Below, piece after piece: positions 1 to 64,000 of a DNA stretch of 64,000 bases (within the stretch, counting starts at the first letter, position 1; the number at the start of each line of letters is the position of its first letter). Position numbers and translations under genes: made by a program. Below the pieces are notes generated by a model. That model ran no database searches and was not told the origin of the DNA. It was given only the letters and a program-made list of their open reading frames with translations. Location of the stretch: the NCBI GenBank assembly GCA_902786855.1, contig CADAEH010000008.1:1-64000 (forward strand), given 5' to 3'. This DNA comes from an uncultured Eubacteriales bacterium (GTDB taxonomy: Bacteria; Bacillota; Clostridia; Peptostreptococcales; Anaerovoracaceae).

Positions 1-212
1 ATGTCAGAAAACCTCTCTGCCGTGACTGCTGCGAGATGGTCTGCGATATTGTATGCGAGTTTTTCTGCAGGTGAAAGCTCAACTGAATCTTCGATCTCCT
101 CATAAAAAAGACCTGCCTCTTCCAGATTACCAATCGCATCGCCCATCTCCTGTGCCATCTTCTTTTCCTCTTCGCTCATAGCTTCTTCTTTTTCTTTCTT
201 AAAAATAAACAT
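1..212 (-). CDS. Hypothetical protein, truncated by the window start (N-terminal 70 residues seen)
   Basis: The reading frame opens at an ATG at 212 on the minus strand behind a strong GGAGGAAGG ribosome binding site and is still open at base 1. The visible part is very acidic and helical: a basic start (MFIFKKEKEEAM), a run of Glu/Lys/Met, then LSPAEKLAYNIADHLAAVTA. There is no signal peptide or membrane segment in the visible part. I do not recognise the family. It lies downstream of a 46-residue gene in the same direction but is separated from it by an intrinsic terminator at 244-275, so it probably has its own start of transcription or depends on readthrough. Confidence 0.6.
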   Translation of the reverse strand, partial: MFIFKKEKEEAMSEEEKKMAQEMGDAIGNLEEAGLFYEEIEDSVELSPAEKLAYNIADHLAAVTAERFSD

Positions 213-243
213 ATTTGATCCTTCCTCCGGGTTCTCCGGCTTC

Positions 244-275
244 AATAAAAAACTCCGCACCTTATTGCACGGAGT
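244..275 (-). terminator. Intrinsic terminator after the 46-codon gene
   Basis: On the minus strand ACTCCGTGC and GTGCGGAGT form a 9-bp stem (two G-T pairs) around a six-base loop, followed by TTTTTATT. It lies 35 bp past the stop codon of the 310-450 gene. Confidence 0.75.
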
Positions 276-309
276 CATGTAGTCAGCCGGAGCTGAAAGA
301 AGAATCATT

Positions 310-450
310 TTAATCTACGAACTTGATCAGAAGATCATCGATGGCATCAGTGTATCTGCCTTCGGCCAGAAGCTGGTTCTTGAACTCAACGAGAGCCATG
401 ACTATGATCCTGACCTCATCGTAAGTGAATCTGAATTTAGGTTTGAACAT
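310..450 (-). CDS. Small hypothetical protein, 46 aa
   Basis: An ATG at 450 follows AGAGGTGAGCCAA, a good ribosome binding site, and opens a 46-codon frame ending in TAA at 310. The product starts MFKPKFRFTYDEVRIIVMAL and ends AIDDLLIKFVD. It is mixed basic and acidic, predicted helical, without membrane segment or cysteines. I do not recognise a family. A clean ribosome binding site and a terminator immediately downstream make it a credible monocistronic gene. A possible promoter (TTTACA, 18 bp, TTACAT) sits just upstream, but this is weak. Confidence 0.6.
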   Translation of the reverse strand: MFKPKFRFTYDEVRIIVMALVEFKNQLLAEGRYTDAIDDLLIKFVD

Positions 451-965
451 TTGGCTCACCTCTTTTCTTTTCCATATATGTAATTCTTATTTCAGTTTCA
501 GTGTAAAAGAGCCGGTCAGAACCTGCAATTATATAAAGGATCTTTTTTAAGATCGGTCAGAAAGACATTTGTTGAACGGCTCAGAATCTGTCATATTATA
601 GGCGTATTGGGGACAGCGATGGGGACAGCCCTCTGAAACATGCTGTTGGGGACGGAAAATGACGACTTTCGTGTACGGCGGATCTCCAACAGCGGCAAAA
701 ACCGGCATCAACGCCAGTAATATCAGGCTATTCAGGAAATAATTACCTTCGTGGGTTCGTGTACCATGCCGCCAGTCAGACACGTTTTTATGAGGTACCT
801 TGTACCATGCCAGTACACCGTACTCGAACCCATCAGAGGCGCTCTCAGCCCCAACCAGAGACCCAGATTTCCGCAATTCAAGATACATACCACATACATC
901 ACATGCAGTTTCAAAAAACGCGCCGCATACTGAAATTTCAAGGGATATAGCCTGTATCCGTTGCA
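451..965. other. Unassigned 500-bp stretch with GTCCCC repeats and tRNA-like fragments
   Basis: No convincing gene is present: the open frames here lack ribosome binding sites and resemble no family I know. Between about 604 and 657 the plus strand repeats GGGGACAG, GGGGACAG and GGGGACGG, a pattern often left near degraded transposase-type elements. At 748-773 the sequence CGTGGGTTCGTGTACCATG followed by CCGCCA resembles the 3' end of tRNA-Ser in inverted orientation. TGTACCATGCC occurs twice (about 760 and 801), and TCGAACCCA near 824 is the complement of the T-arm motif. I read this as a decayed mobile element or integration scar, with low confidence. Confidence 0.35.
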
Positions 966-998
966 ACAAAAGAGCCCTGAGAAAACGTCTCTCAGGGC
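966..998 (-). terminator. Intrinsic terminator of tRNA-Ser
   Basis: On the minus strand a perfect 9-bp stem, GCCCTGAGA with TCTCAGGGC, around a seven-base loop is followed by TCTTTTGTTG. It begins 8 bp past the tRNA 3' end. Confidence 0.85.
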
Positions 999-1005
999 AA
1001 AATTT

Positions 1006-1093
1006 TGGCGGAGGACATGGGACTCGAACCCACGGGGCTGTTACGCCTTACCTGATTTCCAATCAGGCTCCTTAGCCACTCGGTCAATCCTCC
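1006..1093 (-). tRNA. tRNA-Ser (anticodon GGA)
   Basis: The minus strand gives an 88-base class II tRNA with an encoded CCA end. The acceptor strands GGAGGAT and GTCCTCC pair, the D arm reads GACCGAGTGGCTAAGGAG, the anticodon stem is CCTGA/TCAGG with loop TTGGAAA, so the anticodon is GGA and it reads UCC/UCU. A long variable arm and the T arm GTGGGTTCGAGTCCCAT follow. The discriminator base is G, as expected for serine tRNAs. It stands alone and has its own terminator. Confidence 0.96.
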
Positions 1094-1238
1094 ATGGTAA
1101 GTATAATAAATACTCTGTTCAGTTTATGTGCCGGACAATCTCCTGCTCAGCTCGATTATCTTAACACAATGAGGTGTTTATTGCAACAGTGAATTTCAAG
1201 CTTTGCGGTAGTTTTACAGTCTTTAATGTGATATCATC

Positions 1239-1264
1239 TTAACGATCAGTTAACACCAGTTAAC
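1239..1264 (+). promoter_or_regulatory. Iterated TTAAC operator-like repeat upstream of feoAB
   Basis: TTAAC occurs three times at 1239, 1250 and 1260, about one helical turn apart. The first two form the inverted repeat TTAAC-GATCA-GTTAA, and the second and third are direct GTTAAC repeats. The cluster ends 30 bp before the feoAB start. DtxR/MntR-type regulators bind AT-rich inverted repeats and such a regulator is encoded at 43617-44015, whose own leader also carries GGTTAAC. The link is inference. Confidence 0.4.
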
Positions 1265-1294
1265 TTCAAAATAGATATAAAGGCGGCATACTAT

Positions 1295-3625
1295 ATGACA
1301 CTAAGAGAGCTGGGAGTCGGTGAATCTGCGATCATTCTGTCTGTCGGAGGCGAAGGAGCCTTAAGACAGCACTTTCTTGATATGGGTGTTATTCCCGGAG
1401 CAGAAGTCACTGTTATAAAGTTCGCTCCTATGGGTGATCCGGTAGAGATCAAGATTCATGGATATCAGCTTACACTGAGACTTGATGACGCAGGTAAGAT
1501 AGAAATAGAGAAAATCAGTCATTCTGAGGCTGTTGCTTTGGAGGAATCTGAGCTGAAAGCTCGCTCAGAGCACCCTGGTCTTGGTGAAGGCGGAAAGTTT
1601 CATCCTAAGGGAACAGGCAATCCGCTTCCTGAAGGGACGGTCCTGAGTTTCGCTCTCGTAGGAAACCAGAACAGCGGTAAGACTACCCTCTTCAATCAGC
1701 TGACCGGATCCAATCAGCATGTTGGCAACTTTCCGGGAGTTACTGTTGACCGTAAGGATGGGCCTATCAAAGGTCACCCGGACACTCTTGTCACCGATCT
1801 TCCGGGCATTTATTCAATGTCGCCTTACAGCAGCGAAGAGATCGTCTCGCGTAATTTTGTTCTCTATGACAAGCCGCATGCGATAATCAACATAGTTGAT
1901 GCGACCAATATCGAGAGAAACATGTATCTGACGATGCAGCTGCTTGAGATGGATGTCCCTGTTGTTGTTGCTCTCAATATGATGGATGAGCTCACAGCTA
2001 ACGGCGGCACGATTGATGTCAATGAGATGGAGAGCATACTCGGCACACCTGTTGTTCCTATCTCTGCTGCAAAAAATCAGGGTATCGACGAGCTTGTAGA
2101 CCATGCTGTCCATATCGCAAAATACCAGGAAAAACCGGCTCGTACAGATTTCTGTGATCAGAATGATCACGGCGGAGCTGTACACAGGTGTATACACGCT
2201 GCATCGCATCTTATCGAAGATCATGCTGCTGCCGCAGGCCTGCCTCTCAGATTTGCTGCCACCAAAGTTATCGAAGGTGATCCGCTGATCATCAAGACTC
2301 TGGGACTTGATCAGAATGAAAAAGAAACGATCGAACACATCGTCCTTCAGATGGAAGAAGAGCGCGGACTCGACCGCAGTGCTGCCATAGCAGACATGCG
2401 TTTCGCGTTCATACAGAAGATATGTGCCGAAACTGTGCGCAAGCCACGTGAGAGCAAAGAACGTATCAGGAGTGAAAAGATCGACCGTTTTCTGACCGGT
2501 AAGTACACTGCTATCCCGGCTTTCATAGTCATCATGGGCATAGTCTTCTTCCTCACATTCAACGTGATCGGCAAATGGCTTCAGGATCTGCTTGCAGCGG
2601 GCATCGGTGCCCTCACCAGTGTAGTTGATGCCGCTCTTACATCAGGCAATGTTAACGAAGCTGTTCATGGGCTGATCATAAACGGTATTTTTGAAGGTGT
2701 CGGAAGTGTGCTTAGCTTCCTGCCTATCATCGTAACGATGTTTTTCTTCCTGTCAATGCTTGAGGACTCGGGTTATATTGCCAGGGTCGCATTCGTAATG
2801 GACAGGATGCTCAGAAAGATAGGCCTCTCAGGGCGCAGTATCGTGCCGATGCTTATAGGATTTGGCTGTACGGTACCTGCTGTTATGGCTACACGCACGC
2901 TGCCGAGTGAAAGGGACCGCCGTATGACTATTCTGCTGACACCTTTCATGAGCTGCTCAGCAAAGCTGCCGATCTATGCATTCTTCGTCAACGCATTTTT
3001 CCCGGGCCGAGGAGGCCTTATAATGATCGGTCTGTATCTGCTCGGCATCCTTACCGGTATAATCATCGCGCTCCTGTACAGAAGTATTCTCTTCAAGGGT
3101 GAAGCAGTACCTTTCGTTATGGAGCTGCCTAATTACAGAATGCCAGGCGCAAAAAATGTCCTCCGCCTGCTGTGGGACAAGGCAAAGGACTTTCTTCAGA
3201 GAGCGTTCTCTGTCATTCTTATCGCAACTGTTGTGGTATGGATACTGCAGAGCTTTGACTTCAGATTCAGTCTGGTAACCGATCAGCAGGACAGCATCCT
3301 TGCTGCAATAGCCGGATGGCTGGCGCCGCTTATGAAGCCGGCAGGTCTCGGCGACTGGCGTATATGTACAGCGCTCATAACAGGCTTCATGGCAAAAGAA
3401 AGTGTAGTTTCCACACTTGGCATCCTGTTCGGACAAAGCGTCAGTACAGCTATATCCGCGGCGAGCGCCGCATCGCTCCTTGTCTTCTCACTCCTGTATA
3501 CTCCATGTGTGGCTGCCATAGCCTCGATACGAAGAGAGATGGGACCAAAGTGGGCGATCATAGTCGTCATATGGCAATGCTTCATAGCATGGCTCATGGC
3601 GCTGCTGATATATCATATAGTTTAG
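1295..3625 (+). CDS. feoB: Ferrous iron transport protein, FeoA-FeoB fusion
   Basis: This 776-residue protein takes up ferrous iron across the cytoplasmic membrane. Residues 1-75 form a FeoA (SH3-like) domain, beginning MTLRELGVGESA. A FeoB G domain follows, with G1 GNQNSGKTT at 123-131, switch FPGVTVDRK, G3 DLPG at 168-171 and G4 NMMD at 228-231. From about residue 410 the membrane part carries the two Gate regions, including GFGCTVPAVMATRTL and SCSAKLPIYAFF. FeoA and FeoB are separate genes in most bacteria; here they are one polypeptide, as in some Clostridia and Bacteroidetes. The gene is alone, preceded by AAAGGCGG and the TTAAC repeats, and ends in a strong terminator. FeoC is not present. 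Confidence 0.95.
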   Translation: MTLRELGVGESAIILSVGGEGALRQHFLDMGVIPGAEVTVIKFAPMGDPVEIKIHGYQLTLRLDDAGKIEIEKISHSEAVALEESELKARSEHPGLGEGGKFHPKGTGNPLPEGTVLSFALVGNQNSGKTTLFNQLTGSNQHVGNFPGVTVDRKDGPIKGHPDTLVTDLPGIYSMSPYSSEEIVSRNFVLYDKPHAIINIVDATNIERNMYLTMQLLEMDVPVVVALNMMDELTANGGTIDVNEMESILGTPVVPISAAKNQGIDELVDHAVHIAKYQEKPARTDFCDQNDHGGAVHRCIHAASHLIEDHAAAAGLPLRFAATKVIEGDPLIIKTLGLDQNEKETIEHIVLQMEEERGLDRSAAIADMRFAFIQKICAETVRKPRESKERIRSEKIDRFLTGKYTAIPAFIVIMGIVFFLTFNVIGKWLQDLLAAGIGALTSVVDAALTSGNVNEAVHGLIINGIFEGVGSVLSFLPIIVTMFFFLSMLEDSGYIARVAFVMDRMLRKIGLSGRSIVPMLIGFGCTVPAVMATRTLPSERDRRMTILLTPFMSCSAKLPIYAFFVNAFFPGRGGLIMIGLYLLGILTGIIIALLYRSILFKGEAVPFVMELPNYRMPGAKNVLRLLWDKAKDFLQRAFSVILIATVVVWILQSFDFRFSLVTDQQDSILAAIAGWLAPLMKPAGLGDWRICTALITGFMAKESVVSTLGILFGQSVSTAISAASAASLLVFSLLYTPCVAAIASIRREMGPKWAIIVVIWQCFIAWLMALLIYHIV

Positions 3626-3632
3626 AATCTAT

Positions 3633-3659
3633 GGCCGGTCACTCACCGGCCAATTTTTG
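3633..3659 (+). terminator. Intrinsic terminator of feoAB
   Basis: GGCCGGT-CACTC-ACCGGCC is followed by AATTTTTG on the plus strand. The left arm overlaps the last codons of the convergent ABC transporter gene. Confidence 0.85.
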
Positions 3660-5360
3660 TGTATTATAGAGCTCGGCGTACTCTCCGCCCTTAGCCAGCA
3701 GTTCATCATGAGTGCCGGATTCTGTTATCTTTCCATCCTCTATCACGATGATCCTGTCAGCATTTCTGACAGTTGCAAGTCTGTGAGCTATCACAATGCT
3801 TGTGCGACCTTTGGCCAGTTCGTCAAAACTTCTCTGTATACGCTGTTCAGTTACAGTATCGAGTGCAGACGTTGCTTCGTCTAATATCAGTATTTTAGGA
3901 TCTTTCAGGAATATCCTTGCGATCGACAGACGCTGCTTCTGTCCTCCTGAAAGTTTTGTACCTCTTTCACCTACATAGGTATTGAACTGATCAGGCATGT
4001 CCATTATGTCATCATAGAGTTCCGCCCTCTTTGCAGCTTCTACAACCTCATCGAACGACGCGCCGGGTCTTCCATAGCGTATGTTCTCAAGTATCGAGTC
4101 GGCAAAAATGAATACATCCTGCTGTACGATTCCTATGTTTTCTCTTATCGATGTCTTGGTCACATGCCTGACATCCTGGCCGTCTATCAGTATGCTGCCT
4201 TCAGTAACATCATAGAACCTTGGGATAAGCTGGCACAGTGTACTCTTGCCGCCTCCTGAAGGACCGACGACTGCCACTTTTTCTCCCGCAGAGATATGCA
4301 AGTCAAGATGATCTATGACCTCGGCATTCTCATCATATGAAAACGATATATCATTTACATCTATATCTCCGCGAGTCACAAGTATAGGCTGAGCATCCGG
4401 ATCTTCAACGACGACCGGTTTCATATCCATGATCTCATTGAATCTGCGGAGGCCCGCCATGCCGTTGGTGAACACCTCGGCAAATTGAGCGAGTTTGCGT
4501 ATCGGAGACACGAATGTATTTACGAACAGAGTGAATGTGATCAGATCGATATAATTGAGAGAGCCTTTCATGATAAGGTATCCGCCGAAAGTGATCACCA
4601 CGGCCGGCATTATTCCCATGAAAAATTCCTGAGTGGCGAAAAATTTGCCCATAGTCTTGAAATAGATCCGCCTTGCCTCTATATATGAGTCGTTGGAATG
4701 TGTGAATCTGTCCTGTTCCACCTCTTCATTGGCAAAAGCCTTGGATGTCTTCATACCGCTGAGGCTCGTCTCGATATCCGCATTGATGCCTGCCAGTTTT
4801 CTCTTGACCTCAGTCGAAGCCTCTGACATGCTCCTGCGTCTCTTCATTACCACCAGGATGAATATCGGTATCAGAACAGCTACTATGAGAGCAAGTCTCC
4901 ACTCAATATAGAACATGCAGCTGAGCGACCCTATTATGGTAAGCATGGATATCAGGAGATCTTCAGGACCGTGATGAGCAAGCTCAGTGATCTCGAACAG
5001 ATCACCTGTCATACGGCTCATAAGCTTGCCTGTACGGTTTTTATCATAGAACTCAAAATCCAGTTCCTGCAGATGCCTGAATAGAGTGGCTCTGATGTCT
5101 GCCTCCACATAAACACCGAAAAGATGTCCGATATAGGTCATCAGAAACTGTCCGCCTGAACGCAGCACGAAGAAGCATCCCATACACAGCATCAGAGCGA
5201 AGAATGGACCATATGCTTTGTCCGGGAGCATATCATACATCGCATGCCTGGAGACCAAAGGAAAAGCAAGGTCTATGGCTGCGACCATAACAGCGCAGCA
5301 CATATCCAGTATGAACAGCTTTTTATGCGGTTTGAAGAAACTGAACAGTGATCTGAGCAT
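3639..5360 (-). CDS. ABC transporter, ATP-binding and permease in one chain (exporter type)
   Basis: The 573-residue protein is a type IV ABC half-transporter that should act as a homodimer or with a partner. An N-terminal membrane domain (six segments, about residues 15-310) is followed by the nucleotide-binding domain: Walker A GPSGGGKST at 366-374, Q-loop VQQDVF near 413, signature LSGGQ at 470-474, Walker B ILILDEA around 490-496 and the H-loop IAHRLAT. All catalytic residues are intact. The layout resembles MsbA/LmrA/BmrA exporters of lipids or drugs; the substrate cannot be read from sequence. No partner half-transporter is adjacent, which favours a homodimer. The start follows CTAAGGAG. 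It is convergent with feoAB and lies after the butyrate kinase terminator, so it probably has its own promoter. Confidence 0.92.
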   Translation of the reverse strand: MLRSLFSFFKPHKKLFILDMCCAVMVAAIDLAFPLVSRHAMYDMLPDKAYGPFFALMLCMGCFFVLRSGGQFLMTYIGHLFGVYVEADIRATLFRHLQELDFEFYDKNRTGKLMSRMTGDLFEITELAHHGPEDLLISMLTIIGSLSCMFYIEWRLALIVAVLIPIFILVVMKRRRSMSEASTEVKRKLAGINADIETSLSGMKTSKAFANEEVEQDRFTHSNDSYIEARRIYFKTMGKFFATQEFFMGIMPAVVITFGGYLIMKGSLNYIDLITFTLFVNTFVSPIRKLAQFAEVFTNGMAGLRRFNEIMDMKPVVVEDPDAQPILVTRGDIDVNDISFSYDENAEVIDHLDLHISAGEKVAVVGPSGGGKSTLCQLIPRFYDVTEGSILIDGQDVRHVTKTSIRENIGIVQQDVFIFADSILENIRYGRPGASFDEVVEAAKRAELYDDIMDMPDQFNTYVGERGTKLSGGQKQRLSIARIFLKDPKILILDEATSALDTVTEQRIQRSFDELAKGRTSIVIAHRLATVRNADRIIVIEDGKITESGTHDELLAKGGEYAELYNTQKLAGE

Positions 5361-5376
5361 CAGAATGTTTCTCCTT

Positions 5377-5411
5377 AGAAAAATATGCGGATAACAGGTA
5401 GGTTATCCGCA
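5377..5411 (-). terminator. Intrinsic terminator of butyrate kinase
   Basis: On the minus strand TGCGGATAAC-CTACCT-GTTATCCGCA, a perfect 10-bp stem, is followed by TATTTTTCT. Confidence 0.9.
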
Positions 5412-5474
5412 AATCTTACTTCGTCTGCCCTTCGATCAATCAATGCGAAGGCTTTGGTTAAAACATAACAGGGA

Positions 5475-6545
5475 TCACTCGTAGATCTCCCAGTGATTGG
5501 TCTCAAGTGCTTTGAGAGCTCCTTCAGCAAGAGCTTTCATCTCTTCTTCTCCAGGGAATCTCATGATCGGAGCGATCTTGCTGACATATGAGCTGATCTC
5601 TTCACAGAACCTGTCGGAATATGCCATGCCTCCGGTAAAGATGATGGCATCGACGTTGAATCTCAGTACAGCTGACATAGCTCCGATATCCTTTGCGAGC
5701 TGGTAAGCGATAGCCTTGAATGCCATCAGCATCTTCTCATCACCGTCATCGAATGCTGCATTTTCAACTACTCTGAAGTCCTTGGTCCCTGTATATGAAT
5801 AGATGCCTGCTTCCTGTCCGATTATCCTCTTGACATCAGCCTTGGTCATGCCTTCCTTGAAGCAGAGATTGACAAGTGCGTTTGCAGGAAGTGCTCCGCC
5901 TCTGTCCATACCCATAGCTCCGTCATCCTTTACATTGTTGACGTCTACTACTTTACCCTTCTTGTGAGCTGCTACGGATACTCCTCCGCCGAGGTGGCAG
6001 ATGACGAGGTTGAGTTCTTCATATGCTTTGCCAAGCTGCTTTGCTGCCTTGCGGGCAACAGACTTGTGGTTGAGTGGATGGAAGAAAGACTGTCTTTCGA
6101 ATCCCTCAAGACCGAGTCCCGAATATCTTGCAAGAGGTTCCATCTCATCTACGCAGACAGGGTCTACGAAAAATGAAGGGATGCCTACAGAATCAGCGAG
6201 TTCTTTTGAAATATATGCTCCGAGGTTTGCCGCATGCTCGCCGTAAGGAGGGTTCTTGATATCACGGATCACTGCATCATTGACTCTGTATGTTCCTGAA
6301 GGAATGTGCTTGAAAAGACCGCCTCTGCCGCATATAGCGTCAAAGTCCTCAAGGCTGTAGCCTTCCTTCTGGATAGTTTCAAGGATGGCTTCCTTCCTGA
6401 ACGGAGCCTGGTCGACGACGTGAGGGTATTTTGCTATCTCGGCCGCATCGTGGTCGATGCCTACACGCATTACTTCATTCTGATCTTCAAAAACGCAGAT
6501 CTTGGTCGAAGTAGCACCCGGGTTGATTACAAGAATTCTTTTCAT
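5475..6545 (-). CDS. buk: Butyrate kinase
   Basis: The enzyme converts butyryl phosphate and ADP to butyrate and ATP, the last step of the kinase route of butyrate fermentation; it can also act on other branched acyl phosphates. The 356-residue length and the acetokinase-fold signatures fit: NPGATSTK at 8-15, the phosphate-binding HLGGGVSVAAH, DRGGALPAN and FTGGMAYS. The start follows AAAGGAG. The usual partner, phosphotransbutyrylase (ptb), is not next to it, so the acyl phosphate must come from a gene elsewhere. A terminator follows directly and a TATAAT lies about 65 bp upstream, so it looks monocistronic. Confidence 0.95.
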   Translation of the reverse strand: MKRILVINPGATSTKICVFEDQNEVMRVGIDHDAAEIAKYPHVVDQAPFRKEAILETIQKEGYSLEDFDAICGRGGLFKHIPSGTYRVNDAVIRDIKNPPYGEHAANLGAYISKELADSVGIPSFFVDPVCVDEMEPLARYSGLGLEGFERQSFFHPLNHKSVARKAAKQLGKAYEELNLVICHLGGGVSVAAHKKGKVVDVNNVKDDGAMGMDRGGALPANALVNLCFKEGMTKADVKRIIGQEAGIYSYTGTKDFRVVENAAFDDGDEKMLMAFKAIAYQLAKDIGAMSAVLRFNVDAIIFTGGMAYSDRFCEEISSYVSKIAPIMRFPGEEEMKALAEGALKALETNHWEIYE

Positions 6546-6608
6546 GAGATTGATACTCCTTTCGGCATTACCTTTTTATATGCCTGTATTATTAGATGCG
6601 TCCCGATA

Positions 6609-6614
6609 ATTATA
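6609..6614 (-). promoter_or_regulatory. Possible -10 element for butyrate kinase
   Basis: TATAAT on the minus strand within GGGGTATAATTATCG, about 64 bp upstream of the buk start. No good -35 is seen at the expected distance. Confidence 0.35.
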
Positions 6615-6638
6615 CCCCATTACATGCGCTTCCGCACG

Positions 6639-8522
6639 TTATTTGTTTCTGTTGTTGAACTTGCGGCGCTCCAGTTCTGTCAGGAGTTTTTTCCTGAGCC
6701 TGATATCTGAAGGCGTCACTTCGACAAGTTCATCATCGCTTATGAATTCGAGCGCTTCCTCAAGTGTGAACACTCTCGGAGGTGTCAGCTTGATGGTATC
6801 ATCGCTGCCTGCAGCTCTCATATTGGTAGCCTTTTTGGCTCTGCACGGATTGACAACCATGTCGTCTGTTCTGGCATTCATGCCCACGATCTGTCCCTCA
6901 TAGACATGATCCTGCGGCTTGACGAACATCTGGACTCTCTCCTGTATAGTGAAGATAGCGTAAGCAGTGCAGTGACCTTCTTCCTGTGCGACAGCCACTC
7001 CGTTGATCCTGCCCGGGATATCTCCCTTCCAAGGTTCAAATCCTTCGAATCTCCTGACCATTGTACCCTCGCCGTGGGTGTCATTGATGAACTCAGTCCT
7101 GTATCCCATCAGGCCTCTGGTAGGCGCTGTGTAGATTATCCTTGAATAGCCGTTTCCTTCCGAGTACATCTGCTTCATCATGCCCTTGCGGAGGTTGAGC
7201 TTGCTGATGACAGGTCCTGTGTATTCATCAGGTACGCTTACGACTACCTCTTCAACAGGCTCGAGCTTTTCGCCGTTTTCTCCCCTCTTGATTACGACTT
7301 CAGGTTTTGATACAGCCAGCTCGAACCCCTCTCTTCTCATATTCTCTATGAGTATAGACAGATGCAGCTCTCCTCTGCCGGATACCTTGAATGAATCCGT
7401 AGTGTCTGTTGGTTCCACCAAAAGGCCTACATTGACCTCAAGTTCTTTTTCCAGCCTGTCTTTTATGTGTCTTGAAGTCACATATTTTCCGACTTTTCCG
7501 GCAAAAGGTGATGTGTTGACCATGAAGTTCATGGAAAGTGTAGGCTCCTCTATGTGGATAGTACCGAGGGACTCAGGAACTTCAGGATCGCAGATGGTCT
7601 CGCCTATAGAGATATCAGATATACCGGAAACCACAACTATGTCTCCGCTTCTTGCTTCATTCACAGGAACTCTGCTGAGCCCTCTGTATACGAATACCTG
7701 ATTGATCTTATTCTTGCTGACAGAGCCGTCTTCTTTTGTGACAGCAACCATCTGAGCTTCCTTGATAGTGCCCCTTGTGATCCTTCCTATGCCGAGTCTT
7801 CCGATATAATCATCATATGCGAGCGTGGATACCTGAAGCTGCAGAGGCTCTGAATCTCTCGCAGGATAAGGATCACAGTGGTCGACGATGCACTGTAAGA
7901 GAGGTTCAATGTTCAGGCCTCCATATCCCTTAGGGGATTTTTTGATCTTGGTCTGACCTTCTCCGATGGTGATACCTTCGACTTCAGATGGATCGTTTAC
8001 GGCTATGCCCTGCCTTGCTATACCATAGAGTATAGGGAAATCCAGCTGGTCATCATTTGCCTCAAGATCCATGAAGAGTTCATATGTCTCATCCACCACT
8101 TCATCGATCCTCGCATCCTTTTTGTCTATCTTGTTGATAAACAGGATAGGATTGATTCCCTGCTGCAGGGATTTGTTGAGTACGAATCTGGTCTGCGGCA
8201 TCGGTCCTTCGCTTGAATCGACAAGAAGGATGACAGTATCTACCGTCTTCATAATACGCTCTACCTCAGAGCTGAAGTCCGCGTGGCCCGGAGTGTCGAC
8301 TATATTGATCTTATAGTCTTTATACATTATTGAGCAGTTCTTGGAATAGATCGTGATGCCTCTCTCTCTTTCGATGGCATCTGAGTCCATGACACAGTCA
8401 ACTACCTGCTCGTTTTCACGGAAAACGTGTGACTGAGCGAGCAGTGCATCAACCAGAGTGGACTTTCCGGCGTCTACGTGTGCAATTACTGCTATGTTTA
8501 TTATCTTTTGATTATCTGCCAT
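6639..8522 (-). CDS. typA: Translational GTPase TypA/BipA
   Basis: TypA is a ribosome-associated GTPase of the EF-G/LepA group, linked to 50S assembly and stress adaptation. The 627 residues match the family's usual length. The G domain shows AHVDAGKST at 14-22, the effector region RERGITI near 52-58, DTPGH at 76-80 and NKID at 130-133. The EF-G-like domains III and V follow, then the TypA-specific C-terminal domain with TRGLMGYRTEF and GTMVRRFEGF. The C-terminus is basic (LLTELERRKFNNRNK). It reads in the same direction as buk with a 93-bp gap that contains a possible promoter. Confidence 0.97.
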   Translation of the reverse strand: MADNQKIINIAVIAHVDAGKSTLVDALLAQSHVFRENEQVVDCVMDSDAIERERGITIYSKNCSIMYKDYKINIVDTPGHADFSSEVERIMKTVDTVILLVDSSEGPMPQTRFVLNKSLQQGINPILFINKIDKKDARIDEVVDETYELFMDLEANDDQLDFPILYGIARQGIAVNDPSEVEGITIGEGQTKIKKSPKGYGGLNIEPLLQCIVDHCDPYPARDSEPLQLQVSTLAYDDYIGRLGIGRITRGTIKEAQMVAVTKEDGSVSKNKINQVFVYRGLSRVPVNEARSGDIVVVSGISDISIGETICDPEVPESLGTIHIEEPTLSMNFMVNTSPFAGKVGKYVTSRHIKDRLEKELEVNVGLLVEPTDTTDSFKVSGRGELHLSILIENMRREGFELAVSKPEVVIKRGENGEKLEPVEEVVVSVPDEYTGPVISKLNLRKGMMKQMYSEGNGYSRIIYTAPTRGLMGYRTEFINDTHGEGTMVRRFEGFEPWKGDIPGRINGVAVAQEEGHCTAYAIFTIQERVQMFVKPQDHVYEGQIVGMNARTDDMVVNPCRAKKATNMRAAGSDDTIKLTPPRVFTLEEALEFISDDELVEVTPSDIRLRKKLLTELERRKFNNRNK

Positions 8523-8542
8523 ATCGTTGTTCTCTCTTGTGT

Positions 8543-10426
8543 TTAGTGTCTGCGGGCACGTCTCTGCATCTCTTCATATCCGCCTTCAACGGTCCTCACG
8601 AATGATCTTATATATCTTGCGTAGTCAACAGTAGTCAGCTCGGCTCTGAGATTAGCATAGGCCTCTCCCTCAACATCGACTGAGAACCATTCCGGTTCAG
8701 GTACATCAAGTGTAAGGAATGAGATCGCCCAGGATTCTTCTGCTCCGAATGTAAGAGCATACAGAAGCATATCGTAATAATAACCCGGATCTGCGAGATA
8801 ATTCTCAAGGATCTCCTTAGGTGTTGGATGAGATATGAATCTTCTCAGCTGACGGAATTTCATTACCAGAGCAGCATTGCCCGCTCCTCTTGCTCTCATT
8901 ATGACTATGAGGAATATCGATATCGCTGCGAGGAGCATTACTGCCAGTCCGCCGAGCATATGTCCGGTCGTTCTTATGATACCTACGGATTCGTATATAA
9001 CTACTGCTAAGAGAATCAGACCGACCAGAGCTTCCATTGTCCGTCCTATCTCTCCGGATGAGGAATCTCTTCTGTCAACAGCCAGGCACAGAGCTGCTGC
9101 AAACCCTGCAGCCAGTATGCCGAAAACTATCGATTCAGCATAGTTGATGCTGATGTACTGATAACTGTATTTGAGCCCGTTTGCTATCGCCATGCCGAGT
9201 CCGAAAAGTATGATGCCCGTGATGCGGAATGCTCTTGAAAGAGGCGTATATGATTGCATTTCTGTTGATGAAAAGCCAGCAGCAACATCATCCCTTATGG
9301 TGTTTTCAATGCGCTGGAGTCTCTCGCCAAGATCTTCCATATCGAGAGCTCTGTTCTTATATATATCCTCGAACAGAATGTTGTAAGCGTTTCTTATCAG
9401 CTTTTCCTCTCCATCAGGGTCATTGAGTCTGTACAGCTTGTATCTCTTCGGTTCATATTCGCTGATCCTGAGATCACCCTTTATTCCGAAATAGATGATG
9501 AGTCTTACAAGGTCTCTGACACTGAATTTATTGTTGAAAGCATAACCTATCTCAACAGGTGATATGCCCTCTATAGGTTTTGTCTGCTGCATGCGCTTTA
9601 TCTTAGGATCTCTGCCGCCAATTATCCACATTATCAGCAGCACGAGTACCACAGATCCCATAATGAGCACCATCGCCATGATCGCCCATATACCGTCGAG
9701 GGCTCCCTCCCAGTAGCCGTCAGGGAGTTCAGCCTTGAGTGTCACGCTGTAATTCTCAGGCAGGCGCGCACCTTCGATCGTTACTGTACGCATGGATTTA
9801 TTGTTTGTGAAAGTTATGCGGTTGTCAGCATCCGCAACTCCGAACTGACCTGAATAACACACAAGTTCCGGCATCGGGAAATCAGGCGGGAAAGAGACGG
9901 ATGCTGTCATCTCAGCGATAGGCTGTTTCCACTGAGGAAGGAGCACATTGTAATAAAAGATATCCCTGCTGCTGTCCCTGTCTGCGAATTCAAGCATCTT
10001 ATATCTGATGACATATTCGTGGATGCCGACAGACAAAGCGGCAGGATCTTCTATCACAAGATAGCTGCCATCAGAAGATGATCTTACCGTGCTGGTATAT
10101 CCTTCTACCTCGACTCCTCTGATCCTGAAGGAGCCGCTGGGTATAGCGAATTCGATCTTCTGGAGAGTGTCAGGGATGTTGACTGAGACAGTCTCAGTGA
10201 CCTCATATGAATGGTCTTTACCTACTGCTGTACCAATTTCATATCTGGTGACTTCATATGCACCGCCGGCAACACCTTTACTTGTTATATGACTGTCCGT
10301 AGGTGTTTCTCCCTCGATTGCGGTTACTGCCGCTGCCTGTGTAAAGATAATCAATGCAGCTGCAATGACCACTATCGTAAGCGACATTATTATCTTTAAA
10401 ATTTTATCGTTCTTCGTTGCTATCAT
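8543..10426 (-). CDS. DUF2207 domain membrane protein
   Basis: The product has an N-terminal signal sequence (IIMSLTIVVIAAALIIF), an extracytoplasmic beta-rich domain typical of DUF2207, a membrane segment (IWAIMAMVLIMGSVVLVLLIMWII) followed by GGRDPKIKR, a cytoplasmic region, two or three more hydrophobic segments and a cytoplasmic tail rich in Arg. DUF2207 proteins are widespread in Firmicutes and Actinobacteria and their role is not known. The start is uncertain. The ATG at 10426 places the signal sequence properly but has no clear ribosome binding site; a TTG at 10471 has GGAG at a good distance; an ATG at 10534 would add 36 residues. It reads toward typA with a 20-bp gap and may be cotranscribed with it. 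Confidence 0.75.
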   Translation of the reverse strand: MIATKNDKILKIIMSLTIVVIAAALIIFTQAAAVTAIEGETPTDSHITSKGVAGGAYEVTRYEIGTAVGKDHSYEVTETVSVNIPDTLQKIEFAIPSGSFRIRGVEVEGYTSTVRSSSDGSYLVIEDPAALSVGIHEYVIRYKMLEFADRDSSRDIFYYNVLLPQWKQPIAEMTASVSFPPDFPMPELVCYSGQFGVADADNRITFTNNKSMRTVTIEGARLPENYSVTLKAELPDGYWEGALDGIWAIMAMVLIMGSVVLVLLIMWIIGGRDPKIKRMQQTKPIEGISPVEIGYAFNNKFSVRDLVRLIIYFGIKGDLRISEYEPKRYKLYRLNDPDGEEKLIRNAYNILFEDIYKNRALDMEDLGERLQRIENTIRDDVAAGFSSTEMQSYTPLSRAFRITGIILFGLGMAIANGLKYSYQYISINYAESIVFGILAAGFAAALCLAVDRRDSSSGEIGRTMEALVGLILLAVVIYESVGIIRTTGHMLGGLAVMLLAAISIFLIVIMRARGAGNAALVMKFRQLRRFISHPTPKEILENYLADPGYYYDMLLYALTFGAEESWAISFLTLDVPEPEWFSVDVEGEAYANLRAELTTVDYARYIRSFVRTVEGGYEEMQRRARRH

Positions 10427-10756
10427 ATTTATGTATTTATCTATATAATCATGTTTTTCCGGACAGACCAAAGCATCTCCGGATCTGCTAATATCGTTTG
10501 CGCACAACAATATATTGTATATCAAAACAGCCATTCATTCAAGGTTGCAGCAGCTTTCGAATACCCCTTTTCCGGGATTCCTTTTCATTTTTTATCGCTC
10601 ATATCCGCAAATGAACTTTAAGTTGAAATGCCCGCATCACAGGCAATGCATTATACAATATAATGGCGTGTATTACAAGAAACGCGGGGCTTGAAACGAC
10701 AGCCTTATCAGTTGTAAAATCGCAGTGAACACATTGCTTTTTTCAGTCAGAAAGAA

Positions 10757-11257
10757 ATGGTAAACGGGATGAAAAGACAAGACTATATTTCATGGGACGA
10801 ATACTTCATGGGAGTCGCCCTGCTCGCGGCAAAACGAAGCAAGGATCCTAACACACAGGTAGGAGCATGTATCGTAGATCAGAACAATGTGATCCTTACT
10901 ACAGGATATAACGGTTTCCCTAAGGGCTGTTCTGACGATGAGTTTCCATGGAACCGTGAAGGAGAGATCACCAAGTATCCTTTCGTCGTCCATGCTGAGC
11001 TCAATGCTATCCTCAATGCATCGGGAAAATCGCTCAGAGGTTCCAGGCTCTATGTAGCACTGTTCCCTTGCAATGAGTGTGCAAAAGCTATCATTCAGGC
11101 AGGTATCAGCGAAGTGGTATACCTCTCTGATAAATATGCTGACACAGCAGGTATCAAGGCATCCAAGATGATGCTGACTGCTGCGGGTGTGAAGCTGACA
11201 CAGTTCAAACCTGCAATTACAGATATAACACTGGATTTCAGACCTGAAAATATCTGA
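10757..11257 (+). CDS. Deoxycytidylate (dCMP) deaminase family protein
   Basis: The enzyme class deaminates dCMP to dUMP, feeding thymidylate synthesis. The 166-residue chain has the zinc-binding signatures of the cytidine deaminase fold: HAE at 79-81, with the catalytic Glu, and PCNEC (Cys105, Cys108). The start region SWDEYFMGVALLAAKRSKDPNTQVGA is close to ComEB/dCMP deaminases. An alternative start at 10769 (MKRQDYISW) is equally likely since neither has a strong ribosome binding site. It is followed after 10 bp by the dapB-like gene and probably forms an operon with it. Nucleotide specificity is inferred from family resemblance. Confidence 0.88.
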   Translation: MVNGMKRQDYISWDEYFMGVALLAAKRSKDPNTQVGACIVDQNNVILTTGYNGFPKGCSDDEFPWNREGEITKYPFVVHAELNAILNASGKSLRGSRLYVALFPCNECAKAIIQAGISEVVYLSDKYADTAGIKASKMMLTAAGVKLTQFKPAITDITLDFRPENI

Positions 11258-11267
11258 GGAGGTCTAC

Positions 11268-12068
11268 ATGAAACTGATTATCACTGCTCCGAGAGGCAAA
11301 ATGGCCAGCCTTATTGTTGCTGATGCTGCTAAGCGAGACGATGTTGAGATCATTGCAGGAGTTGGCCCAAAAGGAAGAGATTATATTGGAAAGGACATCG
11401 GCGAAGTTGCCATGACAGGCTTTACTGTCGGAGCACCTGTAGTTGATGATATCGAGTCTGTTATTGATCAGGCTGATGTCGTATGCGACTTTTCTACCGT
11501 AGAGCTCGGAATGGAAGTCCTCGATGCATGCATCAGGCATAAAAAAGCTCTGATAGTCGGTACTACAGGATTCAATACCGAACAGAGAGCAGCTCAGGAA
11601 GCAGCTGCTTCAGAGATCCCGATCATGATAGCTGCCAACACAGACAGAATGGTCAATGTTATGAGAAAGCTCCTTATGGATGCAGCCCGCGAGCTCTATG
11701 ATGAGACGGATATAGAGATCATTGACATGCACGACAACACCAAGCTCGACGCCCCGAGCGGCACTGCAAGAGAGCTTATCGAAAGCATGGGCGAAGCTGT
11801 CGGCAGAGATCTTGTCAGTGATGCTGTATACGGACGCCCTCTCGGAAGGCATCCTCGCGAGACCGGCAAAGTCACTTTCCACGCTATCCGCGGAGGTGAT
11901 ACTCCTTCAAGCCATACCGTATTCTTTTTCGGCGAGGGAGAAAGGCTCGAGATCACTCATCACTGTCTCAACTGGAAAGGCTGCGCAAAGGGTGCTGTGA
12001 ATGCCTGTATATGGATGGCATCCCAGCCTGTCGGTCTCTACGGTATAAGAGAGTCTATGGGTTTGTAA
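11268..12068 (+). CDS. dapB: 4-hydroxy-tetrahydrodipicolinate reductase-like protein (DapB family)
   Basis: DapB reduces hydroxy-tetrahydrodipicolinate in lysine and diaminopimelate synthesis. The 266-residue chain keeps VGTTGF near 97-102, the substrate loop with His155, Lys159 and DAPSGTA (161-167), and RGGDTPSSHTVFF. Two positions differ from the textbook enzyme: the N-terminal nucleotide motif GxxGRMG reads APRGKMA, and the second His of the catalytic HH pair is Asp156. The gene follows the deaminase with a GAGGAGG ribosome binding site and is followed by a terminator; no other lysine gene is near. It may be a functional divergent DapB or a paralogue with a changed role. Confidence 0.8.
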   Translation: MKLIITAPRGKMASLIVADAAKRDDVEIIAGVGPKGRDYIGKDIGEVAMTGFTVGAPVVDDIESVIDQADVVCDFSTVELGMEVLDACIRHKKALIVGTTGFNTEQRAAQEAAASEIPIMIAANTDRMVNVMRKLLMDAARELYDETDIEIIDMHDNTKLDAPSGTARELIESMGEAVGRDLVSDAVYGRPLGRHPRETGKVTFHAIRGGDTPSSHTVFFFGEGERLEITHHCLNWKGCAKGAVNACIWMASQPVGLYGIRESMGL

Positions 12069-12079
12069 ATAATCCTGAT

Positions 12080-12115
12080 AAGGACAGAATGATCCATGTA
12101 TTTTCTGTCCTTTTT
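12080..12115 (+). terminator. Intrinsic terminator after dapB
   Basis: AAGGACAGAA and TTCTGTCCTT pair around a 13-base loop and run into TTTTTC. Confidence 0.8.
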
Positions 12116-12144
12116 CATTACTGACTGTAACACACATTAAAAAC

Positions 12145-13755
12145 ATGACAAGATACAGAATAAGTGAAATAAAAACTGAGACAGATGTCCCGATGAGCAG
12201 GCTTCCCTCCGTCATAGCCGGAAAAACAGGCATCAGACAGGAGGATATCTGCCGCTGGGAAGTCAGGCGAAAATCTGTCGATTCGAGGAAAAAACCGCAT
12301 ATACAATTCGTATACACGGTTGATTTCGATACGGAAAGAAAAATAAAGAATTCTTCACGCATACGCGGTTTAAGCATCATAGATCCAGCTAAGGAAAGAG
12401 TTGCGCCTCCTGAGCCGGGAACACAGAAGCTGTCCGGGCGGCCGGTCATAGTCGGAATGGGTCCTGCCGGACTTTTTGCCGGACTGGAACTTGCCCGCTG
12501 TGGTTACAGGCCTATAGTGATCGAGCGCGGACCGGCGATGGACAAGAGGACGGCTGCAGTAGAAAAGTTCAGAAAAGACCACGTGCTTGACCCTGAGGCA
12601 AATATGCTCTTCGGTGAAGGCGGTGCCGGCACATTTTCCGATGGAAAGCTCGGTACAGGTATCAAAGACGGTTTGATAAGGCAGGTCCTTGCCGAATTCC
12701 GGGATGCAGGTGCAGGTGAAGAGATCATGTATCTTGCAAAACCGCATATCGGTACTGATGTGCTCCGCACTGTGATCGTCAATATGCGCAAAAAAATAGA
12801 GAGGCTTGGAGGCGAAGTGGTCTTTGGCACCAAGCTTGAGTCCATGCAGATAACTGAAGGTGCTCTCAGCAGGATCGTTGTCAGGACAGGCAGATTCGGT
12901 GGATGGCTTGAGACCAATGCTCTTATACTTGCCATCGGTCACAGTGCCAGAGATACTTTTTCTATGATAAATGAGGCCGGTCTTGAAATGCAGCAGAAAC
13001 CTTTCTCTATCGGTGTACGGATGGAGCATCCGCAGCAGATGATCGATGTTGCACAATATGGAGAGGAAAACGCGGATCATTTTTCCGGAGATGCACTCAG
13101 AGCTGAAGAAGAACCGGGCATGCTGCCGCCGGCAGATTATAAGATCAGCTATAAAGCATCTAACGGAAGAGGGGTCTATTCATTCTGCATGTGCCCGGGT
13201 GGTGAAGTCGTAGTGTGCAGTACAGCAGATGGTGAGCTCTGTGTCAACGGCATGAGCTGCCGCAGGCGTGACAGCGGAACAGCCAACAGCGGCATTCTCT
13301 GCGATGTACGTACTGAAGATTTCGGATCAGACGATGTGCTTGCCGGTGTCAGGTTTCAGGAGAAATTCGAGCGACTTGCTTTCAGCAACGGCGGCGGCGA
13401 CTTCACGCCTCCGAGATGCAGCATGGAAGATTTCCTCACAGATTCGGACGGGTCAAAGCCAGTGACTGATTCGCTCCCTGACTTTGCTTCAGAAGCTATC
13501 CGCGAGGCTGTACCTTATTTTGCCCGCAGAATAGCCGGATATGACGATCCTGAAGCGATGATCACAGCAGTCGAGACCCGCAGCTCATCTCCAGTCAGGA
13601 TCGTCAGAGATGAACACGGGGAAAGCAATATTGAAGGGATATTCCCGGCCGGAGAAGGCGCCGGGTACGCCGGTGGTATCACCTCGGCTGCCTGTGACGG
13701 CATAAGAGCCGCCTGGCATATCATTGAGAAGTTCGCACCACCTGTGAAAGCTTGA
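12145..13755 (+). CDS. FAD-dependent dehydrogenase, COG2509-like
   Basis: The 536-residue flavoprotein has an N-terminal segment of about 95 residues, then the FAD-binding GMGPAG at 104-109 in the context VIVGMGPAGLFAGLELA, followed by the family's hallmark GEGGAGTFSDGKLGTG and, near the end, GEGAGYAGGI and ACDGIRAA. These match the uncharacterised COG2509 dehydrogenases common in Clostridia and Bacilli. Substrate and electron partner are unknown. No ribosome binding site precedes the ATG (AACACACATTAAAAAC), so initiation may be weak or unusual. It starts 30 bp past the dapB terminator. Confidence 0.85.
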   Translation: MTRYRISEIKTETDVPMSRLPSVIAGKTGIRQEDICRWEVRRKSVDSRKKPHIQFVYTVDFDTERKIKNSSRIRGLSIIDPAKERVAPPEPGTQKLSGRPVIVGMGPAGLFAGLELARCGYRPIVIERGPAMDKRTAAVEKFRKDHVLDPEANMLFGEGGAGTFSDGKLGTGIKDGLIRQVLAEFRDAGAGEEIMYLAKPHIGTDVLRTVIVNMRKKIERLGGEVVFGTKLESMQITEGALSRIVVRTGRFGGWLETNALILAIGHSARDTFSMINEAGLEMQQKPFSIGVRMEHPQQMIDVAQYGEENADHFSGDALRAEEEPGMLPPADYKISYKASNGRGVYSFCMCPGGEVVVCSTADGELCVNGMSCRRRDSGTANSGILCDVRTEDFGSDDVLAGVRFQEKFERLAFSNGGGDFTPPRCSMEDFLTDSDGSKPVTDSLPDFASEAIREAVPYFARRIAGYDDPEAMITAVETRSSSPVRIVRDEHGESNIEGIFPAGEGAGYAGGITSAACDGIRAAWHIIEKFAPPVKA

Positions 13756-13822
13756 AGCAGCGCATCATATTATGTATAAATATATAAGCTGATACTTTAT
13801 CGTATAAAAAAGGAGAATGAGA

Positions 13823-14020
13823 ATGGCTACAGTAGAAGAATTGGTAAAACAATACGAAACAGATAAGAAGCTCCAGAAAGAAGTTGCCGATATCCTTGCT
13901 GACGGTAAGGTAACGATGAGAGAATTCATGACCTTCGTAAAGAAGCATGACGTTGATATATCATTAGCTGATCTTCCGAAGTACATGGAAGAAGCGAAGA
14001 AACTCGGATTCGTCAAATAA
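13823..14020 (+). CDS. Small helical protein, 65 aa, possibly Nif11-like
   Basis: A strong AAAAAAGGAG lies at the right distance from the ATG at 13823 (a second ATG at 13817 is too close). The product begins MATVEELVKQYETDKKLQKE and has the pattern of a Nif11/nitrile-hydratase-leader helix bundle: residues D..LQKEV..IL, then REFMTFVKKHDVDISLADLPKYMEEAKKLGF. It has no C-terminal core peptide with Cys/Ser/Thr, no Gly-Gly cleavage site and no modification enzyme nearby, so a peptide-precursor role is not supported. An AT-rich leader with TATTATG precedes it and a terminator follows, so it is its own unit. Confidence 0.7.
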   Translation: MATVEELVKQYETDKKLQKEVADILADGKVTMREFMTFVKKHDVDISLADLPKYMEEAKKLGFVK

Positions 14021-14048
14021 AAAAATCTGTTCAGGAAGAATGACCACT

Positions 14049-14094
14049 AAAAACGGATAACCACCGTTCACACCCGGATGGTTATCCTTTTTTG
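14049..14094. terminator. Bidirectional intrinsic terminator
   Basis: GGATAACCA (14055-14063) and TGGTTATCC (14079-14087) pair around a 15-base loop. TTTTTT follows on the plus strand and GTTTTTAG on the minus strand, serving the small gene and the convergent flavoprotein, whose stop codon lies inside the stem. Confidence 0.85.
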
Positions 14095-15392
14095 TGTGTT
14101 ATTGCCCTGGCTGCTGTGATCCCGGTCAGCCAGGCGTTGCTGAGATTGAAGCCCCCGCACGGAAAGTCTCTGTCAGCAAGCTCTCCTGTAATATACAGTC
14201 CTGATACAATGAGCGACTCACAGGTCTCAGGGTCTATCTCTTCCATGCTGATCCCTCCGGATGTTGCCTGTGCATCTTTCCAGCCTCTGATCCTTTCCGG
14301 ATGGAATGTAAGTCCATGTACAGCATCTCCTATCGTTGCTATGTCCCCGTCTGTCAGATCTCTTACCCGTTTTTCCGGTGCCGGACCGTTCACAGCAGAG
14401 ACAGAATCAAGGACATAAGCTGCGATGTTTTCTTTAAGTAGTGTTCTGAGCACATCCGCTGTGAGCTCTCCCGGGAAAGCATTATCCCTTCTGTCCCTGA
14501 GATAGTCTTCTACGTCTCCGTCAGGATACAGGTCAGCCTTCACAATGAAATCCGAGAGGCTTTCTCCTCTGCTCCTGTCATATCTCATATGCCTTGTCAT
14601 GTTGAATACGCAGATGCCTGATATCCCGAATCTGGTAAACTGCAGTTCACCGGCTTCTGTAAAAATCTCCGTGTATGATCCGGGCTCATCCGAATCACTT
14701 TTACATAGAGTTACTACGCAGCGCGTTCTGGTTCCTGCCAGGTTCACAGCACACGGTCTGTGAGACGGTCCCCACTCACTGCACTCTATCGGAGTCAGCA
14801 CCGGAACAGGTGTGACGACAGTGTGTCCGAGTTCTCTGGCGATCCTGTATCCGTCACCGGTCGTGCCGAACATAGGACCGGCTTTTCCCCCGCATGCAAG
14901 GATAACATATTCCGAGCTGAGCGACTTTTCTGCACTGATCTTTCCTGACCTGGTTTCCGCCTTCTCTTTCACAGTATAGTCAATCTCGAATCTCATGTTC
15001 GCGGGCTTATTACCTGCGGATGACTTTCTGATGGCAGTCACCTCTGCATCCGTGATGACTCTGACGCCCAGTTCGCCGGCTCTTGCTGCCAGGAGGTCTG
15101 CTGCATCAGAAGCTGATTCAGAATATGGATACACCAGTCCGTTGTCATATGTTCTGGTGACTAATCCTATGCGGGTGAAGAATTTCATGATCTCAATGTA
15201 GCCGTTTGCGGAAGTGTTGGTGATATTACAGCGGCCGCTTCCGGTAGCTCTGAGCTTGCGACCTGTTTCACTCATTTTCTCTATCACAGTCACGCTAAAC
15301 TCAGGCGAACTCATCCTGAGCTCGACCGCTGCGGCAAGCCCTGAGGCCCCACCGCCGACTATGACCACATCTGTATACTGAATGCTCTTCAC
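14082..15392 (-). CDS. NAD(P)/FAD-dependent oxidoreductase, HI0933/BaiN-like family
   Basis: The 436-residue flavoprotein opens with the FAD dinucleotide site VVIVGGGASGLAAA, then GRKLRATGSGRCNITN, the hallmark of the HI0933-like family, FGTTGDGYRIARELGH, and ends with ITGELADRDFPCGGFNLSNAW and SGGISMEEI. Members include BaiN, proposed to act on bile acid intermediates, but most have no assigned substrate; this gene has no bile-acid neighbours. It probably starts at a GTG. It overlaps a terminator shared with the convergent 65-residue gene. Confidence 0.88.
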   Translation of the reverse strand: MKSIQYTDVVIVGGGASGLAAAVELRMSSPEFSVTVIEKMSETGRKLRATGSGRCNITNTSANGYIEIMKFFTRIGLVTRTYDNGLVYPYSESASDAADLLAARAGELGVRVITDAEVTAIRKSSAGNKPANMRFEIDYTVKEKAETRSGKISAEKSLSSEYVILACGGKAGPMFGTTGDGYRIARELGHTVVTPVPVLTPIECSEWGPSHRPCAVNLAGTRTRCVVTLCKSDSDEPGSYTEIFTEAGELQFTRFGISGICVFNMTRHMRYDRSRGESLSDFIVKADLYPDGDVEDYLRDRRDNAFPGELTADVLRTLLKENIAAYVLDSVSAVNGPAPEKRVRDLTDGDIATIGDAVHGLTFHPERIRGWKDAQATSGGISMEEIDPETCESLIVSGLYITGELADRDFPCGGFNLSNAWLTGITAARAITHKKG

Positions 15393-15444
15393 TTTATCTC
15401 TTTTTTACTGGTTTTGTATATACAGCACATAGGCTGTGTCAGGG

Positions 15445-15951
15445 TCACTTATTGTCTGTGCTCCCGAATCCGCCTGACCTTTCAGCATCTGATTCCGATC
15501 CTTCAGGGATCTCATAGTTGACCACTATGCCCTGACAGAAAGCTTTTCCTTCCGGGAGCTGCACATTTGACGTCGAAGGGTTCTCAAGGCTTATGATGAT
15601 ATGCCCCTCATTGTCAGAGTTGCAGTAATCAGCATCTATGACTCCAACAGTATTGGTAAGTCTGATCCCGTACCGGAATCCAAGTCCGCTCCTCGGAAGG
15701 ATCAGCAGTACCTTGCCCTTGTCGCCTTCTCCGTCAGTCACCCAGCGTATGCCTGTAGCTATCCTGAATATGCTGCCTGCTTCGAAATTGAGGTTGAAAG
15801 GCATGTAAAAATCACAGCCGGCTGAAGCTGAGGTAGCCTGACGCGGCAGCTTTACAGCTTCATACCACTCTTTGAGTTCCTCATCACTAAGACCTTTTAT
15901 CCCGCAGTCTTTCTTCCACTGTTCAAAAGATACTTTCGTAAAATAGGACAT
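15445..15951 (-). CDS. dut: dUTP diphosphatase (dUTPase)
   Basis: dUTPase splits dUTP to dUMP and pyrophosphate, keeping uracil out of DNA and supplying dUMP. The 168-residue chain carries the trimeric dUTPase motifs: ATSASAGCDFY (motif 1), PRSGLGFRYGI (motif 2), TNTVGVIDADY (motif 3, with the catalytic Asp), and the C-terminal RSGGFGSTDNK (motif 5). It is slightly longer than the usual 140-155 residues because of an N-terminal extension of about 35. The ATG follows GGAGAGGATA. Downstream of metK in the same direction. Confidence 0.92.
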   Translation of the reverse strand: MSYFTKVSFEQWKKDCGIKGLSDEELKEWYEAVKLPRQATSASAGCDFYMPFNLNFEAGSIFRIATGIRWVTDGEGDKGKVLLILPRSGLGFRYGIRLTNTVGVIDADYCNSDNEGHIIISLENPSTSNVQLPEGKAFCQGIVVNYEIPEGSESDAERSGGFGSTDNK

Positions 15952-16020
15952 TATCCTCTCCGCATTTCTGAAGATCTCAGGCCCGTACAGCTATCCGTTA
16001 CGGACCCGGTAAAAACTATT

Positions 16021-17211
16021 CTAATCAGCTACACTGATTGCCTGTCTCAGTTCTTCTGCTATGTCAGTCTTTTCCCACATAACATCAAGATCCGTCCTGC
16101 CCATGTGCCCGTATGCAGCAAGCTGTCTGTACTGAGGCCTGTCCAGTCTGAGCTTACGGATAATAGCTGCCGGTCTCATATCAAAATGCTCTCTGATCAG
16201 TTCCGCGATCCTCTGGCGGTCGATGATACCTGTTCCGAAGGTATCAACTCTGACAGAAACAGGTTCTGCCACGCCTATCGCATAAGCCAGCTGAACTTCA
16301 CACTCGTCAGCGATACCGGCGGCAACGATATTCTTTGCAATATACCTTGCCATGTATGCTGCAGACCTGTCGACTTTTGTAGGGTCTTTGCCTGAAAATG
16401 CGCCGCCTCCATGTGCGGAATGTCCGCCATATGTATCAACGATGATCTTGCGTCCGGTAAGTCCGGAGTCTCCGAGCGGACCGCCGATAACGAATCTGCC
16501 TGTCGGATTGACGAAAAATTTTGTATCTTCATCGATAAGATCCTCAGGGATGACCGGCTTGATCACATGTTTGATCATATCATCTCTTACCTGATCAAGG
16601 CTGACATCAGCACTGTGCTGTGTGGATACTACTACGGTATGTATTCTGGTGATAGTTCCGTTATTATACTCTACTGTAACCTGTGTCTTGCCGTCAGGTC
16701 CGAGGTACGGAAGAGTGCCGTCCTTTCGTACGGCAGCAAGTCTTTTTGCCAGCTTGTGAGCAAGTTCGATCGACATAGGCATCAGTTCCTCTGTTTCTCT
16801 GCATGCATAGCCGAACATCATGCCCTGGTCTCCGGCACCTATCACGGCATCCTCATCCTCTTCACTGCCTGATTTATGCTCATAAGACTTATTGACTCCC
16901 ATAGCGATATCTGCTGACTGTTCTTCCATGTGAACGATTATCCTGCAGGTATTGCCGTTGAAGCATACTTCATCCCTGTCATAGCCGATCTCGCAGATCG
17001 TCTTGCGTGCTATCGCTTCATAGTCAACGTCAAAGTTTCCGGATGCTTCTCCGAAAATCATAAGGAATCCGGTTTTGGTCGCGCATTCACATGCAACGTG
17101 TGCCTTAGGATCCTGAGCGAGTATCGCATCAAGGACAGCATCAGAGACCTGATCGCAGAGCTTGTCAGGGTGACCTTCTGTAACGGATTCCGAAGTAAAA
17201 AGTGTTCTCAT
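16021..17211 (-). CDS. metK: S-adenosylmethionine synthase
   Basis: MetK makes S-adenosylmethionine from methionine and ATP. The 396-residue length is standard. Signatures are [16 protein letters not shown] near the start, [33 protein letters not shown] and the phosphate loop [19 protein letters not shown]. The ATG follows AGAGAGGATCAATATA. A SAM-I riboswitch with a terminator lies in the leader (17302-17450) behind a strong promoter, so expression should fall when the product accumulates. Confidence 0.98.
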
Positions 17212-17301
17212 TATATTGATCCTCTCTTAATAAAGGGATTCTCAAGGTATCCCTTCGATTATTGAAACCAGACTGTATATGCAGTCTGCACGTGTCCCAG
17301 C

Positions 17302-17333
17302 CATAAAAAAAGCCCCTCTGCCGCGCGCAGAGA
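17302..17333 (-). terminator. Riboswitch expression-platform terminator of metK
   Basis: On the minus strand CTCTGC-GCGCG-GCAGAG is followed by GGGGCTTTTTTTAT. It lies directly past the SAM-I aptamer and about 90 bp before the metK start. Confidence 0.85.
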
Positions 17334-17342
17334 GACACAAGA

Positions 17343-17450
17343 CCTCATCTGCCGGGGAATGGCTGATCCCCGTGGGAATTGGCACCTTCACCTTCTGGTG
17401 GGGTTGCCGCGAGATCACAGGGCCCATTCCCTCCCTCGCTCTTAATAAGG
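17343..17450 (-). ncRNA. SAM-I (S-box) riboswitch
   Basis: The minus strand shows the conserved S-box core: TTAAGAG, GAGGGAATGGGCCC, TGATCTCGCGGCAACC, AAGGTGCCAATTCC and AGATGAGG. P1 is formed by CCTTATT (5') with GATGAGG (3'). Binding of S-adenosylmethionine to this class stabilises the aptamer and favours the terminator at 17302-17333, reducing metK transcription. Confidence 0.96.
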
Positions 17451-17458
17451 CTGTACTA

Positions 17459-17486
17459 ATTATAGTCTACTAAATCTCTTTGTCAA
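17459..17486 (-). promoter_or_regulatory. Promoter of the metK leader
   Basis: TTGACA and TATAAT on the minus strand are both consensus and separated by 16 bp, just upstream of the riboswitch. Confidence 0.85.
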
Positions 17487-17580
17487 TAGTAGTGCCATAA
17501 AGTTATTCATTAGTCAGACATACAAAAAGAGCATACCCGATATGGATACGCCCTTTATTCTTCTGTATCACTATGGAGTT

Positions 17581-18285
17581 TTACTCACCCAGATATGCCT
17601 GCTGCACTCTCGGATCGCTCAGCAGTGCCTTTCCCGGTCCGGCCATCGTGATAACGCCTGTTTCCATTACATAAGCGTAATCTGAGATCTCAAGAGCCGC
17701 CTTGGCGTTCTGCTCGATGAGGAGGATATTTACTCCGTCCTCTCTGATCTTCTGGATAACAGCAAAAATGTCTTTGATGACGAGCGGAGCGAGTCCGAGC
17801 GAAGGTTCGTCAAGCATGAGCAGTTTTGGTTTTGACATCAGTGCCCTTGCTACTGCGAGCATCTGCTGCTCACCTCCGGAAAGAGTCGCACCGAGCTGCC
17901 ATGTTCTTCCAGCGATCCTCGGGAATAATTCATAGACCCAGTCCCTGTCTTTTGCTATCTCTGCCTTATCCTTTCTGAGATAAGCTCCGGCAGCAATGTT
18001 CTCATCAACAGTCAGATCAGGGAAAATCCGTCTTCCTTCAGGACAGAGTATTATTCCCTCGCCTACTATATCTTTGGTTTTGAGTGATGTAATATCTGTA
18101 TTGTCCCAGTAAACATGTCCGTCACTTTTAGGGACAAGACCCATTACGGACTTGAGTGTTGTGGACTTACCTGCACCGTTGGCTCCGATAAGCGAGATGA
18201 TCTTGCCATCCGGAACATCGATATCGATCCCTCTGAGAGCGTGGATGCCGCCGTAATGTACGTTCAGATTTCTGATTGCCAGCAT
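17581..18285 (-). CDS. livF: Branched-chain amino acid ABC transporter ATP-binding protein LivF
   Basis: One of the two ATPases of the high-affinity leucine/isoleucine/valine importer. The 234-residue chain has Walker A GANGAGKST, signature LSGGEQQ, Walker B KLLMLDEPSLGLAP and the H-loop LIEQN. The length and SLGLAP motif are typical of LivF. Its ATG overlaps the livG stop codon by one base (TAATG), with GGAGGTGACGAATA as ribosome binding site, so the two are translationally coupled. It is the last gene of livJ-livH-livM-livG-livF. Confidence 0.95.
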   Translation of the reverse strand: MLAIRNLNVHYGGIHALRGIDIDVPDGKIISLIGANGAGKSTTLKSVMGLVPKSDGHVYWDNTDITSLKTKDIVGEGIILCPEGRRIFPDLTVDENIAAGAYLRKDKAEIAKDRDWVYELFPRIAGRTWQLGATLSGGEQQMLAVARALMSKPKLLMLDEPSLGLAPLVIKDIFAVIQKIREDGVNILLIEQNAKAALEISDYAYVMETGVITMAGPGKALLSDPRVQQAYLGE

Positions 18286-19136
18286 TATTCGTCACCTCCC
18301 AGATAAGCCTCTATAACGGCAGGATTTGCCTGGATCTCTGCCGGTGTTCCGTCAGCGATCTGACCGCCGTAGTTGAGTACGTAAATGTGTTCGCATATTC
18401 CCATGATGACCTGCATATGATGCTCGATCATAAGAATCGACAGATCAAATTCGTCTCTTATGCGTCCGATAAACTTCATCAGGTCATCAGACTCCTGAGG
18501 ATTCATTCCTGCGGCAGGCTCGTCGAGAAGCAGGATCGAAGGATGAGTTGCAAGAGCTCTTGCTATCTCAAGGTGTCTCTGTTTACCGTAAGGAAGCGAT
18601 GTGGACATGTCATTCCTGTTCTCATACAGGTCGACTTTCTTAAGAAGCTCGAGTGCTTCCTCTCTCATGGCCTTTTCTTCCTGTCTCGCTTTTTTGCTGC
18701 GGAAAGTCGCACCGAAAATGCTTTCTGTCTGGTTCATGTGCATAGCTACCATGACATTCTCAAGCACAGTCATACCTTTGAACAGTCTGATATTCTGGAA
18801 TGTACGGGCTACGCCGAGTTTTGTGACCTTGTCAGGGAGCATAGTGAGAACTTTTGTATATTTACCGTTATTGCGTCCCTTGTAGGCTTCCTTCATCTTG
18901 CCTTGCGGGTGGTTTTCTACGACGATCTTTCCATTGATCTCGATCGATCCGTTGGTCGGCTCGTAAACACCTGTGATGCAGTTGAACGCTGTAGTTTTCC
19001 CCGCTCCGTTAGGTCCGATAAGTCCTACGATCTCGTTCTTATGTACCTCAAGGTTGAGGTTGTCGACCGCAACGACACCCCCGAACTGCATAGTGATATC
19101 GGAGAGCCTGAGTACTACTTCTCTGTTGTCCATCAT
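18285..19136 (-). CDS. livG: Branched-chain amino acid ABC transporter ATP-binding protein LivG
   Basis: The second ATPase of the importer. The 283-residue chain shows Walker A GPNGAGKTT, the LivG-type Q-loop region VARTFQNIRLF, a signature region LPYGKQRHLEIARAL and Walker B ILLLDEPAAGMNP. The signature reads PYGKQ instead of SGGQ, which is normal for LivG. An insertion around residues 75-90 (NHPQGKMKEAYKGRNNGKYT) is longer than in E. coli. Its start overlaps the livM stop (ATGA) behind AAGGAGG. Confidence 0.95.
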   Translation of the reverse strand: MMDNREVVLRLSDITMQFGGVVAVDNLNLEVHKNEIVGLIGPNGAGKTTAFNCITGVYEPTNGSIEINGKIVVENHPQGKMKEAYKGRNNGKYTKVLTMLPDKVTKLGVARTFQNIRLFKGMTVLENVMVAMHMNQTESIFGATFRSKKARQEEKAMREEALELLKKVDLYENRNDMSTSLPYGKQRHLEIARALATHPSILLLDEPAAGMNPQESDDLMKFIGRIRDEFDLSILMIEHHMQVIMGICEHIYVLNYGGQIADGTPAEIQANPAVIEAYLGGDE

Positions 19137-20440
19137 TTGCCCTCCTTATCAAAAACTACTACATGATCGGTCATAGGAAGCGGAGTGAAGAGGGCAGCTC
19201 CCGAAGCTTTTTTCATCTCACTGTCCTGCTTTGCTTCCTTAGCTCTTGCTTTTGCAGCGGCCTTGACAGCTCTTGCTTCCTTTTTTGCAGCAGCTGCTGC
19301 TTTACGCTTCTGTGGCCAGCCTTTGATGGCTGCAGGCAGTTTTTTCCACCAGCCTATAAATCCATCCCAGCTGAATTCCTTTGTGCCCATGATGCCCTGT
19401 GCGTAGAACAGTACGATAAGCATGATCAGAACAGCAAATACTACCTTTCTGAATCCCGGTCTCATGAGGCTTGACTGGATACCGAGCCATTTTCCTGCAT
19501 CCAGACCTCTGAGCCACCACTCAGATGCTGCCGTAAAGAGGAAAGCTCCGATAACAGAACCTGTAATGGATCCTATACCGCCGATTACCACGATGAGAAG
19601 TATCTCGTATGTCATTACTGTATTGAAAGGTGTAGCGTTGATCGTTGTCTGGAACATCGCAAGCAGTGCTCCGCTGATACCCGCAAAGAACGATGATATT
19701 ACGAATGACAGTTCTTTGTGCTTGAAGAGGTTGATGCCCATCGCCTCCGCTGCGATCTCATCATCACGGATAGCTTTGAATGCGCGCCCGTATGTAGAAT
19801 TGATGAGCAGCAGTATGATCGCTATCGAGATGCCTGCAACTATGACCGGAAAGATAGCATTGTTGTAGGTAGTGTATTTGCGCAGTACATTGGAACCATT
19901 TGTCACAGGTCCAAGGGTGTTCCACTGGAAGAAAGCCCTTATGATCTCGGCAAATCCAAGCGTTGCGATAGCGAGGTAGTCAGATTTCAGTCTCAGCACC
20001 GGTATTCCGATAAGGAATGCAATAAGCGCAACAAACAGACCTGCGAACAGCATCGGTATGAACATTCCCAGATAGTGGCCGAAGATCCCCATCTTGCCCT
20101 CGAGTATCTCTACTATCGACCACTTGATGAGTCCGCCGTCGAAATACTGATATACTGCATCGTGAGATTTTCCCGGTATCGTGAATATTGCGTATGAATA
20201 TGCACCGATAAGCATGAATCCCGCCTGGCCGAGTGAGAACAGTCCGGTAAATCCATTGAGCAGGTTCATAGAAGCTGCGACCAGCGCGAAGATCGACCCC
20301 TTTTCGATGACCGTGATGAGCATCTTCCAGGTCGAGCCTGCCGAGATATACTTATCTCCTAAAAATACAAGTATGACAAACAGCGCTATCGCTATTACAG
20401 ACAGGGCTGCCCTGGTCTTCTTGTTCAGTCTTGTTTCCAT
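19133..20440 (-). CDS. livM: Branched-chain amino acid ABC transporter permease LivM
   Basis: Membrane subunit of the importer. The 435-residue chain has eight to ten hydrophobic segments and the LivM motifs LLNGFTGLFSLGQAGFM and SDYLAIATLGFAEIIR, with the ATPase contact region AIRDDEIAAEAMGIN. The C-terminus carries an unusual hydrophilic tail of roughly 65 residues rich in Lys and Ala (KKEARAVKAAAKARAKEAK), predicted coiled or helical, which most LivM proteins lack. The ATG follows AGGAGGGCGCC. Confidence 0.95.
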   Translation of the reverse strand: METRLNKKTRAALSVIAIALFVILVFLGDKYISAGSTWKMLITVIEKGSIFALVAASMNLLNGFTGLFSLGQAGFMLIGAYSYAIFTIPGKSHDAVYQYFDGGLIKWSIVEILEGKMGIFGHYLGMFIPMLFAGLFVALIAFLIGIPVLRLKSDYLAIATLGFAEIIRAFFQWNTLGPVTNGSNVLRKYTTYNNAIFPVIVAGISIAIILLLINSTYGRAFKAIRDDEIAAEAMGINLFKHKELSFVISSFFAGISGALLAMFQTTINATPFNTVMTYEILLIVVIGGIGSITGSVIGAFLFTAASEWWLRGLDAGKWLGIQSSLMRPGFRKVVFAVLIMLIVLFYAQGIMGTKEFSWDGFIGWWKKLPAAIKGWPQKRKAAAAAKKEARAVKAAAKARAKEAKQDSEMKKASGAALFTPLPMTDHVVVFDKEGK

Positions 20441-20449
20441 GGCGCCCTC

Positions 20450-21334
20450 CTATACCTTATCTATGTTCTTCTCACCGAAGAGTCCGGTAGGCTTGACCAT
20501 CAGGATTATGATGAGCAGCACAAAGGTGAACGCATCAGAGAATGTGGTCCATCCGGCTCCTTTGATGAGGTTTTCGCAGATGCCGATAACGAATGCTCCG
20601 ACAACAGCTCCGGGTACGGAACCAATTCCGCCGAATACAGCCGCAACGAATGCCTTGAGTCCAGGCATGGCGCCTGACATAGGATTGATGCCTGTGTAAT
20701 TGGAGAAATACAGTATGGATCCGATAGCCGCGAGAGCGCAGCCTATAACGAATGTTACTGTGATGACTCTGTTTATGTCGATTCCCATGAGGGATGATGT
20801 TTCAAAATCACGCGAAACCGCACGCATCGCCATTCCGATCTTGGTATGCTTTATGAGCATTACCAGCATTACCACCAGAACGATGGTCAGTATCGGTGTG
20901 ATGAGTGTAACCATCTTAGTAGTGGCCGAACCGATCGTTACGGTCTTCTGCAGCCAGTTGATGGCCGGATATGTCTTGGTCAGACCGCCTGTAATGTACA
21001 GAGCAAAATTCTGCAGCAGATATGATACTCCGATCGCGGAGATCATTATCGACATTCTAGGCGCTGATCTCAGTGGCCGGTATGCCACCTTTTCAATTGT
21101 TGTTCCCAGTACTATCGCAAACAGTATTACCAGGATAACAGACAGCCACAGAGGAAGTACGGTGATCATGTACACCATAATAAGACCTGACCACATGAAC
21201 ACGTCTCCGTGTGCAAAGTTGATCAGTCTCAGTATACCGTACACCATTGTATAACCTATGGCTATCAGTGCATATTGTCCGCCGACTGCTATACCCGCAA
21301 GTATATACGGCAGCCAGGTATGTAAAAATCCCAT
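20450..21334 (-). CDS. livH: Branched-chain amino acid ABC transporter permease LivH
   Basis: Membrane subunit paired with LivM. The 294-residue chain has about eight membrane segments, and shows IAVGGQYALIAIGYTMVYGILRLINFAHGD near its start and RAVSRDFETSSLMGIDINRVI, the cytoplasmic loop contacting the ATPase. GLKAFVAAVFGGIGSVPGA is the family's hallmark toward the C-terminus. It is separated from the binding-protein gene by a strong hairpin at 21359-21383. Confidence 0.95.
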   Translation of the reverse strand: MGFLHTWLPYILAGIAVGGQYALIAIGYTMVYGILRLINFAHGDVFMWSGLIMVYMITVLPLWLSVILVILFAIVLGTTIEKVAYRPLRSAPRMSIMISAIGVSYLLQNFALYITGGLTKTYPAINWLQKTVTIGSATTKMVTLITPILTIVLVVMLVMLIKHTKIGMAMRAVSRDFETSSLMGIDINRVITVTFVIGCALAAIGSILYFSNYTGINPMSGAMPGLKAFVAAVFGGIGSVPGAVVGAFVIGICENLIKGAGWTTFSDAFTFVLLIIILMVKPTGLFGEKNIDKV

Positions 21335-21358
21335 ATTTTCTTCTTCCCTATAATAATC

Positions 21359-21383
21359 GCGGGAAGCCGCGAGGGCTTCCCGC
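21359..21383 (-). terminator. Hairpin between livJ and livH, likely attenuator or mRNA stabiliser
   Basis: On the minus strand GCGGGAAGCC-CTCGC-GGCTTCCCGC forms a perfect 10-bp stem followed by GATTATTATAG, a poor T tract. Such hairpins after binding-protein genes commonly give the binding protein a higher level than the membrane subunits. Confidence 0.65.
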
Positions 21384-21421
21384 TTTCTGGATTTGACTTA
21401 TGAGTCCCGATGTAAAAAGTA

Positions 21422-22600
21422 TTACTGAGCGCTCTGCTTTGTGAGGAACTCCCACTCGCCTGTCTCGGTATTGCACTTCTTGACGAATGCTTCTGTCTTG
21501 TTTGCATCTCCTGTCTCATTGAATGAAACATCTCCGCAAACGAGGCCGCTTACCTGCAGGCTTGGCAGTGCAGCGAGGATCTCTGCCGGATCAGTTGATC
21601 CTGCAGCCTTCATAGCTTCAAGAGCAACGAAGTATGCGTCATAACCCATTGCTGTTACAGCAGCGAGGTCTGTGTTGCCGCCGTTGTTGGTCATAGCACT
21701 TGAATCCTCTTCGAACCATGCCTTGATGCCTTCGTCGAAGTCAGGGTTTCCGCCTTCCTGGTAGAAGGTGGTTACTACGATATCAACATTTTTGCCCTTT
21801 GCAGCGCCTGTGATAACGTTGGAATCCCATGTATCTCCTGCAAGGAGAGGCATTCCGAGTGCCTGAGCCTCAGCCTGGTCGATGATGAGAGCAGCTGCCT
21901 CTGTCGATACAGGGCTGAAGAATACATCACAGCCGGCTTTCTTAGCATTAGCTACATAGGATGTGAAGTCAGAGTTCTTATCAGGGAACTGTTCTTCAAC
22001 AACCTCTCCGCCGAGGGCCTTGAAAGCTTCAACGAAGTAGTTGACGAGACCTACTGAGTAGTCATCGCCGAGCTTGGACAGGCAGTATGCTTTTCTCATG
22101 CCGTTCTCATATGCATAGTTAGCAAGAACTGTACCCTGGAACGGGTCGAGGAAGCAGATCCTGAAATACTGCTCACAGTCAGCTGTTACCTGAGGGTTGG
22201 TGCAGGTAACGCCGATAGCAGGAACGTTTGCGTCTGCGAATACATCAGCAGCAGCGATGGATACGCCGGAACCGTATGATCCGAGAACTATTGAAACATT
22301 CTGTGATACCAGGTTCTGTGCTGCAGTTACAGCTTTCGAGTTGTCGGACTCGTTGTCTACTATAACGAGCTCAACATTATACTCTGTTCCGCCGATATCG
22401 ACTGTTGGCTGCATCTTATTAGCATACTGGATACCGAGTGTCTCCTGCTTTCCGCCTGCGCCGTTGTCTCCGGATGCCGGTTCAAATACACCGATCTTGA
22501 TGGTGTCTCCGCCGCCGCTGCCGGAATCTCCGCCGCCGCATCCTACGCAAAAAGTAAGGACCAGCAGAAGTGTCATTGTCAGAGCCAGAAACTTCTTCAT
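21422..22600 (-). CDS. livJ: Branched-chain amino acid ABC transporter substrate-binding lipoprotein
   Basis: The 392-residue chain is the extracytoplasmic receptor of the importer. The ATG at 22600 is chosen over an upstream frame extension because of GGAGGAATTAAT in front of it and the signal sequence that follows (MKKFLALTMTLLLVLTF). The lipobox CVGC makes Cys at about residue 21 the probable lipid anchor, followed by a Gly/Ser linker. The mature part has the type I periplasmic-binding fold of Peripla_BP_6: KIGVFEPASGDNGAGGKQ, VLGSYGSGVSIAAADVF and YDAYFVALEAMKAAG. Ligand specificity within aliphatic amino acids is inferred from operon context. Confidence 0.93.
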   Translation of the reverse strand: MKKFLALTMTLLLVLTFCVGCGGGDSGSGGGDTIKIGVFEPASGDNGAGGKQETLGIQYANKMQPTVDIGGTEYNVELVIVDNESDNSKAVTAAQNLVSQNVSIVLGSYGSGVSIAAADVFADANVPAIGVTCTNPQVTADCEQYFRICFLDPFQGTVLANYAYENGMRKAYCLSKLGDDYSVGLVNYFVEAFKALGGEVVEEQFPDKNSDFTSYVANAKKAGCDVFFSPVSTEAAALIIDQAEAQALGMPLLAGDTWDSNVITGAAKGKNVDIVVTTFYQEGGNPDFDEGIKAWFEEDSSAMTNNGGNTDLAAVTAMGYDAYFVALEAMKAAGSTDPAEILAALPSLQVSGLVCGDVSFNETGDANKTEAFVKKCNTETGEWEFLTKQSAQ

Positions 22601-22713
22601 ATTAATTCCTCCATTAAATAACACATAAATCTTCGAAAATGACTTATATCCAAAATTGTACACGATACGCGGACAAAAAGCCAAGATTACATGCTATATT
22701 TTGCGGTTTTTTG

Positions 22714-22741
22714 CATAAAAAATGGCGGAGTGTCCGCCATT
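22714..22741 (-). terminator. Intrinsic terminator of the cytidylate-kinase-like gene
   Basis: On the minus strand AATGGCGG-ACACT-CCGCCATT is followed by TTTTATG. It separates this gene from the liv operon downstream. Confidence 0.88.
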
Positions 22742-22768
22742 CAAAGACATATTAAGTATTTGTCCTTA

Positions 22769-23431
22769 TTATTCGGACATGTCTTCAACATCAGACAGCA
22801 GGTCTTTACCCTTGCCGCCCTTTATATATGCTTCGATGATATCAACTGCACCTTCGACTCCGGCGCGGCTGGTATTGATCAGCAAATCATACACATCGCG
22901 ACCGCCCCACTTATTGTCAGTATAGAATTCATAATATCTGCGGCGCTGTTTATCTATCTGCTTGACCTTTTTCTCCATGCTGTACTCATCGAGATTCTCA
23001 TCCGGGAATCTGGTGCGTGATATCGCAAGGTTTCTCTTTACCCGATCCTCTATAGGAGCAAAAATGAATATGCTCACATGTCTCTCATTGCTGAGTATGT
23101 AATCAGCAGCACGTCCCATTATTACACAGCTCTCCTGCGCGGCTATCTCCCTGATGATGCGAAACTCCTCTTCCTGTATCCTGGCAAAAGGCGAGGTCTG
23201 GAACATGTCAACTCCTGTAAAAAGAGAGGATACGGAATAGTCAGGGGCCTTCTCATCATTCGCTTTGATATATTCCTCGTGATAGCCGGTGTTTGCTGCA
23301 GCTCTTGATATGAGCTCCTCATCGTAAAGCTTGATGCCGAGTCTCTCAGCAAGTCTGCGCCCGACCTCATGTCCGCCGCTTCCGAATTCACGGTCTATCG
23401 TTACTATAATCTTATCGTTGCTGTCTGCCAT
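22769..23431 (-). CDS. Cytidylate kinase-like family protein
   Basis: The 220-residue protein belongs to the Cytidylate_kin_2 family (P-loop). The start region ITIDREFGSGGHEVGRRLAERLG replaces a classical Walker A by GSGGHEVG, which is typical of this family, and VIMGRAADYIL and the R-rich lid region KKVKQIDKQRRRYYEFYTDNKWG follow. The family is widespread in gut Firmicutes and Bacteroidetes, often near transport genes; the phosphate acceptor is not established. The ATG at 23431 is preferred over an upstream one because of GGAGGGACAGAT. It ends with acidic residues and a strong terminator. Confidence 0.85.
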   Translation of the reverse strand: MADSNDKIIVTIDREFGSGGHEVGRRLAERLGIKLYDEELISRAAANTGYHEEYIKANDEKAPDYSVSSLFTGVDMFQTSPFARIQEEEFRIIREIAAQESCVIMGRAADYILSNERHVSIFIFAPIEDRVKRNLAISRTRFPDENLDEYSMEKKVKQIDKQRRRYYEFYTDNKWGGRDVYDLLINTSRAGVEGAVDIIEAYIKGGKGKDLLSDVEDMSE

Positions 23432-23475
23432 ATCTGTCCCTCCGAGCTGCAAGACTGTTGCTTGTGTCATTTTTT

Positions 23476-24705
23476 TTATTTTACCATTTCTTCGAGCGCT
23501 CTGGCAAAGTCCTTCATATCTTTTTCACTGGTGAACAGCGCTCTTGCATTATCATCCCTTCCGCCGCCGCGTCCATTGTAAGTCTGGGCGTTTTCTTTTA
23601 CAAGCTTTCCGCATTTCTGATCACCGGATGATATCAGGATACAGGTCTTTGCCTCAGGCTGCATCATTATCAGGAGTTTTCCGCATGTCTCAGCAGCTGC
23701 TGCAAATCCCAGCTTGAGAAGTTCGTCAACGCTGAACAAATCACTTGAATACGTATATACCGGGGCATCAGATGCATTTATGTCTGCAAGTATAGAAGCT
23801 TTTTCTTTTTCCGCAGCATATGATGCCAGCACAGAAAGTCTGCCTTTAAGATTGCTGATATTTTCAGCTTCGACATCAAGTCTTGAAATGATATCTGCAG
23901 TTTTGCAGGAATACCTTCTTGAGATCTCTGTGAGCATTCTTGAATCTGAGTTCAGGCGTTCGAGTGCCTTTTGTCCACAGTCGAAGAAGATCCTGTTCAT
24001 GCCCTTATTAGGCTCGCATTTATAGATAGAAACAAGTCCGACCTGTCCGCTCGATGACGGATGAGTTCCACAACACGCTATGCAGTCATAAGGGTCCGGA
24101 AGATCTCCGACCATGACAACAGATACACGTCCGTCGTGAGGCACCTCTTTGCGTACCGGCATTACACGTGACGATTCATAATCGTCGAACCACGTGATCG
24201 TCACCGGCAGATCAGCCCAGATCGCTTCATTGACATGCTGCCCGGCAAGATCGAGTTCTTCTTCTGTCAGCATCCTGCCGCCGAGATCGATGTCTATGGT
24301 AACGTAATCATCCCCCATGTGAAACCCTTTGTTCACACCTCCGAAAAGTGTATTGAAAGTCCCGCTGAGCATATGCTCTCCAAGATGGCGCTGCATATTT
24401 GAGAATCTCTGATCCCAGTCTATGGCAAGTGTCACCTCATCACCCAAAGAAAAGGTTCCCGCCGGCGCATCTGTGTAATGCCAGACAGGTCCTTCCAGTC
24501 CCTCATCATGCGCAGCGGTCACCTCGTAAAGTCTGCCGGCAACCGATACAGTTCCTCTGTCTGAAGGCTGCCCTCCGCCTTCCGGATAGAACACTGACAT
24601 ACTGCATTCAATGATATCTTTGCCGCTCTTTTCACGTATCCCGACTACTTCTGATACACATTCAGTTTCATAAGGATCTTCCCTGTAAATTCTCTTTGTT
24701 GTCAT
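23476..24705 (-). CDS. Alanyl-tRNA editing protein, AlaX-L type with DHHA1 domain
   Basis: Free-standing AlaX proteins hydrolyse Ser-tRNA-Ala or Gly-tRNA-Ala, protecting translation. The 409-residue chain has an editing core with GGGQPSDRG, the zinc-site HxxxH (His107 and His111, in RHLGEHMLSG) and Cys211/His215 in CCGTH, followed by a coiled region and a C-terminal DHHA1 domain ending in NGRGGGRDDNARA. That composition matches the long AlaX-L class. The start at 24705 follows GCAGGGATTTT; an upstream ATG at 24786 would add 27 residues without a ribosome binding site. It lies just downstream of a DnaA-box-rich noncoding region. Confidence 0.9.
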   Translation of the reverse strand: MTTKRIYREDPYETECVSEVVGIREKSGKDIIECSMSVFYPEGGGQPSDRGTVSVAGRLYEVTAAHDEGLEGPVWHYTDAPAGTFSLGDEVTLAIDWDQRFSNMQRHLGEHMLSGTFNTLFGGVNKGFHMGDDYVTIDIDLGGRMLTEEELDLAGQHVNEAIWADLPVTITWFDDYESSRVMPVRKEVPHDGRVSVVMVGDLPDPYDCIACCGTHPSSSGQVGLVSIYKCEPNKGMNRIFFDCGQKALERLNSDSRMLTEISRRYSCKTADIISRLDVEAENISNLKGRLSVLASYAAEKEKASILADINASDAPVYTYSSDLFSVDELLKLGFAAAAETCGKLLIMMQPEAKTCILISSGDQKCGKLVKENAQTYNGRGGGRDDNARALFTSEKDMKDFARALEEMVK

Positions 24706-24792
24706 AAAATCCCTGCTTTCTGCGTGTTTCACGGAGTTTTTGCAGCGTTTCACAAAATCGAACAAAACTGTCTGAACGCTCTGCAAAAAATA

Positions 24793-24923
24793 TGTGGATA
24801 AATCCTGTTGACATAAGTATAAAAAACGTCACACACTTGAAATTTCAACGTTTTGCGACTATGAGTTTTCCACACGTCAATGTGGAAAAAAATGTATACG
24901 ATTTTCAAAAACCATGTGGAAAA
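24793..24923. promoter_or_regulatory. Cluster of four DnaA-box-like 9-mers in a 342-bp noncoding region
   Basis: The gap between the genes at 23476-24705 and 25048-26340 is AT-rich and noncoding. It contains a perfect DnaA box (TTATCCACA, minus strand, 24793-24801) and three one-mismatch boxes TTTTCCACA: 24866-24874 on the plus strand, 24881-24889 and 24915-24923 on the minus strand. A palindrome TTGAAATTTCAA lies at about 24837-24848, and A/T tracts run from 24960 to 25030. No dnaA, dnaN or rpmH lies within the window, so this is not shown to be the main origin. A DnaA-titrating or regulatory cluster is the best reading. Confidence 0.5.
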
Positions 24924-25047
24924 TCCACGAAATACTGAAATTTGAGTGCTTTGAGTCGTGTTGAAAAAAAGACCTCAAAAAACGAACAAAACCGTTACTT
25001 AAAAAAATGCACTTGTATATTTTTTTATAACCATCCGGTAAATTGTT

Positions 25048-26340
25048 TCACTCTGTCGGAGCCGGCTCTATAAGATCTTCAAACAGTGCTGCATGAGAAT
25101 GACACAGCGTATGGAATATCGGAGTCTCAATAAGATACCTGCCTTTTAGTTTCAGATAAGGTCCATACATCGACATCACAGCGGCATTGTCGAGCATGTT
25201 TATTTTTGTCAGCTCATTGCTCATCAGCACCAGTTCACCGCCTATGGTCAGGAGTGCATAGCCGTAAACATCGTCCCCTATCTTGTATTCTTTCCTGTTT
25301 ACGTGTGAATTATCTTTATTATAAATAGTGTAAAGCCATCCGTTCGGTACCATTGTCGGATCCACACCGGCAAGCGGTGCTATGTATCTGCCGTCAAAAC
25401 CGTTTATTATCTCATCCGGACATTGCATGACTGTCAGATACTCCCGTCTTGCTACCTGAACAGCTGACTCAAAATCTGACAGCTTCAGTACTGTTCCGAT
25501 ATCAAGCTGAGTGACTTTAGCATCTCTTGTTCTGCTGTCTCCATCCAGATAGATCACAAAAGTTGAATGATAATAACCCGCGCGCCCGAGAGTCGTTATT
25601 GTACATCTGAAAGGATATGAAGTACCGTCCTCAGGCGGGTCGGTCTCTGCGTCACTCTTTGAAATACTGCTCTTTATAAGAGTCTGTATCCCCGGTTCCG
25701 CGAGTTCGCAGCCTTTGAGCTCTTCCCGGTCTATGGTTGAGAGCATGCAGGCGGCATCAAAGTCTCTGTCCACCACCCTCATGATGAAGTAATTGATCAC
25801 AGCATATGCTCCGAGCCTCTTCTCTGACACATAGCGCATCGCATCCTCCTGGCTGCACAGATCTGCAGTGATTCCCTGTCGTTCCAGGGCTTCCCTCATC
25901 ATGTCCAGACGCATTACAGCATACTCCCTGAATTCTTCATTAGTGCTGTCATCATACTCCCTGTCGATATTGTTTGCGGCAAGCGGTATTGCCATATCGA
26001 TGAGCCTGAGCATTGCAGAAGGAGGAATATTCACAACATCCCCTCCCATGACGCCTGTGAAGTGCTCCCAGTGGTAATTCATGTCCTCTTTATTTTGTTT
26101 ATAGGTGTCCGTTCCCGGGGTGCAGTCGAACTCAAGGTATTCATCGATACCGTATTCGGAATAATCCAGATGAATCACCTGATAATAGCGTGCTCTTGGT
26201 TTTTCCTTGCCCCGCCATGTCACCTTAAGGGCGACGACTCCCATCAGTCTCGTTTCTGTTGCCTGACAGGACATGAAATCATATTCAGCAAAATGATCGT
26301 ATCTTTCTGAAAGTCTGCCTTCAACAATACTAAATCCCAT
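25048..26340 (-). CDS. Conserved hypothetical protein, 430 aa, in the scpAB-rluB operon
   Basis: The ATG at 26340 sits in AAAAGGATATAGATATG, so its ribosome binding site is formed by the last codons of rluB and the two genes are 2 bp apart. The product is soluble: no signal peptide, no membrane segment. It starts MGFSIVEGRLSERYDHFAEY and is acidic throughout, with a central helical stretch (NEEFREYAVMRLDMMREALERQG) and beta-rich flanks. An N-terminal section (VVALKVTWRGKEKPRARYYQVIHLD) looks like a small beta domain. I do not recognise the family. Its position at the end of the segregation and pseudouridine synthase operon, directly next to the DnaA-box cluster, is the only hint to its role. 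Confidence 0.8.
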   Translation of the reverse strand: MGFSIVEGRLSERYDHFAEYDFMSCQATETRLMGVVALKVTWRGKEKPRARYYQVIHLDYSEYGIDEYLEFDCTPGTDTYKQNKEDMNYHWEHFTGVMGGDVVNIPPSAMLRLIDMAIPLAANNIDREYDDSTNEEFREYAVMRLDMMREALERQGITADLCSQEDAMRYVSEKRLGAYAVINYFIMRVVDRDFDAACMLSTIDREELKGCELAEPGIQTLIKSSISKSDAETDPPEDGTSYPFRCTITTLGRAGYYHSTFVIYLDGDSRTRDAKVTQLDIGTVLKLSDFESAVQVARREYLTVMQCPDEIINGFDGRYIAPLAGVDPTMVPNGWLYTIYNKDNSHVNRKEYKIGDDVYGYALLTIGGELVLMSNELTKINMLDNAAVMSMYGPYLKLKGRYLIETPIFHTLCHSHAALFEDLIEPAPTE

Positions 26341-26342
26341 AT

Positions 26343-27044
26343 CTATATCCTTTTAAGATAACTGACCTCTGCCGGGCTGAGCTTACGGCACTGTCCCGGA
26401 GCAAGTCTTCCGATAGAGAGGTTCCCAAGTCCTATTCTGCTGAGTTCGAGCACAGGATGACCGATCGCCTTGAACATGCGGCGCACCTGACGGTTTTTTC
26501 CTTCATGGATCGTTATCTCTGCTACAGTAGAATTGCGGTCATGCCTGATCAGATCGACCTCTGACGGAGAAGTGATGAATCCGCCTATGTCAACACCATT
26601 CTCCAGCAGTTTAGCTTCTTTCAGAGTCACTATCCCTGCAGCTCTGACGAGATATTTCTTATCAAAACCGTGCGATGGATGCATCAGTTTGTTGGCCAGT
26701 TCTCCGTCATTGGTAAGGATGAGAAGTCCTGTAGTGTTGTAATCGAGCCTTCCGACCGGAAAGACCCGTATATGATCCGGAACGAGGTCTGTCACAACCG
26801 GACGCCCTTCTTTGTCAGCTGTCGATGTGACGTATCCCGCCGGTTTGTTGAGAAGATAGTACACTTTTTTCTGCTCCGGCTCGATCCTGACTCCATCTAC
26901 CTCAACGATGTCTCCATCCTGCACATGATAGCCCTGGATCTTCATCACTTCCCCGTTGATCCTGACTCTTCCCTCGGCGATCATATCGTCAGCTTTTCTC
27001 CTGCTGGTGATACCTGCAGATGCTATGTATTGATTTATCCTCAT
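26343..27044 (-). CDS. rluB: Pseudouridine synthase, RluB/RsuA family
   Basis: The enzyme class isomerises one uridine in ribosomal RNA; RluB acts on 23S U2605. The 233-residue chain has an N-terminal S4 RNA-binding domain (RINQYIASAGITSRRKADDMI) and the catalytic motif GRLDYNTTGLLILTNDG, where Asp is the nucleophile, then GKNRQVRRMFKAIGHPV. RluB is most likely in Firmicutes beside scpB, but RsuA or RluE cannot be excluded. The ATG follows AGAGAGGTAATC, 18 bp after scpB. Confidence 0.93.
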   Translation of the reverse strand: MRINQYIASAGITSRRKADDMIAEGRVRINGEVMKIQGYHVQDGDIVEVDGVRIEPEQKKVYYLLNKPAGYVTSTADKEGRPVVTDLVPDHIRVFPVGRLDYNTTGLLILTNDGELANKLMHPSHGFDKKYLVRAAGIVTLKEAKLLENGVDIGGFITSPSEVDLIRHDRNSTVAEITIHEGKNRQVRRMFKAIGHPVLELSRIGLGNLSIGRLAPGQCRKLSPAEVSYLKRI

Positions 27045-27062
27045 GATTACCTCTCTGCTTAA

Positions 27063-27683
27063 CTACTCCTGATCTGTTTGTGACGCTTCTTCGTTTACTT
27101 CTTCGCTTTCAAAATTGATCATCAGCTGGCCGTAGCCTGCTTCTTCTTCAGGCTGTCTCCTCAGTTCCTCATATTCAGGCACCTCCGGCAGATCCTTCAG
27201 AGATGCAAATCCGAATTTCTTCAGGAACTCTCTCGTGGTTACATATATGAGAGGTCTTCCGACACCCTCTGATCTGCCGCTTATTTCAATAAGGCCCTTG
27301 TCAATAAGGCCGTCAATGACTCTCTCACTTTTGATACCACGGATAGAATCTATCTCTGATCTGGTGACCGGCTGTCTGTAAGCTATTATGGCAAGCACCT
27401 CAAGTGCAGCCTGAGACAACCTTCTGACCCTGACAGGGGTACACAGTTTTTTTACGAAAATATCGTTTTCTATATGAGTGACAAAACTGAATGCATCGCC
27501 GGCTTCCCTGATTCTGATTCCTCTTCCTTCCTGTTCATATTCTGTCATAAGTTCCCGGAAAAGTTCGCGTATCACATCTCTGTCTGCTTCAAGCACTGAA
27601 GCTGCATCTTTCACTTCGAGTGGCTCGCCCCATATGAACATCATCGTCTCGAGTGCCGATTTCATTCTCTTTCTGCTATACAT
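27063..27683 (-). CDS. scpB: Segregation and condensation protein B
   Basis: ScpB forms the kite subunit of the SMC-ScpAB condensin that organises and segregates the chromosome. The 206-residue chain has the paired winged-helix pattern: SALETMMFIWGEPLEVKDAA at the start, LSQAALEVLAIIAYRQPVTRSEID and IRGIKSERVIDGLIDKGLIE in the middle, TREFLKKFGFASLKDLPE toward the end, then an acidic tail. The ATG overlaps the end of scpA by 8 bp behind GGAAAGGAGCAGATCG, so translation is coupled. Confidence 0.95.
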   Translation of the reverse strand: MYSRKRMKSALETMMFIWGEPLEVKDAASVLEADRDVIRELFRELMTEYEQEGRGIRIREAGDAFSFVTHIENDIFVKKLCTPVRVRRLSQAALEVLAIIAYRQPVTRSEIDSIRGIKSERVIDGLIDKGLIEISGRSEGVGRPLIYVTTREFLKKFGFASLKDLPEVPEYEELRRQPEEEAGYGQLMINFESEEVNEEASQTDQE

Positions 27684-28449
27684 CGATCTGCTCCTTTCCG
27701 GTCACAGTGTTATCTTTTCTCTTTATCGTGATCTCACCGAAATTTTCTTTCTGTTCCGCATCGTACCCCTGGTTCCTTATCATGGAAAGCAGAGACATGA
27801 ATGACAGTGTTATGTCAAATCTGTCCGGTTCATCCGGGAGCAGGTCTGTGAACAGAGCTTTCCCGCCGCCCTCTTTCAGCTTGCGTTCAAGTCTCCCTGT
27901 CATGTATTCTATGCGGGCTTCTATCGTCTCCTTGCGGTCCCTTGCTCTCTGATATCTCCTTGAGACTTCTTCTATCTTCTTTTTGCGTGTCAGGAACATA
28001 AGGAATGCATTCACCATCTGCTCATCTGACACTTGCAGGAACTCATCCGGATTCTCGAGATATACAGACATATCTTCAGCCGGTTTTTCATGAACAGCCA
28101 TGAAATACTCTTCACGCTCGGCGAGCATCTCAGCGATTTTTTTGGTGCGTACATATTCAAGAAGTCTGCCTCTGAGTTCTTCCCTCGGGTCCTCTTCTAT
28201 CATGATCTCGCCGCTCTCCGTAACGCGCGGCAGGAGCATGTGGGACTTGAGTCTTATGAGGACAGCTGCGAGCACAATGAATTCAGTGTCTACCTCAACA
28301 TTGAGTTCATCCATCTCCTTGAGATAGTTGATATACTGCTCTGTGATCTCAGAGACTCTGATATCATAAATGTCCATTCTGGCATTTTCCAGAAGGTACA
28401 CCAGCAGATCAAACGGTCCTTCAAATTTATCTATTCTTACTTTGTACAC
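27676..28449 (-). CDS. scpA: Segregation and condensation protein A
   Basis: ScpA is the kleisin that bridges the SMC heads. I choose the GTG at 28449, which lies six bases after AAGGAG and gives a 257-residue chain starting YKVRIDKFEGPFDLLVYLLE, the usual start of the family; an upstream ATG at 28500 would add 17 atypical residues. The middle contains the SMC/ScpB linker region and the C-terminus the winged helix FTDLLPDEPDRFDITLSFMSLLSMI. A glutamate-rich linker lies near residues 105-125. Confidence 0.95.
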   Translation of the reverse strand: MYKVRIDKFEGPFDLLVYLLENARMDIYDIRVSEITEQYINYLKEMDELNVEVDTEFIVLAAVLIRLKSHMLLPRVTESGEIMIEEDPREELRGRLLEYVRTKKIAEMLAEREEYFMAVHEKPAEDMSVYLENPDEFLQVSDEQMVNAFLMFLTRKKKIEEVSRRYQRARDRKETIEARIEYMTGRLERKLKEGGGKALFTDLLPDEPDRFDITLSFMSLLSMIRNQGYDAEQKENFGEITIKRKDNTVTGKEQIDV

Positions 28450-28514
28450 ATTCTTCTCCTTTGTGTCTCCGGGCAGATCACCGTGACAGTTATCGGACAA
28501 CCGTATGCAGCTGC

Positions 28515-29285
28515 CTAAAAGTATATCTCCTTCAGATAGAGTCCTTGCGGCGGTGCGGTAAAGCCTGCTCTGCCCCTGCTGCGGCTCTTTATTATTTCAG
28601 GCAGTTCATCGGCATCTTTCTTTCCGATGCCGACCTCTACCAGTGTTCCGACTATTATCCTCACCATGTTGTACAGGAATCCATCACCTGTTATCTCGAT
28701 CACGATACTGCTGTCATCAGAGGTGATATCGAGAGCAGAAACAGTTCTTACTGTACTCTCCCGCGGCGTCCCTCCCGCCGTTTCAAAGCACTTGAAATCA
28801 TGTGTGCCGACAATATAAGCTGCCGCCTTTTGCATCGCAGAGATATCGAGAGAAGTCGCCTCCGGATACTGAAATGCCTGTCTGCGGCGGAAAATATCAC
28901 CTGTTTTATCTATGATATATCTATATGTCTTGCCCTTGCACGAGTATCTGGCATGAAAATCATCATCCATTACCTCTGCCGAAATGATTCTGATATCTCC
29001 GGGTGCTCCCGACCTTCCGGTCCCGCCTGCGCCGAACCGTCTGTTCATTACCTCCGGAAGTTTTTCCACAGGCATATTCGAGTTCCAGTCAAAGCTTGCG
29101 CACTGCCCAAGTGCATGCACACCTGCGTCAGTACGGCTCGTACCATGTATGTGCACGTCTTCCATGGCGATGTATTTGAGCACATGCTCTATCTCGCCCT
29201 GCACAGTTCTGCGCCCCGGCTGCACCTGCCAGCCCGAGAAATCCGAACCGTCATATTCGATTTTTATCAGTACATTCTTACCCAT
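28515..29285 (-). CDS. truA: tRNA pseudouridine(38-40) synthase TruA
   Basis: TruA modifies uridines 38-40 in the anticodon stem-loop. The 256-residue chain starts at an ATG at 29285; the frame is open 345 bases further upstream but that part is antisense to a real gene. It shows IKIEYDGSDFSGWQVQPGRRTVQGEIE, the catalytic Asp in GTSRTDAGVHALGQ, and FLYNMVRIIVGTLVEVG near the end. It lies between the prepilin peptidase gene (20-bp gap) and scpA (65-bp gap). Confidence 0.96.
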   Translation of the reverse strand: MGKNVLIKIEYDGSDFSGWQVQPGRRTVQGEIEHVLKYIAMEDVHIHGTSRTDAGVHALGQCASFDWNSNMPVEKLPEVMNRRFGAGGTGRSGAPGDIRIISAEVMDDDFHARYSCKGKTYRYIIDKTGDIFRRRQAFQYPEATSLDISAMQKAAAYIVGTHDFKCFETAGGTPRESTVRTVSALDITSDDSSIVIEITGDGFLYNMVRIIVGTLVEVGIGKKDADELPEIIKSRSRGRAGFTAPPQGLYLKEIYF

Positions 29286-29305
29286 AAGCAAATACCTCTG
29301 CCTCG

Positions 29306-30070
29306 TTACAGTCTGAATATTATATCTTCGAGGTTCCACAGGAACAGGAAGTAAATGGTCACCGCGGCACAGGCTGCCGGCATCATGGGATTGCTGTCTT
29401 TTATGCTGCCTTTTCCGGTTGCGATCTTTACTGCCGACTGCAGTGCGAACAAAAGTGTCGTCAGAATGTATATTATCACTATTCCCTGTCTGCCCGCTAT
29501 AAGGCCCATACATGTATAAAATTTGATATCTGCCCCGCCCAGGGATCCTGTCCTGAAAAGCAGCATTCCAAGCCCCAGTATCGCAAGAGAGATCGCCAGG
29601 CCAAGACCTGCACCGGCAAAAGGTTCCCACCAGTTCTCACTGTAACTGATGAAAGCAACCGACATTATAGCCAGACAAATACTAAACTGGTCCGGAACCA
29701 CCTTATAGAGCTGATCGGATATCGCCATCTCAAGAACAACAAACAGGACACAGAGCACTGATATCTCAAAGGTGGCGCTGCCTCCCCTTACAGCCAGATA
29801 TATCCCGCAGATAGCAAAATACCCTGTAAATGCGTATTTCCATGGTGTGCTCGGAAGTCTCTGTCTGCCTTCATTATCCGCTTCTACAAGGGCTCGAGGA
29901 AGTATCCTGCGCGGAGTTCCGGTTATATCTTTAGCAGGATCATCCTCGTCATAATCCTCGAACCATTTCGGTCTAATATGATTGAATGCCACAACACTGC
30001 CGTTTCCAAAGACAACGGCCAGCATTATGGCAATCACTATTCTCATAATTAAATTCGCTGAATATGTCAT
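29306..30070 (-). CDS. Prepilin peptidase, A24 family, without the N-methyltransferase domain
   Basis: A24 aspartic proteases cleave the leader of type IV prepilins or related pseudopilins in the membrane. The 254-residue chain starts at the ATG at 30070, behind GGGAGGCACC. It has about seven membrane segments and the two catalytic aspartates: Asp119 in AISDQLYKVVPDQ and Asp181 in GSLGGADIKF. The zinc-binding cytoplasmic domain found in PilD is absent, so it resembles the short TadV/FlaK-like group. An extended loop at about residues 35-75 between the first two segments is unusual. No pilin or pilus assembly gene is in the window. Confidence 0.85.
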   Translation of the reverse strand: MTYSANLIMRIVIAIMLAVVFGNGSVVAFNHIRPKWFEDYDEDDPAKDITGTPRRILPRALVEADNEGRQRLPSTPWKYAFTGYFAICGIYLAVRGGSATFEISVLCVLFVVLEMAISDQLYKVVPDQFSICLAIMSVAFISYSENWWEPFAGAGLGLAISLAILGLGMLLFRTGSLGGADIKFYTCMGLIAGRQGIVIIYILTTLLFALQSAVKIATGKGSIKDSNPMMPAACAAVTIYFLFLWNLEDIIFRL

Positions 30071-30115
30071 TACTTGGTGCCTCCCGGCATATATAAGCAC
30101 TTAGTATCTGTATAT

Positions 30116-31054
30116 CTATTTTTCCAGGCAGTAGTCGAGGAAATCGAGCATATCCTTATAGACTACGTCCCTGTCTGTCTCATTCAGTATCTCATGTCTG
30201 TCATCATCATACAGTTTGATACTGACTTCGCAAGGTGTATTTTCTGAATAGACCATATATGCCTTGCGTACTCCTTCTCCCCACGCTCCGACAGGATCCT
30301 CGGCACCTGAGGTGAAGAGGATCGGAAGTCCTTCAGGGAGTTTCTTCATCCTCCTGACATCGTGAGCTTTCTGCATGCCGCTGAACATATGATAGTATGC
30401 GTTAGGCGAAAAGCGGAAAGAACACCAAGGCTCAGCTATGTACCAGTCAACGATCTTCTCATCCTTGGTAAGCCAGTCTGAGATGGTGCGCGGATTATCT
30501 ATCTTCTTGAGGTAGCTGCCAAAAGACATGGTGTCGATCATTTTTGCGGTCTTTCCGACCTTTTTTGTACCATGCAGCTTCGCAACCGCCTTTCCGGCTG
30601 CAAGTACCGCTTTAGGCTGCCAGCCCGTTCCCATGACAATGACACCGCTGAGTCCTTCTGCATATCTGGCATCCTTTTCTGTTATATACTGGCGTACCAG
30701 GAATGAACCCATGCTGTGTCCGAGCATCAGATAAGGCAGATCAGGGTATTCTTCGTGGATCATCAGTCTCAGCTGATGGATATCTGCTATGACCCATGCA
30801 TTACCGTCATCTCCGAAATAGCCATGGTACTCATCGGACTGTACCGAAGCACCGTGCCCCAGATGGTCTTCTCCGACCACGAGATATCCATGCTCTGTCA
30901 GAAACTTCGCAAAGTCGTCATATCTGTCAATGAACTCGACCATTCCATGAATGATCTGAAGTATTGCTTTTGGCTCACCTTCAGGTTCCCATCTGATAGC
31001 ATGTATCGTCGTCTTGCCGTCTACCGATGGGTAGTAAAAATCTTTCTTGACCAT
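30116..31054 (-). CDS. Alpha/beta hydrolase, monoacylglycerol lipase/lysophospholipase-like
   Basis: The 312-residue cytoplasmic-type hydrolase shows the oxyanion region ILQIIHGMVEFIDRYDDF, the HGASVQ loop, the nucleophile elbow GHSMG with Ser114, an acid in SGAEDPVG and the catalytic His in DDDRHEILNE. It belongs to the Hydrolase_4 group, whose members cleave monoacylglycerols or lysophospholipids. No signal peptide is present. The ATG follows AAGGAGCCTGAT. It ends 45 bp before the prepilin peptidase gene. Confidence 0.9.
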   Translation of the reverse strand: MVKKDFYYPSVDGKTTIHAIRWEPEGEPKAILQIIHGMVEFIDRYDDFAKFLTEHGYLVVGEDHLGHGASVQSDEYHGYFGDDGNAWVIADIHQLRLMIHEEYPDLPYLMLGHSMGSFLVRQYITEKDARYAEGLSGVIVMGTGWQPKAVLAAGKAVAKLHGTKKVGKTAKMIDTMSFGSYLKKIDNPRTISDWLTKDEKIVDWYIAEPWCSFRFSPNAYYHMFSGMQKAHDVRRMKKLPEGLPILFTSGAEDPVGAWGEGVRKAYMVYSENTPCEVSIKLYDDDRHEILNETDRDVVYKDMLDFLDYCLEK

Positions 31055-31148
31055 ATCAGGCTCCTTAGACTGTTAACAAGGTTATCTATACTCAGGTAAA
31101 TTTTACCCTATAGTTTTCCTGTTGTCTATCAAGGGACAACATCACTTG

Positions 31149-32168
31149 TTATTTTTTATAAAATTTCTCAAAAAACCGGATGTTCGCCAGCATCGGCCGC
31201 AGGCCCTCGTTCTCCTCCCTTTTGATGACTTCAACGATCATGTCATTCACGGGAGTCGGGACACCGTACTTTTTTCCCCAATCGCAGACTACTCCATTGA
31301 TAGCATCCACTTCACAAGGCTTGCCCTTCTGTATATCCTGAAGCATCGAAGGTACTATCCCGAAATGTTTCTTCATTGCTATCGGGACCAGGATCTCCGC
31401 AAACTTCTGCTTCGCCTTGTTGTTGTAATTAAAGAGTTTCGTGATATCCTTGCCCTGTACCGGTGCAAATTCAACTCCTCCGGCCTGTGCTACATCGATG
31501 CACTCTTTCATGCACTTTACAGCGACTTTCCGAGCCGGTTTCCACCCGGCAACATCACCGAAAGTACCGCCTATAACTGTTCCGAGGCCTGAATATGTAG
31601 CATTGATAAGAAGTTTCGACCAGCGGGCACCGATCAGATTATCCTCTATATCCACAGGACACATGTGTTCGAGCACTTCCCTGACCTTATTCAGGCTGTC
31701 TTCTGAAATGCCCTTCATACCGCCCATATGAAATGACAGACTGTCCGGATCACTTGTGAGTTCACATACTCCCGGTTCAGTCATTGTAGCGCCCCACTCT
31801 ACTGTGCATCCTATGGTCCTGTCCTCGCCAATGATCTCCGCGATCCCCGGTTCAGGTATGCCGTTCTGGAGTGTCACGATCACACCGTCTTCTGCCAGCA
31901 TCGGCGCAAGCTTTGTAACGACCTCAGGGTTGTGGAGCTGTTTTGTCATAAGAAATATGATGTCATAAGGTCCCTGCATCTGATCAGGCAGTATCGCTTT
32001 GACAGGGGTCGTGAAATCGACAGTTCCTGTTATATGTGCTCCGTTCTTCTGCAAAGCCTCAACATGTCTGGCATTGCGGTTGACAAGCTCGATCGGGAAA
32101 CCGTTTTTAGTAAGATAAGCTCCGAGTATCGTACCGAGCGAGCCGGCACCGTATATTGCGCACTTCAT
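31149..32168 (-). CDS. panE: Ketopantoate reductase (2-dehydropantoate 2-reductase)
   Basis: PanE reduces ketopantoate to pantoate on the way to coenzyme A. The 339-residue chain has the Rossmann start KCAIYGAGSLGTILGAYLT, FLMTKQ, TLQNGIPEP and the C-terminal catalytic region RWSKLLINATYSGLGT with the essential Lys. It is about 30 residues longer than E. coli PanE. panB, panC and panD are not near, so pantoate synthesis remains an inference and a related 2-keto acid could be the substrate. The ATG follows AAAGGAGTGCATA. Confidence 0.87.
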   Translation of the reverse strand: MKCAIYGAGSLGTILGAYLTKNGFPIELVNRNARHVEALQKNGAHITGTVDFTTPVKAILPDQMQGPYDIIFLMTKQLHNPEVVTKLAPMLAEDGVIVTLQNGIPEPGIAEIIGEDRTIGCTVEWGATMTEPGVCELTSDPDSLSFHMGGMKGISEDSLNKVREVLEHMCPVDIEDNLIGARWSKLLINATYSGLGTVIGGTFGDVAGWKPARKVAVKCMKECIDVAQAGGVEFAPVQGKDITKLFNYNNKAKQKFAEILVPIAMKKHFGIVPSMLQDIQKGKPCEVDAINGVVCDWGKKYGVPTPVNDMIVEVIKREENEGLRPMLANIRFFEKFYKK

Positions 32169-32195
32169 TATGCACTCCTTTCTGAATGCCGGGAC

Positions 32196-33422
32196 TTATC
32201 CGGTTATCAGTGCCACTGCAGCATCATTGACATTGGTCCCTGTCGGACCTGTCATGATAAGTCCTCCTATGCTTTCAAGGGCATGGTATGCATCATTATC
32301 CATAAGGACAGCCTGCACATCCAGCCCGTTCTTTTCAAGCAGACCAAGTGAATCTCCGTCTGTATATCCTCCTGCAGCATCGGTCGGGCCGTCCGTTCCG
32401 TCGCTGCCAAAAGAGAACACCGCTCCGTCAAGACCTGCTATCAGCGGTGCGGCAGCAAGAGCCGTCTCCTGATTGCGTCCGCCGAGTCCTTTCCCTGTCA
32501 GGTGGACTACCGTCTCACCGCCTGCGATAAACGCCAGTTTTTTGCCTTTGCCGGCATTTTCTGCAACTTTTTCAGCAAGCATTCTGCCTGCATCACGTGC
32601 TTCACAGTCAAGACAGTCAGTAAGGATAACAGGTGTATATCCGAGTTCCTCACACTTGCTGCTGACAGCTTTACAGAGCTCACGTACGCTTCCTGTCACT
32701 AATGTGGTTACGTTTTCAAGAGACTTAGGAGTCTCCTTCCCCAAAAGGCTGCGTGCTTCATCTGTAAGCTTAAGATCATATTTCTTTACTATTGCAAAAG
32801 CATCCTCACAGGTAGAGCTGTCAGGATAAGCCGGTCCGCTGGCGATCATATCCAGAGGGTCTCCGATGATATCGCTGAGCACTATGGTAAACACACGTGC
32901 CGGTGAGCACATACCTGCAAACTTTCCGCCTTTTACCCTGCTGAGCCTTTTTCTGATCGTGTTGATCTCGACGATGTCAGCTCCGCATGCAAGCAGCTGT
33001 TTGGTGATATCCTGCAGTTCTTCTCCCGGGATAAGCGGCGCTTCGAAGAGAGCACTGCCGCCGCCTGAGAGCAGGAAGAGCACGAGGTCATCCTCGCTCA
33101 GGTCACTTACCATTTCTACCGCTTTTGATGCAGCGTCAAATCCATTCTGATCAGGTACCGGATGCCCTGCTTCAAAGCATTCTATCCCCGGCAGATCTCC
33201 TTTGACATGGTCATATTTTGTGATAACTATACCTGCATCAGCCTTTACTATATCAGTTGCTGCTTTTGCCATCTGCCATGCAGCCTTTCCTGTGGCTACG
33301 AGTATAAGCTTCCCTTGTGGCTGCGGCATTTCTCTGAGCGCCCTTCTGACTGCCTCATCAGGCATAACAGCGCTAATGCCTGCGCTAACTATCTTATCAG
33401 CATCTCTCCTAAGCCATTCCAT
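32196..33422 (-). CDS. Glycerate 2-kinase, MOFRL/DUF4147 family
   Basis: Type-II glycerate kinases phosphorylate D-glycerate to 2-phosphoglycerate. The 408-residue chain begins at the ATG at 33422, behind GGGAAGGGAGG, and starts MEWLRRDADKIVSAG. Domain one carries ILVATGKAAWQMAKAA and FLLSGGGSALFE; the C-terminal MOFRL domain reads GGRNQETALAAA and SFGSDGTDGPTDAAGG. It follows panE in the same direction by 27 bp and may share a transcript with it and the upstream methyltransferase. Confidence 0.92.
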   Translation of the reverse strand: MEWLRRDADKIVSAGISAVMPDEAVRRALREMPQPQGKLILVATGKAAWQMAKAATDIVKADAGIVITKYDHVKGDLPGIECFEAGHPVPDQNGFDAASKAVEMVSDLSEDDLVLFLLSGGGSALFEAPLIPGEELQDITKQLLACGADIVEINTIRKRLSRVKGGKFAGMCSPARVFTIVLSDIIGDPLDMIASGPAYPDSSTCEDAFAIVKKYDLKLTDEARSLLGKETPKSLENVTTLVTGSVRELCKAVSSKCEELGYTPVILTDCLDCEARDAGRMLAEKVAENAGKGKKLAFIAGGETVVHLTGKGLGGRNQETALAAAPLIAGLDGAVFSFGSDGTDGPTDAAGGYTDGDSLGLLEKNGLDVQAVLMDNDAYHALESIGGLIMTGPTGTNVNDAAVALITG

Positions 33423-33457
33423 AAACCGTCTAGCCTCCCTTCCCTGAAATATTATCC

Positions 33458-34636
33458 TTATCTGTTCACTTTCACCGGTTTCCTGCCATGGTACTGGTAG
33501 TACTGGGTCTCTATCCGGCCGTTGTACAGCTTGCGTCTTCGGTCGGCTTTTCTGCCGGTGATCTTTTCTATCTCTTTCTCCAGTTCCTTGTCTGCAGTAA
33601 TGAGGAAGAATGACCATGTCGGATACTCTTTCATTAACAACGCAAAACGTCTGTAGATCTTCCTGTTGGCTTCAGCATCACCGATCCTGACTCCATACGG
33701 CAGATTAGATATGACTATTCCCTGTTCCTCTGCAGAAACGCCCTTAGGTAAACCTGCACCGGGCTCCCATTTTGTCATATCAATACAGACAAAATCGATA
33801 TCATCAGTCACACCTGCCTCATCTGCGTTAGCTTTGGCAGCATTGACAGCCTTCCTGTCTATGTCCATTCCTGTGATGGAGAGCTCCGTATCAAAGTCAG
33901 CCGCCCCATAGGCCAGCTTCTTTTCTTCCTTCCATATCTCTGCCGGGATCATGTCCCATTTTGCCGATGCAAAATCTCTGTTCAGCCCCGGCGCGATATT
34001 TCTGGCCAGCATTGCTGCTTCGATCGGTATCGTTCCTGAGCCGCAGCATGTGTCGACAAGGACTCTGCCCGTACGATAAAAACTCAGCTGCACCAGAGCG
34101 GCAGCAAGTGTTTCCTTGATAGGTGCAGCAACATCAGATACTCTGTATCCTCGCTTATGGAGTCCGGCTCCGCTGGTATCCATCAGCATCAGAAAAGTGT
34201 CCTTATGAGCGATGAACCTTATCCGGTATTCTGATCCTGTTTCCGGCAGTGTCTCTCTGCAGTAAAAATCAGACAATCTGGAAACTATTGCTTTCTTGAT
34301 GATGCTCTGGCAGGCGGGCACACTGTGAAGGACTGACTTGACCGAGCCTCCCGTTACAGGGAAGCAACCGTCTGACGGAATATAGTCTTCCCATGCGATG
34401 CCCTTTGTCTGCTGGAACAGTTCTTCGAAGGTCTCTGCCCTGAATTCACCCAAGCGAAGATAGACTCTGTCAGCAGATCTGAGCCACAGGTTGGATCTGA
34501 CGATGGCTCTCTCATCACCCATATACGTGACCCTGCCATCCTCGGTCTTTATCACTTTGTATCCCAGCGCCTCGATCTCACGCCTGACTACTGCCTCGAG
34601 ACCGAAAGTCGCTGTTGCAACCAGTTCCAGTTTCAT
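33458..34636 (-). CDS. THUMP-domain class I rRNA methyltransferase, RlmL N-terminal/YpsC type
   Basis: The 392-residue protein has an N-terminal ferredoxin-like/THUMP region (about residues 1-160) and a Rossmann methyltransferase: VDTCCGSGTIPIEAA, the motif IV ISNLPYGVRIG and the binding region GMDIDRKAVNAAKANA. This matches the N6/N2 nucleobase methyltransferases that act on 23S rRNA G2445 in E. coli. It lacks the second domain of E. coli RlmL, as usual in Firmicutes. No strong ribosome binding site precedes the ATG at 34636. Confidence 0.9.
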   Translation of the reverse strand: MKLELVATATFGLEAVVRREIEALGYKVIKTEDGRVTYMGDERAIVRSNLWLRSADRVYLRLGEFRAETFEELFQQTKGIAWEDYIPSDGCFPVTGGSVKSVLHSVPACQSIIKKAIVSRLSDFYCRETLPETGSEYRIRFIAHKDTFLMLMDTSGAGLHKRGYRVSDVAAPIKETLAAALVQLSFYRTGRVLVDTCCGSGTIPIEAAMLARNIAPGLNRDFASAKWDMIPAEIWKEEKKLAYGAADFDTELSITGMDIDRKAVNAAKANADEAGVTDDIDFVCIDMTKWEPGAGLPKGVSAEEQGIVISNLPYGVRIGDAEANRKIYRRFALLMKEYPTWSFFLITADKELEKEIEKITGRKADRRRKLYNGRIETQYYQYHGRKPVKVNR

Positions 34637-34723
34637 ATCTATATATTATCAAAATTTGAAGCGATAAGGGTTAGAATTTCCCCGTTTTAGCCATAAATAA
34701 AGCGCAAATAAAATACACAGGTG

Positions 34724-34748
34724 TGAGGGCAGGTATCTTCTGCCCTCA
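34724..34748 (-). terminator. Hairpin after nrdG, probable terminator
   Basis: TGAGGGCAG and CTGCCCTCA form a perfect 9-bp stem around seven bases, 16 bp past the nrdG stop. The following minus-strand sequence CACCTGTGTATTTTATTT is only moderately T-rich. Confidence 0.6.
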
Positions 34749-34763
34749 TCATTTGTTTTTTAA

Positions 34764-35312
34764 CTATATAACTATCTCTATATCAAAGTCCGACTGATAC
34801 TCCACGATCCTGCCCTCAGCTCTGGTCTTGTTCATGTCTATGACTCTCTGATTTTCAGAACCTCTGTATATCAGTGTGAGGTTACGGAGCGCCTCTACAT
34901 ATCTGCCATCTACGAGGATATCGAGCATACTGAGCAATTCGTCTGTTTCCGGGTCATTCCTCTTTTGCAGTTCTTCAAGGGTGTAGCCGGAGTAACTCAT
35001 AAGTGAAAGGCCGGCATTCCTTATCATCTTTCCAAGTTCAAGCAGCGCAGGTACCTGTTCAAATGGTTCTCCTCCGGAAAAAGTGACTCCCTGCAGATGC
35101 GGATTTTTCATGATATCTGCGAAGACCTCCTCTGTTGTCATATCGGCGCCGCCTGCCGGGTCGTGAGACTCGGGATTGTGGCATCCCGGACATCTGTGCG
35201 GACATCCCTGAACGAAAAGAACATAACGAAAACCGGGGCCGTCAACGATCGACTCTCTCTCTATACCGCATACGCGGATCACTTTATTTTCTTTTTTCAT
35301 GTCATCTTCCAT
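34764..35312 (-). CDS. nrdG: Anaerobic ribonucleoside-triphosphate reductase activating protein
   Basis: NrdG is the radical-SAM activase that places the glycyl radical on class III ribonucleotide reductase. The 182-residue chain carries the cluster motif CPHRCPGC (CX3CX2C), preceded by ESIVDGPGFRYVLFVQG, and FSGGEPFEQ downstream. An alternative ATG at 35300 would remove four residues. It lies behind an attenuator-like hairpin at 35340-35373 and just after the small glycyl-radical-domain gene, so it is probably expressed by partial readthrough at a lower level than its substrate. Confidence 0.95.
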   Translation of the reverse strand: MEDDMKKENKVIRVCGIERESIVDGPGFRYVLFVQGCPHRCPGCHNPESHDPAGGADMTTEEVFADIMKNPHLQGVTFSGGEPFEQVPALLELGKMIRNAGLSLMSYSGYTLEELQKRNDPETDELLSMLDILVDGRYVEALRNLTLIYRGSENQRVIDMNKTRAEGRIVEYQSDFDIEIVI

Positions 35313-35339
35313 AACTGATTCCTGTTATTATCGTAATAT

Positions 35340-35373
35340 CAAAAAAATGTGGGACAGCATGTGCCATCCCACA
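35340..35373 (-). terminator. Terminator or attenuator between the glycyl-radical-domain gene and nrdG
   Basis: On the minus strand TGTGGGA-TGGCACATGCTG-TCCCACA is followed by seven T residues and GATATT. It starts 21 bp past the stop of the 53-residue gene and only about 28 bp before nrdG; no promoter is visible between it and nrdG. Confidence 0.8.
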
Positions 35374-35393
35374 ACGAAACCGTTATTACGGCA

Positions 35394-35555
35394 TTAGTTC
35401 AGGCTGTGTTTAACTCTGTCCTGGACCTCTGCTCTTTTTCCGTTATTGAATCTGTCGAGTGTGCCTACGAGATATCCTGTTATCCTTCTGATCCTCTCGA
35501 ATCCTACACCTTCTCCGACCTGTCCGTTTACATTCTTGACGACTTTGTTATTCAT
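35394..35555 (-). CDS. Free-standing glycyl radical domain of class III ribonucleotide reductase, 53 aa
   Basis: The ATG at 35555 follows ATGGAGGTACCGAG, an excellent ribosome binding site. The 53-residue product contains RIRRITGYLVGTLDRFNNG then KRAEVQDRVKH, which aligns with the extreme C-terminus of one-piece NrdD proteins (E. coli: RRVCGYLG, with the radical Gly681, then KQEEVKRRVKH). The radical glycine should be Gly27. The large subunit gene upstream (35693-37969) stops before this segment, and no frameshift joins the two: 137 bp of AT-rich noncoding DNA separates them. That gap holds a promoter (35583-35611) and NrdR-like boxes. The simplest reading is a split enzyme in which this peptide docks onto NrdD and is activated by NrdG. 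It is seen directly; function is inferred. Confidence 0.85.
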   Translation of the reverse strand: MNNKVVKNVNGQVGEGVGFERIRRITGYLVGTLDRFNNGKRAEVQDRVKHSLN

Positions 35556-35582
35556 CTCGGTACCTCCATATCGCTACCAATC

Positions 35583-35611
35583 ATTATATATTTTACCTTG
35601 GATTTTGTGAA
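35583..35611 (-). promoter_or_regulatory. Promoter of the glycyl-radical-domain gene
   Basis: On the minus strand TTCACA and TATAAT are separated by exactly 17 bp; the -10 lies 27 bp before the start codon at 35555. The -35 has one mismatch to TTGACA. Confidence 0.65.
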
Positions 35612-35650
35612 GCTATAATTGCATATATTGTTGTATCTTTTTTGCACAAA

Positions 35651-35666
35651 ACACATCATATTGTGT
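35651..35666 (-). promoter_or_regulatory. Degenerate NrdR-box-like palindrome between nrdD and the small gene
   Basis: The minus strand reads ACACAATATGATGTGT, one mismatch from the published consensus ACACWATATNTWGTGT read with a free seventh core position. A weaker match, CAATATATGC at 35621-35630, lies 33 bp away (about three turns). It is about 40 bp upstream of the -35 of the small gene. Confidence 0.5.
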
Positions 35667-35692
35667 TTTCGAAAAAACATAGTGATCTTCTG

Positions 35693-37969
35693 TCAGTGTA
35701 TGCAATCGCATGGGACCGGCACGCTAGGATACTTCATTCTCAGCTGGTTGAGTCTTTCGATCGTTACCGGCTCGCCTTCGCGTCTGCCGCATCTCGGACA
35801 TACATCATCGATGACTCCGGTATATCCGCATACAGGGTCTCTGTCTACCGGGTGATTGACTGAGCCGTAACCGATACCGACTTCTTTCATGTATCTGATT
35901 ACCGACTCGAAAGCTTCAGGATTCTTGGCTGTATCGCCGTCGAGCTCAACATAGCTGATGTGTCCTGCGTTAGTCAGATCATGGTAAGGCGCTTCGATAT
36001 CCAGTTTTTCAAATGCCCCGATCGGATAGTATACAGGAACGTGGAATGAATTGGTGTAGTAATCTCTGTCTGTGATGCCTTCAAGCTTGCCGTATTTCTC
36101 TCTGTCGATCTTGACGAATCTGCCGGAAAGGCCCTCTGCCGGAGTAGCCAGAAGCGTGAAATTGAGTCCTGTTTCTGCACTCTTTTTGTCACAGTAGTGT
36201 CTCATGTGCTTGATGACTTCGAAAGCTTTCTTTCTGACTTCTTCATCCTCTGCATGGTGCTTTCCTGTCAGAGCCTTCATTGTCTCAGCAAGTCCGATGA
36301 ATCCGATCGAAAGTGTGCCGTTCTTGAGGATCTCAGCTACGCTGTCGTCAGGACCGATATCGTCTGAGTCGATCCAGATGCCCTGTCCCATCAGGAACGG
36401 ATAGTTGCGTCCTTTCTTGGAACACTGGATGCGGAATCTGTGCAGCAGCTGTCTTGCGACAAGATCAAGCATATTGTCGAGTTTCTTATAGAAAACCTCA
36501 AAATCTCTGTTAGCCTCGATGCCGAGTCTAGGCAGGTTGATCGATGTGAACGAAAGATTTCCTCTTCCGCACACAACAGCCTTCTTAGGGTCATAGTTGT
36601 TGGCCATTACTCTTGTACGGCATCCCATGTAAGCAACTTCTGAGTTGTAGTCACCTTCTTTGTAGAATCTCTTGTTGAACGGTGCATCGAGGAAGCTGAA
36701 GTTAGGGAACAGTCTCTTGGCGCTGCATCTGACGGCCAGTTTGAACAGATCGTAGTTAGGATCACCTTCGTTGAAATTGATTCCTTCCTTGACCTTGAAG
36801 ATCGATACAGGGAAGATCGGTGTCTCACCGTTTCCGAGGCCTGCTTCTGTAGCAAGGAGGAAGTTCTTGATGACCATGCGGCCTTCAGGTGTTGTATCAG
36901 TTCCGAAGTTTACAGAGCTGAACGGTACCTGTGCGCCTGCTCTTGAATTCATGGTATTGAGGTTGTGGATGAGAGCCTCCATAGCCTGATAGGTCATCTT
37001 GTCCGTCCTGGCCCATGCAGCTTCACCTGCCTGCTCATTGCAGCGGATAAGTGTATTCTTGTCTATGCCGAATGTGTTGTCAGCATTGTCGAACCACTTT
37101 TCGAGTTCCTTGCCGTATGTCTTGGTGTTGCTGATAGTTGGCTTTACAGCCTCCGCTTTGATCTTCTCAGAGATGCCCTTTGCACTTGCATAAGGGACAT
37201 CGAGCTTTGCCGCTATGATCTCAGTAAGAGCGGAGAAATACTCCTTGATATATGTTCTTGCAACGCCAGGAGCCATTGAATAGTCAAAGTTAGGAACTGA
37301 CTGTCCGCCATGCATCTCATTCTGATTGGCCTGAATAGCGATACAGGCAAGAGATGCATAGCTCATGATCGACTGAGGCTCTCTCAGATATCCGTGGCCG
37401 GTACAGAAACCGTCCTTAAACAGCTTGATCAGGTCGATCTGGCAGCATGTCTCGGTGAGCATATAGAAGTCCTTGTCGTGGATGTGGATGTCACCGTTGA
37501 TGTGTGCTTTTGCGATATCTTTAGGAAGAACGTAATTGTCTACGAAATACTTCGCGCCCTCGGAGCCGTACTTGAGCATAGTTCCCATCGAGGTGTCTCC
37601 GTCGATGTTAGCATTCTCTCTCTTGATATCGGCATCCTTGGAATAAGAATATGTGAGTTCGTTATAGATGTTCATCAGATCGGACTCTGCCTCTCTGATC
37701 TTGGCGTGTTCAGCACGATAGAGGATGTATGCCTTGGCGGTCTTCTCATAATCGTACTTGATGAGCATCTGCTCTACGATATCCTGAACCTGCTCAACTG
37801 TGCAGGTCTCTCCGTCGAGCTTTTCGACTACTTTCTTGGTAAGGTAAGTAAAATCTATGCTGGTCATTTTCTCACCATCTACAGCCTTGTTAGCTGCATA
37901 GATGGCATTGAATATCTTGGACTCGTTGAACTTTACTTCCTTTCCGTCTCTCTTGATGATAGTATTCAT
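35693..37969 (-). CDS. nrdD: Anaerobic ribonucleoside-triphosphate reductase large subunit, lacking the C-terminal glycyl radical loop
   Basis: NrdD makes deoxynucleotides from ribonucleoside triphosphates without oxygen. The 758-residue chain starts with an ATP-cone regulatory domain (about residues 1-95, TIIKRDGKEVKFNESKIFNA), followed by the ten-stranded barrel with NGDIHIHDKDFY, TCCQIDL, GRGNLSFTSINLPRLG and FIGLAETMKAL. The tail holds a zinc-type region with CGYTG and DVCPRCG, then ends PVPCDCIH with TGA. The conserved RRxxGYLG loop with the radical glycine is absent and is found in the gene at 35394-35555. In-frame sequence beyond the TGA shows no similarity to the family, so readthrough or selenocysteine is not suggested. 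The promoter at 38099-38127 is overlapped by NrdR boxes. Confidence 0.93.
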   Translation of the reverse strand: MNTIIKRDGKEVKFNESKIFNAIYAANKAVDGEKMTSIDFTYLTKKVVEKLDGETCTVEQVQDIVEQMLIKYDYEKTAKAYILYRAEHAKIREAESDLMNIYNELTYSYSKDADIKRENANIDGDTSMGTMLKYGSEGAKYFVDNYVLPKDIAKAHINGDIHIHDKDFYMLTETCCQIDLIKLFKDGFCTGHGYLREPQSIMSYASLACIAIQANQNEMHGGQSVPNFDYSMAPGVARTYIKEYFSALTEIIAAKLDVPYASAKGISEKIKAEAVKPTISNTKTYGKELEKWFDNADNTFGIDKNTLIRCNEQAGEAAWARTDKMTYQAMEALIHNLNTMNSRAGAQVPFSSVNFGTDTTPEGRMVIKNFLLATEAGLGNGETPIFPVSIFKVKEGINFNEGDPNYDLFKLAVRCSAKRLFPNFSFLDAPFNKRFYKEGDYNSEVAYMGCRTRVMANNYDPKKAVVCGRGNLSFTSINLPRLGIEANRDFEVFYKKLDNMLDLVARQLLHRFRIQCSKKGRNYPFLMGQGIWIDSDDIGPDDSVAEILKNGTLSIGFIGLAETMKALTGKHHAEDEEVRKKAFEVIKHMRHYCDKKSAETGLNFTLLATPAEGLSGRFVKIDREKYGKLEGITDRDYYTNSFHVPVYYPIGAFEKLDIEAPYHDLTNAGHISYVELDGDTAKNPEAFESVIRYMKEVGIGYGSVNHPVDRDPVCGYTGVIDDVCPRCGRREGEPVTIERLNQLRMKYPSVPVPCDCIH

Positions 37970-38092
37970 GACCTGGTTCTTCCTTTGTCTTTATTTATAT
38001 TTATTAGCGAATTGAATATCCGTTGTCAGATCCGCCCGGTCGGGATACTCTGTGCCTGTCTGAGCGCATTGATCCCCCTCCGTCTCGGAACA

Positions 38093-38176
38093 CTACATAT
38101 TGTAGTCAGCGATCTGATTCATGTCAATATGTTGTAACAAAAATTAAGATTTTTCTTTTTTGACCACAAGATATAG
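38093..38176 (-). promoter_or_regulatory. nrdD promoter with three NrdR-type boxes
   Basis: The minus strand has TTGACA (38122-38127) and TACAAT (38099-38104) with a 17-bp spacer. Three sites match the NrdR core CWATATNTWG: CAATATGTAG (minus, 38093-38102, covering the -10), CAATATGTTG (plus, 38125-38134, overlapping the -35) and CTATATCTTG (minus, 38167-38176). Their centres are 32 and 42 bp apart, about three and four helical turns, so all lie on one face of the DNA. This is the arrangement expected for repression by NrdR. Confidence 0.82.
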
Positions 38177-38231
38177 TGTTTTGCTGTTTTTTCGAACAAA
38201 AACACAATTGATTTACGCATAAATAATTAGC

Positions 38232-38277
38232 GTAAAGAAAACACCACTTTCAAGCATTACAGCTCTTTGAGTGGTGT
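38232..38277 (-). terminator. Intrinsic terminator of arginase
   Basis: On the minus strand ACACCACT and AGTGGTGT pair around a 21-base partly structured loop and are followed by TTTCTTT. Confidence 0.75.
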
Positions 38278-38349
38278 CCTGTGCGCTTTACGGACGTATT
38301 TGTGTATGCTGCCTTTTGCCGGCAGTTCACAATACATTATTATTTTATA

Positions 38350-39264
38350 TCAGTATACCTTCTTTCCGAGTGCCAGCTGGATGATATCAGAAGCAAGGAT
38401 ACCGGTCTTATTCCTCTCATCGAGAATAGGATTGACTTCTACAAGATCCATACTTATCAGTTTTCCAGAATCTGCGATCATCTCTGCTGCGAGGAAAGCT
38501 TCTCTTGCGGTGATACCGTTAGGGACAGGTGTACCTGTTCCCGGCGCATATTCAGGTGTGATCGCGTCTACATCAAAGCTCAGGTGAATTCCTACAGTTC
38601 CATCTCCCGCGATCTTTATGGCGTCTTTCATCACCTCATACATCCCGCGAGTATCGACATCGGTAATAGGGAAAACAGTCATGCCTGCTTCCTTCATTCT
38701 CTCAGCCTCAGCTTTATCGAAATCATGCCCGGCTACCTGGACACAGTGCGCAGTCGATACATAGTGTGGGTCCTGCCCGAAATCCACCATGCTTGAAGGG
38801 CCCCAGCCACATACGGCCGAATACGGCATACCATGCATATTGCCGCTTACAGTTGACTTATCGCTGTTCCAGTCACCGTGGGCATCGATCCAGATAATAC
38901 CTATCTCGCCTTCCCCTTCGTAATGCTTTGCCACGGCTGATACACTTCCGGCAGCTATGCTGTGATCACCACCAAGTACTAATGGAAAATGTCCCTTGTC
39001 CAGAGTGTCTGTAACAGCATCATATAGCTCTTTATTAGTCGCATTGACCTGCTCGAATCTGATCATATTGCGCAGGCTCATGCCATCTTCAGGCGGGATG
39101 ATATCACCTTTGTCATGTACATTGTAGCCCATTGCTCTGAGTGATGGTTTAAGTCCGGCATACCTGATAGACAGCGGACCCATTGCGACCCCCTTCTGAG
39201 AAGCTCCAAAGTCGATCTGTACGCCAATTATATCTATTTCGTTTTTCTTATTTATAGTGTTCAT
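38350..39264 (-). CDS. rocF: Arginase
   Basis: Arginase hydrolyses arginine to ornithine and urea using two manganese ions. The 304-residue chain starts at the ATG at 39264 behind GGAGAG. It carries all metal-binding motifs: GGDHSIAAGS, WIDAHGDWN and SFDVDAITPEYAPGTGTPVPNG, plus SMDLVEVNP. The start IIGVQIDFGASQKGVAMGPLSIRYAGL is arginase-like rather than agmatinase-like, and the length fits Bacillus RocF. Related family members (agmatinase, formimidoylglutamase) are less likely. It is monocistronic: promoter at 39310-39338, terminator at 38232-38277. Confidence 0.9.
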   Translation of the reverse strand: MNTINKKNEIDIIGVQIDFGASQKGVAMGPLSIRYAGLKPSLRAMGYNVHDKGDIIPPEDGMSLRNMIRFEQVNATNKELYDAVTDTLDKGHFPLVLGGDHSIAAGSVSAVAKHYEGEGEIGIIWIDAHGDWNSDKSTVSGNMHGMPYSAVCGWGPSSMVDFGQDPHYVSTAHCVQVAGHDFDKAEAERMKEAGMTVFPITDVDTRGMYEVMKDAIKIAGDGTVGIHLSFDVDAITPEYAPGTGTPVPNGITAREAFLAAEMIADSGKLISMDLVEVNPILDERNKTGILASDIIQLALGKKVY

Positions 39265-39309
39265 CCTGAAATCTCTCCGGTTCCGAATTATTGATTCTGT
39301 CTTCTCAAA

Positions 39310-39338
39310 ATGATACTCGAATGGCCGAGCGTTTACAA
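39310..39338 (-). promoter_or_regulatory. Promoter of arginase
   Basis: On the minus strand TTGTAA and TATCAT are separated by 17 bp, ending 46 bp before the start codon. The remaining 39339-39528 gap shows nothing else I can assign. Confidence 0.55.
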
Positions 39339-39528
39339 GTATGTGAATATTCAACGATAGGAGTGCTGTTTTTTCTTGCTACCTTTCATATGCATTGACC
39401 GATTGCATGGATTAAAAGGCTATATGATGACACGCAGATACCCTGATACCGGGTTTGAGACGATCCGGAAATCAGTGAATTAAACGGCCAAGTGTAGCTG
39501 TCATCTGTGCCGTTATTAGTACCAATTA

Positions 39529-39537
39529 TGCTATAAT
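39529..39537 (+). promoter_or_regulatory. Extended -10 promoter of the YegP gene
   Basis: TGCTATAAT is a perfect extended -10 (TGN-TATAAT), 50 bp upstream of the start. The -35 is poor, as usual for extended -10 promoters. Confidence 0.65.
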
Positions 39538-39586
39538 ATGGCTATATAAACGGATAATTCTATCGAAGTTATAGAAAGGAGCCACC

Positions 39587-39952
39587 ATGGGAAAGTATGT
39601 TGTCAAGCAGACCAAGACCGGCGTCAAGTTCGATCTGAAAGCATCCAATGGCGAGATCATCGCAAATTCAGAAGTATACACAACAAAAGCTGCCTGCATG
39701 AAGGGCATAGAAAGTGTTAAGGCCAATGCTCCTGTAGCAGCCGTTGAAGACCAGACAGTGGAAGGTTTCGAGACCTGCAAGAATCCAAAGTTTGAAGTCT
39801 ATGTAGATAAGGCCGGAGAGTTCCGTTTCCGCCTTAAAGCGAAGAATGGCCAGATCATTGCAACAGGTGAAGGCTACAAGGCTAAAAAGAGCTGCCTGAA
39901 CGGAATCGAGAGCATAAGAAAGAACGCGGATTCAGAAATCGCAGAGGAATAA
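39587..39952 (+). CDS. YegP family protein with two DUF1508 repeats
   Basis: The 121-residue protein consists of two copies of the DUF1508 module: residues 5-46 (KQTKTGVKFDLKASNGEIIA then CMKGIESVKANA) and 68-110 (FEVYVDKAGEFRFRLKAKNG then CLNGIESIRKNA). The tandem architecture is typical of YegP proteins, whose role is unknown and which are often linked to stress. No signal peptide is present. It has an AAAGGAG ribosome binding site and is its own unit between a strong -10 and a bidirectional terminator. Confidence 0.93.
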   Translation: MGKYVVKQTKTGVKFDLKASNGEIIANSEVYTTKAACMKGIESVKANAPVAAVEDQTVEGFETCKNPKFEVYVDKAGEFRFRLKAKNGQIIATGEGYKAKKSCLNGIESIRKNADSEIAEE

Positions 39953-40034
39953 TGCCGGCCTTTGTTTCTGCAAAACCTGCAAGCCACGTATACAGGATTT
40001 CCCGCCTGCTGAAAAGAATATATTTGTTACATGG

Positions 40035-40072
40035 AAAAAACCTCTGACCGCCACTAAGGTCAGAGGTTTTTT
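40035..40072. terminator. Strong bidirectional terminator
   Basis: AAAACCTCTGACC-GCCACTAA-GGTCAGAGGTTTT has T tracts on both strands (TTTTTTGG and TTTTTTCC) and serves the YegP gene and the convergent surface-protein gene. Confidence 0.93.
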
Positions 40073-40089
40073 GGTTAGGTTAGGTTTGG

Positions 40090-42543
40090 TTATTTTACTG
40101 TAACTTTGATCTTCTTGAAGACTCCGTTCTGTGCATAAGCGTAGACGTAGCAGGTTCCTTTGCTCTTTGCTTTTACTACACCCTTCTTCGATACTGTAGC
40201 GATATTTATATTGCTTGATTCGTACAGGACAGCTCTGTGCTTCTTGACCTTCAGCTTCTTAGACTGTGGTACTGCCTTGGCTTTCAGCTTCAGGGTCTTG
40301 CCCTTCTTAAGCTTCTTAGCTTTCTTGATGACGGATTTGCTCACTGTAACCTTCTTGTGGTTACCGACCTTACCGCCCTTGGTAGCTACGTGTATCACTT
40401 TTGACGTAGAGACTACATTGTTGTTCTTGTCTAAGGCTACTGCTATAAACTTATAGTATGTGCCCTTAATAACTTTCTGACTGGCAATTGTGCTGACAGT
40501 CTGCTTATTGCTATTGACTACAGCAAGCTTCACAGGCTTGATACCCTTTCCGCATCTGTTGCCGTATATGACATATGAACTTGCACCAGGAACCATGTTC
40601 CAGCTCAGATCAATGGATGTCTTGGTCTGCTTAGGTGACTTCAGTGCAAGCTTTCCGAATACTGTTCCCTGTGGATCACTATCGGATACCATATTCGTTA
40701 TGGCCTTTTCAGCTGCAGCTGCGCTTGCACCCGGACCGACTGCTGTACCATCTGCACCCATCTGGTTCGGATCGCTTCCCGGTACCGGCTCAGTATTCTT
40801 CTCCTTAAGGTTATCTTTTGCCTGTTTGATCTTGTCTGCTGCCGCATTGAGCTGCTCCGTAGTTGCATCCGGATCTGCTGCAAGAACCTCTGCTTCAGCT
40901 ATAGCATCCTGAAGTTCCTTAAAAGACTCGTCTGTATAATTGTCCTTTGTTATCTTTCTGGCATCCTCTATCGCTTTTTCGAGATTTTCCCGTGCTGCAA
41001 CATTTTCAGGATCAAGTTTTGGGATAGGTTCTGTCTTGATTTCATCGCATTTTGTGCAGGTGTAGGTCATGATGCCTTCTTCCTCTGTCGTCGCTTCTTT
41101 GGTCACCTTACCCGCATCCCAGACGTGATCAGCAGTGGATTCAGCGATGAATCTCTTGTACAGAGTATTCTCCTCGCTCTGGATCACCTCTGCACCGTTT
41201 ATCCTGAGATCCATTCCGCTTACACAGTATCCGAAAACTGCATTGAAGCCTGAATGGATATAGTAGTTTTGACCACCTTTTACCGTATCATTTATGTAGT
41301 CATAAGGCTCAGGTGAACGTGTCCAGTTACCCGTGATCGGTCTTCCGGTATCATTGATTTTATCTGCATTCTCTCCGGAGACCTTCAGATTAGTCGAATA
41401 GTAGCCATCAATAGCTGTACCGCATAGCAAAGGATCGACCGTGAGTTCGATCTCGCCGACGCTTTTATATGAGTAGAAATAGAATACCGTGAAATCTGTT
41501 ATTTTCTGACTCATATCCGGTATGTTGTTCGGATAACGCTGATACTGGAAAACAACCACATCATCGTAATCAGTCATCGGATTGAATCCTATCGCATAAT
41601 CCCAATAGTTTTCCCTGAGGAACATTGTATAGCCATCTTTCTTGAAGTGTTCAGCAAGCTCCTTTTGTTGGTTTCTCAGAAAATCGCGAACGGTAATCCC
41701 GCTTTTCGGGATCGGGAATGTGAACGGCTCGACAAGATTCACCCCGTCTATCGAGGACCATTTGACTTTGATCTGATATGGAAGTTCATCACCGCCGGCA
41801 TTCTTCAGAGCAGCAAGGGCCTCTGCAGGCACATATTCTTTCATCTCTTCAGACAGCAAGTTATATCCGGACTGTGCATTTTCTGTTACGTCCTGAAGTT
41901 CATCAGGATTCTCAATGAAGGAAAGTGCATTCATATTGCGGAGGACTTTCACCAGAGCTCTCACATTACCCGACAGGTCGCTCCAGTTTATAACATATAT
42001 GTTGAGCCCGGCATCCGATGGGATATAATCAGGCACAAGTGCACCTTCTTTGTACTCACCGCCTTTCTCGCTGTCCAGCCGGTACATCAGTGTAGGAAAA
42101 ACCGCTTTGTTATCGTCTGAGATATTCCCGCCTCCTGGATAGATCGCAAGGATCTGAAGAGCTTTACATCCATTCAGCATCCCTTTCATACTTACGCACT
42201 CAGACAGATCGAGACCATTGAAATTAACTGTTTTCAGATTATCGCATCCGGAAAACCAGTAATCAGTATGCAGAGGTGCCGGAGCACCCTGGATCTTTAC
42301 CGTTTCTATACTTTTGCCCCAAGGTACGCTGTTCTCATCAAAAACTGAGTCTGCAGGGAAACTGTTCTCAATGGTGCCGTGTACCTCCTGATCTGATATG
42401 ACCAGATCACCTGTAGTAACAGCCCAATAGATATCTGACTTATCAGCTGCGCTCGCCGTCTGTGGGAACAGCAGGATCCCCATCATAAACGCGAACATAC
42501 ATACAAGCAGAAGTCTGCTTAAGTCAATAGTTTTCTTTTTCAT
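40090..42543 (-). CDS. Secreted multidomain surface protein (LRR-like, FIVAR, fibronectin III-like and BIG2-like domains)
   Basis: The start at 42543 (ATG behind GAGGT) gives 817 residues with a signal peptide (LLLVCMFAFMMGILLFPQTASA). An N-terminal part of about 100 residues resembles BspA-type leucine-rich repeats (FSGCDNLKTVNFNGLDLSECVSM). A large region without recognised domain follows, then a CTKC pair near residue 490, a FIVAR helix module (about 510-570, NLEKAIEDARKITKDNYTDES), a low-complexity Pro/Ala stretch, a fibronectin III-like domain (about 620-710) and a C-terminal lysine-rich BIG2-like domain ending GTCYVYAYAQNGVFKKIKVTVK. No LPXTG signal is seen; the very basic C-terminus may hold it on the wall. 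An adhesin or wall-associated role is inferred from architecture. Confidence 0.85.
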   Translation of the reverse strand: MKKKTIDLSRLLLVCMFAFMMGILLFPQTASAADKSDIYWAVTTGDLVISDQEVHGTIENSFPADSVFDENSVPWGKSIETVKIQGAPAPLHTDYWFSGCDNLKTVNFNGLDLSECVSMKGMLNGCKALQILAIYPGGGNISDDNKAVFPTLMYRLDSEKGGEYKEGALVPDYIPSDAGLNIYVINWSDLSGNVRALVKVLRNMNALSFIENPDELQDVTENAQSGYNLLSEEMKEYVPAEALAALKNAGGDELPYQIKVKWSSIDGVNLVEPFTFPIPKSGITVRDFLRNQQKELAEHFKKDGYTMFLRENYWDYAIGFNPMTDYDDVVVFQYQRYPNNIPDMSQKITDFTVFYFYSYKSVGEIELTVDPLLCGTAIDGYYSTNLKVSGENADKINDTGRPITGNWTRSPEPYDYINDTVKGGQNYYIHSGFNAVFGYCVSGMDLRINGAEVIQSEENTLYKRFIAESTADHVWDAGKVTKEATTEEEGIMTYTCTKCDEIKTEPIPKLDPENVAARENLEKAIEDARKITKDNYTDESFKELQDAIAEAEVLAADPDATTEQLNAAADKIKQAKDNLKEKNTEPVPGSDPNQMGADGTAVGPGASAAAAEKAITNMVSDSDPQGTVFGKLALKSPKQTKTSIDLSWNMVPGASSYVIYGNRCGKGIKPVKLAVVNSNKQTVSTIASQKVIKGTYYKFIAVALDKNNNVVSTSKVIHVATKGGKVGNHKKVTVSKSVIKKAKKLKKGKTLKLKAKAVPQSKKLKVKKHRAVLYESSNINIATVSKKGVVKAKSKGTCYVYAYAQNGVFKKIKVTVK

Positions 42544-42737
42544 GATCAATTACCTCGCTGTTCCATTACCATACGGCAGAAGCCCTCTGGTAACATCAGT
42601 CATTATCACACTTCTATCTGAAAAGGATTATGTAATGTCTTTTATTAATTAAAAGTATACCACATTCTTTTGATTCCACAGAAGAGACTGGTATTGTGAT
42701 AGTCCATTTGTTAATTATTAAACTTGAAATATAAAGG

Positions 42738-42771
42738 CAAAAAAAGAGAGATGAGATTATTCTCATCTCTC
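42738..42771 (-). terminator. Intrinsic terminator of rubrerythrin
   Basis: GAGAGATGAGA and TCTCATCTCTC form a perfect 11-bp stem around four bases, followed on the minus strand by TTTTTTTGCC. Confidence 0.93.
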
Positions 42772-42809
42772 AATCATTGACATTTAAGGCTTTTCAGTCT
42801 TTCAATCTT

Positions 42810-43352
42810 TTAGCCAAAGTATCTCTTCAGAAGTCCAGCGAATGCCTTGCCGTGTCTTGCCTCGTCTCTTGCCATCTCGTGAACTGTGTCATGAATAGCG
42901 TCGAGGTTCTGCTCTTTTGCCTTCTTGGCGAGCATTGTCTTACCGAGTGTTGCGCCGTTCTCAGCCTCTACTCTCATCTCGAGATTCTTCTTGGTGCTGT
43001 CTGTAACAACTTCGCCGAGAAGCTCTGCGAACTTAGCTGCGTGCTCAGCCTCTTCCCATGCTGCCTTCTCCCAGTAGAGTCCGATCTCAGGATAGCCCTC
43101 TCTGTGAGCAACTCTGGCCATAGCAAGATACATACCTACCTCAGAGCACTCACCCTGGAAGTTCGCTCTCAGATCATCGATGATCTCAGGATCAACACCC
43201 TGAGCAACTCCTACGATATGCTCTGCAGCCCATGTCATCTCTTCTTCCTGCTTGATGAACTTCTCTGCAGGAACCTTGCATACAGGACACTTTTCAGGAG
43301 GGGTATCTCCTTCATGTACATAACCGCATACGCTGCAAACCCATTTTGCCAT
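42810..43352 (-). CDS. rbr: Reverse-domain rubrerythrin
   Basis: Rubrerythrins reduce hydrogen peroxide with a diiron site fed by a rubredoxin iron; the reverse type has the rubredoxin domain first and is a main peroxide defence in Clostridia. The 180-residue chain has rubredoxin cysteines at 6, 9, 22 and 25 (CSVCGY and CPVC), then a ferritin-like four-helix domain with [46 protein letters not shown] and [11 protein letters not shown] giving the diiron ligands. The ATG follows AGAGAGGAGACATAATT. A candidate operator lies at 43397-43421 and a DtxR-family regulator is divergent. Confidence 0.95.
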
Positions 43353-43396
43353 AATTATGTCTCCTCTCTTTTTCTAAGTTTTTGGTTTCTATTATC

Positions 43397-43421
43397 GGTG
43401 CAATGTTTTGTACAATGCACC
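43397..43421 (-). promoter_or_regulatory. Inverted repeat overlapping the likely rubrerythrin promoter
   Basis: GGTGCAATG-TTTTGTA-CAATGCACC is a 9-bp inverted repeat with one mismatch. On the minus strand it sits directly upstream of GATAAT, a possible -10, about 45 bp before the rbr start. It could be an operator or a leader hairpin; no known consensus is matched. Confidence 0.4.
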
Positions 43422-43616
43422 TGTAATTGATCCTACACGTGGAGTTTAGCACAGTTGATCTTGTACTTGCAAGAGGACAAAATCATTAATACAAGGCAGT
43501 CCATCAGCTTTCTTCTTTTTGCATCTGCCATGTCTTTCATCTGCGTCTTGTCATTCTTCTTGCGGGATACTCATTATTATGATATGGTTAACTGAGTAAA
43601 AAAAAGGAGACTTAAC

Positions 43617-44015
43617 ATGAAGATCCAGCAATCTGCCGAAGATTATCTTGAGACCATGCTCATTCTTGAGGAAAAGTACGGATACATCCGTTCTATTGAT
43701 ATAGCAAAGCATCTGGGTGTCACCAAGCCGAGTGTCTCCTATGCCGTAAAACGTCTCAAGGAAAGTGGCTACATCAACATGGAGGCCAATGGACCTATTA
43801 CCCTTGCCCCTCCGGGACGAAGGATCGCTACACGCATCTATGAAAGGCATAAGGCTCTGAGATCTTTCCTTGAACTTCTTGGTGTCGATCCCGAAACAGC
43901 TGAAGAAGACGCCTGCAAGATAGAGCATGTCATATCGCACGATACATATGTGGCGATCTGCAAACATGTCAATCAGTACTCTGATATCAAAATAGACTCA
44001 TTTGAAGATGAATAA
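43617..44015 (+). CDS. Metal-dependent transcriptional regulator, DtxR/MntR family
   Basis: The 132-residue protein has the N-terminal winged helix of DtxR-type repressors (SAEDYLETMLILEEKYGYIRSIDIAKHLGVTKPSVSYAVKRL) followed by the dimerisation and metal-binding helices (TRIYERHKALRSFLELLGVD and DACKIEHVISHDTYVAICKHV). The SH3-like third domain is absent, as in MntR. Manganese or ferrous iron is the likely signal; metal choice cannot be decided. GGTTAAC lies 35 bp upstream of its start and resembles the TTAAC repeats ahead of feoAB. It is divergent from rubrerythrin and is followed by a terminator. Confidence 0.92.
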   Translation: MKIQQSAEDYLETMLILEEKYGYIRSIDIAKHLGVTKPSVSYAVKRLKESGYINMEANGPITLAPPGRRIATRIYERHKALRSFLELLGVDPETAEEDACKIEHVISHDTYVAICKHVNQYSDIKIDSFEDE

Positions 44016-44035
44016 TCATATCTTTATAAACACCA

Positions 44036-44069
44036 CAAAACCCGCGCATTTTGCGCGGGTCATGTTTTT
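44036..44069. terminator. Bidirectional terminator
   Basis: CCCGCGC-ATTTT-GCGCGGG, with a T tract on the minus strand (GGGTTTTG) and TCATGTTTTTATG on the plus strand, lies between the convergent dtxR-family and DUF5684 genes. Confidence 0.8.
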
Positions 44070-44091
44070 ATGCGTTACAAATTGATTCTTC

Positions 44092-44655
44092 TTACTCTTC
44101 CGGCTGATCAAACTGGAAGTCAACTGTCTCGTCCTGTGCCGGTGCAGCATCGACCTTGACCTGGTCGCTGAGATCCTGATACTGAGGTGCCGGCTCATCC
44201 TTTACAACATCGAAGTTAACAGTCTTCGACTCTTTCGCCTGTGTCGTTCTTCTGTCTCCTACTCCCATCGGCCCATAATACTCTGACGAATCAAAACCGG
44301 TGATGCAGTAGAATATACCACTCAGGAACATATATCCCCATGTCCATGTGTCAGGCTTGCCATACGCCTGTGCAGTTGCCTTGCACATCTGATATAAGAA
44401 GTAGAATCCCGGTATCCATCCAATGACAGGGATAATGAAGACAAAGAATCTGAGCCAGTACCAAGGCTGACCCATAGTAACTGTGCAGAACTTATACAAG
44501 TTGTAGAACGGTATAAGTGCAGGCCAGCCAGGCTCCCCTGCCTTCTCAAACATTTTCCACATGCCTACGACAGCCGCGATACCCATGATATCGGCTGTAA
44601 AAGATACGCTGGTATTTTGCGATGCATCCTGCGCTATTGCTAAAATGCTGTCCAT
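44092..44655 (-). CDS. Small membrane protein with DUF5684 domain
   Basis: The 187-residue protein has a first hydrophobic segment (ITADIMGIAAVVGMW region), the DUF5684 hallmark KAGEPGWPALIPFYNLYKFC, a second hydrophobic stretch (WLRFFVFIIPVIGWIPGFYFLY), a third near WGYMFLSGIFYCITG, then an acidic, Gln/Asp-rich cytoplasmic tail of about 55 residues. The family is found in many gut Firmicutes and has no assigned role. The ATG follows AAGGAGGAAAAAA. It is 56 bp downstream of a second small membrane gene, and the two probably share a transcript. Confidence 0.85.
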   Translation of the reverse strand: MDSILAIAQDASQNTSVSFTADIMGIAAVVGMWKMFEKAGEPGWPALIPFYNLYKFCTVTMGQPWYWLRFFVFIIPVIGWIPGFYFLYQMCKATAQAYGKPDTWTWGYMFLSGIFYCITGFDSSEYYGPMGVGDRRTTQAKESKTVNFDVVKDEPAPQYQDLSDQVKVDAAPAQDETVDFQFDQPEE

Positions 44656-44711
44656 TTTTTTCCTCCTTAATTACAAGAAACGGATCTGTCACTCCCTGAA
44701 CCGGTACCTGT

Positions 44712-44993
44712 CTACTCTTCAGTACTGTCAGGATCCACTCCGAATTCCATCTCATTTTCAGAAGCTTTTCTAACAGCTTCCTTATATGCCTCACGCTCTG
44801 CCTCTATCTTTTCATATGCTTTGACCTGAAGGTCGATCATCTTCTCGCCTAGCTTGACTGCTCCCCCGACAAGTGCGATACCGCCGGCTATACCCAGTCC
44901 GAGAACTGCAAGTAATGCCTGTCCCAGCTCAGCATCAGGCTTTCTGCCCGGATTTGTCAGACCTCTTCCCGGTCTCATTCCTGTTTTTGCCAT
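44712..44993 (-). CDS. Small single-pass membrane protein, 93 aa
   Basis: The ATG at 44993 is chosen because GGAGGAATGGGTA precedes it; an upstream start at 45020 is less likely. The product opens with a basic stretch (MAKTGMRPGRGLTNPGRKPD), has one glycine-rich hydrophobic segment (AVLGLGIAGGIALVGGAV) and ends in a charged amphipathic helix (KAYEKIEAEREAYKEAVRKA) with an acidic tail. I do not recognise a family. It is upstream of the DUF5684 gene, in the same direction. Confidence 0.78.
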   Translation of the reverse strand: MAKTGMRPGRGLTNPGRKPDAELGQALLAVLGLGIAGGIALVGGAVKLGEKMIDLQVKAYEKIEAEREAYKEAVRKASENEMEFGVDPDSTEE

Positions 44994-45100
44994 TACCCAT
45001 TCCTCCTCTCTGCTGCACAAAGCAGATACCTTTTATATCTGAAAAAGTATAATAACACTAAAAATGTTTTTATTGCAATATTTTCTTTTTATTTCCTGTT

Positions 45101-45928
45101 TTACAGTTCCTTAAGTTCGTAAATATCTGTCCTTCGTGCTGAAAGGAGCGGAAGTTTTGCCCTTATCACATCAATGTAATCAAGATCCAGTTCAGTAACC
45201 GTTACACCCGGTTTCTCATCCATCTGCATCAGGATGTTGCCCCATGGGTCGGTTATAATAGAATGTCCGTATGAAACATAGCCCGCACCAGGATCTCTTG
45301 CGGTTGAAGTACCCACCATATACACCTGGTTCTCAACAGCTCTCTGGCGGAAACCAAGCTCCCAGTGTGCCGGTCCGGTCGTCATATTGAATGCAGCCGG
45401 ATTGAATATAACTCTCGCTCCCGCAAGTGCCGGAAGTCTCGAACTCTCCGGGAACCTTATATCAAAGCATATGTTTACTGCCATCTTGCAGAATTCCGTA
45501 TCAAACGTGCTGAAACTGCCGCCGCCAGTCAGTGTGTCTGATTCCTTGAATACCTGCTGCCCGTGGGCAAATATATCAAAAAGGTGGACCTTGCGGTGCT
45601 TGCCTATCTGTTTTCCGCTTCTGTCGAAGACATAACAGGTATTATAGACTTTGCCGTCTTTATCGACCTCCGGTATAGAACCTCCTACCAGATATGCATT
45701 GTTCTTCCTGGCAAGAGTCGACATAGCAAGCCATGTATCGCCCTGCTCCGGCTCTGCATATTCAGGAAACAGCTCTGTCTTGTAAGGACAGTTCCACATC
45801 TCCGGCAGACTGATAAAATCGGCTCCTGCCGCCTGTCCGCTTCCAAGGATCTCCGCAAGCTGCTCTATATTATCGTATTTGTCCTGCTTAACATTAAGCT
45901 GCAGGCAAGCTACTTTTATGGTACTCAT
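45101..45928 (-). CDS. Carbon-nitrogen hydrolase, omega-amidase/Nit2-like
   Basis: The 275-residue nitrilase-superfamily enzyme carries the Glu-Lys-Cys triad: ISLPEMWNCPY, KHRKVHLFDI and VNICFDIRFPE. It ends in LDLDYIDVIRAKLPLL. The pattern is close to omega-amidases, which hydrolyse alpha-ketoglutaramate, and to other branch 10 amidases. The ATG at 45928 follows GGGAGGATAGCAGC; an upstream ATG lacks such a site. It lies 37 bp after the DMT-transporter gene and may be cotranscribed with it. Confidence 0.9.
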   Translation of the reverse strand: MSTIKVACLQLNVKQDKYDNIEQLAEILGSGQAAGADFISLPEMWNCPYKTELFPEYAEPEQGDTWLAMSTLARKNNAYLVGGSIPEVDKDGKVYNTCYVFDRSGKQIGKHRKVHLFDIFAHGQQVFKESDTLTGGGSFSTFDTEFCKMAVNICFDIRFPESSRLPALAGARVIFNPAAFNMTTGPAHWELGFRQRAVENQVYMVGTSTARDPGAGYVSYGHSIITDPWGNILMQMDEKPGVTVTELDLDYIDVIRAKLPLLSARRTDIYELKEL

Positions 45929-45965
45929 GCTGCTATCCTCCCAATACACAATTTGTTTTTACCCC

Positions 45966-46931
45966 TTATATTAAAGATATGACTGCCGTACCGGCGATCA
46001 TCAGTATCATTCCTATGACCTTTCCGGCTGTCACCGGTTTGACTTCTATTCCCAGAAATCCAGTCGCATCGATAATCAGCCCTGCCCCCATCATACCAAT
46101 GAGGTTCATTATCGTGGCTATCCCTGTTCCAAGCACGGGAGCAGTAACCGCATTCCCGCCAACTACAGTCAGTGCCAGCAGAGCACCTGCTGCCATCCAT
46201 GGTTTCAGTCCTCTGAACCACCTTACCGGTGTACCTCCGTCGAAAATACTGCCCTTTCCTCTGACAGCAGTCAACACCCCGATCACCAGAAGCGTAGTGA
46301 TAAGGCCGACAGCCATGCTTATGAGAGTTGCCTTTCCGGCAGAACCGGCATACATATTGAGTGTTCCATTGATCGCGATCTGAGATGCGCAGGCAAAACC
46401 ACAAAGGAGTGCCAGGATCACATACAAAATGACTGATCCGCCGCATTCTCTCCGTGCTGCATATATACTTTCACTGCCGGGTTCCCTTTTGACTCCATTG
46501 ACTAAAGCTACGCCAACCAGAACAACTGCTGCACCGGCGGTCCTGATCAGTGTCATAGGAACGACCGGCGAACCAAACATGCCGTAATGATCTATCACAA
46601 GTCCTGTCAGCGTCTGTCCAAAACAGATGATCATTACATTCCTGGCGCTGCCGAGCTTTGGCAGGCATAATATATTAAGAATGATAATTGCAGTACCGCA
46701 GGAGCCTCCGAGCCATATCCAGAAAGGCTGTGCTGCTATCGTCTTAAGCGGTATGTACAGATCTCTTTCGCTGACGAGCACTATTAAAGCCATCACTATT
46801 ATAGAAATAATGAAGCTTAATACCGTCACAACATATGGTGATCTGAAACTCTCCCTTATCTTGCTGTTGACACTCGCCTGTGCCGTAGAAGCAGCTCCTG
46901 CGATAATGCCCAGAAGATACATCAATATCAC
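45966..46931 (-). CDS. DMT superfamily transporter, DUF606/YdcZ type (tandem repeat)
   Basis: The 321-residue protein has about ten membrane segments in two homologous halves, each with the DUF606 start (LLGIIAGAASTAQASVNSKI and LLCGFACASQIAINGTLNMY). Members of this family are small putative exporters or importers without firm substrates. The GTG at 46931 lies seven bases after AAGGGG; an ATG three codons later is the alternative. It sits 15 bp downstream of pyrE in the same direction, but a link to pyrimidines is not shown. Confidence 0.85.
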   Translation of the reverse strand: MILMYLLGIIAGAASTAQASVNSKIRESFRSPYVVTVLSFIISIIVMALIVLVSERDLYIPLKTIAAQPFWIWLGGSCGTAIIILNILCLPKLGSARNVMIICFGQTLTGLVIDHYGMFGSPVVPMTLIRTAGAAVVLVGVALVNGVKREPGSESIYAARRECGGSVILYVILALLCGFACASQIAINGTLNMYAGSAGKATLISMAVGLITTLLVIGVLTAVRGKGSIFDGGTPVRWFRGLKPWMAAGALLALTVVGGNAVTAPVLGTGIATIMNLIGMMGAGLIIDATGFLGIEVKPVTAGKVIGMILMIAGTAVISLI

Positions 46932-46946
46932 TGAGCAGCCCCTTCT

Positions 46947-47594
46947 TTATCTGATCCAGCTCTCATCCGATGGATTATCACGAAAAGCTTTCAGTCTCTC
47001 AATATCATCTGTACTGATATAATCCTGTTCTGCTGCGACTTCAATGACCGTGTCAAAGTTCGTGAGCGATGTCCATTCTATTTCAGCCTCAGCCATACGG
47101 TCTATACCCTTTTTCATCCCGTATGTCATGATGGAAATGACACCGAGTACATCAGCACCGGCAGCTCTCAGCACTTTGACCGTATCGATACAGCTGCCGC
47201 CGGTAGAAATAAGGTCTTCTACAACAACGACCTTCTGGCCGGGTTCCAGACGGCCTTCGATCTGATTGCCTCTGCCATGGTCCTTCGCACCTGACCTGAC
47301 ATATCCCATTGGGAGTCCCATCAGGTGAGCTGTTATCGCAGCATGTGCGATGCCTGCTGTAGCTGTTCCCATCAGAACCTCAACATCAGGAAACATTTCT
47401 CTGATGACCTCCGCGAGCGATGTCTCAACGTCTGACCTTACCTCCGGCGCAGTGAGTGTCAGTCTGTTGTCACAGTAGATCGGGCTTTTGATCCCGCTTG
47501 CCCATGTGAAAGGCTCTTCCGGCCTGAGGAACACTGCTTTGATACCCAGCAGGTCTCCTGCGATCAGTCTTGCGATTTCTTTTCTTCTGTCCAT
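46947..47594 (-). CDS. pyrE: Orotate phosphoribosyltransferase
   Basis: PyrE joins orotate to phosphoribosyl pyrophosphate giving orotidine monophosphate. The 215-residue chain contains TWASGIKSPIYCDNR, the catalytic loop with GAKDHGRGNQIEG and the PRPP-binding motif VVVVEDLISTGGSCI. It follows pyrF in the same direction after a hairpin at 47620-47646. Confidence 0.96.
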   Translation of the reverse strand: MDRRKEIARLIAGDLLGIKAVFLRPEEPFTWASGIKSPIYCDNRLTLTAPEVRSDVETSLAEVIREMFPDVEVLMGTATAGIAHAAITAHLMGLPMGYVRSGAKDHGRGNQIEGRLEPGQKVVVVEDLISTGGSCIDTVKVLRAAGADVLGVISIMTYGMKKGIDRMAEAEIEWTSLTNFDTVIEVAAEQDYISTDDIERLKAFRDNPSDESWIR

Positions 47595-47619
47595 ATCTGA
47601 TTATCCCCTTACTATATTA

Positions 47620-47646
47620 ATGGCAAGCGCATTAAGCTCTTGCCAT
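47620..47646 (-). repeat. Hairpin between pyrF and pyrE
   Basis: ATGGCAAG and CTTGCCAT form a perfect 8-bp stem around 11 bases. No T tract follows, so it may be an mRNA-processing or stability element. Confidence 0.5.
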
Positions 47647-47692
47647 CAGTGATCACTTTAATATTGGATGTATGCCGTGTTAACTGAATGAA

Positions 47693-48445
47693 CTACAGGA
47701 TAAAATCCGCGCGGCATCTCTGATAGGCATCTATCGGTTTTGACTCTGCGGTGATCGATCTGCCCACAACTATATAGTCTGCACCTTCGTCCCTTGCGTC
47801 AGCCGGCGTCATGACTCTCTTCTGATCTCCTGCGCTGTCTCCCGCAAGCCTTATTCCCGGAGTCACTGTCAGGAAATCCGGTCCGCAGGCCATATGTATC
47901 TCTGCTGCTTCATGGGCTGAGCACACGACTCCGTCGAGTCCGGCTGCTTTCGCGTTCAGAGCATACTGCTTTACGACCTCAGGAAGCGGTAACTCGATCA
48001 GCAGTTCTTTGTGCATCGTAGCTTCATCTGTAGAGGTCAGCTGGGTAACTGCGATCAGTTTTGGCTTTTCGGCAAATCTTGCCGATCCCAGCATCAGACC
48101 CTCCTTAGCAGCCTTCATCATCTCTATACCTCCGGCTGCATGGACGTTTACCATGTCCACTCCGTAAGCACCGAGGACCTTCATTGTCTTCTTTACCGTA
48201 TTAGGTATATCGTGAACTTTAAGGTCAAGAAACACCTTGTGCCCCCGTTCCTTCAATGTCTTGATGATCTGAGGTCCTTCTGCATAGAAGAGTTCCATTC
48301 CGATCTTGACATAGGGTCTGCTTACCCTGACGCTTATATCATCACAGCGGACCACTTCATCCCTTATCTTGTTAAACTTGTCGAGGAACCTGATGGTTTC
48401 CTCAGCGTTTGCAAAATCACACGCGATTATTACGTCTTTTCCCAT
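47693..48445 (-). CDS. pyrF: Orotidine 5'-phosphate decarboxylase
   Basis: PyrF decarboxylates orotidine monophosphate to UMP. The 250-residue chain has [18 protein letters not shown] at the start, the catalytic [16 protein letters not shown] (Asp-Lys-Asp tetrad region) and [20 protein letters not shown] with VVGRSIT at the phosphate site. It belongs to the bacterial type 1 family. It is separated from pyrD by a terminator, so pyrF-pyrE is probably a second transcript. Confidence 0.95.
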
Positions 48446-48530
48446 TTCAGACCTCCGACCGTGTCATAATCCTGAAGTGCTTACTAATGATCTTGTTCTC
48501 CGCCCCTATTTTTCTCTATAAAAGGATTAT

Positions 48531-48562
48531 ACAATAAAAGTGCCGCCATCGGCACTTTTATT
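48531..48562 (-). terminator. Terminator between pyrD and pyrF
   Basis: AAAAGTGCCG-CCAT-CGGCACTTTT is a perfect 10-bp stem with T residues on both strands. TATAAT on the minus strand at 48526-48531 could start the pyrF-pyrE transcript. Confidence 0.8.
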
Positions 48563-48608
48563 TATTAATAGTTTACATGCGAAACCATATTTTCAGATGA
48601 AGCTGTCA

Positions 48609-49520
48609 TCAATGAGCTGCACCGATAATATCTCTTAAGCAGCTGATCCCGTAATTCCCCATGACCCGTGGAAGATCAGCGATAATATCCCGTGACGCAA
48701 AAGGATCGACCAGATTAGCTGCTCCTACTTCTACCGCACAAGCGCCTGCCATCATCATTTCTATCACATCTTCTGCAGATGAGATACCTCCCATACCTAT
48801 TACAGGGATACTGACAGCGTCATAAACCTGGTATACCATGCGAAGTGCTACAGGGAAAACTGCAGGGCCTGAGTATCCTCCTGTCGTGTTGGCAAGTATC
48901 GGTTTTCTCTTTCCGGGATCGATCCTCATGCCCATAAGAGTATTGATAAGACTGATCCCGTCAGCTCCGGCTTCTTCGCATGCTCTGGCGATGGCTGCGA
49001 TATCGGTCACGTTAGGAGATAGCTTTATGATAAGAGGTTTCCCGGTTGCTTTGCGTACTGCTTTAACGACATCTGCCGCCATGCATGGATCTGTACCGAA
49101 TGACATTCCTCCGCCGTGAACGTTGGGGCAGCTGATATTGATCTCAAGCCAGCCTACCTGTTCCTGCTGTGCCAGAAGTTCTGTCGTGTAAACATAGTCA
49201 TCTATTGAAAAGCCACTGACATTGGCCATGACCGGTTTGCTGAAGACCTCAGCCAGCCTCGGCAGCTCCTCTTTTATTACCTTTTCCACACCCGGATTCT
49301 GCAGTCCGACAGCATTCAGCATGCCCGAAGGACACTCAGCTATCCTTGGGGTCTCATTACCGAACCGCGGTTCTTTTGTCGTACCCTTGAATGAGAATGT
49401 TCCCAGGCAGTTTATATCATACAACTCTGCGAATTCATAGCCATATCCAAAAGTTCCTGAAGCCGGTATTACCGGATTATCCATTGTGATACCGCAGAGA
49501 TCGACCTTTGTATCTACCAT
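48609..49520 (-). CDS. pyrD: Dihydroorotate dehydrogenase B (NAD+), catalytic subunit
   Basis: The class 1B flavoenzyme oxidises dihydroorotate to orotate, passing electrons to NAD through PyrK. The 303-residue chain starts at the ATG at 49520 behind GGAGGAGATACT. Signatures are NPVIPASGTFGYG, MLNAVGLQNPGVE, WLEINISCPNVHGGG with the catalytic Cys, and VIGMGGISSAEDVIEMMMAGA. The start lies 7 bp inside the end of pyrK, so the two subunits are translationally coupled. Confidence 0.97.
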   Translation of the reverse strand: MVDTKVDLCGITMDNPVIPASGTFGYGYEFAELYDINCLGTFSFKGTTKEPRFGNETPRIAECPSGMLNAVGLQNPGVEKVIKEELPRLAEVFSKPVMANVSGFSIDDYVYTTELLAQQEQVGWLEINISCPNVHGGGMSFGTDPCMAADVVKAVRKATGKPLIIKLSPNVTDIAAIARACEEAGADGISLINTLMGMRIDPGKRKPILANTTGGYSGPAVFPVALRMVYQVYDAVSIPVIGMGGISSAEDVIEMMMAGACAVEVGAANLVDPFASRDIIADLPRVMGNYGISCLRDIIGAAH

Positions 49521-50368
49521 AGTATCTCCTCCGTTCTGAGCACCGGTCCGTCTTTGCAGATGCGCTTGTACCCTGTTACTGTTCTGCAGCTGCAGCCCAT
49601 GCACGCTCCGAATCCGCATCCCATACGCTCTTCAAAGCTCATCTGTCCACTAATGCCCGCCTTTTTAAATACTTCATTATATACTGCCTTCAGCATAGGC
49701 TCAGGTCCGCATGTGTAAAAGTGTGTAAAACGGGTAAACTCTGAGTCAGACTCTTCAGCAAGGCCTGCTTCGGCGAGACAAGGTGAATCACATCGGAAAG
49801 CAAGGTCCCTGAAGGCATCAGTGACAAAACCTTTTATTCCGCAGCTTCCGTCAGCTGTAGATACAGTAACACTGCATCCGAGCTGTTCAAATTCATCGAT
49901 ATAGTACATCTCATCCGATGAATTGAATCCGAGGATGACAGTCACATCCTTTCCATCAGCTCTCAGTTTCTTTGCCGCCAGATACAGAGGCGGTATCCCG
50001 ACACCTCCTCCTATCAGGAGTGGATGTTCACCTGCATCCCTGAGGTCATATCCATTACCGAGACCTGTGAGTACATCAAGCTCCTTACCCGGTGCGAAAT
50101 GAGTCATCTCCTCAGTCCCGCGGCCAAGCACCTTGTAAATGATAGTGATCGTTCCTGCTCTGTCCTTCTCAGAACCTGTAATAGCGCTGAGCTGATCATA
50201 TTCAACATCATTGACACTGATCGGGCGCCTCAAAAAGTGTCCGTCAAGCCTGATGTTTATGAACTGTCCGGAAGCAGCCACCGCGCTGACATCTCCCGCA
50301 AGCTTCATGCGGTAAGTCGTAGGAGTCAGCGCAATATTTTCTTTTATAGTTAATATTACCTGTTTCAT
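49514..50368 (-). CDS. pyrK: Dihydroorotate dehydrogenase B, electron transfer subunit
   Basis: PyrK carries FAD and a 2Fe-2S cluster and links PyrD to NAD. The 284-residue chain has a ferredoxin-reductase fold with LRRPISVNDV (FAD), LLIGGGVGIPPLYL (NAD) and the cluster region MGCGFGACMGCSCRT followed by RICKDGPV. The start is uncertain: the ATG at 50368 gives the usual N-terminus (MKQVILTIKENIAL), while an ATG at 50407 overlaps the carB stop and could be used by coupling. Neither has a clear ribosome binding site. Confidence 0.93.
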   Translation of the reverse strand: MKQVILTIKENIALTPTTYRMKLAGDVSAVAASGQFINIRLDGHFLRRPISVNDVEYDQLSAITGSEKDRAGTITIIYKVLGRGTEEMTHFAPGKELDVLTGLGNGYDLRDAGEHPLLIGGGVGIPPLYLAAKKLRADGKDVTVILGFNSSDEMYYIDEFEQLGCSVTVSTADGSCGIKGFVTDAFRDLAFRCDSPCLAEAGLAEESDSEFTRFTHFYTCGPEPMLKAVYNEVFKKAGISGQMSFEERMGCGFGACMGCSCRTVTGYKRICKDGPVLRTEEILW

Positions 50369-50399
50369 CGTTATTGAATGATCATTTTTCGCTGAACCT

Positions 50400-53300
50400 T
50401 TATGCATCTATAGTAGAAATAGTCTGTGTTGTTTCCTCAAGCACATCGAGAAGCACACGTACTGTATCGAGTGAAGTGAACAGTGTCGCATTGTTTTCAC
50501 TTGCACACTGACGTATCAGGGCTCCATCATTGGCCTGTACATGGTCACCAACCTTTCTGGTATTGATGATATAAGCGATGTGCCCATTCCTGATCGCTTC
50601 AAGGATCTCATCGGAGCCTTCGCTTATCTTTTTCATCTCGCGAGTACGTATTCCGTTCTCCTTAAGGAATCTTGCTGTACCCGGTGTTCCTTCAATGTTG
50701 AATCCAAGATTATAGAATCTCCTTACCAGTGGCAGTGCTTCTGCTTTGTCATCTCCAGCGAGAGTAGCGAAAACTGTACCATAATTACGCAGCTTGGTCC
50801 CGGATGCTGTCAGGGCTTTGTAAAGCGCTCTGTTGAGCTTGTTATCGTACCCAATGGCTTCTCCTGTCGACTTCATTTCCGGGGAAAGATATGTATCCAG
50901 CCCCTTGATCTTGTTGAAACTGAATACAGGGACCTTTACATAGTATCTCTTCTTCTCATCAGGATAGAGATCGAATATGCCTTGCTCCTTGAGAGTCTTT
51001 CCGAGTATCACTTCTGTAGCGATATCGGCAAGACTGTAGCCGGTAGACTTTGACAGGAACGGTACAGTCCTCGATGATCTTGGATTGACCTCTATGATAT
51101 AAACATCATCATTGTCATCGACGATAAACTGGATATTGTAAAGTCCAACAATGCCGATACCAACACCGAGCGCTTTTGCATACTGAAGTATCTTACCCTT
51201 GACTTTGTTGCTTATAGAGAATGTCGGATATACCGAGATCGAGTCTCCTGAGTGTATTCCTGTCCTCTCAACCAGCTCCATGATTCCCGGAACGAATACA
51301 TCCCTGCCGTCACATATTGCATCGACCTCGACTTCCTTGCCGAGAATGTATTTATCGACCAGCACCGGCTTGTCCTCATCGATCTCAACAGCAGTCTTAA
51401 GATACTGGCGAAGCTGATTCTCGTCACCGACTATCTGCATAGCGCGTCCTCCGAGGACGAATGAAGGTCTTACAAGAACAGGGTATCCGATCTCAGCTGC
51501 AGCCTTGACTCCGTCTTCTATCTTAGTTACTGCGCGTCCAGGCGGCTGTGGTATACCGAGCTCCTCGAGGACCTTTTCAAATCTGTCTCTGTTCTCTGCT
51601 CTGTCTATGGCCTCGCAGTCTGTGCCGATCAGTTTTACTCCTCTGTTTCTCAGCGGCTCAGCGAGATTGATCGCAGTCTGTCCTCCCAGTGTCGCTATGA
51701 CGCCCTCAGGCTGCTCAAAATCAATGATAGCCATAACATCCTCTGTTGTCAGAGGCTCAAAATAGAGTTTATCAGCCGTTGTATAGTCAGTCGAGACTGT
51801 TTCCGGATTGTTGTTAATGATAATAGCTTCGTATCCTGCCCTCTTGATGGTCTGTACGGCGTGGACTGTAGAGTAGTCGAATTCGACACCCTGTCCTATC
51901 CTTATAGGTCCGGCTCCGAGCACTATTATCTTTTTCTTATCAGTTAATCTGGACTCATTCTCACCTGTGTATGAGGAGTACAGATAAGCGATATACTTTC
52001 CTGTATGCAGGGTATCTACCATCCTGAACACAGGCACTATGCCATTCCTTTTTCTCTTGCTGTATATCTCCTCCTCCGTGAGGTTCCAGAGTCTTGCGAT
52101 CTCTTTATCAGAGAAGCCTATAATTTTAGCTGCCCTGAGTGTCCTGACATCATTGACACGTTCCCTGAGAGTCTTCTCCATATCTACTATGGTCTTGAAT
52201 GCCTCGAGGAATATCCCGGTGATCTTAGTTACCTCATGGATCTCAGAGACCTTGATGCCGCGGCGGAGAAGCTCTGCTATGGCATACATATTATCATCCC
52301 TGAATTCAGAGATGTAGTCCATGAGGTTGTTCCTGCTCATTCCGTTAAATTTATCAAGGTGCAGGTGGCATACTCCGGTCTCAAGTGAACGGATCGACTT
52401 GAGAAAACTTTCCGTCAGTGTGGAACCGATACCCATGACCTCGCCGGTAGCTTTCATCTGTGTACCCAGAAGATTTGAAGCGTCTGCAAACTTGTCAAAC
52501 GGGAATCTCGGGAATTTCGCTACTATATAGTCAAGACTCGGCTCTGTGCTGCCCTTTCCGCCGGCGACCTCTATCTCATCGAGCGTCATGCCCACCGCGA
52601 TCTTAGCGGTTACTCTCGCTATAGGATAGCCGGAAGCTTTTGATGCAAGCGCTGACGATCTCGATACCCTCGGATTGACCTCGATCAGATAATATTCGCT
52701 TGTCTCAGGATGAAGCGCAAACTGGACGTTGCATCCGCCCTCGATCTTAAGTTCGCGGATGATCTTGATTGCTGAGTCATTGAGCATCTTAAGGTCATGT
52801 TCATTCAGGGACAGGATCGGTGCGACAACGATAGAGTCTCCGGTATGAACGCCTACCGGGTCGACATTCTCCATGCCGCATATAGTAATGGCACAGTCCG
52901 TACCGTCACGCATTACTTCGAACTCTATCTCCTTATATCCTTTTACTGACTTCTCTATGAGGACCTGATGTACAGGCGAGAGATTGAACGCGTTTATAGC
53001 TATGTCTTCAAGCTCCTTTTCATCGTTGGCAAAACCTCCGCCGGTTCCGCCAAGGGTGAATGCAGGCCTCAGCACAACAGGATAGCCGATATCCAGGGCA
53101 GCTTTTTTTGCTTCCTCTATGCTGTAGGTGATCTCACTTGGTATAACAGGCTCGCCTATTGACTGGCACATCTCCTTGAACAGTTCTCTGTCCTCTGCTC
53201 TCTCAATGGATTCACCCGGTGTACCGAGCAATTCTACCCGGCACTCTTTGAGGACACCTTTCTTTTCGAGCTGCATAGCAAGGTTAAGTCCTGTCTGTCC

Positions 53301-53573
53301 GCCGATACCCGGAACGATCGCATCGGGCCTCTCATATCTGAGGATCTTGGCTATGTATTCCAGTGTAAGCGGCTCCATGTATACCTTGTCTGCGATCTGA
53401 GTGTCTGTCATGATCGTTGCAGGGTTGGAATTACACAGTATTACCTCATAGCCTTCTTCTTTAAGAGCCAGGCACGCCTGTGTGCCGGCATAGTCAAACT
53501 CAGCCGCCTGACCGATCACGATCGGACCGGATCCAATGATAAGTATCTTCTTAATATCTTCTCTCTTTGCCAT
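50400..53573 (-). CDS. carB: Carbamoyl-phosphate synthase large subunit
   Basis: CarB makes carbamoyl phosphate from bicarbonate, ATP and ammonia delivered by CarA. The 1057-residue chain begins at the ATG at 53573 (behind GAGGGAACAATA) with MAKREDIKKILIIGSGPIVIGQAAEFDYAG. Two homologous ATP-grasp halves are present, each with the preATP-grasp domain and EVNPR motif (YLIEVNPRVSRSSALASKA and YIIEVNPRSSRTVPFLSKS), and an MGS-type allosteric domain follows. carA, normally directly upstream, is missing: pyrC precedes carB by 55 bp. Confidence 0.97.
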   Translation of the reverse strand: MAKREDIKKILIIGSGPIVIGQAAEFDYAGTQACLALKEEGYEVILCNSNPATIMTDTQIADKVYMEPLTLEYIAKILRYERPDAIVPGIGGQTGLNLAMQLEKKGVLKECRVELLGTPGESIERAEDRELFKEMCQSIGEPVIPSEITYSIEEAKKAALDIGYPVVLRPAFTLGGTGGGFANDEKELEDIAINAFNLSPVHQVLIEKSVKGYKEIEFEVMRDGTDCAITICGMENVDPVGVHTGDSIVVAPILSLNEHDLKMLNDSAIKIIRELKIEGGCNVQFALHPETSEYYLIEVNPRVSRSSALASKASGYPIARVTAKIAVGMTLDEIEVAGGKGSTEPSLDYIVAKFPRFPFDKFADASNLLGTQMKATGEVMGIGSTLTESFLKSIRSLETGVCHLHLDKFNGMSRNNLMDYISEFRDDNMYAIAELLRRGIKVSEIHEVTKITGIFLEAFKTIVDMEKTLRERVNDVRTLRAAKIIGFSDKEIARLWNLTEEEIYSKRKRNGIVPVFRMVDTLHTGKYIAYLYSSYTGENESRLTDKKKIIVLGAGPIRIGQGVEFDYSTVHAVQTIKRAGYEAIIINNNPETVSTDYTTADKLYFEPLTTEDVMAIIDFEQPEGVIATLGGQTAINLAEPLRNRGVKLIGTDCEAIDRAENRDRFEKVLEELGIPQPPGRAVTKIEDGVKAAAEIGYPVLVRPSFVLGGRAMQIVGDENQLRQYLKTAVEIDEDKPVLVDKYILGKEVEVDAICDGRDVFVPGIMELVERTGIHSGDSISVYPTFSISNKVKGKILQYAKALGVGIGIVGLYNIQFIVDDNDDVYIIEVNPRSSRTVPFLSKSTGYSLADIATEVILGKTLKEQGIFDLYPDEKKRYYVKVPVFSFNKIKGLDTYLSPEMKSTGEAIGYDNKLNRALYKALTASGTKLRNYGTVFATLAGDDKAEALPLVRRFYNLGFNIEGTPGTARFLKENGIRTREMKKISEGSDEILEAIRNGHIAYIINTRKVGDHVQANDGALIRQCASENNATLFTSLDTVRVLLDVLEETTQTISTIDA

Positions 53574-53628
53574 TATTGTTCCCTCAATCAACGTATTCTT
53601 TTGATTTATGTTTACCCCCGCGTTCACA

Positions 53629-54834
53629 CTATCTCTGATAGTCCATGCTGTACACAGGTCTACCGTCACATACGGTAAGGACATTGACGCCGCTGACCCT
53701 CCAGCCATCGAAAGGTGTTGCTTTTCCTTTTGAAAGGAAGTCTATCTCCGGTGTTATCGTCCATTCAGCTGAAAGGTTCCATACAGAGTAGTCATTCCCA
53801 AGCGGTATGCAGAACCTTTTGCGCGGATTATATACAAGCAGTTCCTCGAGTTTTTCCATGGTTATTATCCCCGGGATAACCAGATATGTATAAAGCAGCG
53901 GGAAGGCCGTCTCTATACCCACTATTCCGAACGCTGATTTCTCAAGACCGCGTGATTTTTCTTCAGCAGAATGCGGAGCATGGTCAGTAGCTATGCAGTC
54001 AATCGTGCCGTCTATAATACCTTCTATGAGAGCATCTCTGTCATCAGCACTCCGGATCGGCGGATTCATTTTCCATTTACCGTCTTCTTCGAGCATGCAA
54101 TCGTCGAGAAGCAGATAGTGCGGAGCCGTCTCACATGTAACGTCAACGCCCTCTGCTTTAGCCCTACGTATTATGTCAACGCTCTCTCTGGTGGAGATAT
54201 GGCAGACATGATACGCACAGCCTGTTTCCTTTGCCAGTCTGAGATCTCTTGCGACCTGTCCCCATTCAGACTCGGAGCAGATGCCTCTGTGCCCATGTTC
54301 TTTTGCGTATTTCCCATCATGGATATATCCGCCGTGAAGCAGGCTGTTGTCCTCGCAGTGTGCAGTTATGATCATGCCGAGCTCTTTTGCTCTCAGCATT
54401 GCCTGCTTCATGATCTCGTCCGACTGCACTCCATGACCGTCATCAGAAAAAGCAATGCACCTGCCGCTCATACCTTCCAGATCAGCTATCTCATTGCCCT
54501 TCTGTCCGACTGTGATAGCTGCATACGGATAAACATGGATGCATGCATCTTTTTCAATGATACGGATCTGCTCATCAAGATGTTCAACGGAATCTGAAAC
54601 AGGGTCAAGATTAGGCATAGTGCATACTGCAGTATACCCTCCGTGAGCCGCAGCCTTAGAGCCGGTATCTATCGTCTCCTTATAAGAAAATCCCGGTTCT
54701 CTGAAGTGCACATGCACGTCGCAAAAACCGGGAAGAATAGTGTACTGGGATGATAAATCGATGCCTGCCTCTCTGAGCAGCTTGATGTCTATCTTCGGAC
54801 TGAATTCGATCTTAGCTGATTTGCTCTTATCCAT
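53629..54834 (-). CDS. pyrC: Dihydroorotase
   Basis: The zinc enzyme cyclises carbamoyl aspartate to dihydroorotate. The 401-residue chain starts at an ATG at 54834 behind AAGGAGTTTCTA and shows the metal motif DVHVHFREPGFSYKE, the His ligands in TAHCEDN and YHVCHIST and the Asp in ATDHAPHS. The type is PyrC of the class I dihydroorotases, as usual in Firmicutes. It is the first gene of the cluster and has a promoter at 54864-54893. Confidence 0.95.
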   Translation of the reverse strand: MDKSKSAKIEFSPKIDIKLLREAGIDLSSQYTILPGFCDVHVHFREPGFSYKETIDTGSKAAAHGGYTAVCTMPNLDPVSDSVEHLDEQIRIIEKDACIHVYPYAAITVGQKGNEIADLEGMSGRCIAFSDDGHGVQSDEIMKQAMLRAKELGMIITAHCEDNSLLHGGYIHDGKYAKEHGHRGICSESEWGQVARDLRLAKETGCAYHVCHISTRESVDIIRRAKAEGVDVTCETAPHYLLLDDCMLEEDGKWKMNPPIRSADDRDALIEGIIDGTIDCIATDHAPHSAEEKSRGLEKSAFGIVGIETAFPLLYTYLVIPGIITMEKLEELLVYNPRKRFCIPLGNDYSVWNLSAEWTITPEIDFLSKGKATPFDGWRVSGVNVLTVCDGRPVYSMDYQR

Positions 54835-54863
54835 TAGAAACTCCTTAATTCTTAAATCGATAT

Positions 54864-54893
54864 ATGGTAACAAGAATAACTTGAGTGTGTCAA
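54864..54893 (-). promoter_or_regulatory. Promoter of the pyrC-carB-pyrK-pyrD cluster
   Basis: On the minus strand TTGACA and TACCAT are separated by 18 bp, ending 29 bp before the pyrC start. I see no PyrR-type attenuator. Confidence 0.55.
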
Positions 54894-54996
54894 GAAAACC
54901 CGGACTGAAAATGTCTGTAACGGAAAATAATACATGATTTTCAAGTCAAAATCCGAACGATTTGTCTCTGTTTGCAAAAATACTTCTGATAACGCT

Positions 54997-55662
54997 CTAT
55001 CTGTAAAGGTCCTTAATCAGCAGCAGCCTGCCTTCACCGACTATTATCTCTGCTGTCTTCCCGGCAAGCACCTCATTACTTGTGGCATACTGATAGTCAC
55101 TCGTTATCTCTGCATTCTCAAGCGGGAATTTTGCGTTCCTTATCGTTATCCCCCTGGCTGTTCCGGTCATATTTATAAGGGAAAAGAACGGGTATCTGTC
55201 CTCCACATATGCTCTCCCGCGAACAGTTACTGTCCTGCCATTGATCATCTCAGGATGGGCGGATACCACTTCCATCTCGGAATAGTCATCAGCTATCATG
55301 CCCCTGCACCCATGTGAGTCGAGGTAAAACAATGCATACAGGTTGACGAGGGAATGATCTGCTCTGCCCCCTATCACGCCAAGCAGCAGGAAATCAGTAA
55401 ATCCCCTGTCTATACCCACCTTTACTGCATGCATGGTGTCAGTATCGTCCTTAGCTACAGGCAAAACGATTGTCTCCACATCGATATCAGGTCTCTCGGC
55501 TGAATCAAAGTCCCCTATAATAAGAGACGGTTGTCTGCCAAGGCCTTCCATATGCCTGAGCCCGCTGTCGCAATATATTATAAAATCATCTGCGCGGAGA
55601 TATTCTTTCATCCGTTCATAATCTCTTATCTCCGCACCACCTGCAATAACGCACCTTTTCAA
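54997..55662 (-). CDS. thiN: Thiamine diphosphokinase
   Basis: The enzyme converts thiamine and ATP to thiamine diphosphate, the active cofactor. The 221-residue chain has the motifs IIYCDSGLRHMEGLG, LIIGDFDSAE and VLPVAKDDTDTMHAV, and GGRADHSLVN; the beta-roll C-terminus ends LLLIKDLYR. It appears to start at a TTG (55662) five bases after GGAGGTTTATT. It reads in the same direction as the pyr cluster but a 160-bp gap with its own promoter lies between them. Confidence 0.93.
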   Translation of the reverse strand: MKRCVIAGGAEIRDYERMKEYLRADDFIIYCDSGLRHMEGLGRQPSLIIGDFDSAERPDIDVETIVLPVAKDDTDTMHAVKVGIDRGFTDFLLLGVIGGRADHSLVNLYALFYLDSHGCRGMIADDYSEMEVVSAHPEMINGRTVTVRGRAYVEDRYPFFSLINMTGTARGITIRNAKFPLENAEITSDYQYATSNEVLAGKTAEIIVGEGRLLLIKDLYR

Positions 55663-55703
55663 AATAAACCTCCACTGTCATGGATTGATCAACGATCTGC
55701 ATC

Positions 55704-56450
55704 TCAGATCATGACGACCTCTGTAACTGTCAGAATATCCCCATTTACTGTAAAACGTATATCCCATCTGCCAAATGACATACCGTACGTGTATCCCGGC
55801 TGTTTTTCATAAGCTCCGCGGGGATCTGACTCAAGGACGCTTATCAGACCTGCCCTCTTGTTTTCTTCTATAAGACTCAGAAGTTCATCAGGGAACTCTA
55901 CCCTGAGGCATGTGAATTCTGTAAGATCAGTAAAACCGCCGCTTGCTTCAGGATGGCTGTCCGCATAAGGTATGTATGGCTTTATATCATATACCGGTGT
56001 GCCATTTACTATATCTGCTCCCGAAACGATAAGCGCAAGTTCATCAGTTGTCTCGCCTATTTCTTCAGTATTCGATACGGGCTTCCCTTCACGCTCTATC
56101 CTGATAAGTCTGACACATGACATGGCAAGTGAATTGGGCCGGTATGGCGATCTTGTCGCCCAGACTCCTTTGCGCGCGCTCCCTCCCAGCCTTGGCGGGC
56201 GCACTGTAGGATACCATTTTACCGGTTCAGCTTCCATATTGAGTCTGGTCTGGCTGAAGCCCCATATCAGCCATATGTGAGTAAAATCTTCGATGCCTCT
56301 CAGAGCATCGCCGTTACGGAATGCAGGCTCGATCACAACAGCCTGTTCCAGTTCTGCAACAAGTCCGCTCTGGCGGGGGACGCCGAATTTTTCATTATAA
56401 TCCGAACGCACATATGCTATCGGCTTTATCGTGTATTCATCGTCCTTCAT
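55704..56450 (-). CDS. trmO: tRNA (N6-threonylcarbamoyladenosine(37)-N6)-methyltransferase TrmO
   Basis: TrmO (TsaA, UPF0066) methylates t6A37 in tRNA-Thr. The 248-residue chain starts at 56450 behind CAGGAGAAATTATCC. It shows KPIAYVRSDYNEKFGVPRQSGL, the SAM-binding DFTHIWLIWGF, RPPRLGGSARKGVWATRSPYRPN and LALIVSGADIVNGTPVYDIKPYI, all hallmarks of the family. The C-terminal extension of about 90 residues is normal for the bacterial long form. Confidence 0.94.
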   Translation of the reverse strand: MKDDEYTIKPIAYVRSDYNEKFGVPRQSGLVAELEQAVVIEPAFRNGDALRGIEDFTHIWLIWGFSQTRLNMEAEPVKWYPTVRPPRLGGSARKGVWATRSPYRPNSLAMSCVRLIRIEREGKPVSNTEEIGETTDELALIVSGADIVNGTPVYDIKPYIPYADSHPEASGGFTDLTEFTCLRVEFPDELLSLIEENKRAGLISVLESDPRGAYEKQPGYTYGMSFGRWDIRFTVNGDILTVTEVVMI

Positions 56451-56647
56451 GGATAATTTCTCCTGCCATACCAACTGATTACATCAGTCAGGTTTCAATA
56501 CTCCAAAGAATATTATACCAACTTATGAAATAATGTTAAGTTTTATTGTAAGCCTGCAGCTTTGTCGTTTATTATAATTGTGTATAATTATACTCTTTTT
56601 TAAATACAGGATCACGATCCGCCCCGCTGTAGGGTCAAGGAGATTTC

Positions 56648-59557
56648 ATGGAACACATAAAGCGAAAAAGAGTCATTATAATAGTATATTTGCTGATCGC
56701 TCTGTTAATTTCCGGGGCGGTCATTATCATGTCGTATGTTATCTCTGAAGTGCAGTCTGATTATAATGAGGGCATCAGCCAACTCGATTCATTGCTCAAG
56801 ACATACAATAAGGAAGTAGCAAAGTACGACGATGCGACGTCTGCTTCTTATGAAGAAATACTGACAACAGTTCAGCTGACAGCCTCTGCGCTCAAGTCAT
56901 CAGATCATGAGCTCAGCCCTTCCGCATTTGATTCGGGATTCATAGTGCTGAGGACTGCAGATGGATCAGGTCGGCCTGAAGGTTTCCCTAAAATAGAATA
57001 TGATGATGACTGGCTCTTCTCCGACAGGGATACCGGAGCGATCTGGGTCGATGATAATACAACTGCCATATTTTCCAGAATCACAGATGATTATTATTAT
57101 GTAGAATTCATAGATGATGGTACCGGTTTCAAAACTCTTGAAAAAGTTGATCAGACAGTAGATCCCCAGCATACGCTTGCTGATCTTGCCGAAGCGAATA
57201 ACTGTGATTTCCTGATACTCAGCACTGAGGGTGCTGATGGGGATCCGGATGACATACCGGTAATTTCAGCTACCGGGGCATTCAAGGATTATACGACTAC
57301 AAAAGAATTCGACCTGAGCGCTGAAGAAATATCAAAATCAGCGGGTGAATCTTTTACGGTAGCTATATTAAATGGTAAGCCTTATCTGATACAGTCACTG
57401 AACGGTCAGGGATACATCGAGGATTATACTATCACTGCTGTCATGCTTGTAAATGCATTTCTGGTATTCAAAGAGGCATGGGAGCAGACACTTTCAGCAA
57501 TCGTCATTATGATGCTGATATGTATCGCTCTGGCAGTCTGGATCCTTTCCACATTCCGAATGGTCAAAACCAAAGCACTTACATATGAGCAGATGGAGCG
57601 TTATGCTCCTGCCTCAATAAAACGAAAAGCTATAGTGTTCGTACTTGCAGGATTTCTGTTAGTTCATTTCGCTGCTGTTTTCAATCAGAATCTCGAGAGT
57701 ATGTTTCTTGAGTCCAAGCATGCAAACAGAACCCTTACATCATATTTCCACAGGCTGAGTGATGATACCACTAATACGGAAAAGTTCAAGAAGCTCAGCC
57801 GCAAGCAGATATATACCAATTCACAGCGTATCGCTGACCTTATGGAAGACATGAGTGAGCTTCAGAACCCGGCCTGGCTTGATGAAGCGTCAGAAATAAT
57901 AGGTGCTGATTATATAATTTTATATGACCATAACGGTGATGAAGTAGTAACGAATGCCCGCTACAAGGGGATGTCGCTCGGTAAAAAAGAGTCTTCCGCA
58001 ACATATGATTTCAGGCGCCTTCTCAGAGGTGTACGATATATATATCATGATAATATCAAAGATGAAGTGACGGGTCTCACCAGAAATCTTCACGGCATAT
58101 CTGTTGATCTCAACTCTGATGAAACTTCTTATGGTGCTATGCTGATCGCTTTTGAGCCTAACGAGTATGCCGATATGACAATTACGGATTATGATGCTGC
58201 TGCTTCAGCAATGGCTACTCCGGGTACAATTCTTTTTGGCGCAGACCCGAAAACCGGTGAGATCCTTTACAGCAGTAAGAAATCGTTTATAGGAAAAAAT
58301 GCCGATGATCTCTGCACGGAATCATTCCCTATGCGCAGTAACTATCTTGGATTCCTTGATATAAACGGCAAAGAGTACTATGGAAGGTCAGCCAGCTATG
58401 AGGGCAATATCTACTACTATTTTGTTGAAAAGAGCAAAATGAATGAATATTCCGGAATCTATGCTTCCACATGCAGGATCATGTTTCTTATCATCTCTGT
58501 GATCATGCTGTTATTCCTGTTCCACGGTTTTACTGAAGATAAATTCAAGGAGTACGCAGTTGTAGAAGACCCTGATGATGATGAACTGCTCAGGAGATTT
58601 GAAAAACGCTATCTTAAAAAACAGCACAAAGCGTCTGCCGACCTGTTCTCAGTTTTCAATAAGGACCTCACACCGGGATACAAGGCCCTTTCCGCAGCAG
58701 GGTTCCTTTTGTTCATATATATCGTCCTCATCATGCTGTCGATATATAACGCCAGGTACACTTCAGAATCCAACAGCAATCTGATCAGTTATATCTCCCA
58801 CGGAGACTGGGAGCGCGGATTCAATACATTTGCCGGCGCCGCTATCCTGTTCCTTATCTGCGCTTTAGCTGTGACACTCTTCATATTCAGGCTGATCTCG
58901 ATAGCCATGGTAAACTTGCTCAGTGAGAGGAGCGAGACCATCTGTCTTCTGATCATGAATATCCTCAGCTACGCCGTGATGATAGCCTCCGTGTTTATCG
59001 CACTCGGATACCTCGGTGTCAATGCGAGGGCAATAATCGCATCTGCCGGTCTTGTAGGTCTTGCTCTGTCTCTCGGAGCAAAGGATCTGGTAGCGGATGT
59101 GCTTGCGGGGATAACGACAATAGCAGAGGGAACTTATCAGGTCGGTGAGGTAATTGAAATAGCAGGATTCAGGGGTGAAGTTGCCAAGCTCGGCATGAGA
59201 AGCACTACACTGGTGGGTCGCGGAAAAAATATCAAAACATTCCGTAACAGCAGCATCGGTGATGTTATAAACTACTCGAGAATGAATTCCTGGTATCCTC
59301 TTACACTGACATTCTCCAATGCTGTGAGCATATCAGAAGTTGAAAAGATCCTTAATGAAGAGCTCCCGGCTATCGGTGTAAAGTATCCGGAGATCATCAG
59401 TGGACCTGAATACAGAGGTATCGATTCTGTAAACAGTGACAGAACAACGATACTCATACTTACAGAATGCAAGCAGACGGATTACAACAGTGTTCAGCTC
59501 AATGTGAACAGAGAAGTCCTTCACATAATGAAATCTCATAACATTGCTACTCAATAG
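56648..59557 (+). CDS. Large MscS-type mechanosensitive channel with two extracytoplasmic regions
   Basis: The 969-residue protein ends in an MscS channel core: a segment near 770-790, the pore-lining helix with GLVGLALSLGAKDLVADVLAG (801-821) and the beta domain VGEVIEIAGFRGEVAKLGMRSTTL. Before it, membrane segments are predicted near 8-30, 282-303, 328-345, 610-628, 683-700 and 727-755. The segments enclose two large extracytoplasmic regions (about 31-280 and 346-608), each with a mixed alpha/beta pattern (ADYIILYDHNGDEVVT) reminiscent of Cache-type sensor domains. Small MscS proteins have about 280 residues. The ATG follows AAGGAGATTTC. A ligand-gated rather than purely tension-gated channel is inferred. 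Confidence 0.87.
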   Translation: MEHIKRKRVIIIVYLLIALLISGAVIIMSYVISEVQSDYNEGISQLDSLLKTYNKEVAKYDDATSASYEEILTTVQLTASALKSSDHELSPSAFDSGFIVLRTADGSGRPEGFPKIEYDDDWLFSDRDTGAIWVDDNTTAIFSRITDDYYYVEFIDDGTGFKTLEKVDQTVDPQHTLADLAEANNCDFLILSTEGADGDPDDIPVISATGAFKDYTTTKEFDLSAEEISKSAGESFTVAILNGKPYLIQSLNGQGYIEDYTITAVMLVNAFLVFKEAWEQTLSAIVIMMLICIALAVWILSTFRMVKTKALTYEQMERYAPASIKRKAIVFVLAGFLLVHFAAVFNQNLESMFLESKHANRTLTSYFHRLSDDTTNTEKFKKLSRKQIYTNSQRIADLMEDMSELQNPAWLDEASEIIGADYIILYDHNGDEVVTNARYKGMSLGKKESSATYDFRRLLRGVRYIYHDNIKDEVTGLTRNLHGISVDLNSDETSYGAMLIAFEPNEYADMTITDYDAAASAMATPGTILFGADPKTGEILYSSKKSFIGKNADDLCTESFPMRSNYLGFLDINGKEYYGRSASYEGNIYYYFVEKSKMNEYSGIYASTCRIMFLIISVIMLLFLFHGFTEDKFKEYAVVEDPDDDELLRRFEKRYLKKQHKASADLFSVFNKDLTPGYKALSAAGFLLFIYIVLIMLSIYNARYTSESNSNLISYISHGDWERGFNTFAGAAILFLICALAVTLFIFRLISIAMVNLLSERSETICLLIMNILSYAVMIASVFIALGYLGVNARAIIASAGLVGLALSLGAKDLVADVLAGITTIAEGTYQVGEVIEIAGFRGEVAKLGMRSTTLVGRGKNIKTFRNSSIGDVINYSRMNSWYPLTLTFSNAVSISEVEKILNEELPAIGVKYPEIISGPEYRGIDSVNSDRTTILILTECKQTDYNSVQLNVNREVLHIMKSHNIATQ

Positions 59558-59567
59558 GCTGTAAATA

Positions 59568-59606
59568 GCAAAAAAAACCAGGCGGGCTTTAAGCCCGCCT
59601 TATTGT
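59568..59606. terminator. Bidirectional terminator
   Basis: AGGCGGGCTT and AAGCCCGCCT pair around a single base, with TTATTGTTT on the plus strand and GGTTTTTTTT on the minus strand. It serves the MscS-type and NimA-like genes, which converge here. Confidence 0.88.
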
Positions 59607-60083
59607 TTATGCCTCATGCACAAGCTTTCCGTTTATGTTCTCTATTTCTATGGCGAAGCATAGGGTTCTGACAGCGTCCTTTTCGATCTCTGACTCCACG
59701 TACTCAGGCGTGCATGGGAACTTTCCGCACAGCAGCCGGCTCCATTTTATGATCGACTCCTGATCTTCGATCAGTTCAGCTTTGCCGAAGACGATAACAC
59801 TTTTTACATATTTCGCCCAGTCCCCTTCTTTCTGGTACTCCTGGCCGAATACACAGTATGAAACCTTAGGATCTCTCTTTATAGCATCTACCCTGTGGCC
59901 GAAATTTGCTCCATGAAAATAAAGCTTTCCCGTCTCCTCGTCATAATAATGATTGATAGGAACTCCGTAAGGATAACCGTCATCTCCCTGAACAGAGAGA
60001 ACTCCTCTGGTTTCATTCTTGAGTACTTCTATTATCTCTTCCTGTGTGAGAGCCTGCGGGCTTCTTCTCATCTTTCTGAACAT
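59607..60083 (-). CDS. Pyridoxamine 5'-phosphate oxidase-fold flavoprotein, NimA-like
   Basis: The 158-residue chain has the split-barrel FMN-binding fold of the NimA/5-nitroimidazole resistance group: FRKMRRSPQALTQEEIIEVL at the start, GVLSVQGDDGYPYGVPINHYY and LYFHGANFGHRVDAI, then VSYCVFGQEY. Such proteins are common in anaerobic Firmicutes; some reduce nitroimidazoles but most are housekeeping and their natural substrate is unknown. Resistance cannot be concluded from sequence. The ATG follows GGGAGGACATT. It is divergent from the glycosyltransferase gene. Confidence 0.9.
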   Translation of the reverse strand: MFRKMRRSPQALTQEEIIEVLKNETRGVLSVQGDDGYPYGVPINHYYDEETGKLYFHGANFGHRVDAIKRDPKVSYCVFGQEYQKEGDWAKYVKSVIVFGKAELIEDQESIIKWSRLLCGKFPCTPEYVESEIEKDAVRTLCFAIEIENINGKLVHEA

Positions 60084-60217
60084 AATGTCCTCCCATTTGG
60101 TTATTTTTTATTATCTGGAGTAATTCTACTTCATTTTGCGTATAATAATAAAGGATATATTTCAGAATGCCCGGTCCAGCGGGCAAAAGAACAAAGAAGA
60201 AAGGACTTCATCTATTT

Positions 60218-61708
60218 ATGCAGGAAAAACACACTATCTGTCTGCTCAATGACTCATTTCCGCCAACCATCGATGGTGTGGCCAATGTTGTTCTGAACTA
60301 CGCAAACATCATTGAGAAGGATCACGGGCATTCCCTCGTTGTGACGCCACAGGTACCGGATACAGAAGACGATTACCCTTTCCCGGTCGTAAGATATCCC
60401 AGCATAGACACCAGGAAACTGGTGGGATATGTAGCCGGATATCCGTTTTCGCCTGAAGCCGCTCATATAATAAAGGAAGAAAAGACTGAGCTTCTTCACA
60501 CTCACTGTCCTATGACCTCAAGCCTGCTTGCGCGCCAGCTGTCTGAGTCTATGGGTCTTCCGCTGGTAATGACATGGCATACAAAATATGATATCGATAT
60601 CGCCAATGCGATCCATAATAAAGCTCTGCAGGAAACAGCTCTTCAGGCTCTGCTTCGCAATGTGAACGCCTGCGATGAGATCTGGACTGTCAGCAGCGGT
60701 GCCGGAGAAAACCTGAGATCGATCGGTTATGAAGGCGATTACATAGTGATGCCAAACGGTGTCGATCTTCCTCACAAAACAGTGCCGAAAGATCAGGTCT
60801 TTAAGGCTACTTCAGGCTACGACCTGCCGCATGGGATCCCATGCTTCCTTTTCATTGGAAGACTGATGTGGTACAAAGGACTTCGCATTATTCTCGATGC
60901 TCTTGCCCTTCTCCTCAATCAGAAGAAAGACTTCCGCATGATCTTTATCGGCGGCGGCGGTGATGAAGAAGAAGTAAAAGCGTATACCGCTTCCCTCGGA
61001 CTTGAACGCAAAGTATTCTTTACCGGTCCGATCTCTGCCCGCAGACTGCTGCGCGCATGGTATACACGTGCTGATCTCTTCCTCTTCCCTTCGACTTTTG
61101 ATACCAACGGTCTTGTAGTAAGAGAAGCAGCAGCAAGTGATACTGCTTCTGTGATAATCCAGGGCAGCTGTGCTTCTGAAGGCATCAAAGACGGGCAAAA
61201 CGGTTTTCTTATCGAAGAAAATGCTCAGTCACTTGCGGCAAAGCTGTCAGAACTCATATCATCTCCGGATAAGATCAAAGACGTTGGTCGATCTGCAGGT
61301 CGCGAGATCTACATATCCTGGGATGAAGCTGTAGCGCGCGCATATGACAGATATGAAATCGTCATAGACAGATACAAGAGTGGATACTATAAAAAAAGGC
61401 TTCCTTATGACTATGACTTCTTCAGAGCACAGGGAGAGCTGATGGAAACTCTGGGCAGTATCGGGGCGGCAGGACAAAACCTCAGAAAAGACGCAGAAAC
61501 TCTCAGAAATGACCTGGATACATCTCTGCGGTCAATCAAAAATAAAGCTATAGTAGATGCGATTACAGCAGGTTACGAGACCAGACAGGGAATCAAAAAC
61601 ATCAGGACTGAAGCCGGGCAGCTGCTTCAGAGCAAAAAAGAAGAGGCACTTGAAGGTCTGGAAACAGCCCGCAATGACTTATGGGAATTACTTGACAGAT
61701 ATCTATGA
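60218..61708 (+). CDS. Glycosyltransferase family 4, diacylglycerol glycosyltransferase-like
   Basis: From the ATG at 60218 the protein has 496 residues. The GT-B fold is seen in CLLNDSFPPTIDGVANVVLN at the start, FLFIGRLMWYKGLRIILDAL at the nucleotide-sugar domain, and DTNGLVVREAAASDTASV. The N-terminal pattern is close to the 1,2-diacylglycerol 3-glucosyltransferases that make membrane glycolipids in Firmicutes. The last 90 residues (from about 405) form a long charged helical tail with a repeated pattern (LRKDAETLRNDLDTSLRSI), which could bind the membrane surface. An ATG at 60167 would add 17 residues; TATAAT lies at 60141-60146. Confidence 0.88.
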   Translation: MQEKHTICLLNDSFPPTIDGVANVVLNYANIIEKDHGHSLVVTPQVPDTEDDYPFPVVRYPSIDTRKLVGYVAGYPFSPEAAHIIKEEKTELLHTHCPMTSSLLARQLSESMGLPLVMTWHTKYDIDIANAIHNKALQETALQALLRNVNACDEIWTVSSGAGENLRSIGYEGDYIVMPNGVDLPHKTVPKDQVFKATSGYDLPHGIPCFLFIGRLMWYKGLRIILDALALLLNQKKDFRMIFIGGGGDEEEVKAYTASLGLERKVFFTGPISARRLLRAWYTRADLFLFPSTFDTNGLVVREAAASDTASVIIQGSCASEGIKDGQNGFLIEENAQSLAAKLSELISSPDKIKDVGRSAGREIYISWDEAVARAYDRYEIVIDRYKSGYYKKRLPYDYDFFRAQGELMETLGSIGAAGQNLRKDAETLRNDLDTSLRSIKNKAIVDAITAGYETRQGIKNIRTEAGQLLQSKKEEALEGLETARNDLWELLDRYL

Positions 61709-61733
61709 TATCTGAAATGTATTCTTAACAATA

Positions 61734-61770
61734 ATCAGGCTCCATGCATTACATGGAGCCTGATTTATTT
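61734..61770. terminator. Bidirectional terminator
   Basis: ATCAGGCTCCATG-CATTA-CATGGAGCCTGAT is a perfect 13-bp stem between the convergent glycosyltransferase and flavoprotein genes, with TTATTT on the plus strand and TATTGTT on the minus strand. Confidence 0.85.
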
Positions 61771-61787
61771 CATAAAACTATATTTAA

Positions 61788-64000
61788 CTATTTCTTGAAT
61801 ACTTTAGCGAGTTTGCTGCCCTTCGCTCTGATCTTGATCTCTCTAGGCAGTGCATAAGGCAGGATTGCTTTAAGCTTACCATTCTCTGCAGAGTACATTC
61901 TCGAAGCAAGAGGATGATCTCTCTCAAGCCTGATAGCATCGAATTCGCACTTTGTTGTACACAGTCCGCAGCCGATACATCTATTGACATCAACAGTCGT
62001 AGCACCGCACTTCAGACATCTGTTGGCTTCAGCCCTTATCTGAAGTTCTGTAAGCGGTTCTCTCAGATCTTCCCAGGTCTTGGTCGGATCGCCGTCCCTG
62101 CGTCCCGGCTTCTGTCTAGGCATATTATCATATCTCTCAACGAAGATATCATCTCTGTCGAGCTCGATGATCTCACGCAGATCGCGTCCTACGGTCAGTC
62201 TGTTAGCACCCTGATCTTTATGGACATATCTGTGCAGTGAATCAGCGATGACTCTGCCTGCTCCGATAGCATCGATAGCGAACTTCTGACCTGTTACGAT
62301 GTCTCCGCCTGCAAAGATATCTTCTTCCGCTGTCTGGAGTGTGACCGGATCAGCCTTTATTGTGCCGTTAGGATTGAATTCCACCTTGGTACCCTTAAGG
62401 AGATCCTGCATGTCTACCTTCTGACCTGTGCAGTAGAGTACTGTCTGGCAATCAACATCAAGAGTCTCAGAATCATCATACTTTGGATCGAATCTGCCCT
62501 CTTCATTCTTGACAGACAGGCATTTTTTGAACTTGATCCCGGTGACCTTTCCACCCTTGCTGACGATCTTAGCAGGGCCCCAGCCGCCGTTTACGCTGAT
62601 GCCTTCTTCTTCACACTCTGTTCTGTCTTCAATGCCCATAGGAAGCTCGTCATAACCTTCAAGAGCGTACATCATGACTGTGTCTGCTCCGGATCTCACC
62701 GCTGTCCTTGCAACGTCTGCACCGATGTTTCCGCCGCCGATAACTACTACGTTGCCACTGAGCTTGCCTGCTTTAGGCAGATCGCCCTGCATCAGTGCGA
62801 CCTCATCCTCATTGATGATGCGCATGAAATCTATTCCCGACATTACGCCCTTGGCATCTGCTCCCTCTACAGCGAGCTTTCCGCCGCTCTGCAGTCCGAT
62901 AGCTACATAGAATGCAGCATAACCTTCGTCTCTGAGCTGCTGGATCGTGACATCCTTGCCTACCTCGACTCCTGTTCTGAATTCAACGCCCATCTCCTTC
63001 ATAACATCGATCTCGGCGTCTACTACATCCTTCTCAAGTCTGAATGAAGGGATACCGTATCTGAGCATGCCCCCGAGAGCCTTCTGTTTCTCGAATACTG
63101 TAACAGGATAGCCGCGCTTTCTCAGGTAATAAGCTGCGGAGAGACCTGCCGGACCGGCTCCTATGATAGCCATCTTGTACTCATCGCCCCAGAATCCGCC
63201 GATCTCTTTACCGCATTCCGGTACGAATCTGTGCTCTGCTTTAAGTTCCTGTGCTGCGATGAACTTTTTGATCTCATCGATAGCTACAGGCTGATCGATC
63301 GTGCCTCTTGTACATCTGTCTTCGCATCTTCTGTTGCAGACAGCGCCGCATACTGCAGGAAGCGGATTGTCCTGCTTGATCAGCTCAAGAGCTTCTCTGT
63401 ATCTGCCCTGATCTGCCATGTTGATGTAACCCTGTACCGACAGATTGGCAGGACATGCTGCCTTACAAGGCGAAGTTCCTGTCTCATAGCAGTTGATCTT
63501 GGCGTCTTCTCTGTAATTTTTGTTCCACTTGTGAGGTCCCCACTTTACTTCATTAGGAAGCTCTGTGAGCGGGTATTCCACTGCCTGGCCGTTCTTCCTG
63601 CAAAGCTTCTGTCCGAGCTTGGCAGCTCCGACCGGACAGATCTCAACGCATTTACCGCATGCTACACACTTATTGTGGTCTACATGAGCTCTGTATGCAG
63701 AAGCTGACATATTAGGCGTATTGAAAAGCTGCGAAGTCTTGAGCGCGTTGCAGACGGTATTGGAGCAGTTACAGATACCAACGATCTTGTCTTCTCCGTC
63801 GAGGTTTGTGATCTGATGTACATAGCCTGCCTTCTCAGCCTTGCGCAGTACTTCCATTACCTCTTCATAGCTGCAGTAATATGCATCCTTCTTGGTCTCA
63901 ACAAGGTACTCTGCCATATCGCCGACCGCGATGCACCAGTAATCCTCGATCTCGCCGCCGCCTTCACCTCTTATCCTCTGCTGTCTTCTGCATGAACATA
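61788..64000 (-). CDS. FAD-dependent oxidoreductase with iron-sulfur clusters, glutamate synthase small-subunit-like; 5' end outside the window
   Basis: The frame is open from 61788 past the window end. The ATG at 63917 is probably internal: the frame upstream of it encodes CSCR and GDMAEYLVE, matching the Cys-rich N-terminus of this family. In order come an iron-sulfur region with ICNCSNTVC, a ferredoxin motif CVACGKCVEICPVGA, a second pair of Cys (SPCKAACPANLSVQGYI and CGAVCNRRCEDRCTRG), the FAD site IIGAGPAGLSAAYYLRKRGYPV, the NAD site VVVIGGGNIGADVARTAVRSGA and a C-terminal cluster RCIGCGLCTTKC. It resembles the GltD-type electron-bifurcating or NADPH-linked subunits found in anaerobes. 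The partner and the substrate are not visible. Confidence 0.9.
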   Translation of the reverse strand, partial: CSCRRQQRIRGEGGGEIEDYWCIAVGDMAEYLVETKKDAYYCSYEEVMEVLRKAEKAGYVHQITNLDGEDKIVGICNCSNTVCNALKTSQLFNTPNMSASAYRAHVDHNKCVACGKCVEICPVGAAKLGQKLCRKNGQAVEYPLTELPNEVKWGPHKWNKNYREDAKINCYETGTSPCKAACPANLSVQGYINMADQGRYREALELIKQDNPLPAVCGAVCNRRCEDRCTRGTIDQPVAIDEIKKFIAAQELKAEHRFVPECGKEIGGFWGDEYKMAIIGAGPAGLSAAYYLRKRGYPVTVFEKQKALGGMLRYGIPSFRLEKDVVDAEIDVMKEMGVEFRTGVEVGKDVTIQQLRDEGYAAFYVAIGLQSGGKLAVEGADAKGVMSGIDFMRIINEDEVALMQGDLPKAGKLSGNVVVIGGGNIGADVARTAVRSGADTVMMYALEGYDELPMGIEDRTECEEEGISVNGGWGPAKIVSKGGKVTGIKFKKCLSVKNEEGRFDPKYDDSETLDVDCQTVLYCTGQKVDMQDLLKGTKVEFNPNGTIKADPVTLQTAEEDIFAGGDIVTGQKFAIDAIGAGRVIADSLHRYVHKDQGANRLTVGRDLREIIELDRDDIFVERYDNMPRQKPGRRDGDPTKTWEDLREPLTELQIRAEANRCLKCGATTVDVNRCIGCGLCTTKCEFDAIRLERDHPLASRMYSAENGKLKAILPYALPREIKIRAKGSKLAKVFKK

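Follow-up and report, generated by a model that had tools for sequence, protein, structure and literature searches.

A free-standing glycyl radical loop beside a loop-less NrdD points to a two-subunit class III ribonucleotide reductase

The stretch of DNA analysed here (64,000 nucleotides from an uncultured bacterium of the Anaerovoracaceae; hereafter the window) very probably encodes a two-subunit class III ribonucleotide reductase, whose radical would be carried by an exchangeable subunit that derives from NrdD and acts in the manner of YfiD/GrcA. In this enzyme NrdD would supply the ATP cone, the barrel, the active-site cysteine and the zinc region, and a 53-residue protein would supply the radical glycine loop only. 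Comparison of genomic sequences establishes the split itself, its conservation, the co-occurrence of its parts and their separate translation. Far from being an oddity of one strain, the arrangement is conserved and has relatives on phages, on conjugative elements and among spare parts. In a gut bacterium and its relatives, the anaerobic enzyme for DNA building blocks would thus have its oxygen-sensitive, radical-bearing tip as a separate, tiny protein, of which viruses and mobile elements carry copies.

A class III reductase divided at its radical loop

The core features of class III enzymes, with motif names as in the accessible part of PMC11226230, are all present in the window NrdD: the ATP cone (PF03477), the HxHD motif (HIHD), the NxN flap (NAN) and the active-site cysteine loop (MGCRTRV with Cys450). 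The protein scores 1054.9 bits against NF005497 (cut-off 764) and carries the conserved tail ERLNQLRMKYPSVPVPCDCIH. A radical glycine loop is absent from this chain and is encoded by a gene of its own. Against PF13597, NrdD covers only positions 1–531 of 562 (E 2.9e-190) and its chain ends in PVPCDCIH, while the small protein covers positions 533–562 (E 2.2e-8, above the gathering score). The latter also matches positions 711–744 of 746 of NF005497, under the whole-protein cut-off as expected of a fragment. In the solved NrdD of Prevotella copri (8P23), phmmer aligns the small protein with residues 707–738, with Gly27 at the position of the loop glycine, and aligns the window NrdD up to residue 705. 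On a single solved NrdD the two proteins lie side by side with no overlap, which we counted in favour of the two-subunit reading. The cut falls between the zinc site, which NrdD keeps, and the radical loop. The radical glycine of the P. copri enzyme is given as Gly711 in the part of PMC11226230 available to us; we ascribe the offset of four in the 8P23 numbering to a chain of 743 residues as against the 739 stated there.

A preliminary description of this locus had proposed an NrdD that stops after its zinc region without a loop, and a separate 53-codon loop gene 137 bp downstream. Both points were borne out, and the searches of the 53-residue sequence against PF13597 and solved structures confirmed its identity as an NrdD loop. 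The intergenic stretch extends from 35556 to 35692, and an NrdG activase gene that exceeds the TIGR02491 cut-off lies near nrdD (Table 1).

Table 1. Genes and candidate regulatory sites of the split nrdD locus (window coordinates).
Feature	Position	Strand	Remarks
nrdD, class III ribonucleotide reductase without radical loop	35693..37969	-	758 aa; catalytic Cys450
Free-standing glycyl radical loop gene	35394..35555	-	53 aa; expected radical glycine Gly27
nrdG, radical SAM activase	34764..35312	-	TIGR02491, 150.3 bits (cut-off 126.1)
Promoter-like site before loop gene, TTCACA-17-TATAAT	35583..35611	-	11/12; consensus match only
Promoter-like site before nrdD, TTGACA-17-TACAAT	38099..38127	-	consensus match only
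Terminator-like hairpin, loop gene/nrdG interval	35348..35373	-	11 pairs and T run
NrdR-like box ACACAATATGATGTGT, upstream of loop gene	35651..35666	-	no mismatch
NrdR-like box upstream of nrdD	38164..38179	-	one mismatch

The split is conserved among relatives and patchily distributed

Scanning three split NrdDs against a collection of species genomes gave 419 confirmed relatives, of which we kept the best 80; these are the closest to the window NrdD and give no prevalence. Two without an intact C-terminus (L288, L307) were set aside, leaving 78 loci. None of these 78 NrdDs, drawn from the best 80 of 419, contains a radical loop, and a free-standing loop gene lies downstream of nrdD in 76 of them, including isolates of Coprococcus, Intestinimonas and Lachnoclostridium. 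One of the two exceptions (L328) is at a contig end; in the other, Marasmitruncus massiliensis (L326), the loop gene lies 35 kb from nrdD, immediately ahead of an nrdG-like gene. Of the 76 loci, 73 have a downstream gene that bears the NrdG cysteine pattern. As a control, we found the small gene in none of 30 loci with an intact NrdD, within the fetched stretch. Taxa with the split include Mogibacterium, Ca. Crickella, Coprococcus, Anaerostipes, Intestinimonas and Marasmitruncus.

The NrdD tail after the zinc region follows the pattern E(R/K/T)LxxL(R/Q)xx(Y/F)P in 77 of the 78 loci. A universal CxC tail was also considered and rejected, with CxC found at the NrdD end in only 42 of 78 tails. 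For the loop gene, the median dN/dS was 0.014 (28 pairs, 43 codons, dS often near or above 1), after two of 30 pairs without finite dS had been dropped.

Evenly sampled surveys, in which all counts refer to the matches listed, find the split to be rare and hence its distribution patchy: loop-less NrdD was seen in 6 of 119 genomes of the window's family, in 4 of 128 genomes of the order (all from the window's family) and in 2 of 128 genomes of the class, one of which is the window's own. All seven loop-less genomes of the window's family in these surveys contain a free-standing loop. Genes broken by contig ends or N runs were left out of the loop-less counts (such as G100, G118, G001, G033, G070, G105 and G114 in the family survey, G135 and G213 in the order survey, and G312, G354 and G355 in the class survey), and the short PF13597 matches of the three surveys are likewise those among the matches listed.

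Copies on conjugative elements, phages and plasmids

According to the preliminary description, the small gene appeared to be the only source of the radical glycine. It is not the only loop gene of its genome, which carries a second one (61 aa) among conjugation genes on another contig (C45), with a TraG-D_C match and TrbL and TrbC profiles below cut-off in its neighbourhood. Four more copies in two related genomes (L345–L347 and L348) occupy the same place ahead of a TrbL-like gene; the neighbours of L345 match coupling-protein and PrgI profiles, and TrbL below cut-off. A further copy (L349) has genes for phage packaging and portal proteins nearby.

In IMG/VR, 227 stretches contain relatives of the short kind and 390 relatives of a long kind described below, the two sets overlapping, and we took on the best 80 of each. 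The loop motif is present in 162 of the 163 viral, phage and plasmid loci read, in 157 of these within a frame of less than 200 aa. Among 50 viral records searched whole, which may be fragments, 46 have the loop without NrdD, three (L099, L219, L221) have a loop-less NrdD with a loop gene and one has an intact NrdD. The free loops keep the fingerprint of intact loops, also at sites that the search motif does not cover (187 and 32 distinct, respectively). In PHROGs, the loops matched only the ends of NrdD families. With tblastn, 23 plasmid records and 6 phage records were obtained, mostly NrdD-annotated places of Clostridioides; of the records read, H1, H24 and H25 have the loop in frames of 54, 86 and 117 aa, and H2 encodes a full NrdD of 788 aa.

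From the conserved glycine and the lack of an NrdD beside most copies, we infer that the mobile copies serve the host enzyme. The phage and conjugative loops could instead act otherwise, for example as decoys of NrdG or inhibitors of NrdD, which we consider unlikely but worth keeping in mind. Such a role would agree with the 46 viral records that have a loop and no NrdD, and binding of a loop to NrdG or NrdD could also be inhibitory; however, the free loops have kept the radical glycine and its neighbours, and the three viral records (again, possibly fragments) with a loop-less NrdD bring a loop gene of their own. A supply of the subunit to the host remains our preferred reading, and its presence on viral records and in conjugation operons, mostly without the enzyme gene, suggests a cheap lever on the host's supply of DNA precursors.

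A longer form of the loop protein, repeated loop loss and the other reductases of split genomes

The long form is a protein of about 95 aa, in which the loop stands behind a 50-residue domain. This domain is strongly matched in 33 of the 119 family genomes and weakly in two more, and the class survey found the long form with a loop in four genomes from two other families, out of 291. It occurs mostly beside an intact NrdD, and the six loci that we read lie among ordinary chromosomal genes, as judged by the resemblance of their neighbours. AlphaFold models the 50-residue domain as beta-alpha-beta-beta with block pLDDT of 82–87; a Foldseek search with the ~95-aa model returned no solved fold at E<=0.001, the best rows having E of 0.2 and above.

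Three NrdDs of the window's family (G005, G077, G083) stop where the loop would begin and are followed by an nrdG-like frame, with no loop remnant after NrdD in the stretch read; all three genomes match the 50-residue domain. In G198, the NrdD match ends at 539 and the loop is found in a 100-aa frame. A tree of 76 NrdD cores, built by a quick search with the zinc and loop region excluded, contains 41 loop-less rows. Its main split clade comprises 36 of them together with L030, a loop-bearing NrdD on a long branch inside the clade (support 90), and the losses in G005, G077 and G083 fall apart from each other and from this clade. The tree needs seven changes, five of which are forced by starred branches, and it indicates that loop loss arose several times independently. 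Phage rows in this tree are long-branched, and L221, L342, L343 and L344 have no row.

In the window's genome, which is 87% complete, we found neither a class I/II large subunit (PF02867) nor a second, intact nrdD, the finding that according to the preliminary description would speak against a split enzyme. A genus mate (G082, 99% complete) has one loop-less NrdD with an adjacent loop gene, among the matches listed, and no PF02867 match was found in it. Of the 80 genomes with a split NrdD, many being incomplete metagenome assemblies, 35 were searched whole. All 35 contain a free-standing loop; 12 also have an intact NrdD and 11 a PF02867 match (three of them weak and partial), while 14 have neither. 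The split enzyme may therefore be dispensable in the 21 genomes with another candidate reductase. PF02867 matches also occur in G077, G083 and G198, G049 has a weak, partial one, and G005 has kept a second, intact NrdD.

These observations bear on the view that the loop protein serves only as a spare part and that the window NrdD is a decaying or damaged copy, its loop having been lost recently. The ~95-aa kind does accompany intact NrdDs, as a spare part would, and mobile copies of the loop exist. Yet loop loss is no recent decay, since the loop is missing throughout the 78 relatives, which belong to several families, and their NrdD tail is kept with a single exception; moreover, the window NrdD is otherwise of full length, and in the 14 genomes just mentioned no other reductase was found. 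We therefore judge this explanation to be very unlikely.

Separate expression and translation of the two genes

The loop gene had been credited with expression signals of its own, and these hold up, with GGAGGT 6 nt ahead of its ATG and a promoter-like site that is a consensus match only. In the region as a whole, promoter-like sites show no excess over chance (6 found, 6.6 expected), and five terminator-like sites compare with 2.4 expected. Boxes were called with a pattern that we take to be that of NrdR; it matches three times in the window, where 0.64 matches are expected. Two of the three are a single place read on either strand, and as many as three matches occur in 3 of 100 shuffled windows. 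NrdR itself is present in all six genomes searched. Among 33 close loci, 28 have a promoter-like site ahead of the loop gene and 14 an NrdR-like box (at most two mismatches, counted without a shuffled control), and a terminator was detected behind the loop gene in only 10.

Across the 76 loci, the gap between the NrdD stop and the loop start ranges from -44 to 227 nt (median 90), and the two genes stand in random relative frames (30/25/21). In 72 of the 76 loci, the ribosome site of the loop gene scores at least 5 of 6 matches, where the start codon had been picked for the best ribosome site before scoring. On this evidence, which is that of the genome sequences, NrdD and the loop protein are translated separately.

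It is most improbable that stop read-through, a frameshift, an intron or an intein still yields a single full-length chain. Phage nrdD genes broken by introns, inteins and endonucleases are known (accessible parts of PMC3653736 and PMC12393476), and in 10 of the 80 loci the loop does lie inside the next in-frame open reading frame after NrdD. Against a single chain stand the random frames and variable gaps, the Marasmitruncus loop gene 35 kb away, and the 137-bp gap of the window, which holds no endonuclease frame; Rfam detected no intron in the window, and we found no intron, intein or homing endonuclease inserted between the nrdD pieces. As a general mechanism, these routes were rejected on the grounds of Rfam, frames and gaps. 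Finally, an assembly or sequencing error, conceivable in a 62-contig assembly and named in the preliminary description, is refuted by the other loci: the arrangement recurs in 76 of these 78, which come from many different assemblies, some of them of isolates.

Proposed mechanism

We propose that the small protein docks on NrdD, with the zinc region and the conserved tail helix as a likely landing site. Within this complex, NrdG would take a hydrogen from Gly27, and the radical would then move from Gly27 to Cys450, so that the small protein would be activated by NrdG and NrdD would depend on the small protein. One of the ten loci with an in-frame loop (L289) allowed us to fold a read-through fusion, with the stop read as glycine. 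The model has a mean pLDDT of 79.9, with block means in the loop part of 69, 76 (around 771–790) and 36 (791–800). Its alignments with solved NrdDs and pyruvate formate-lyases extend through the end of the loop (8P23, model residues 1–817; 1MZO, 118–819), these ranges giving the first and last aligned residues only. Because of the low confidence in the loop part and the end-only ranges, the fusion fold lends weak support to docking.

After cleavage of the loop by oxygen, the 53-residue subunit alone might be swapped, by analogy with YfiD. According to the accessible part of PMC8683613, YfiD is activated well only together with its cleaved partner. The host enzyme may also draw this subunit from the extra copies on conjugative elements and phages. 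In a broader scenario for anaerobic ribonucleotide reduction in Clostridia, which we favour by a small margin, the loop subunit is exchangeable and passed around by mobile elements. The host would retain an NrdD that lacks the loop, and phages and conjugative elements would each contribute a copy of the subunit, by which this enzyme is driven or rescued as they replicate or transfer. The ~95-residue form would be a second spare part that let NrdD lose its loop more than once.

Relation to known systems

In the literature accessible to us, the radical of class III reductases is borne by the catalytic chain. A two-subunit enzyme with a detachable radical carrier would alter this picture, and would allow tests in trans of how a glycyl radical docks, is activated and is protected. 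We found no description of a free-standing NrdD loop in the open literature searched, outside which most subscription papers lie and of which parts were covered (PMC9669993, PMC9531940, PMC3653736, PMC12662201, PMC11226230, PMC8683613, PMC11528403, PMC4390871, PMC4493059, PMC2795772 and PMC12393476). Databases may carry such short proteins under the name of NrdD.

The NrdDs of P. copri (8P23), Streptococcus thermophilus (9D3X) and phage T4 (1H7A) share the catalytic core and the loop sequence or fold with the split enzyme, and the first two also share the ATP cone. In all three, however, the loop forms the C-terminal end of NrdD itself, whereas in the window it is a separate gene product and NrdD has a conserved tail of its own. 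The small protein shares the free-standing glycyl radical domain with the pyruvate formate-lyase spare parts of E. coli (YfiD/GrcA) and phage T4 (Y06I), which are likewise small, act in trans and are also borne by a phage (PMC8683613, in part). The same source, as far as accessible, counts only two validated spare parts, both of pyruvate formate-lyase, and allows that others may exist; the split reductase bears on the question, left there, of spare parts beyond this enzyme. The two kinds belong to different families, PF13597 for the small protein, which has no PF01228 match at E up to 1, and PF01228 for YfiD/GrcA. They also differ in size and partner, the small protein having 53 aa and a partner without a loop of its own, and YfiD/GrcA about 14 kDa.

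In class I reductases (NrdA/NrdB), the radical is kept on a separate subunit. NrdB is a metal-containing protein of a different fold. The two-subunit class III form recalls this arrangement in its separate radical subunit, but class I works with oxygen. The radical subunit of NrdA/NrdB is listed in a table of PMC2795772, of which a part was accessible. The split class II enzyme NrdJa/NrdJb is likewise a two-chain reductase. The broken phage nrdD genes mentioned above (PMC3653736 and PMC12393476, in part) also come in pieces, whereas the nrdD of the window is cut at the loop boundary, contains no insert and is translated separately from its loop.

Distribution of free-standing loop genes

Free-standing NrdD glycyl radical loops, both of the short kind and of the long kind, are encoded on many viral contigs (loci L092-L250, best matches kept). 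No NrdD was found in 46 of 50 viral records, each searched over its whole length, and three records (L099, 1-2465; L219; L221) carry a loop-less NrdD together with a free-standing loop gene. The long form, a protein of ~95 residues, is composed of a domain with a predicted beta-alpha-beta-beta fold followed by the NrdD loop (for example locus L049, 2486-2773; alignments A1 and A6), and Glu14 and Tyr18 are invariant in alignment A6.

Short loop genes are also carried as cargo by conjugation operons of the window's genome and two relatives, at a constant position 5′ of a TrbL-like gene (see table).

Location of short loop genes in conjugation operons and of further features of the window
Feature	Location	Strand	Remark
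Short loop gene, window's genome	L003 1465-1650	(-)	
Short loop gene, related genome	L345 2973-3170		
Short loop gene, related genome	L346 2482-2739		
Short loop gene, related genome	L347 1554-1745		
Short loop gene, related genome	L348 2998-3156		
SAM riboswitch	window 17342-17451	(-)	85.6 bits
121-aa ORF, two halves alike	window 39587-39952	(+)	

Unusual nrdD loci and other features

In Ca. Crickella caballi (L290), nrdD is flanked on both sides by loop genes (5575-5748 and 8275-8460), the sole locus with two of them among the best 80 of 419 NrdD relatives. The NrdD of locus L030 bears a loop and groups within the split clade of the tree, which may reflect a re-fusion or the misplacement of a long branch. 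Elsewhere in the window, the 121-aa ORF presumably encodes a protein resembling YegP/DUF1508.
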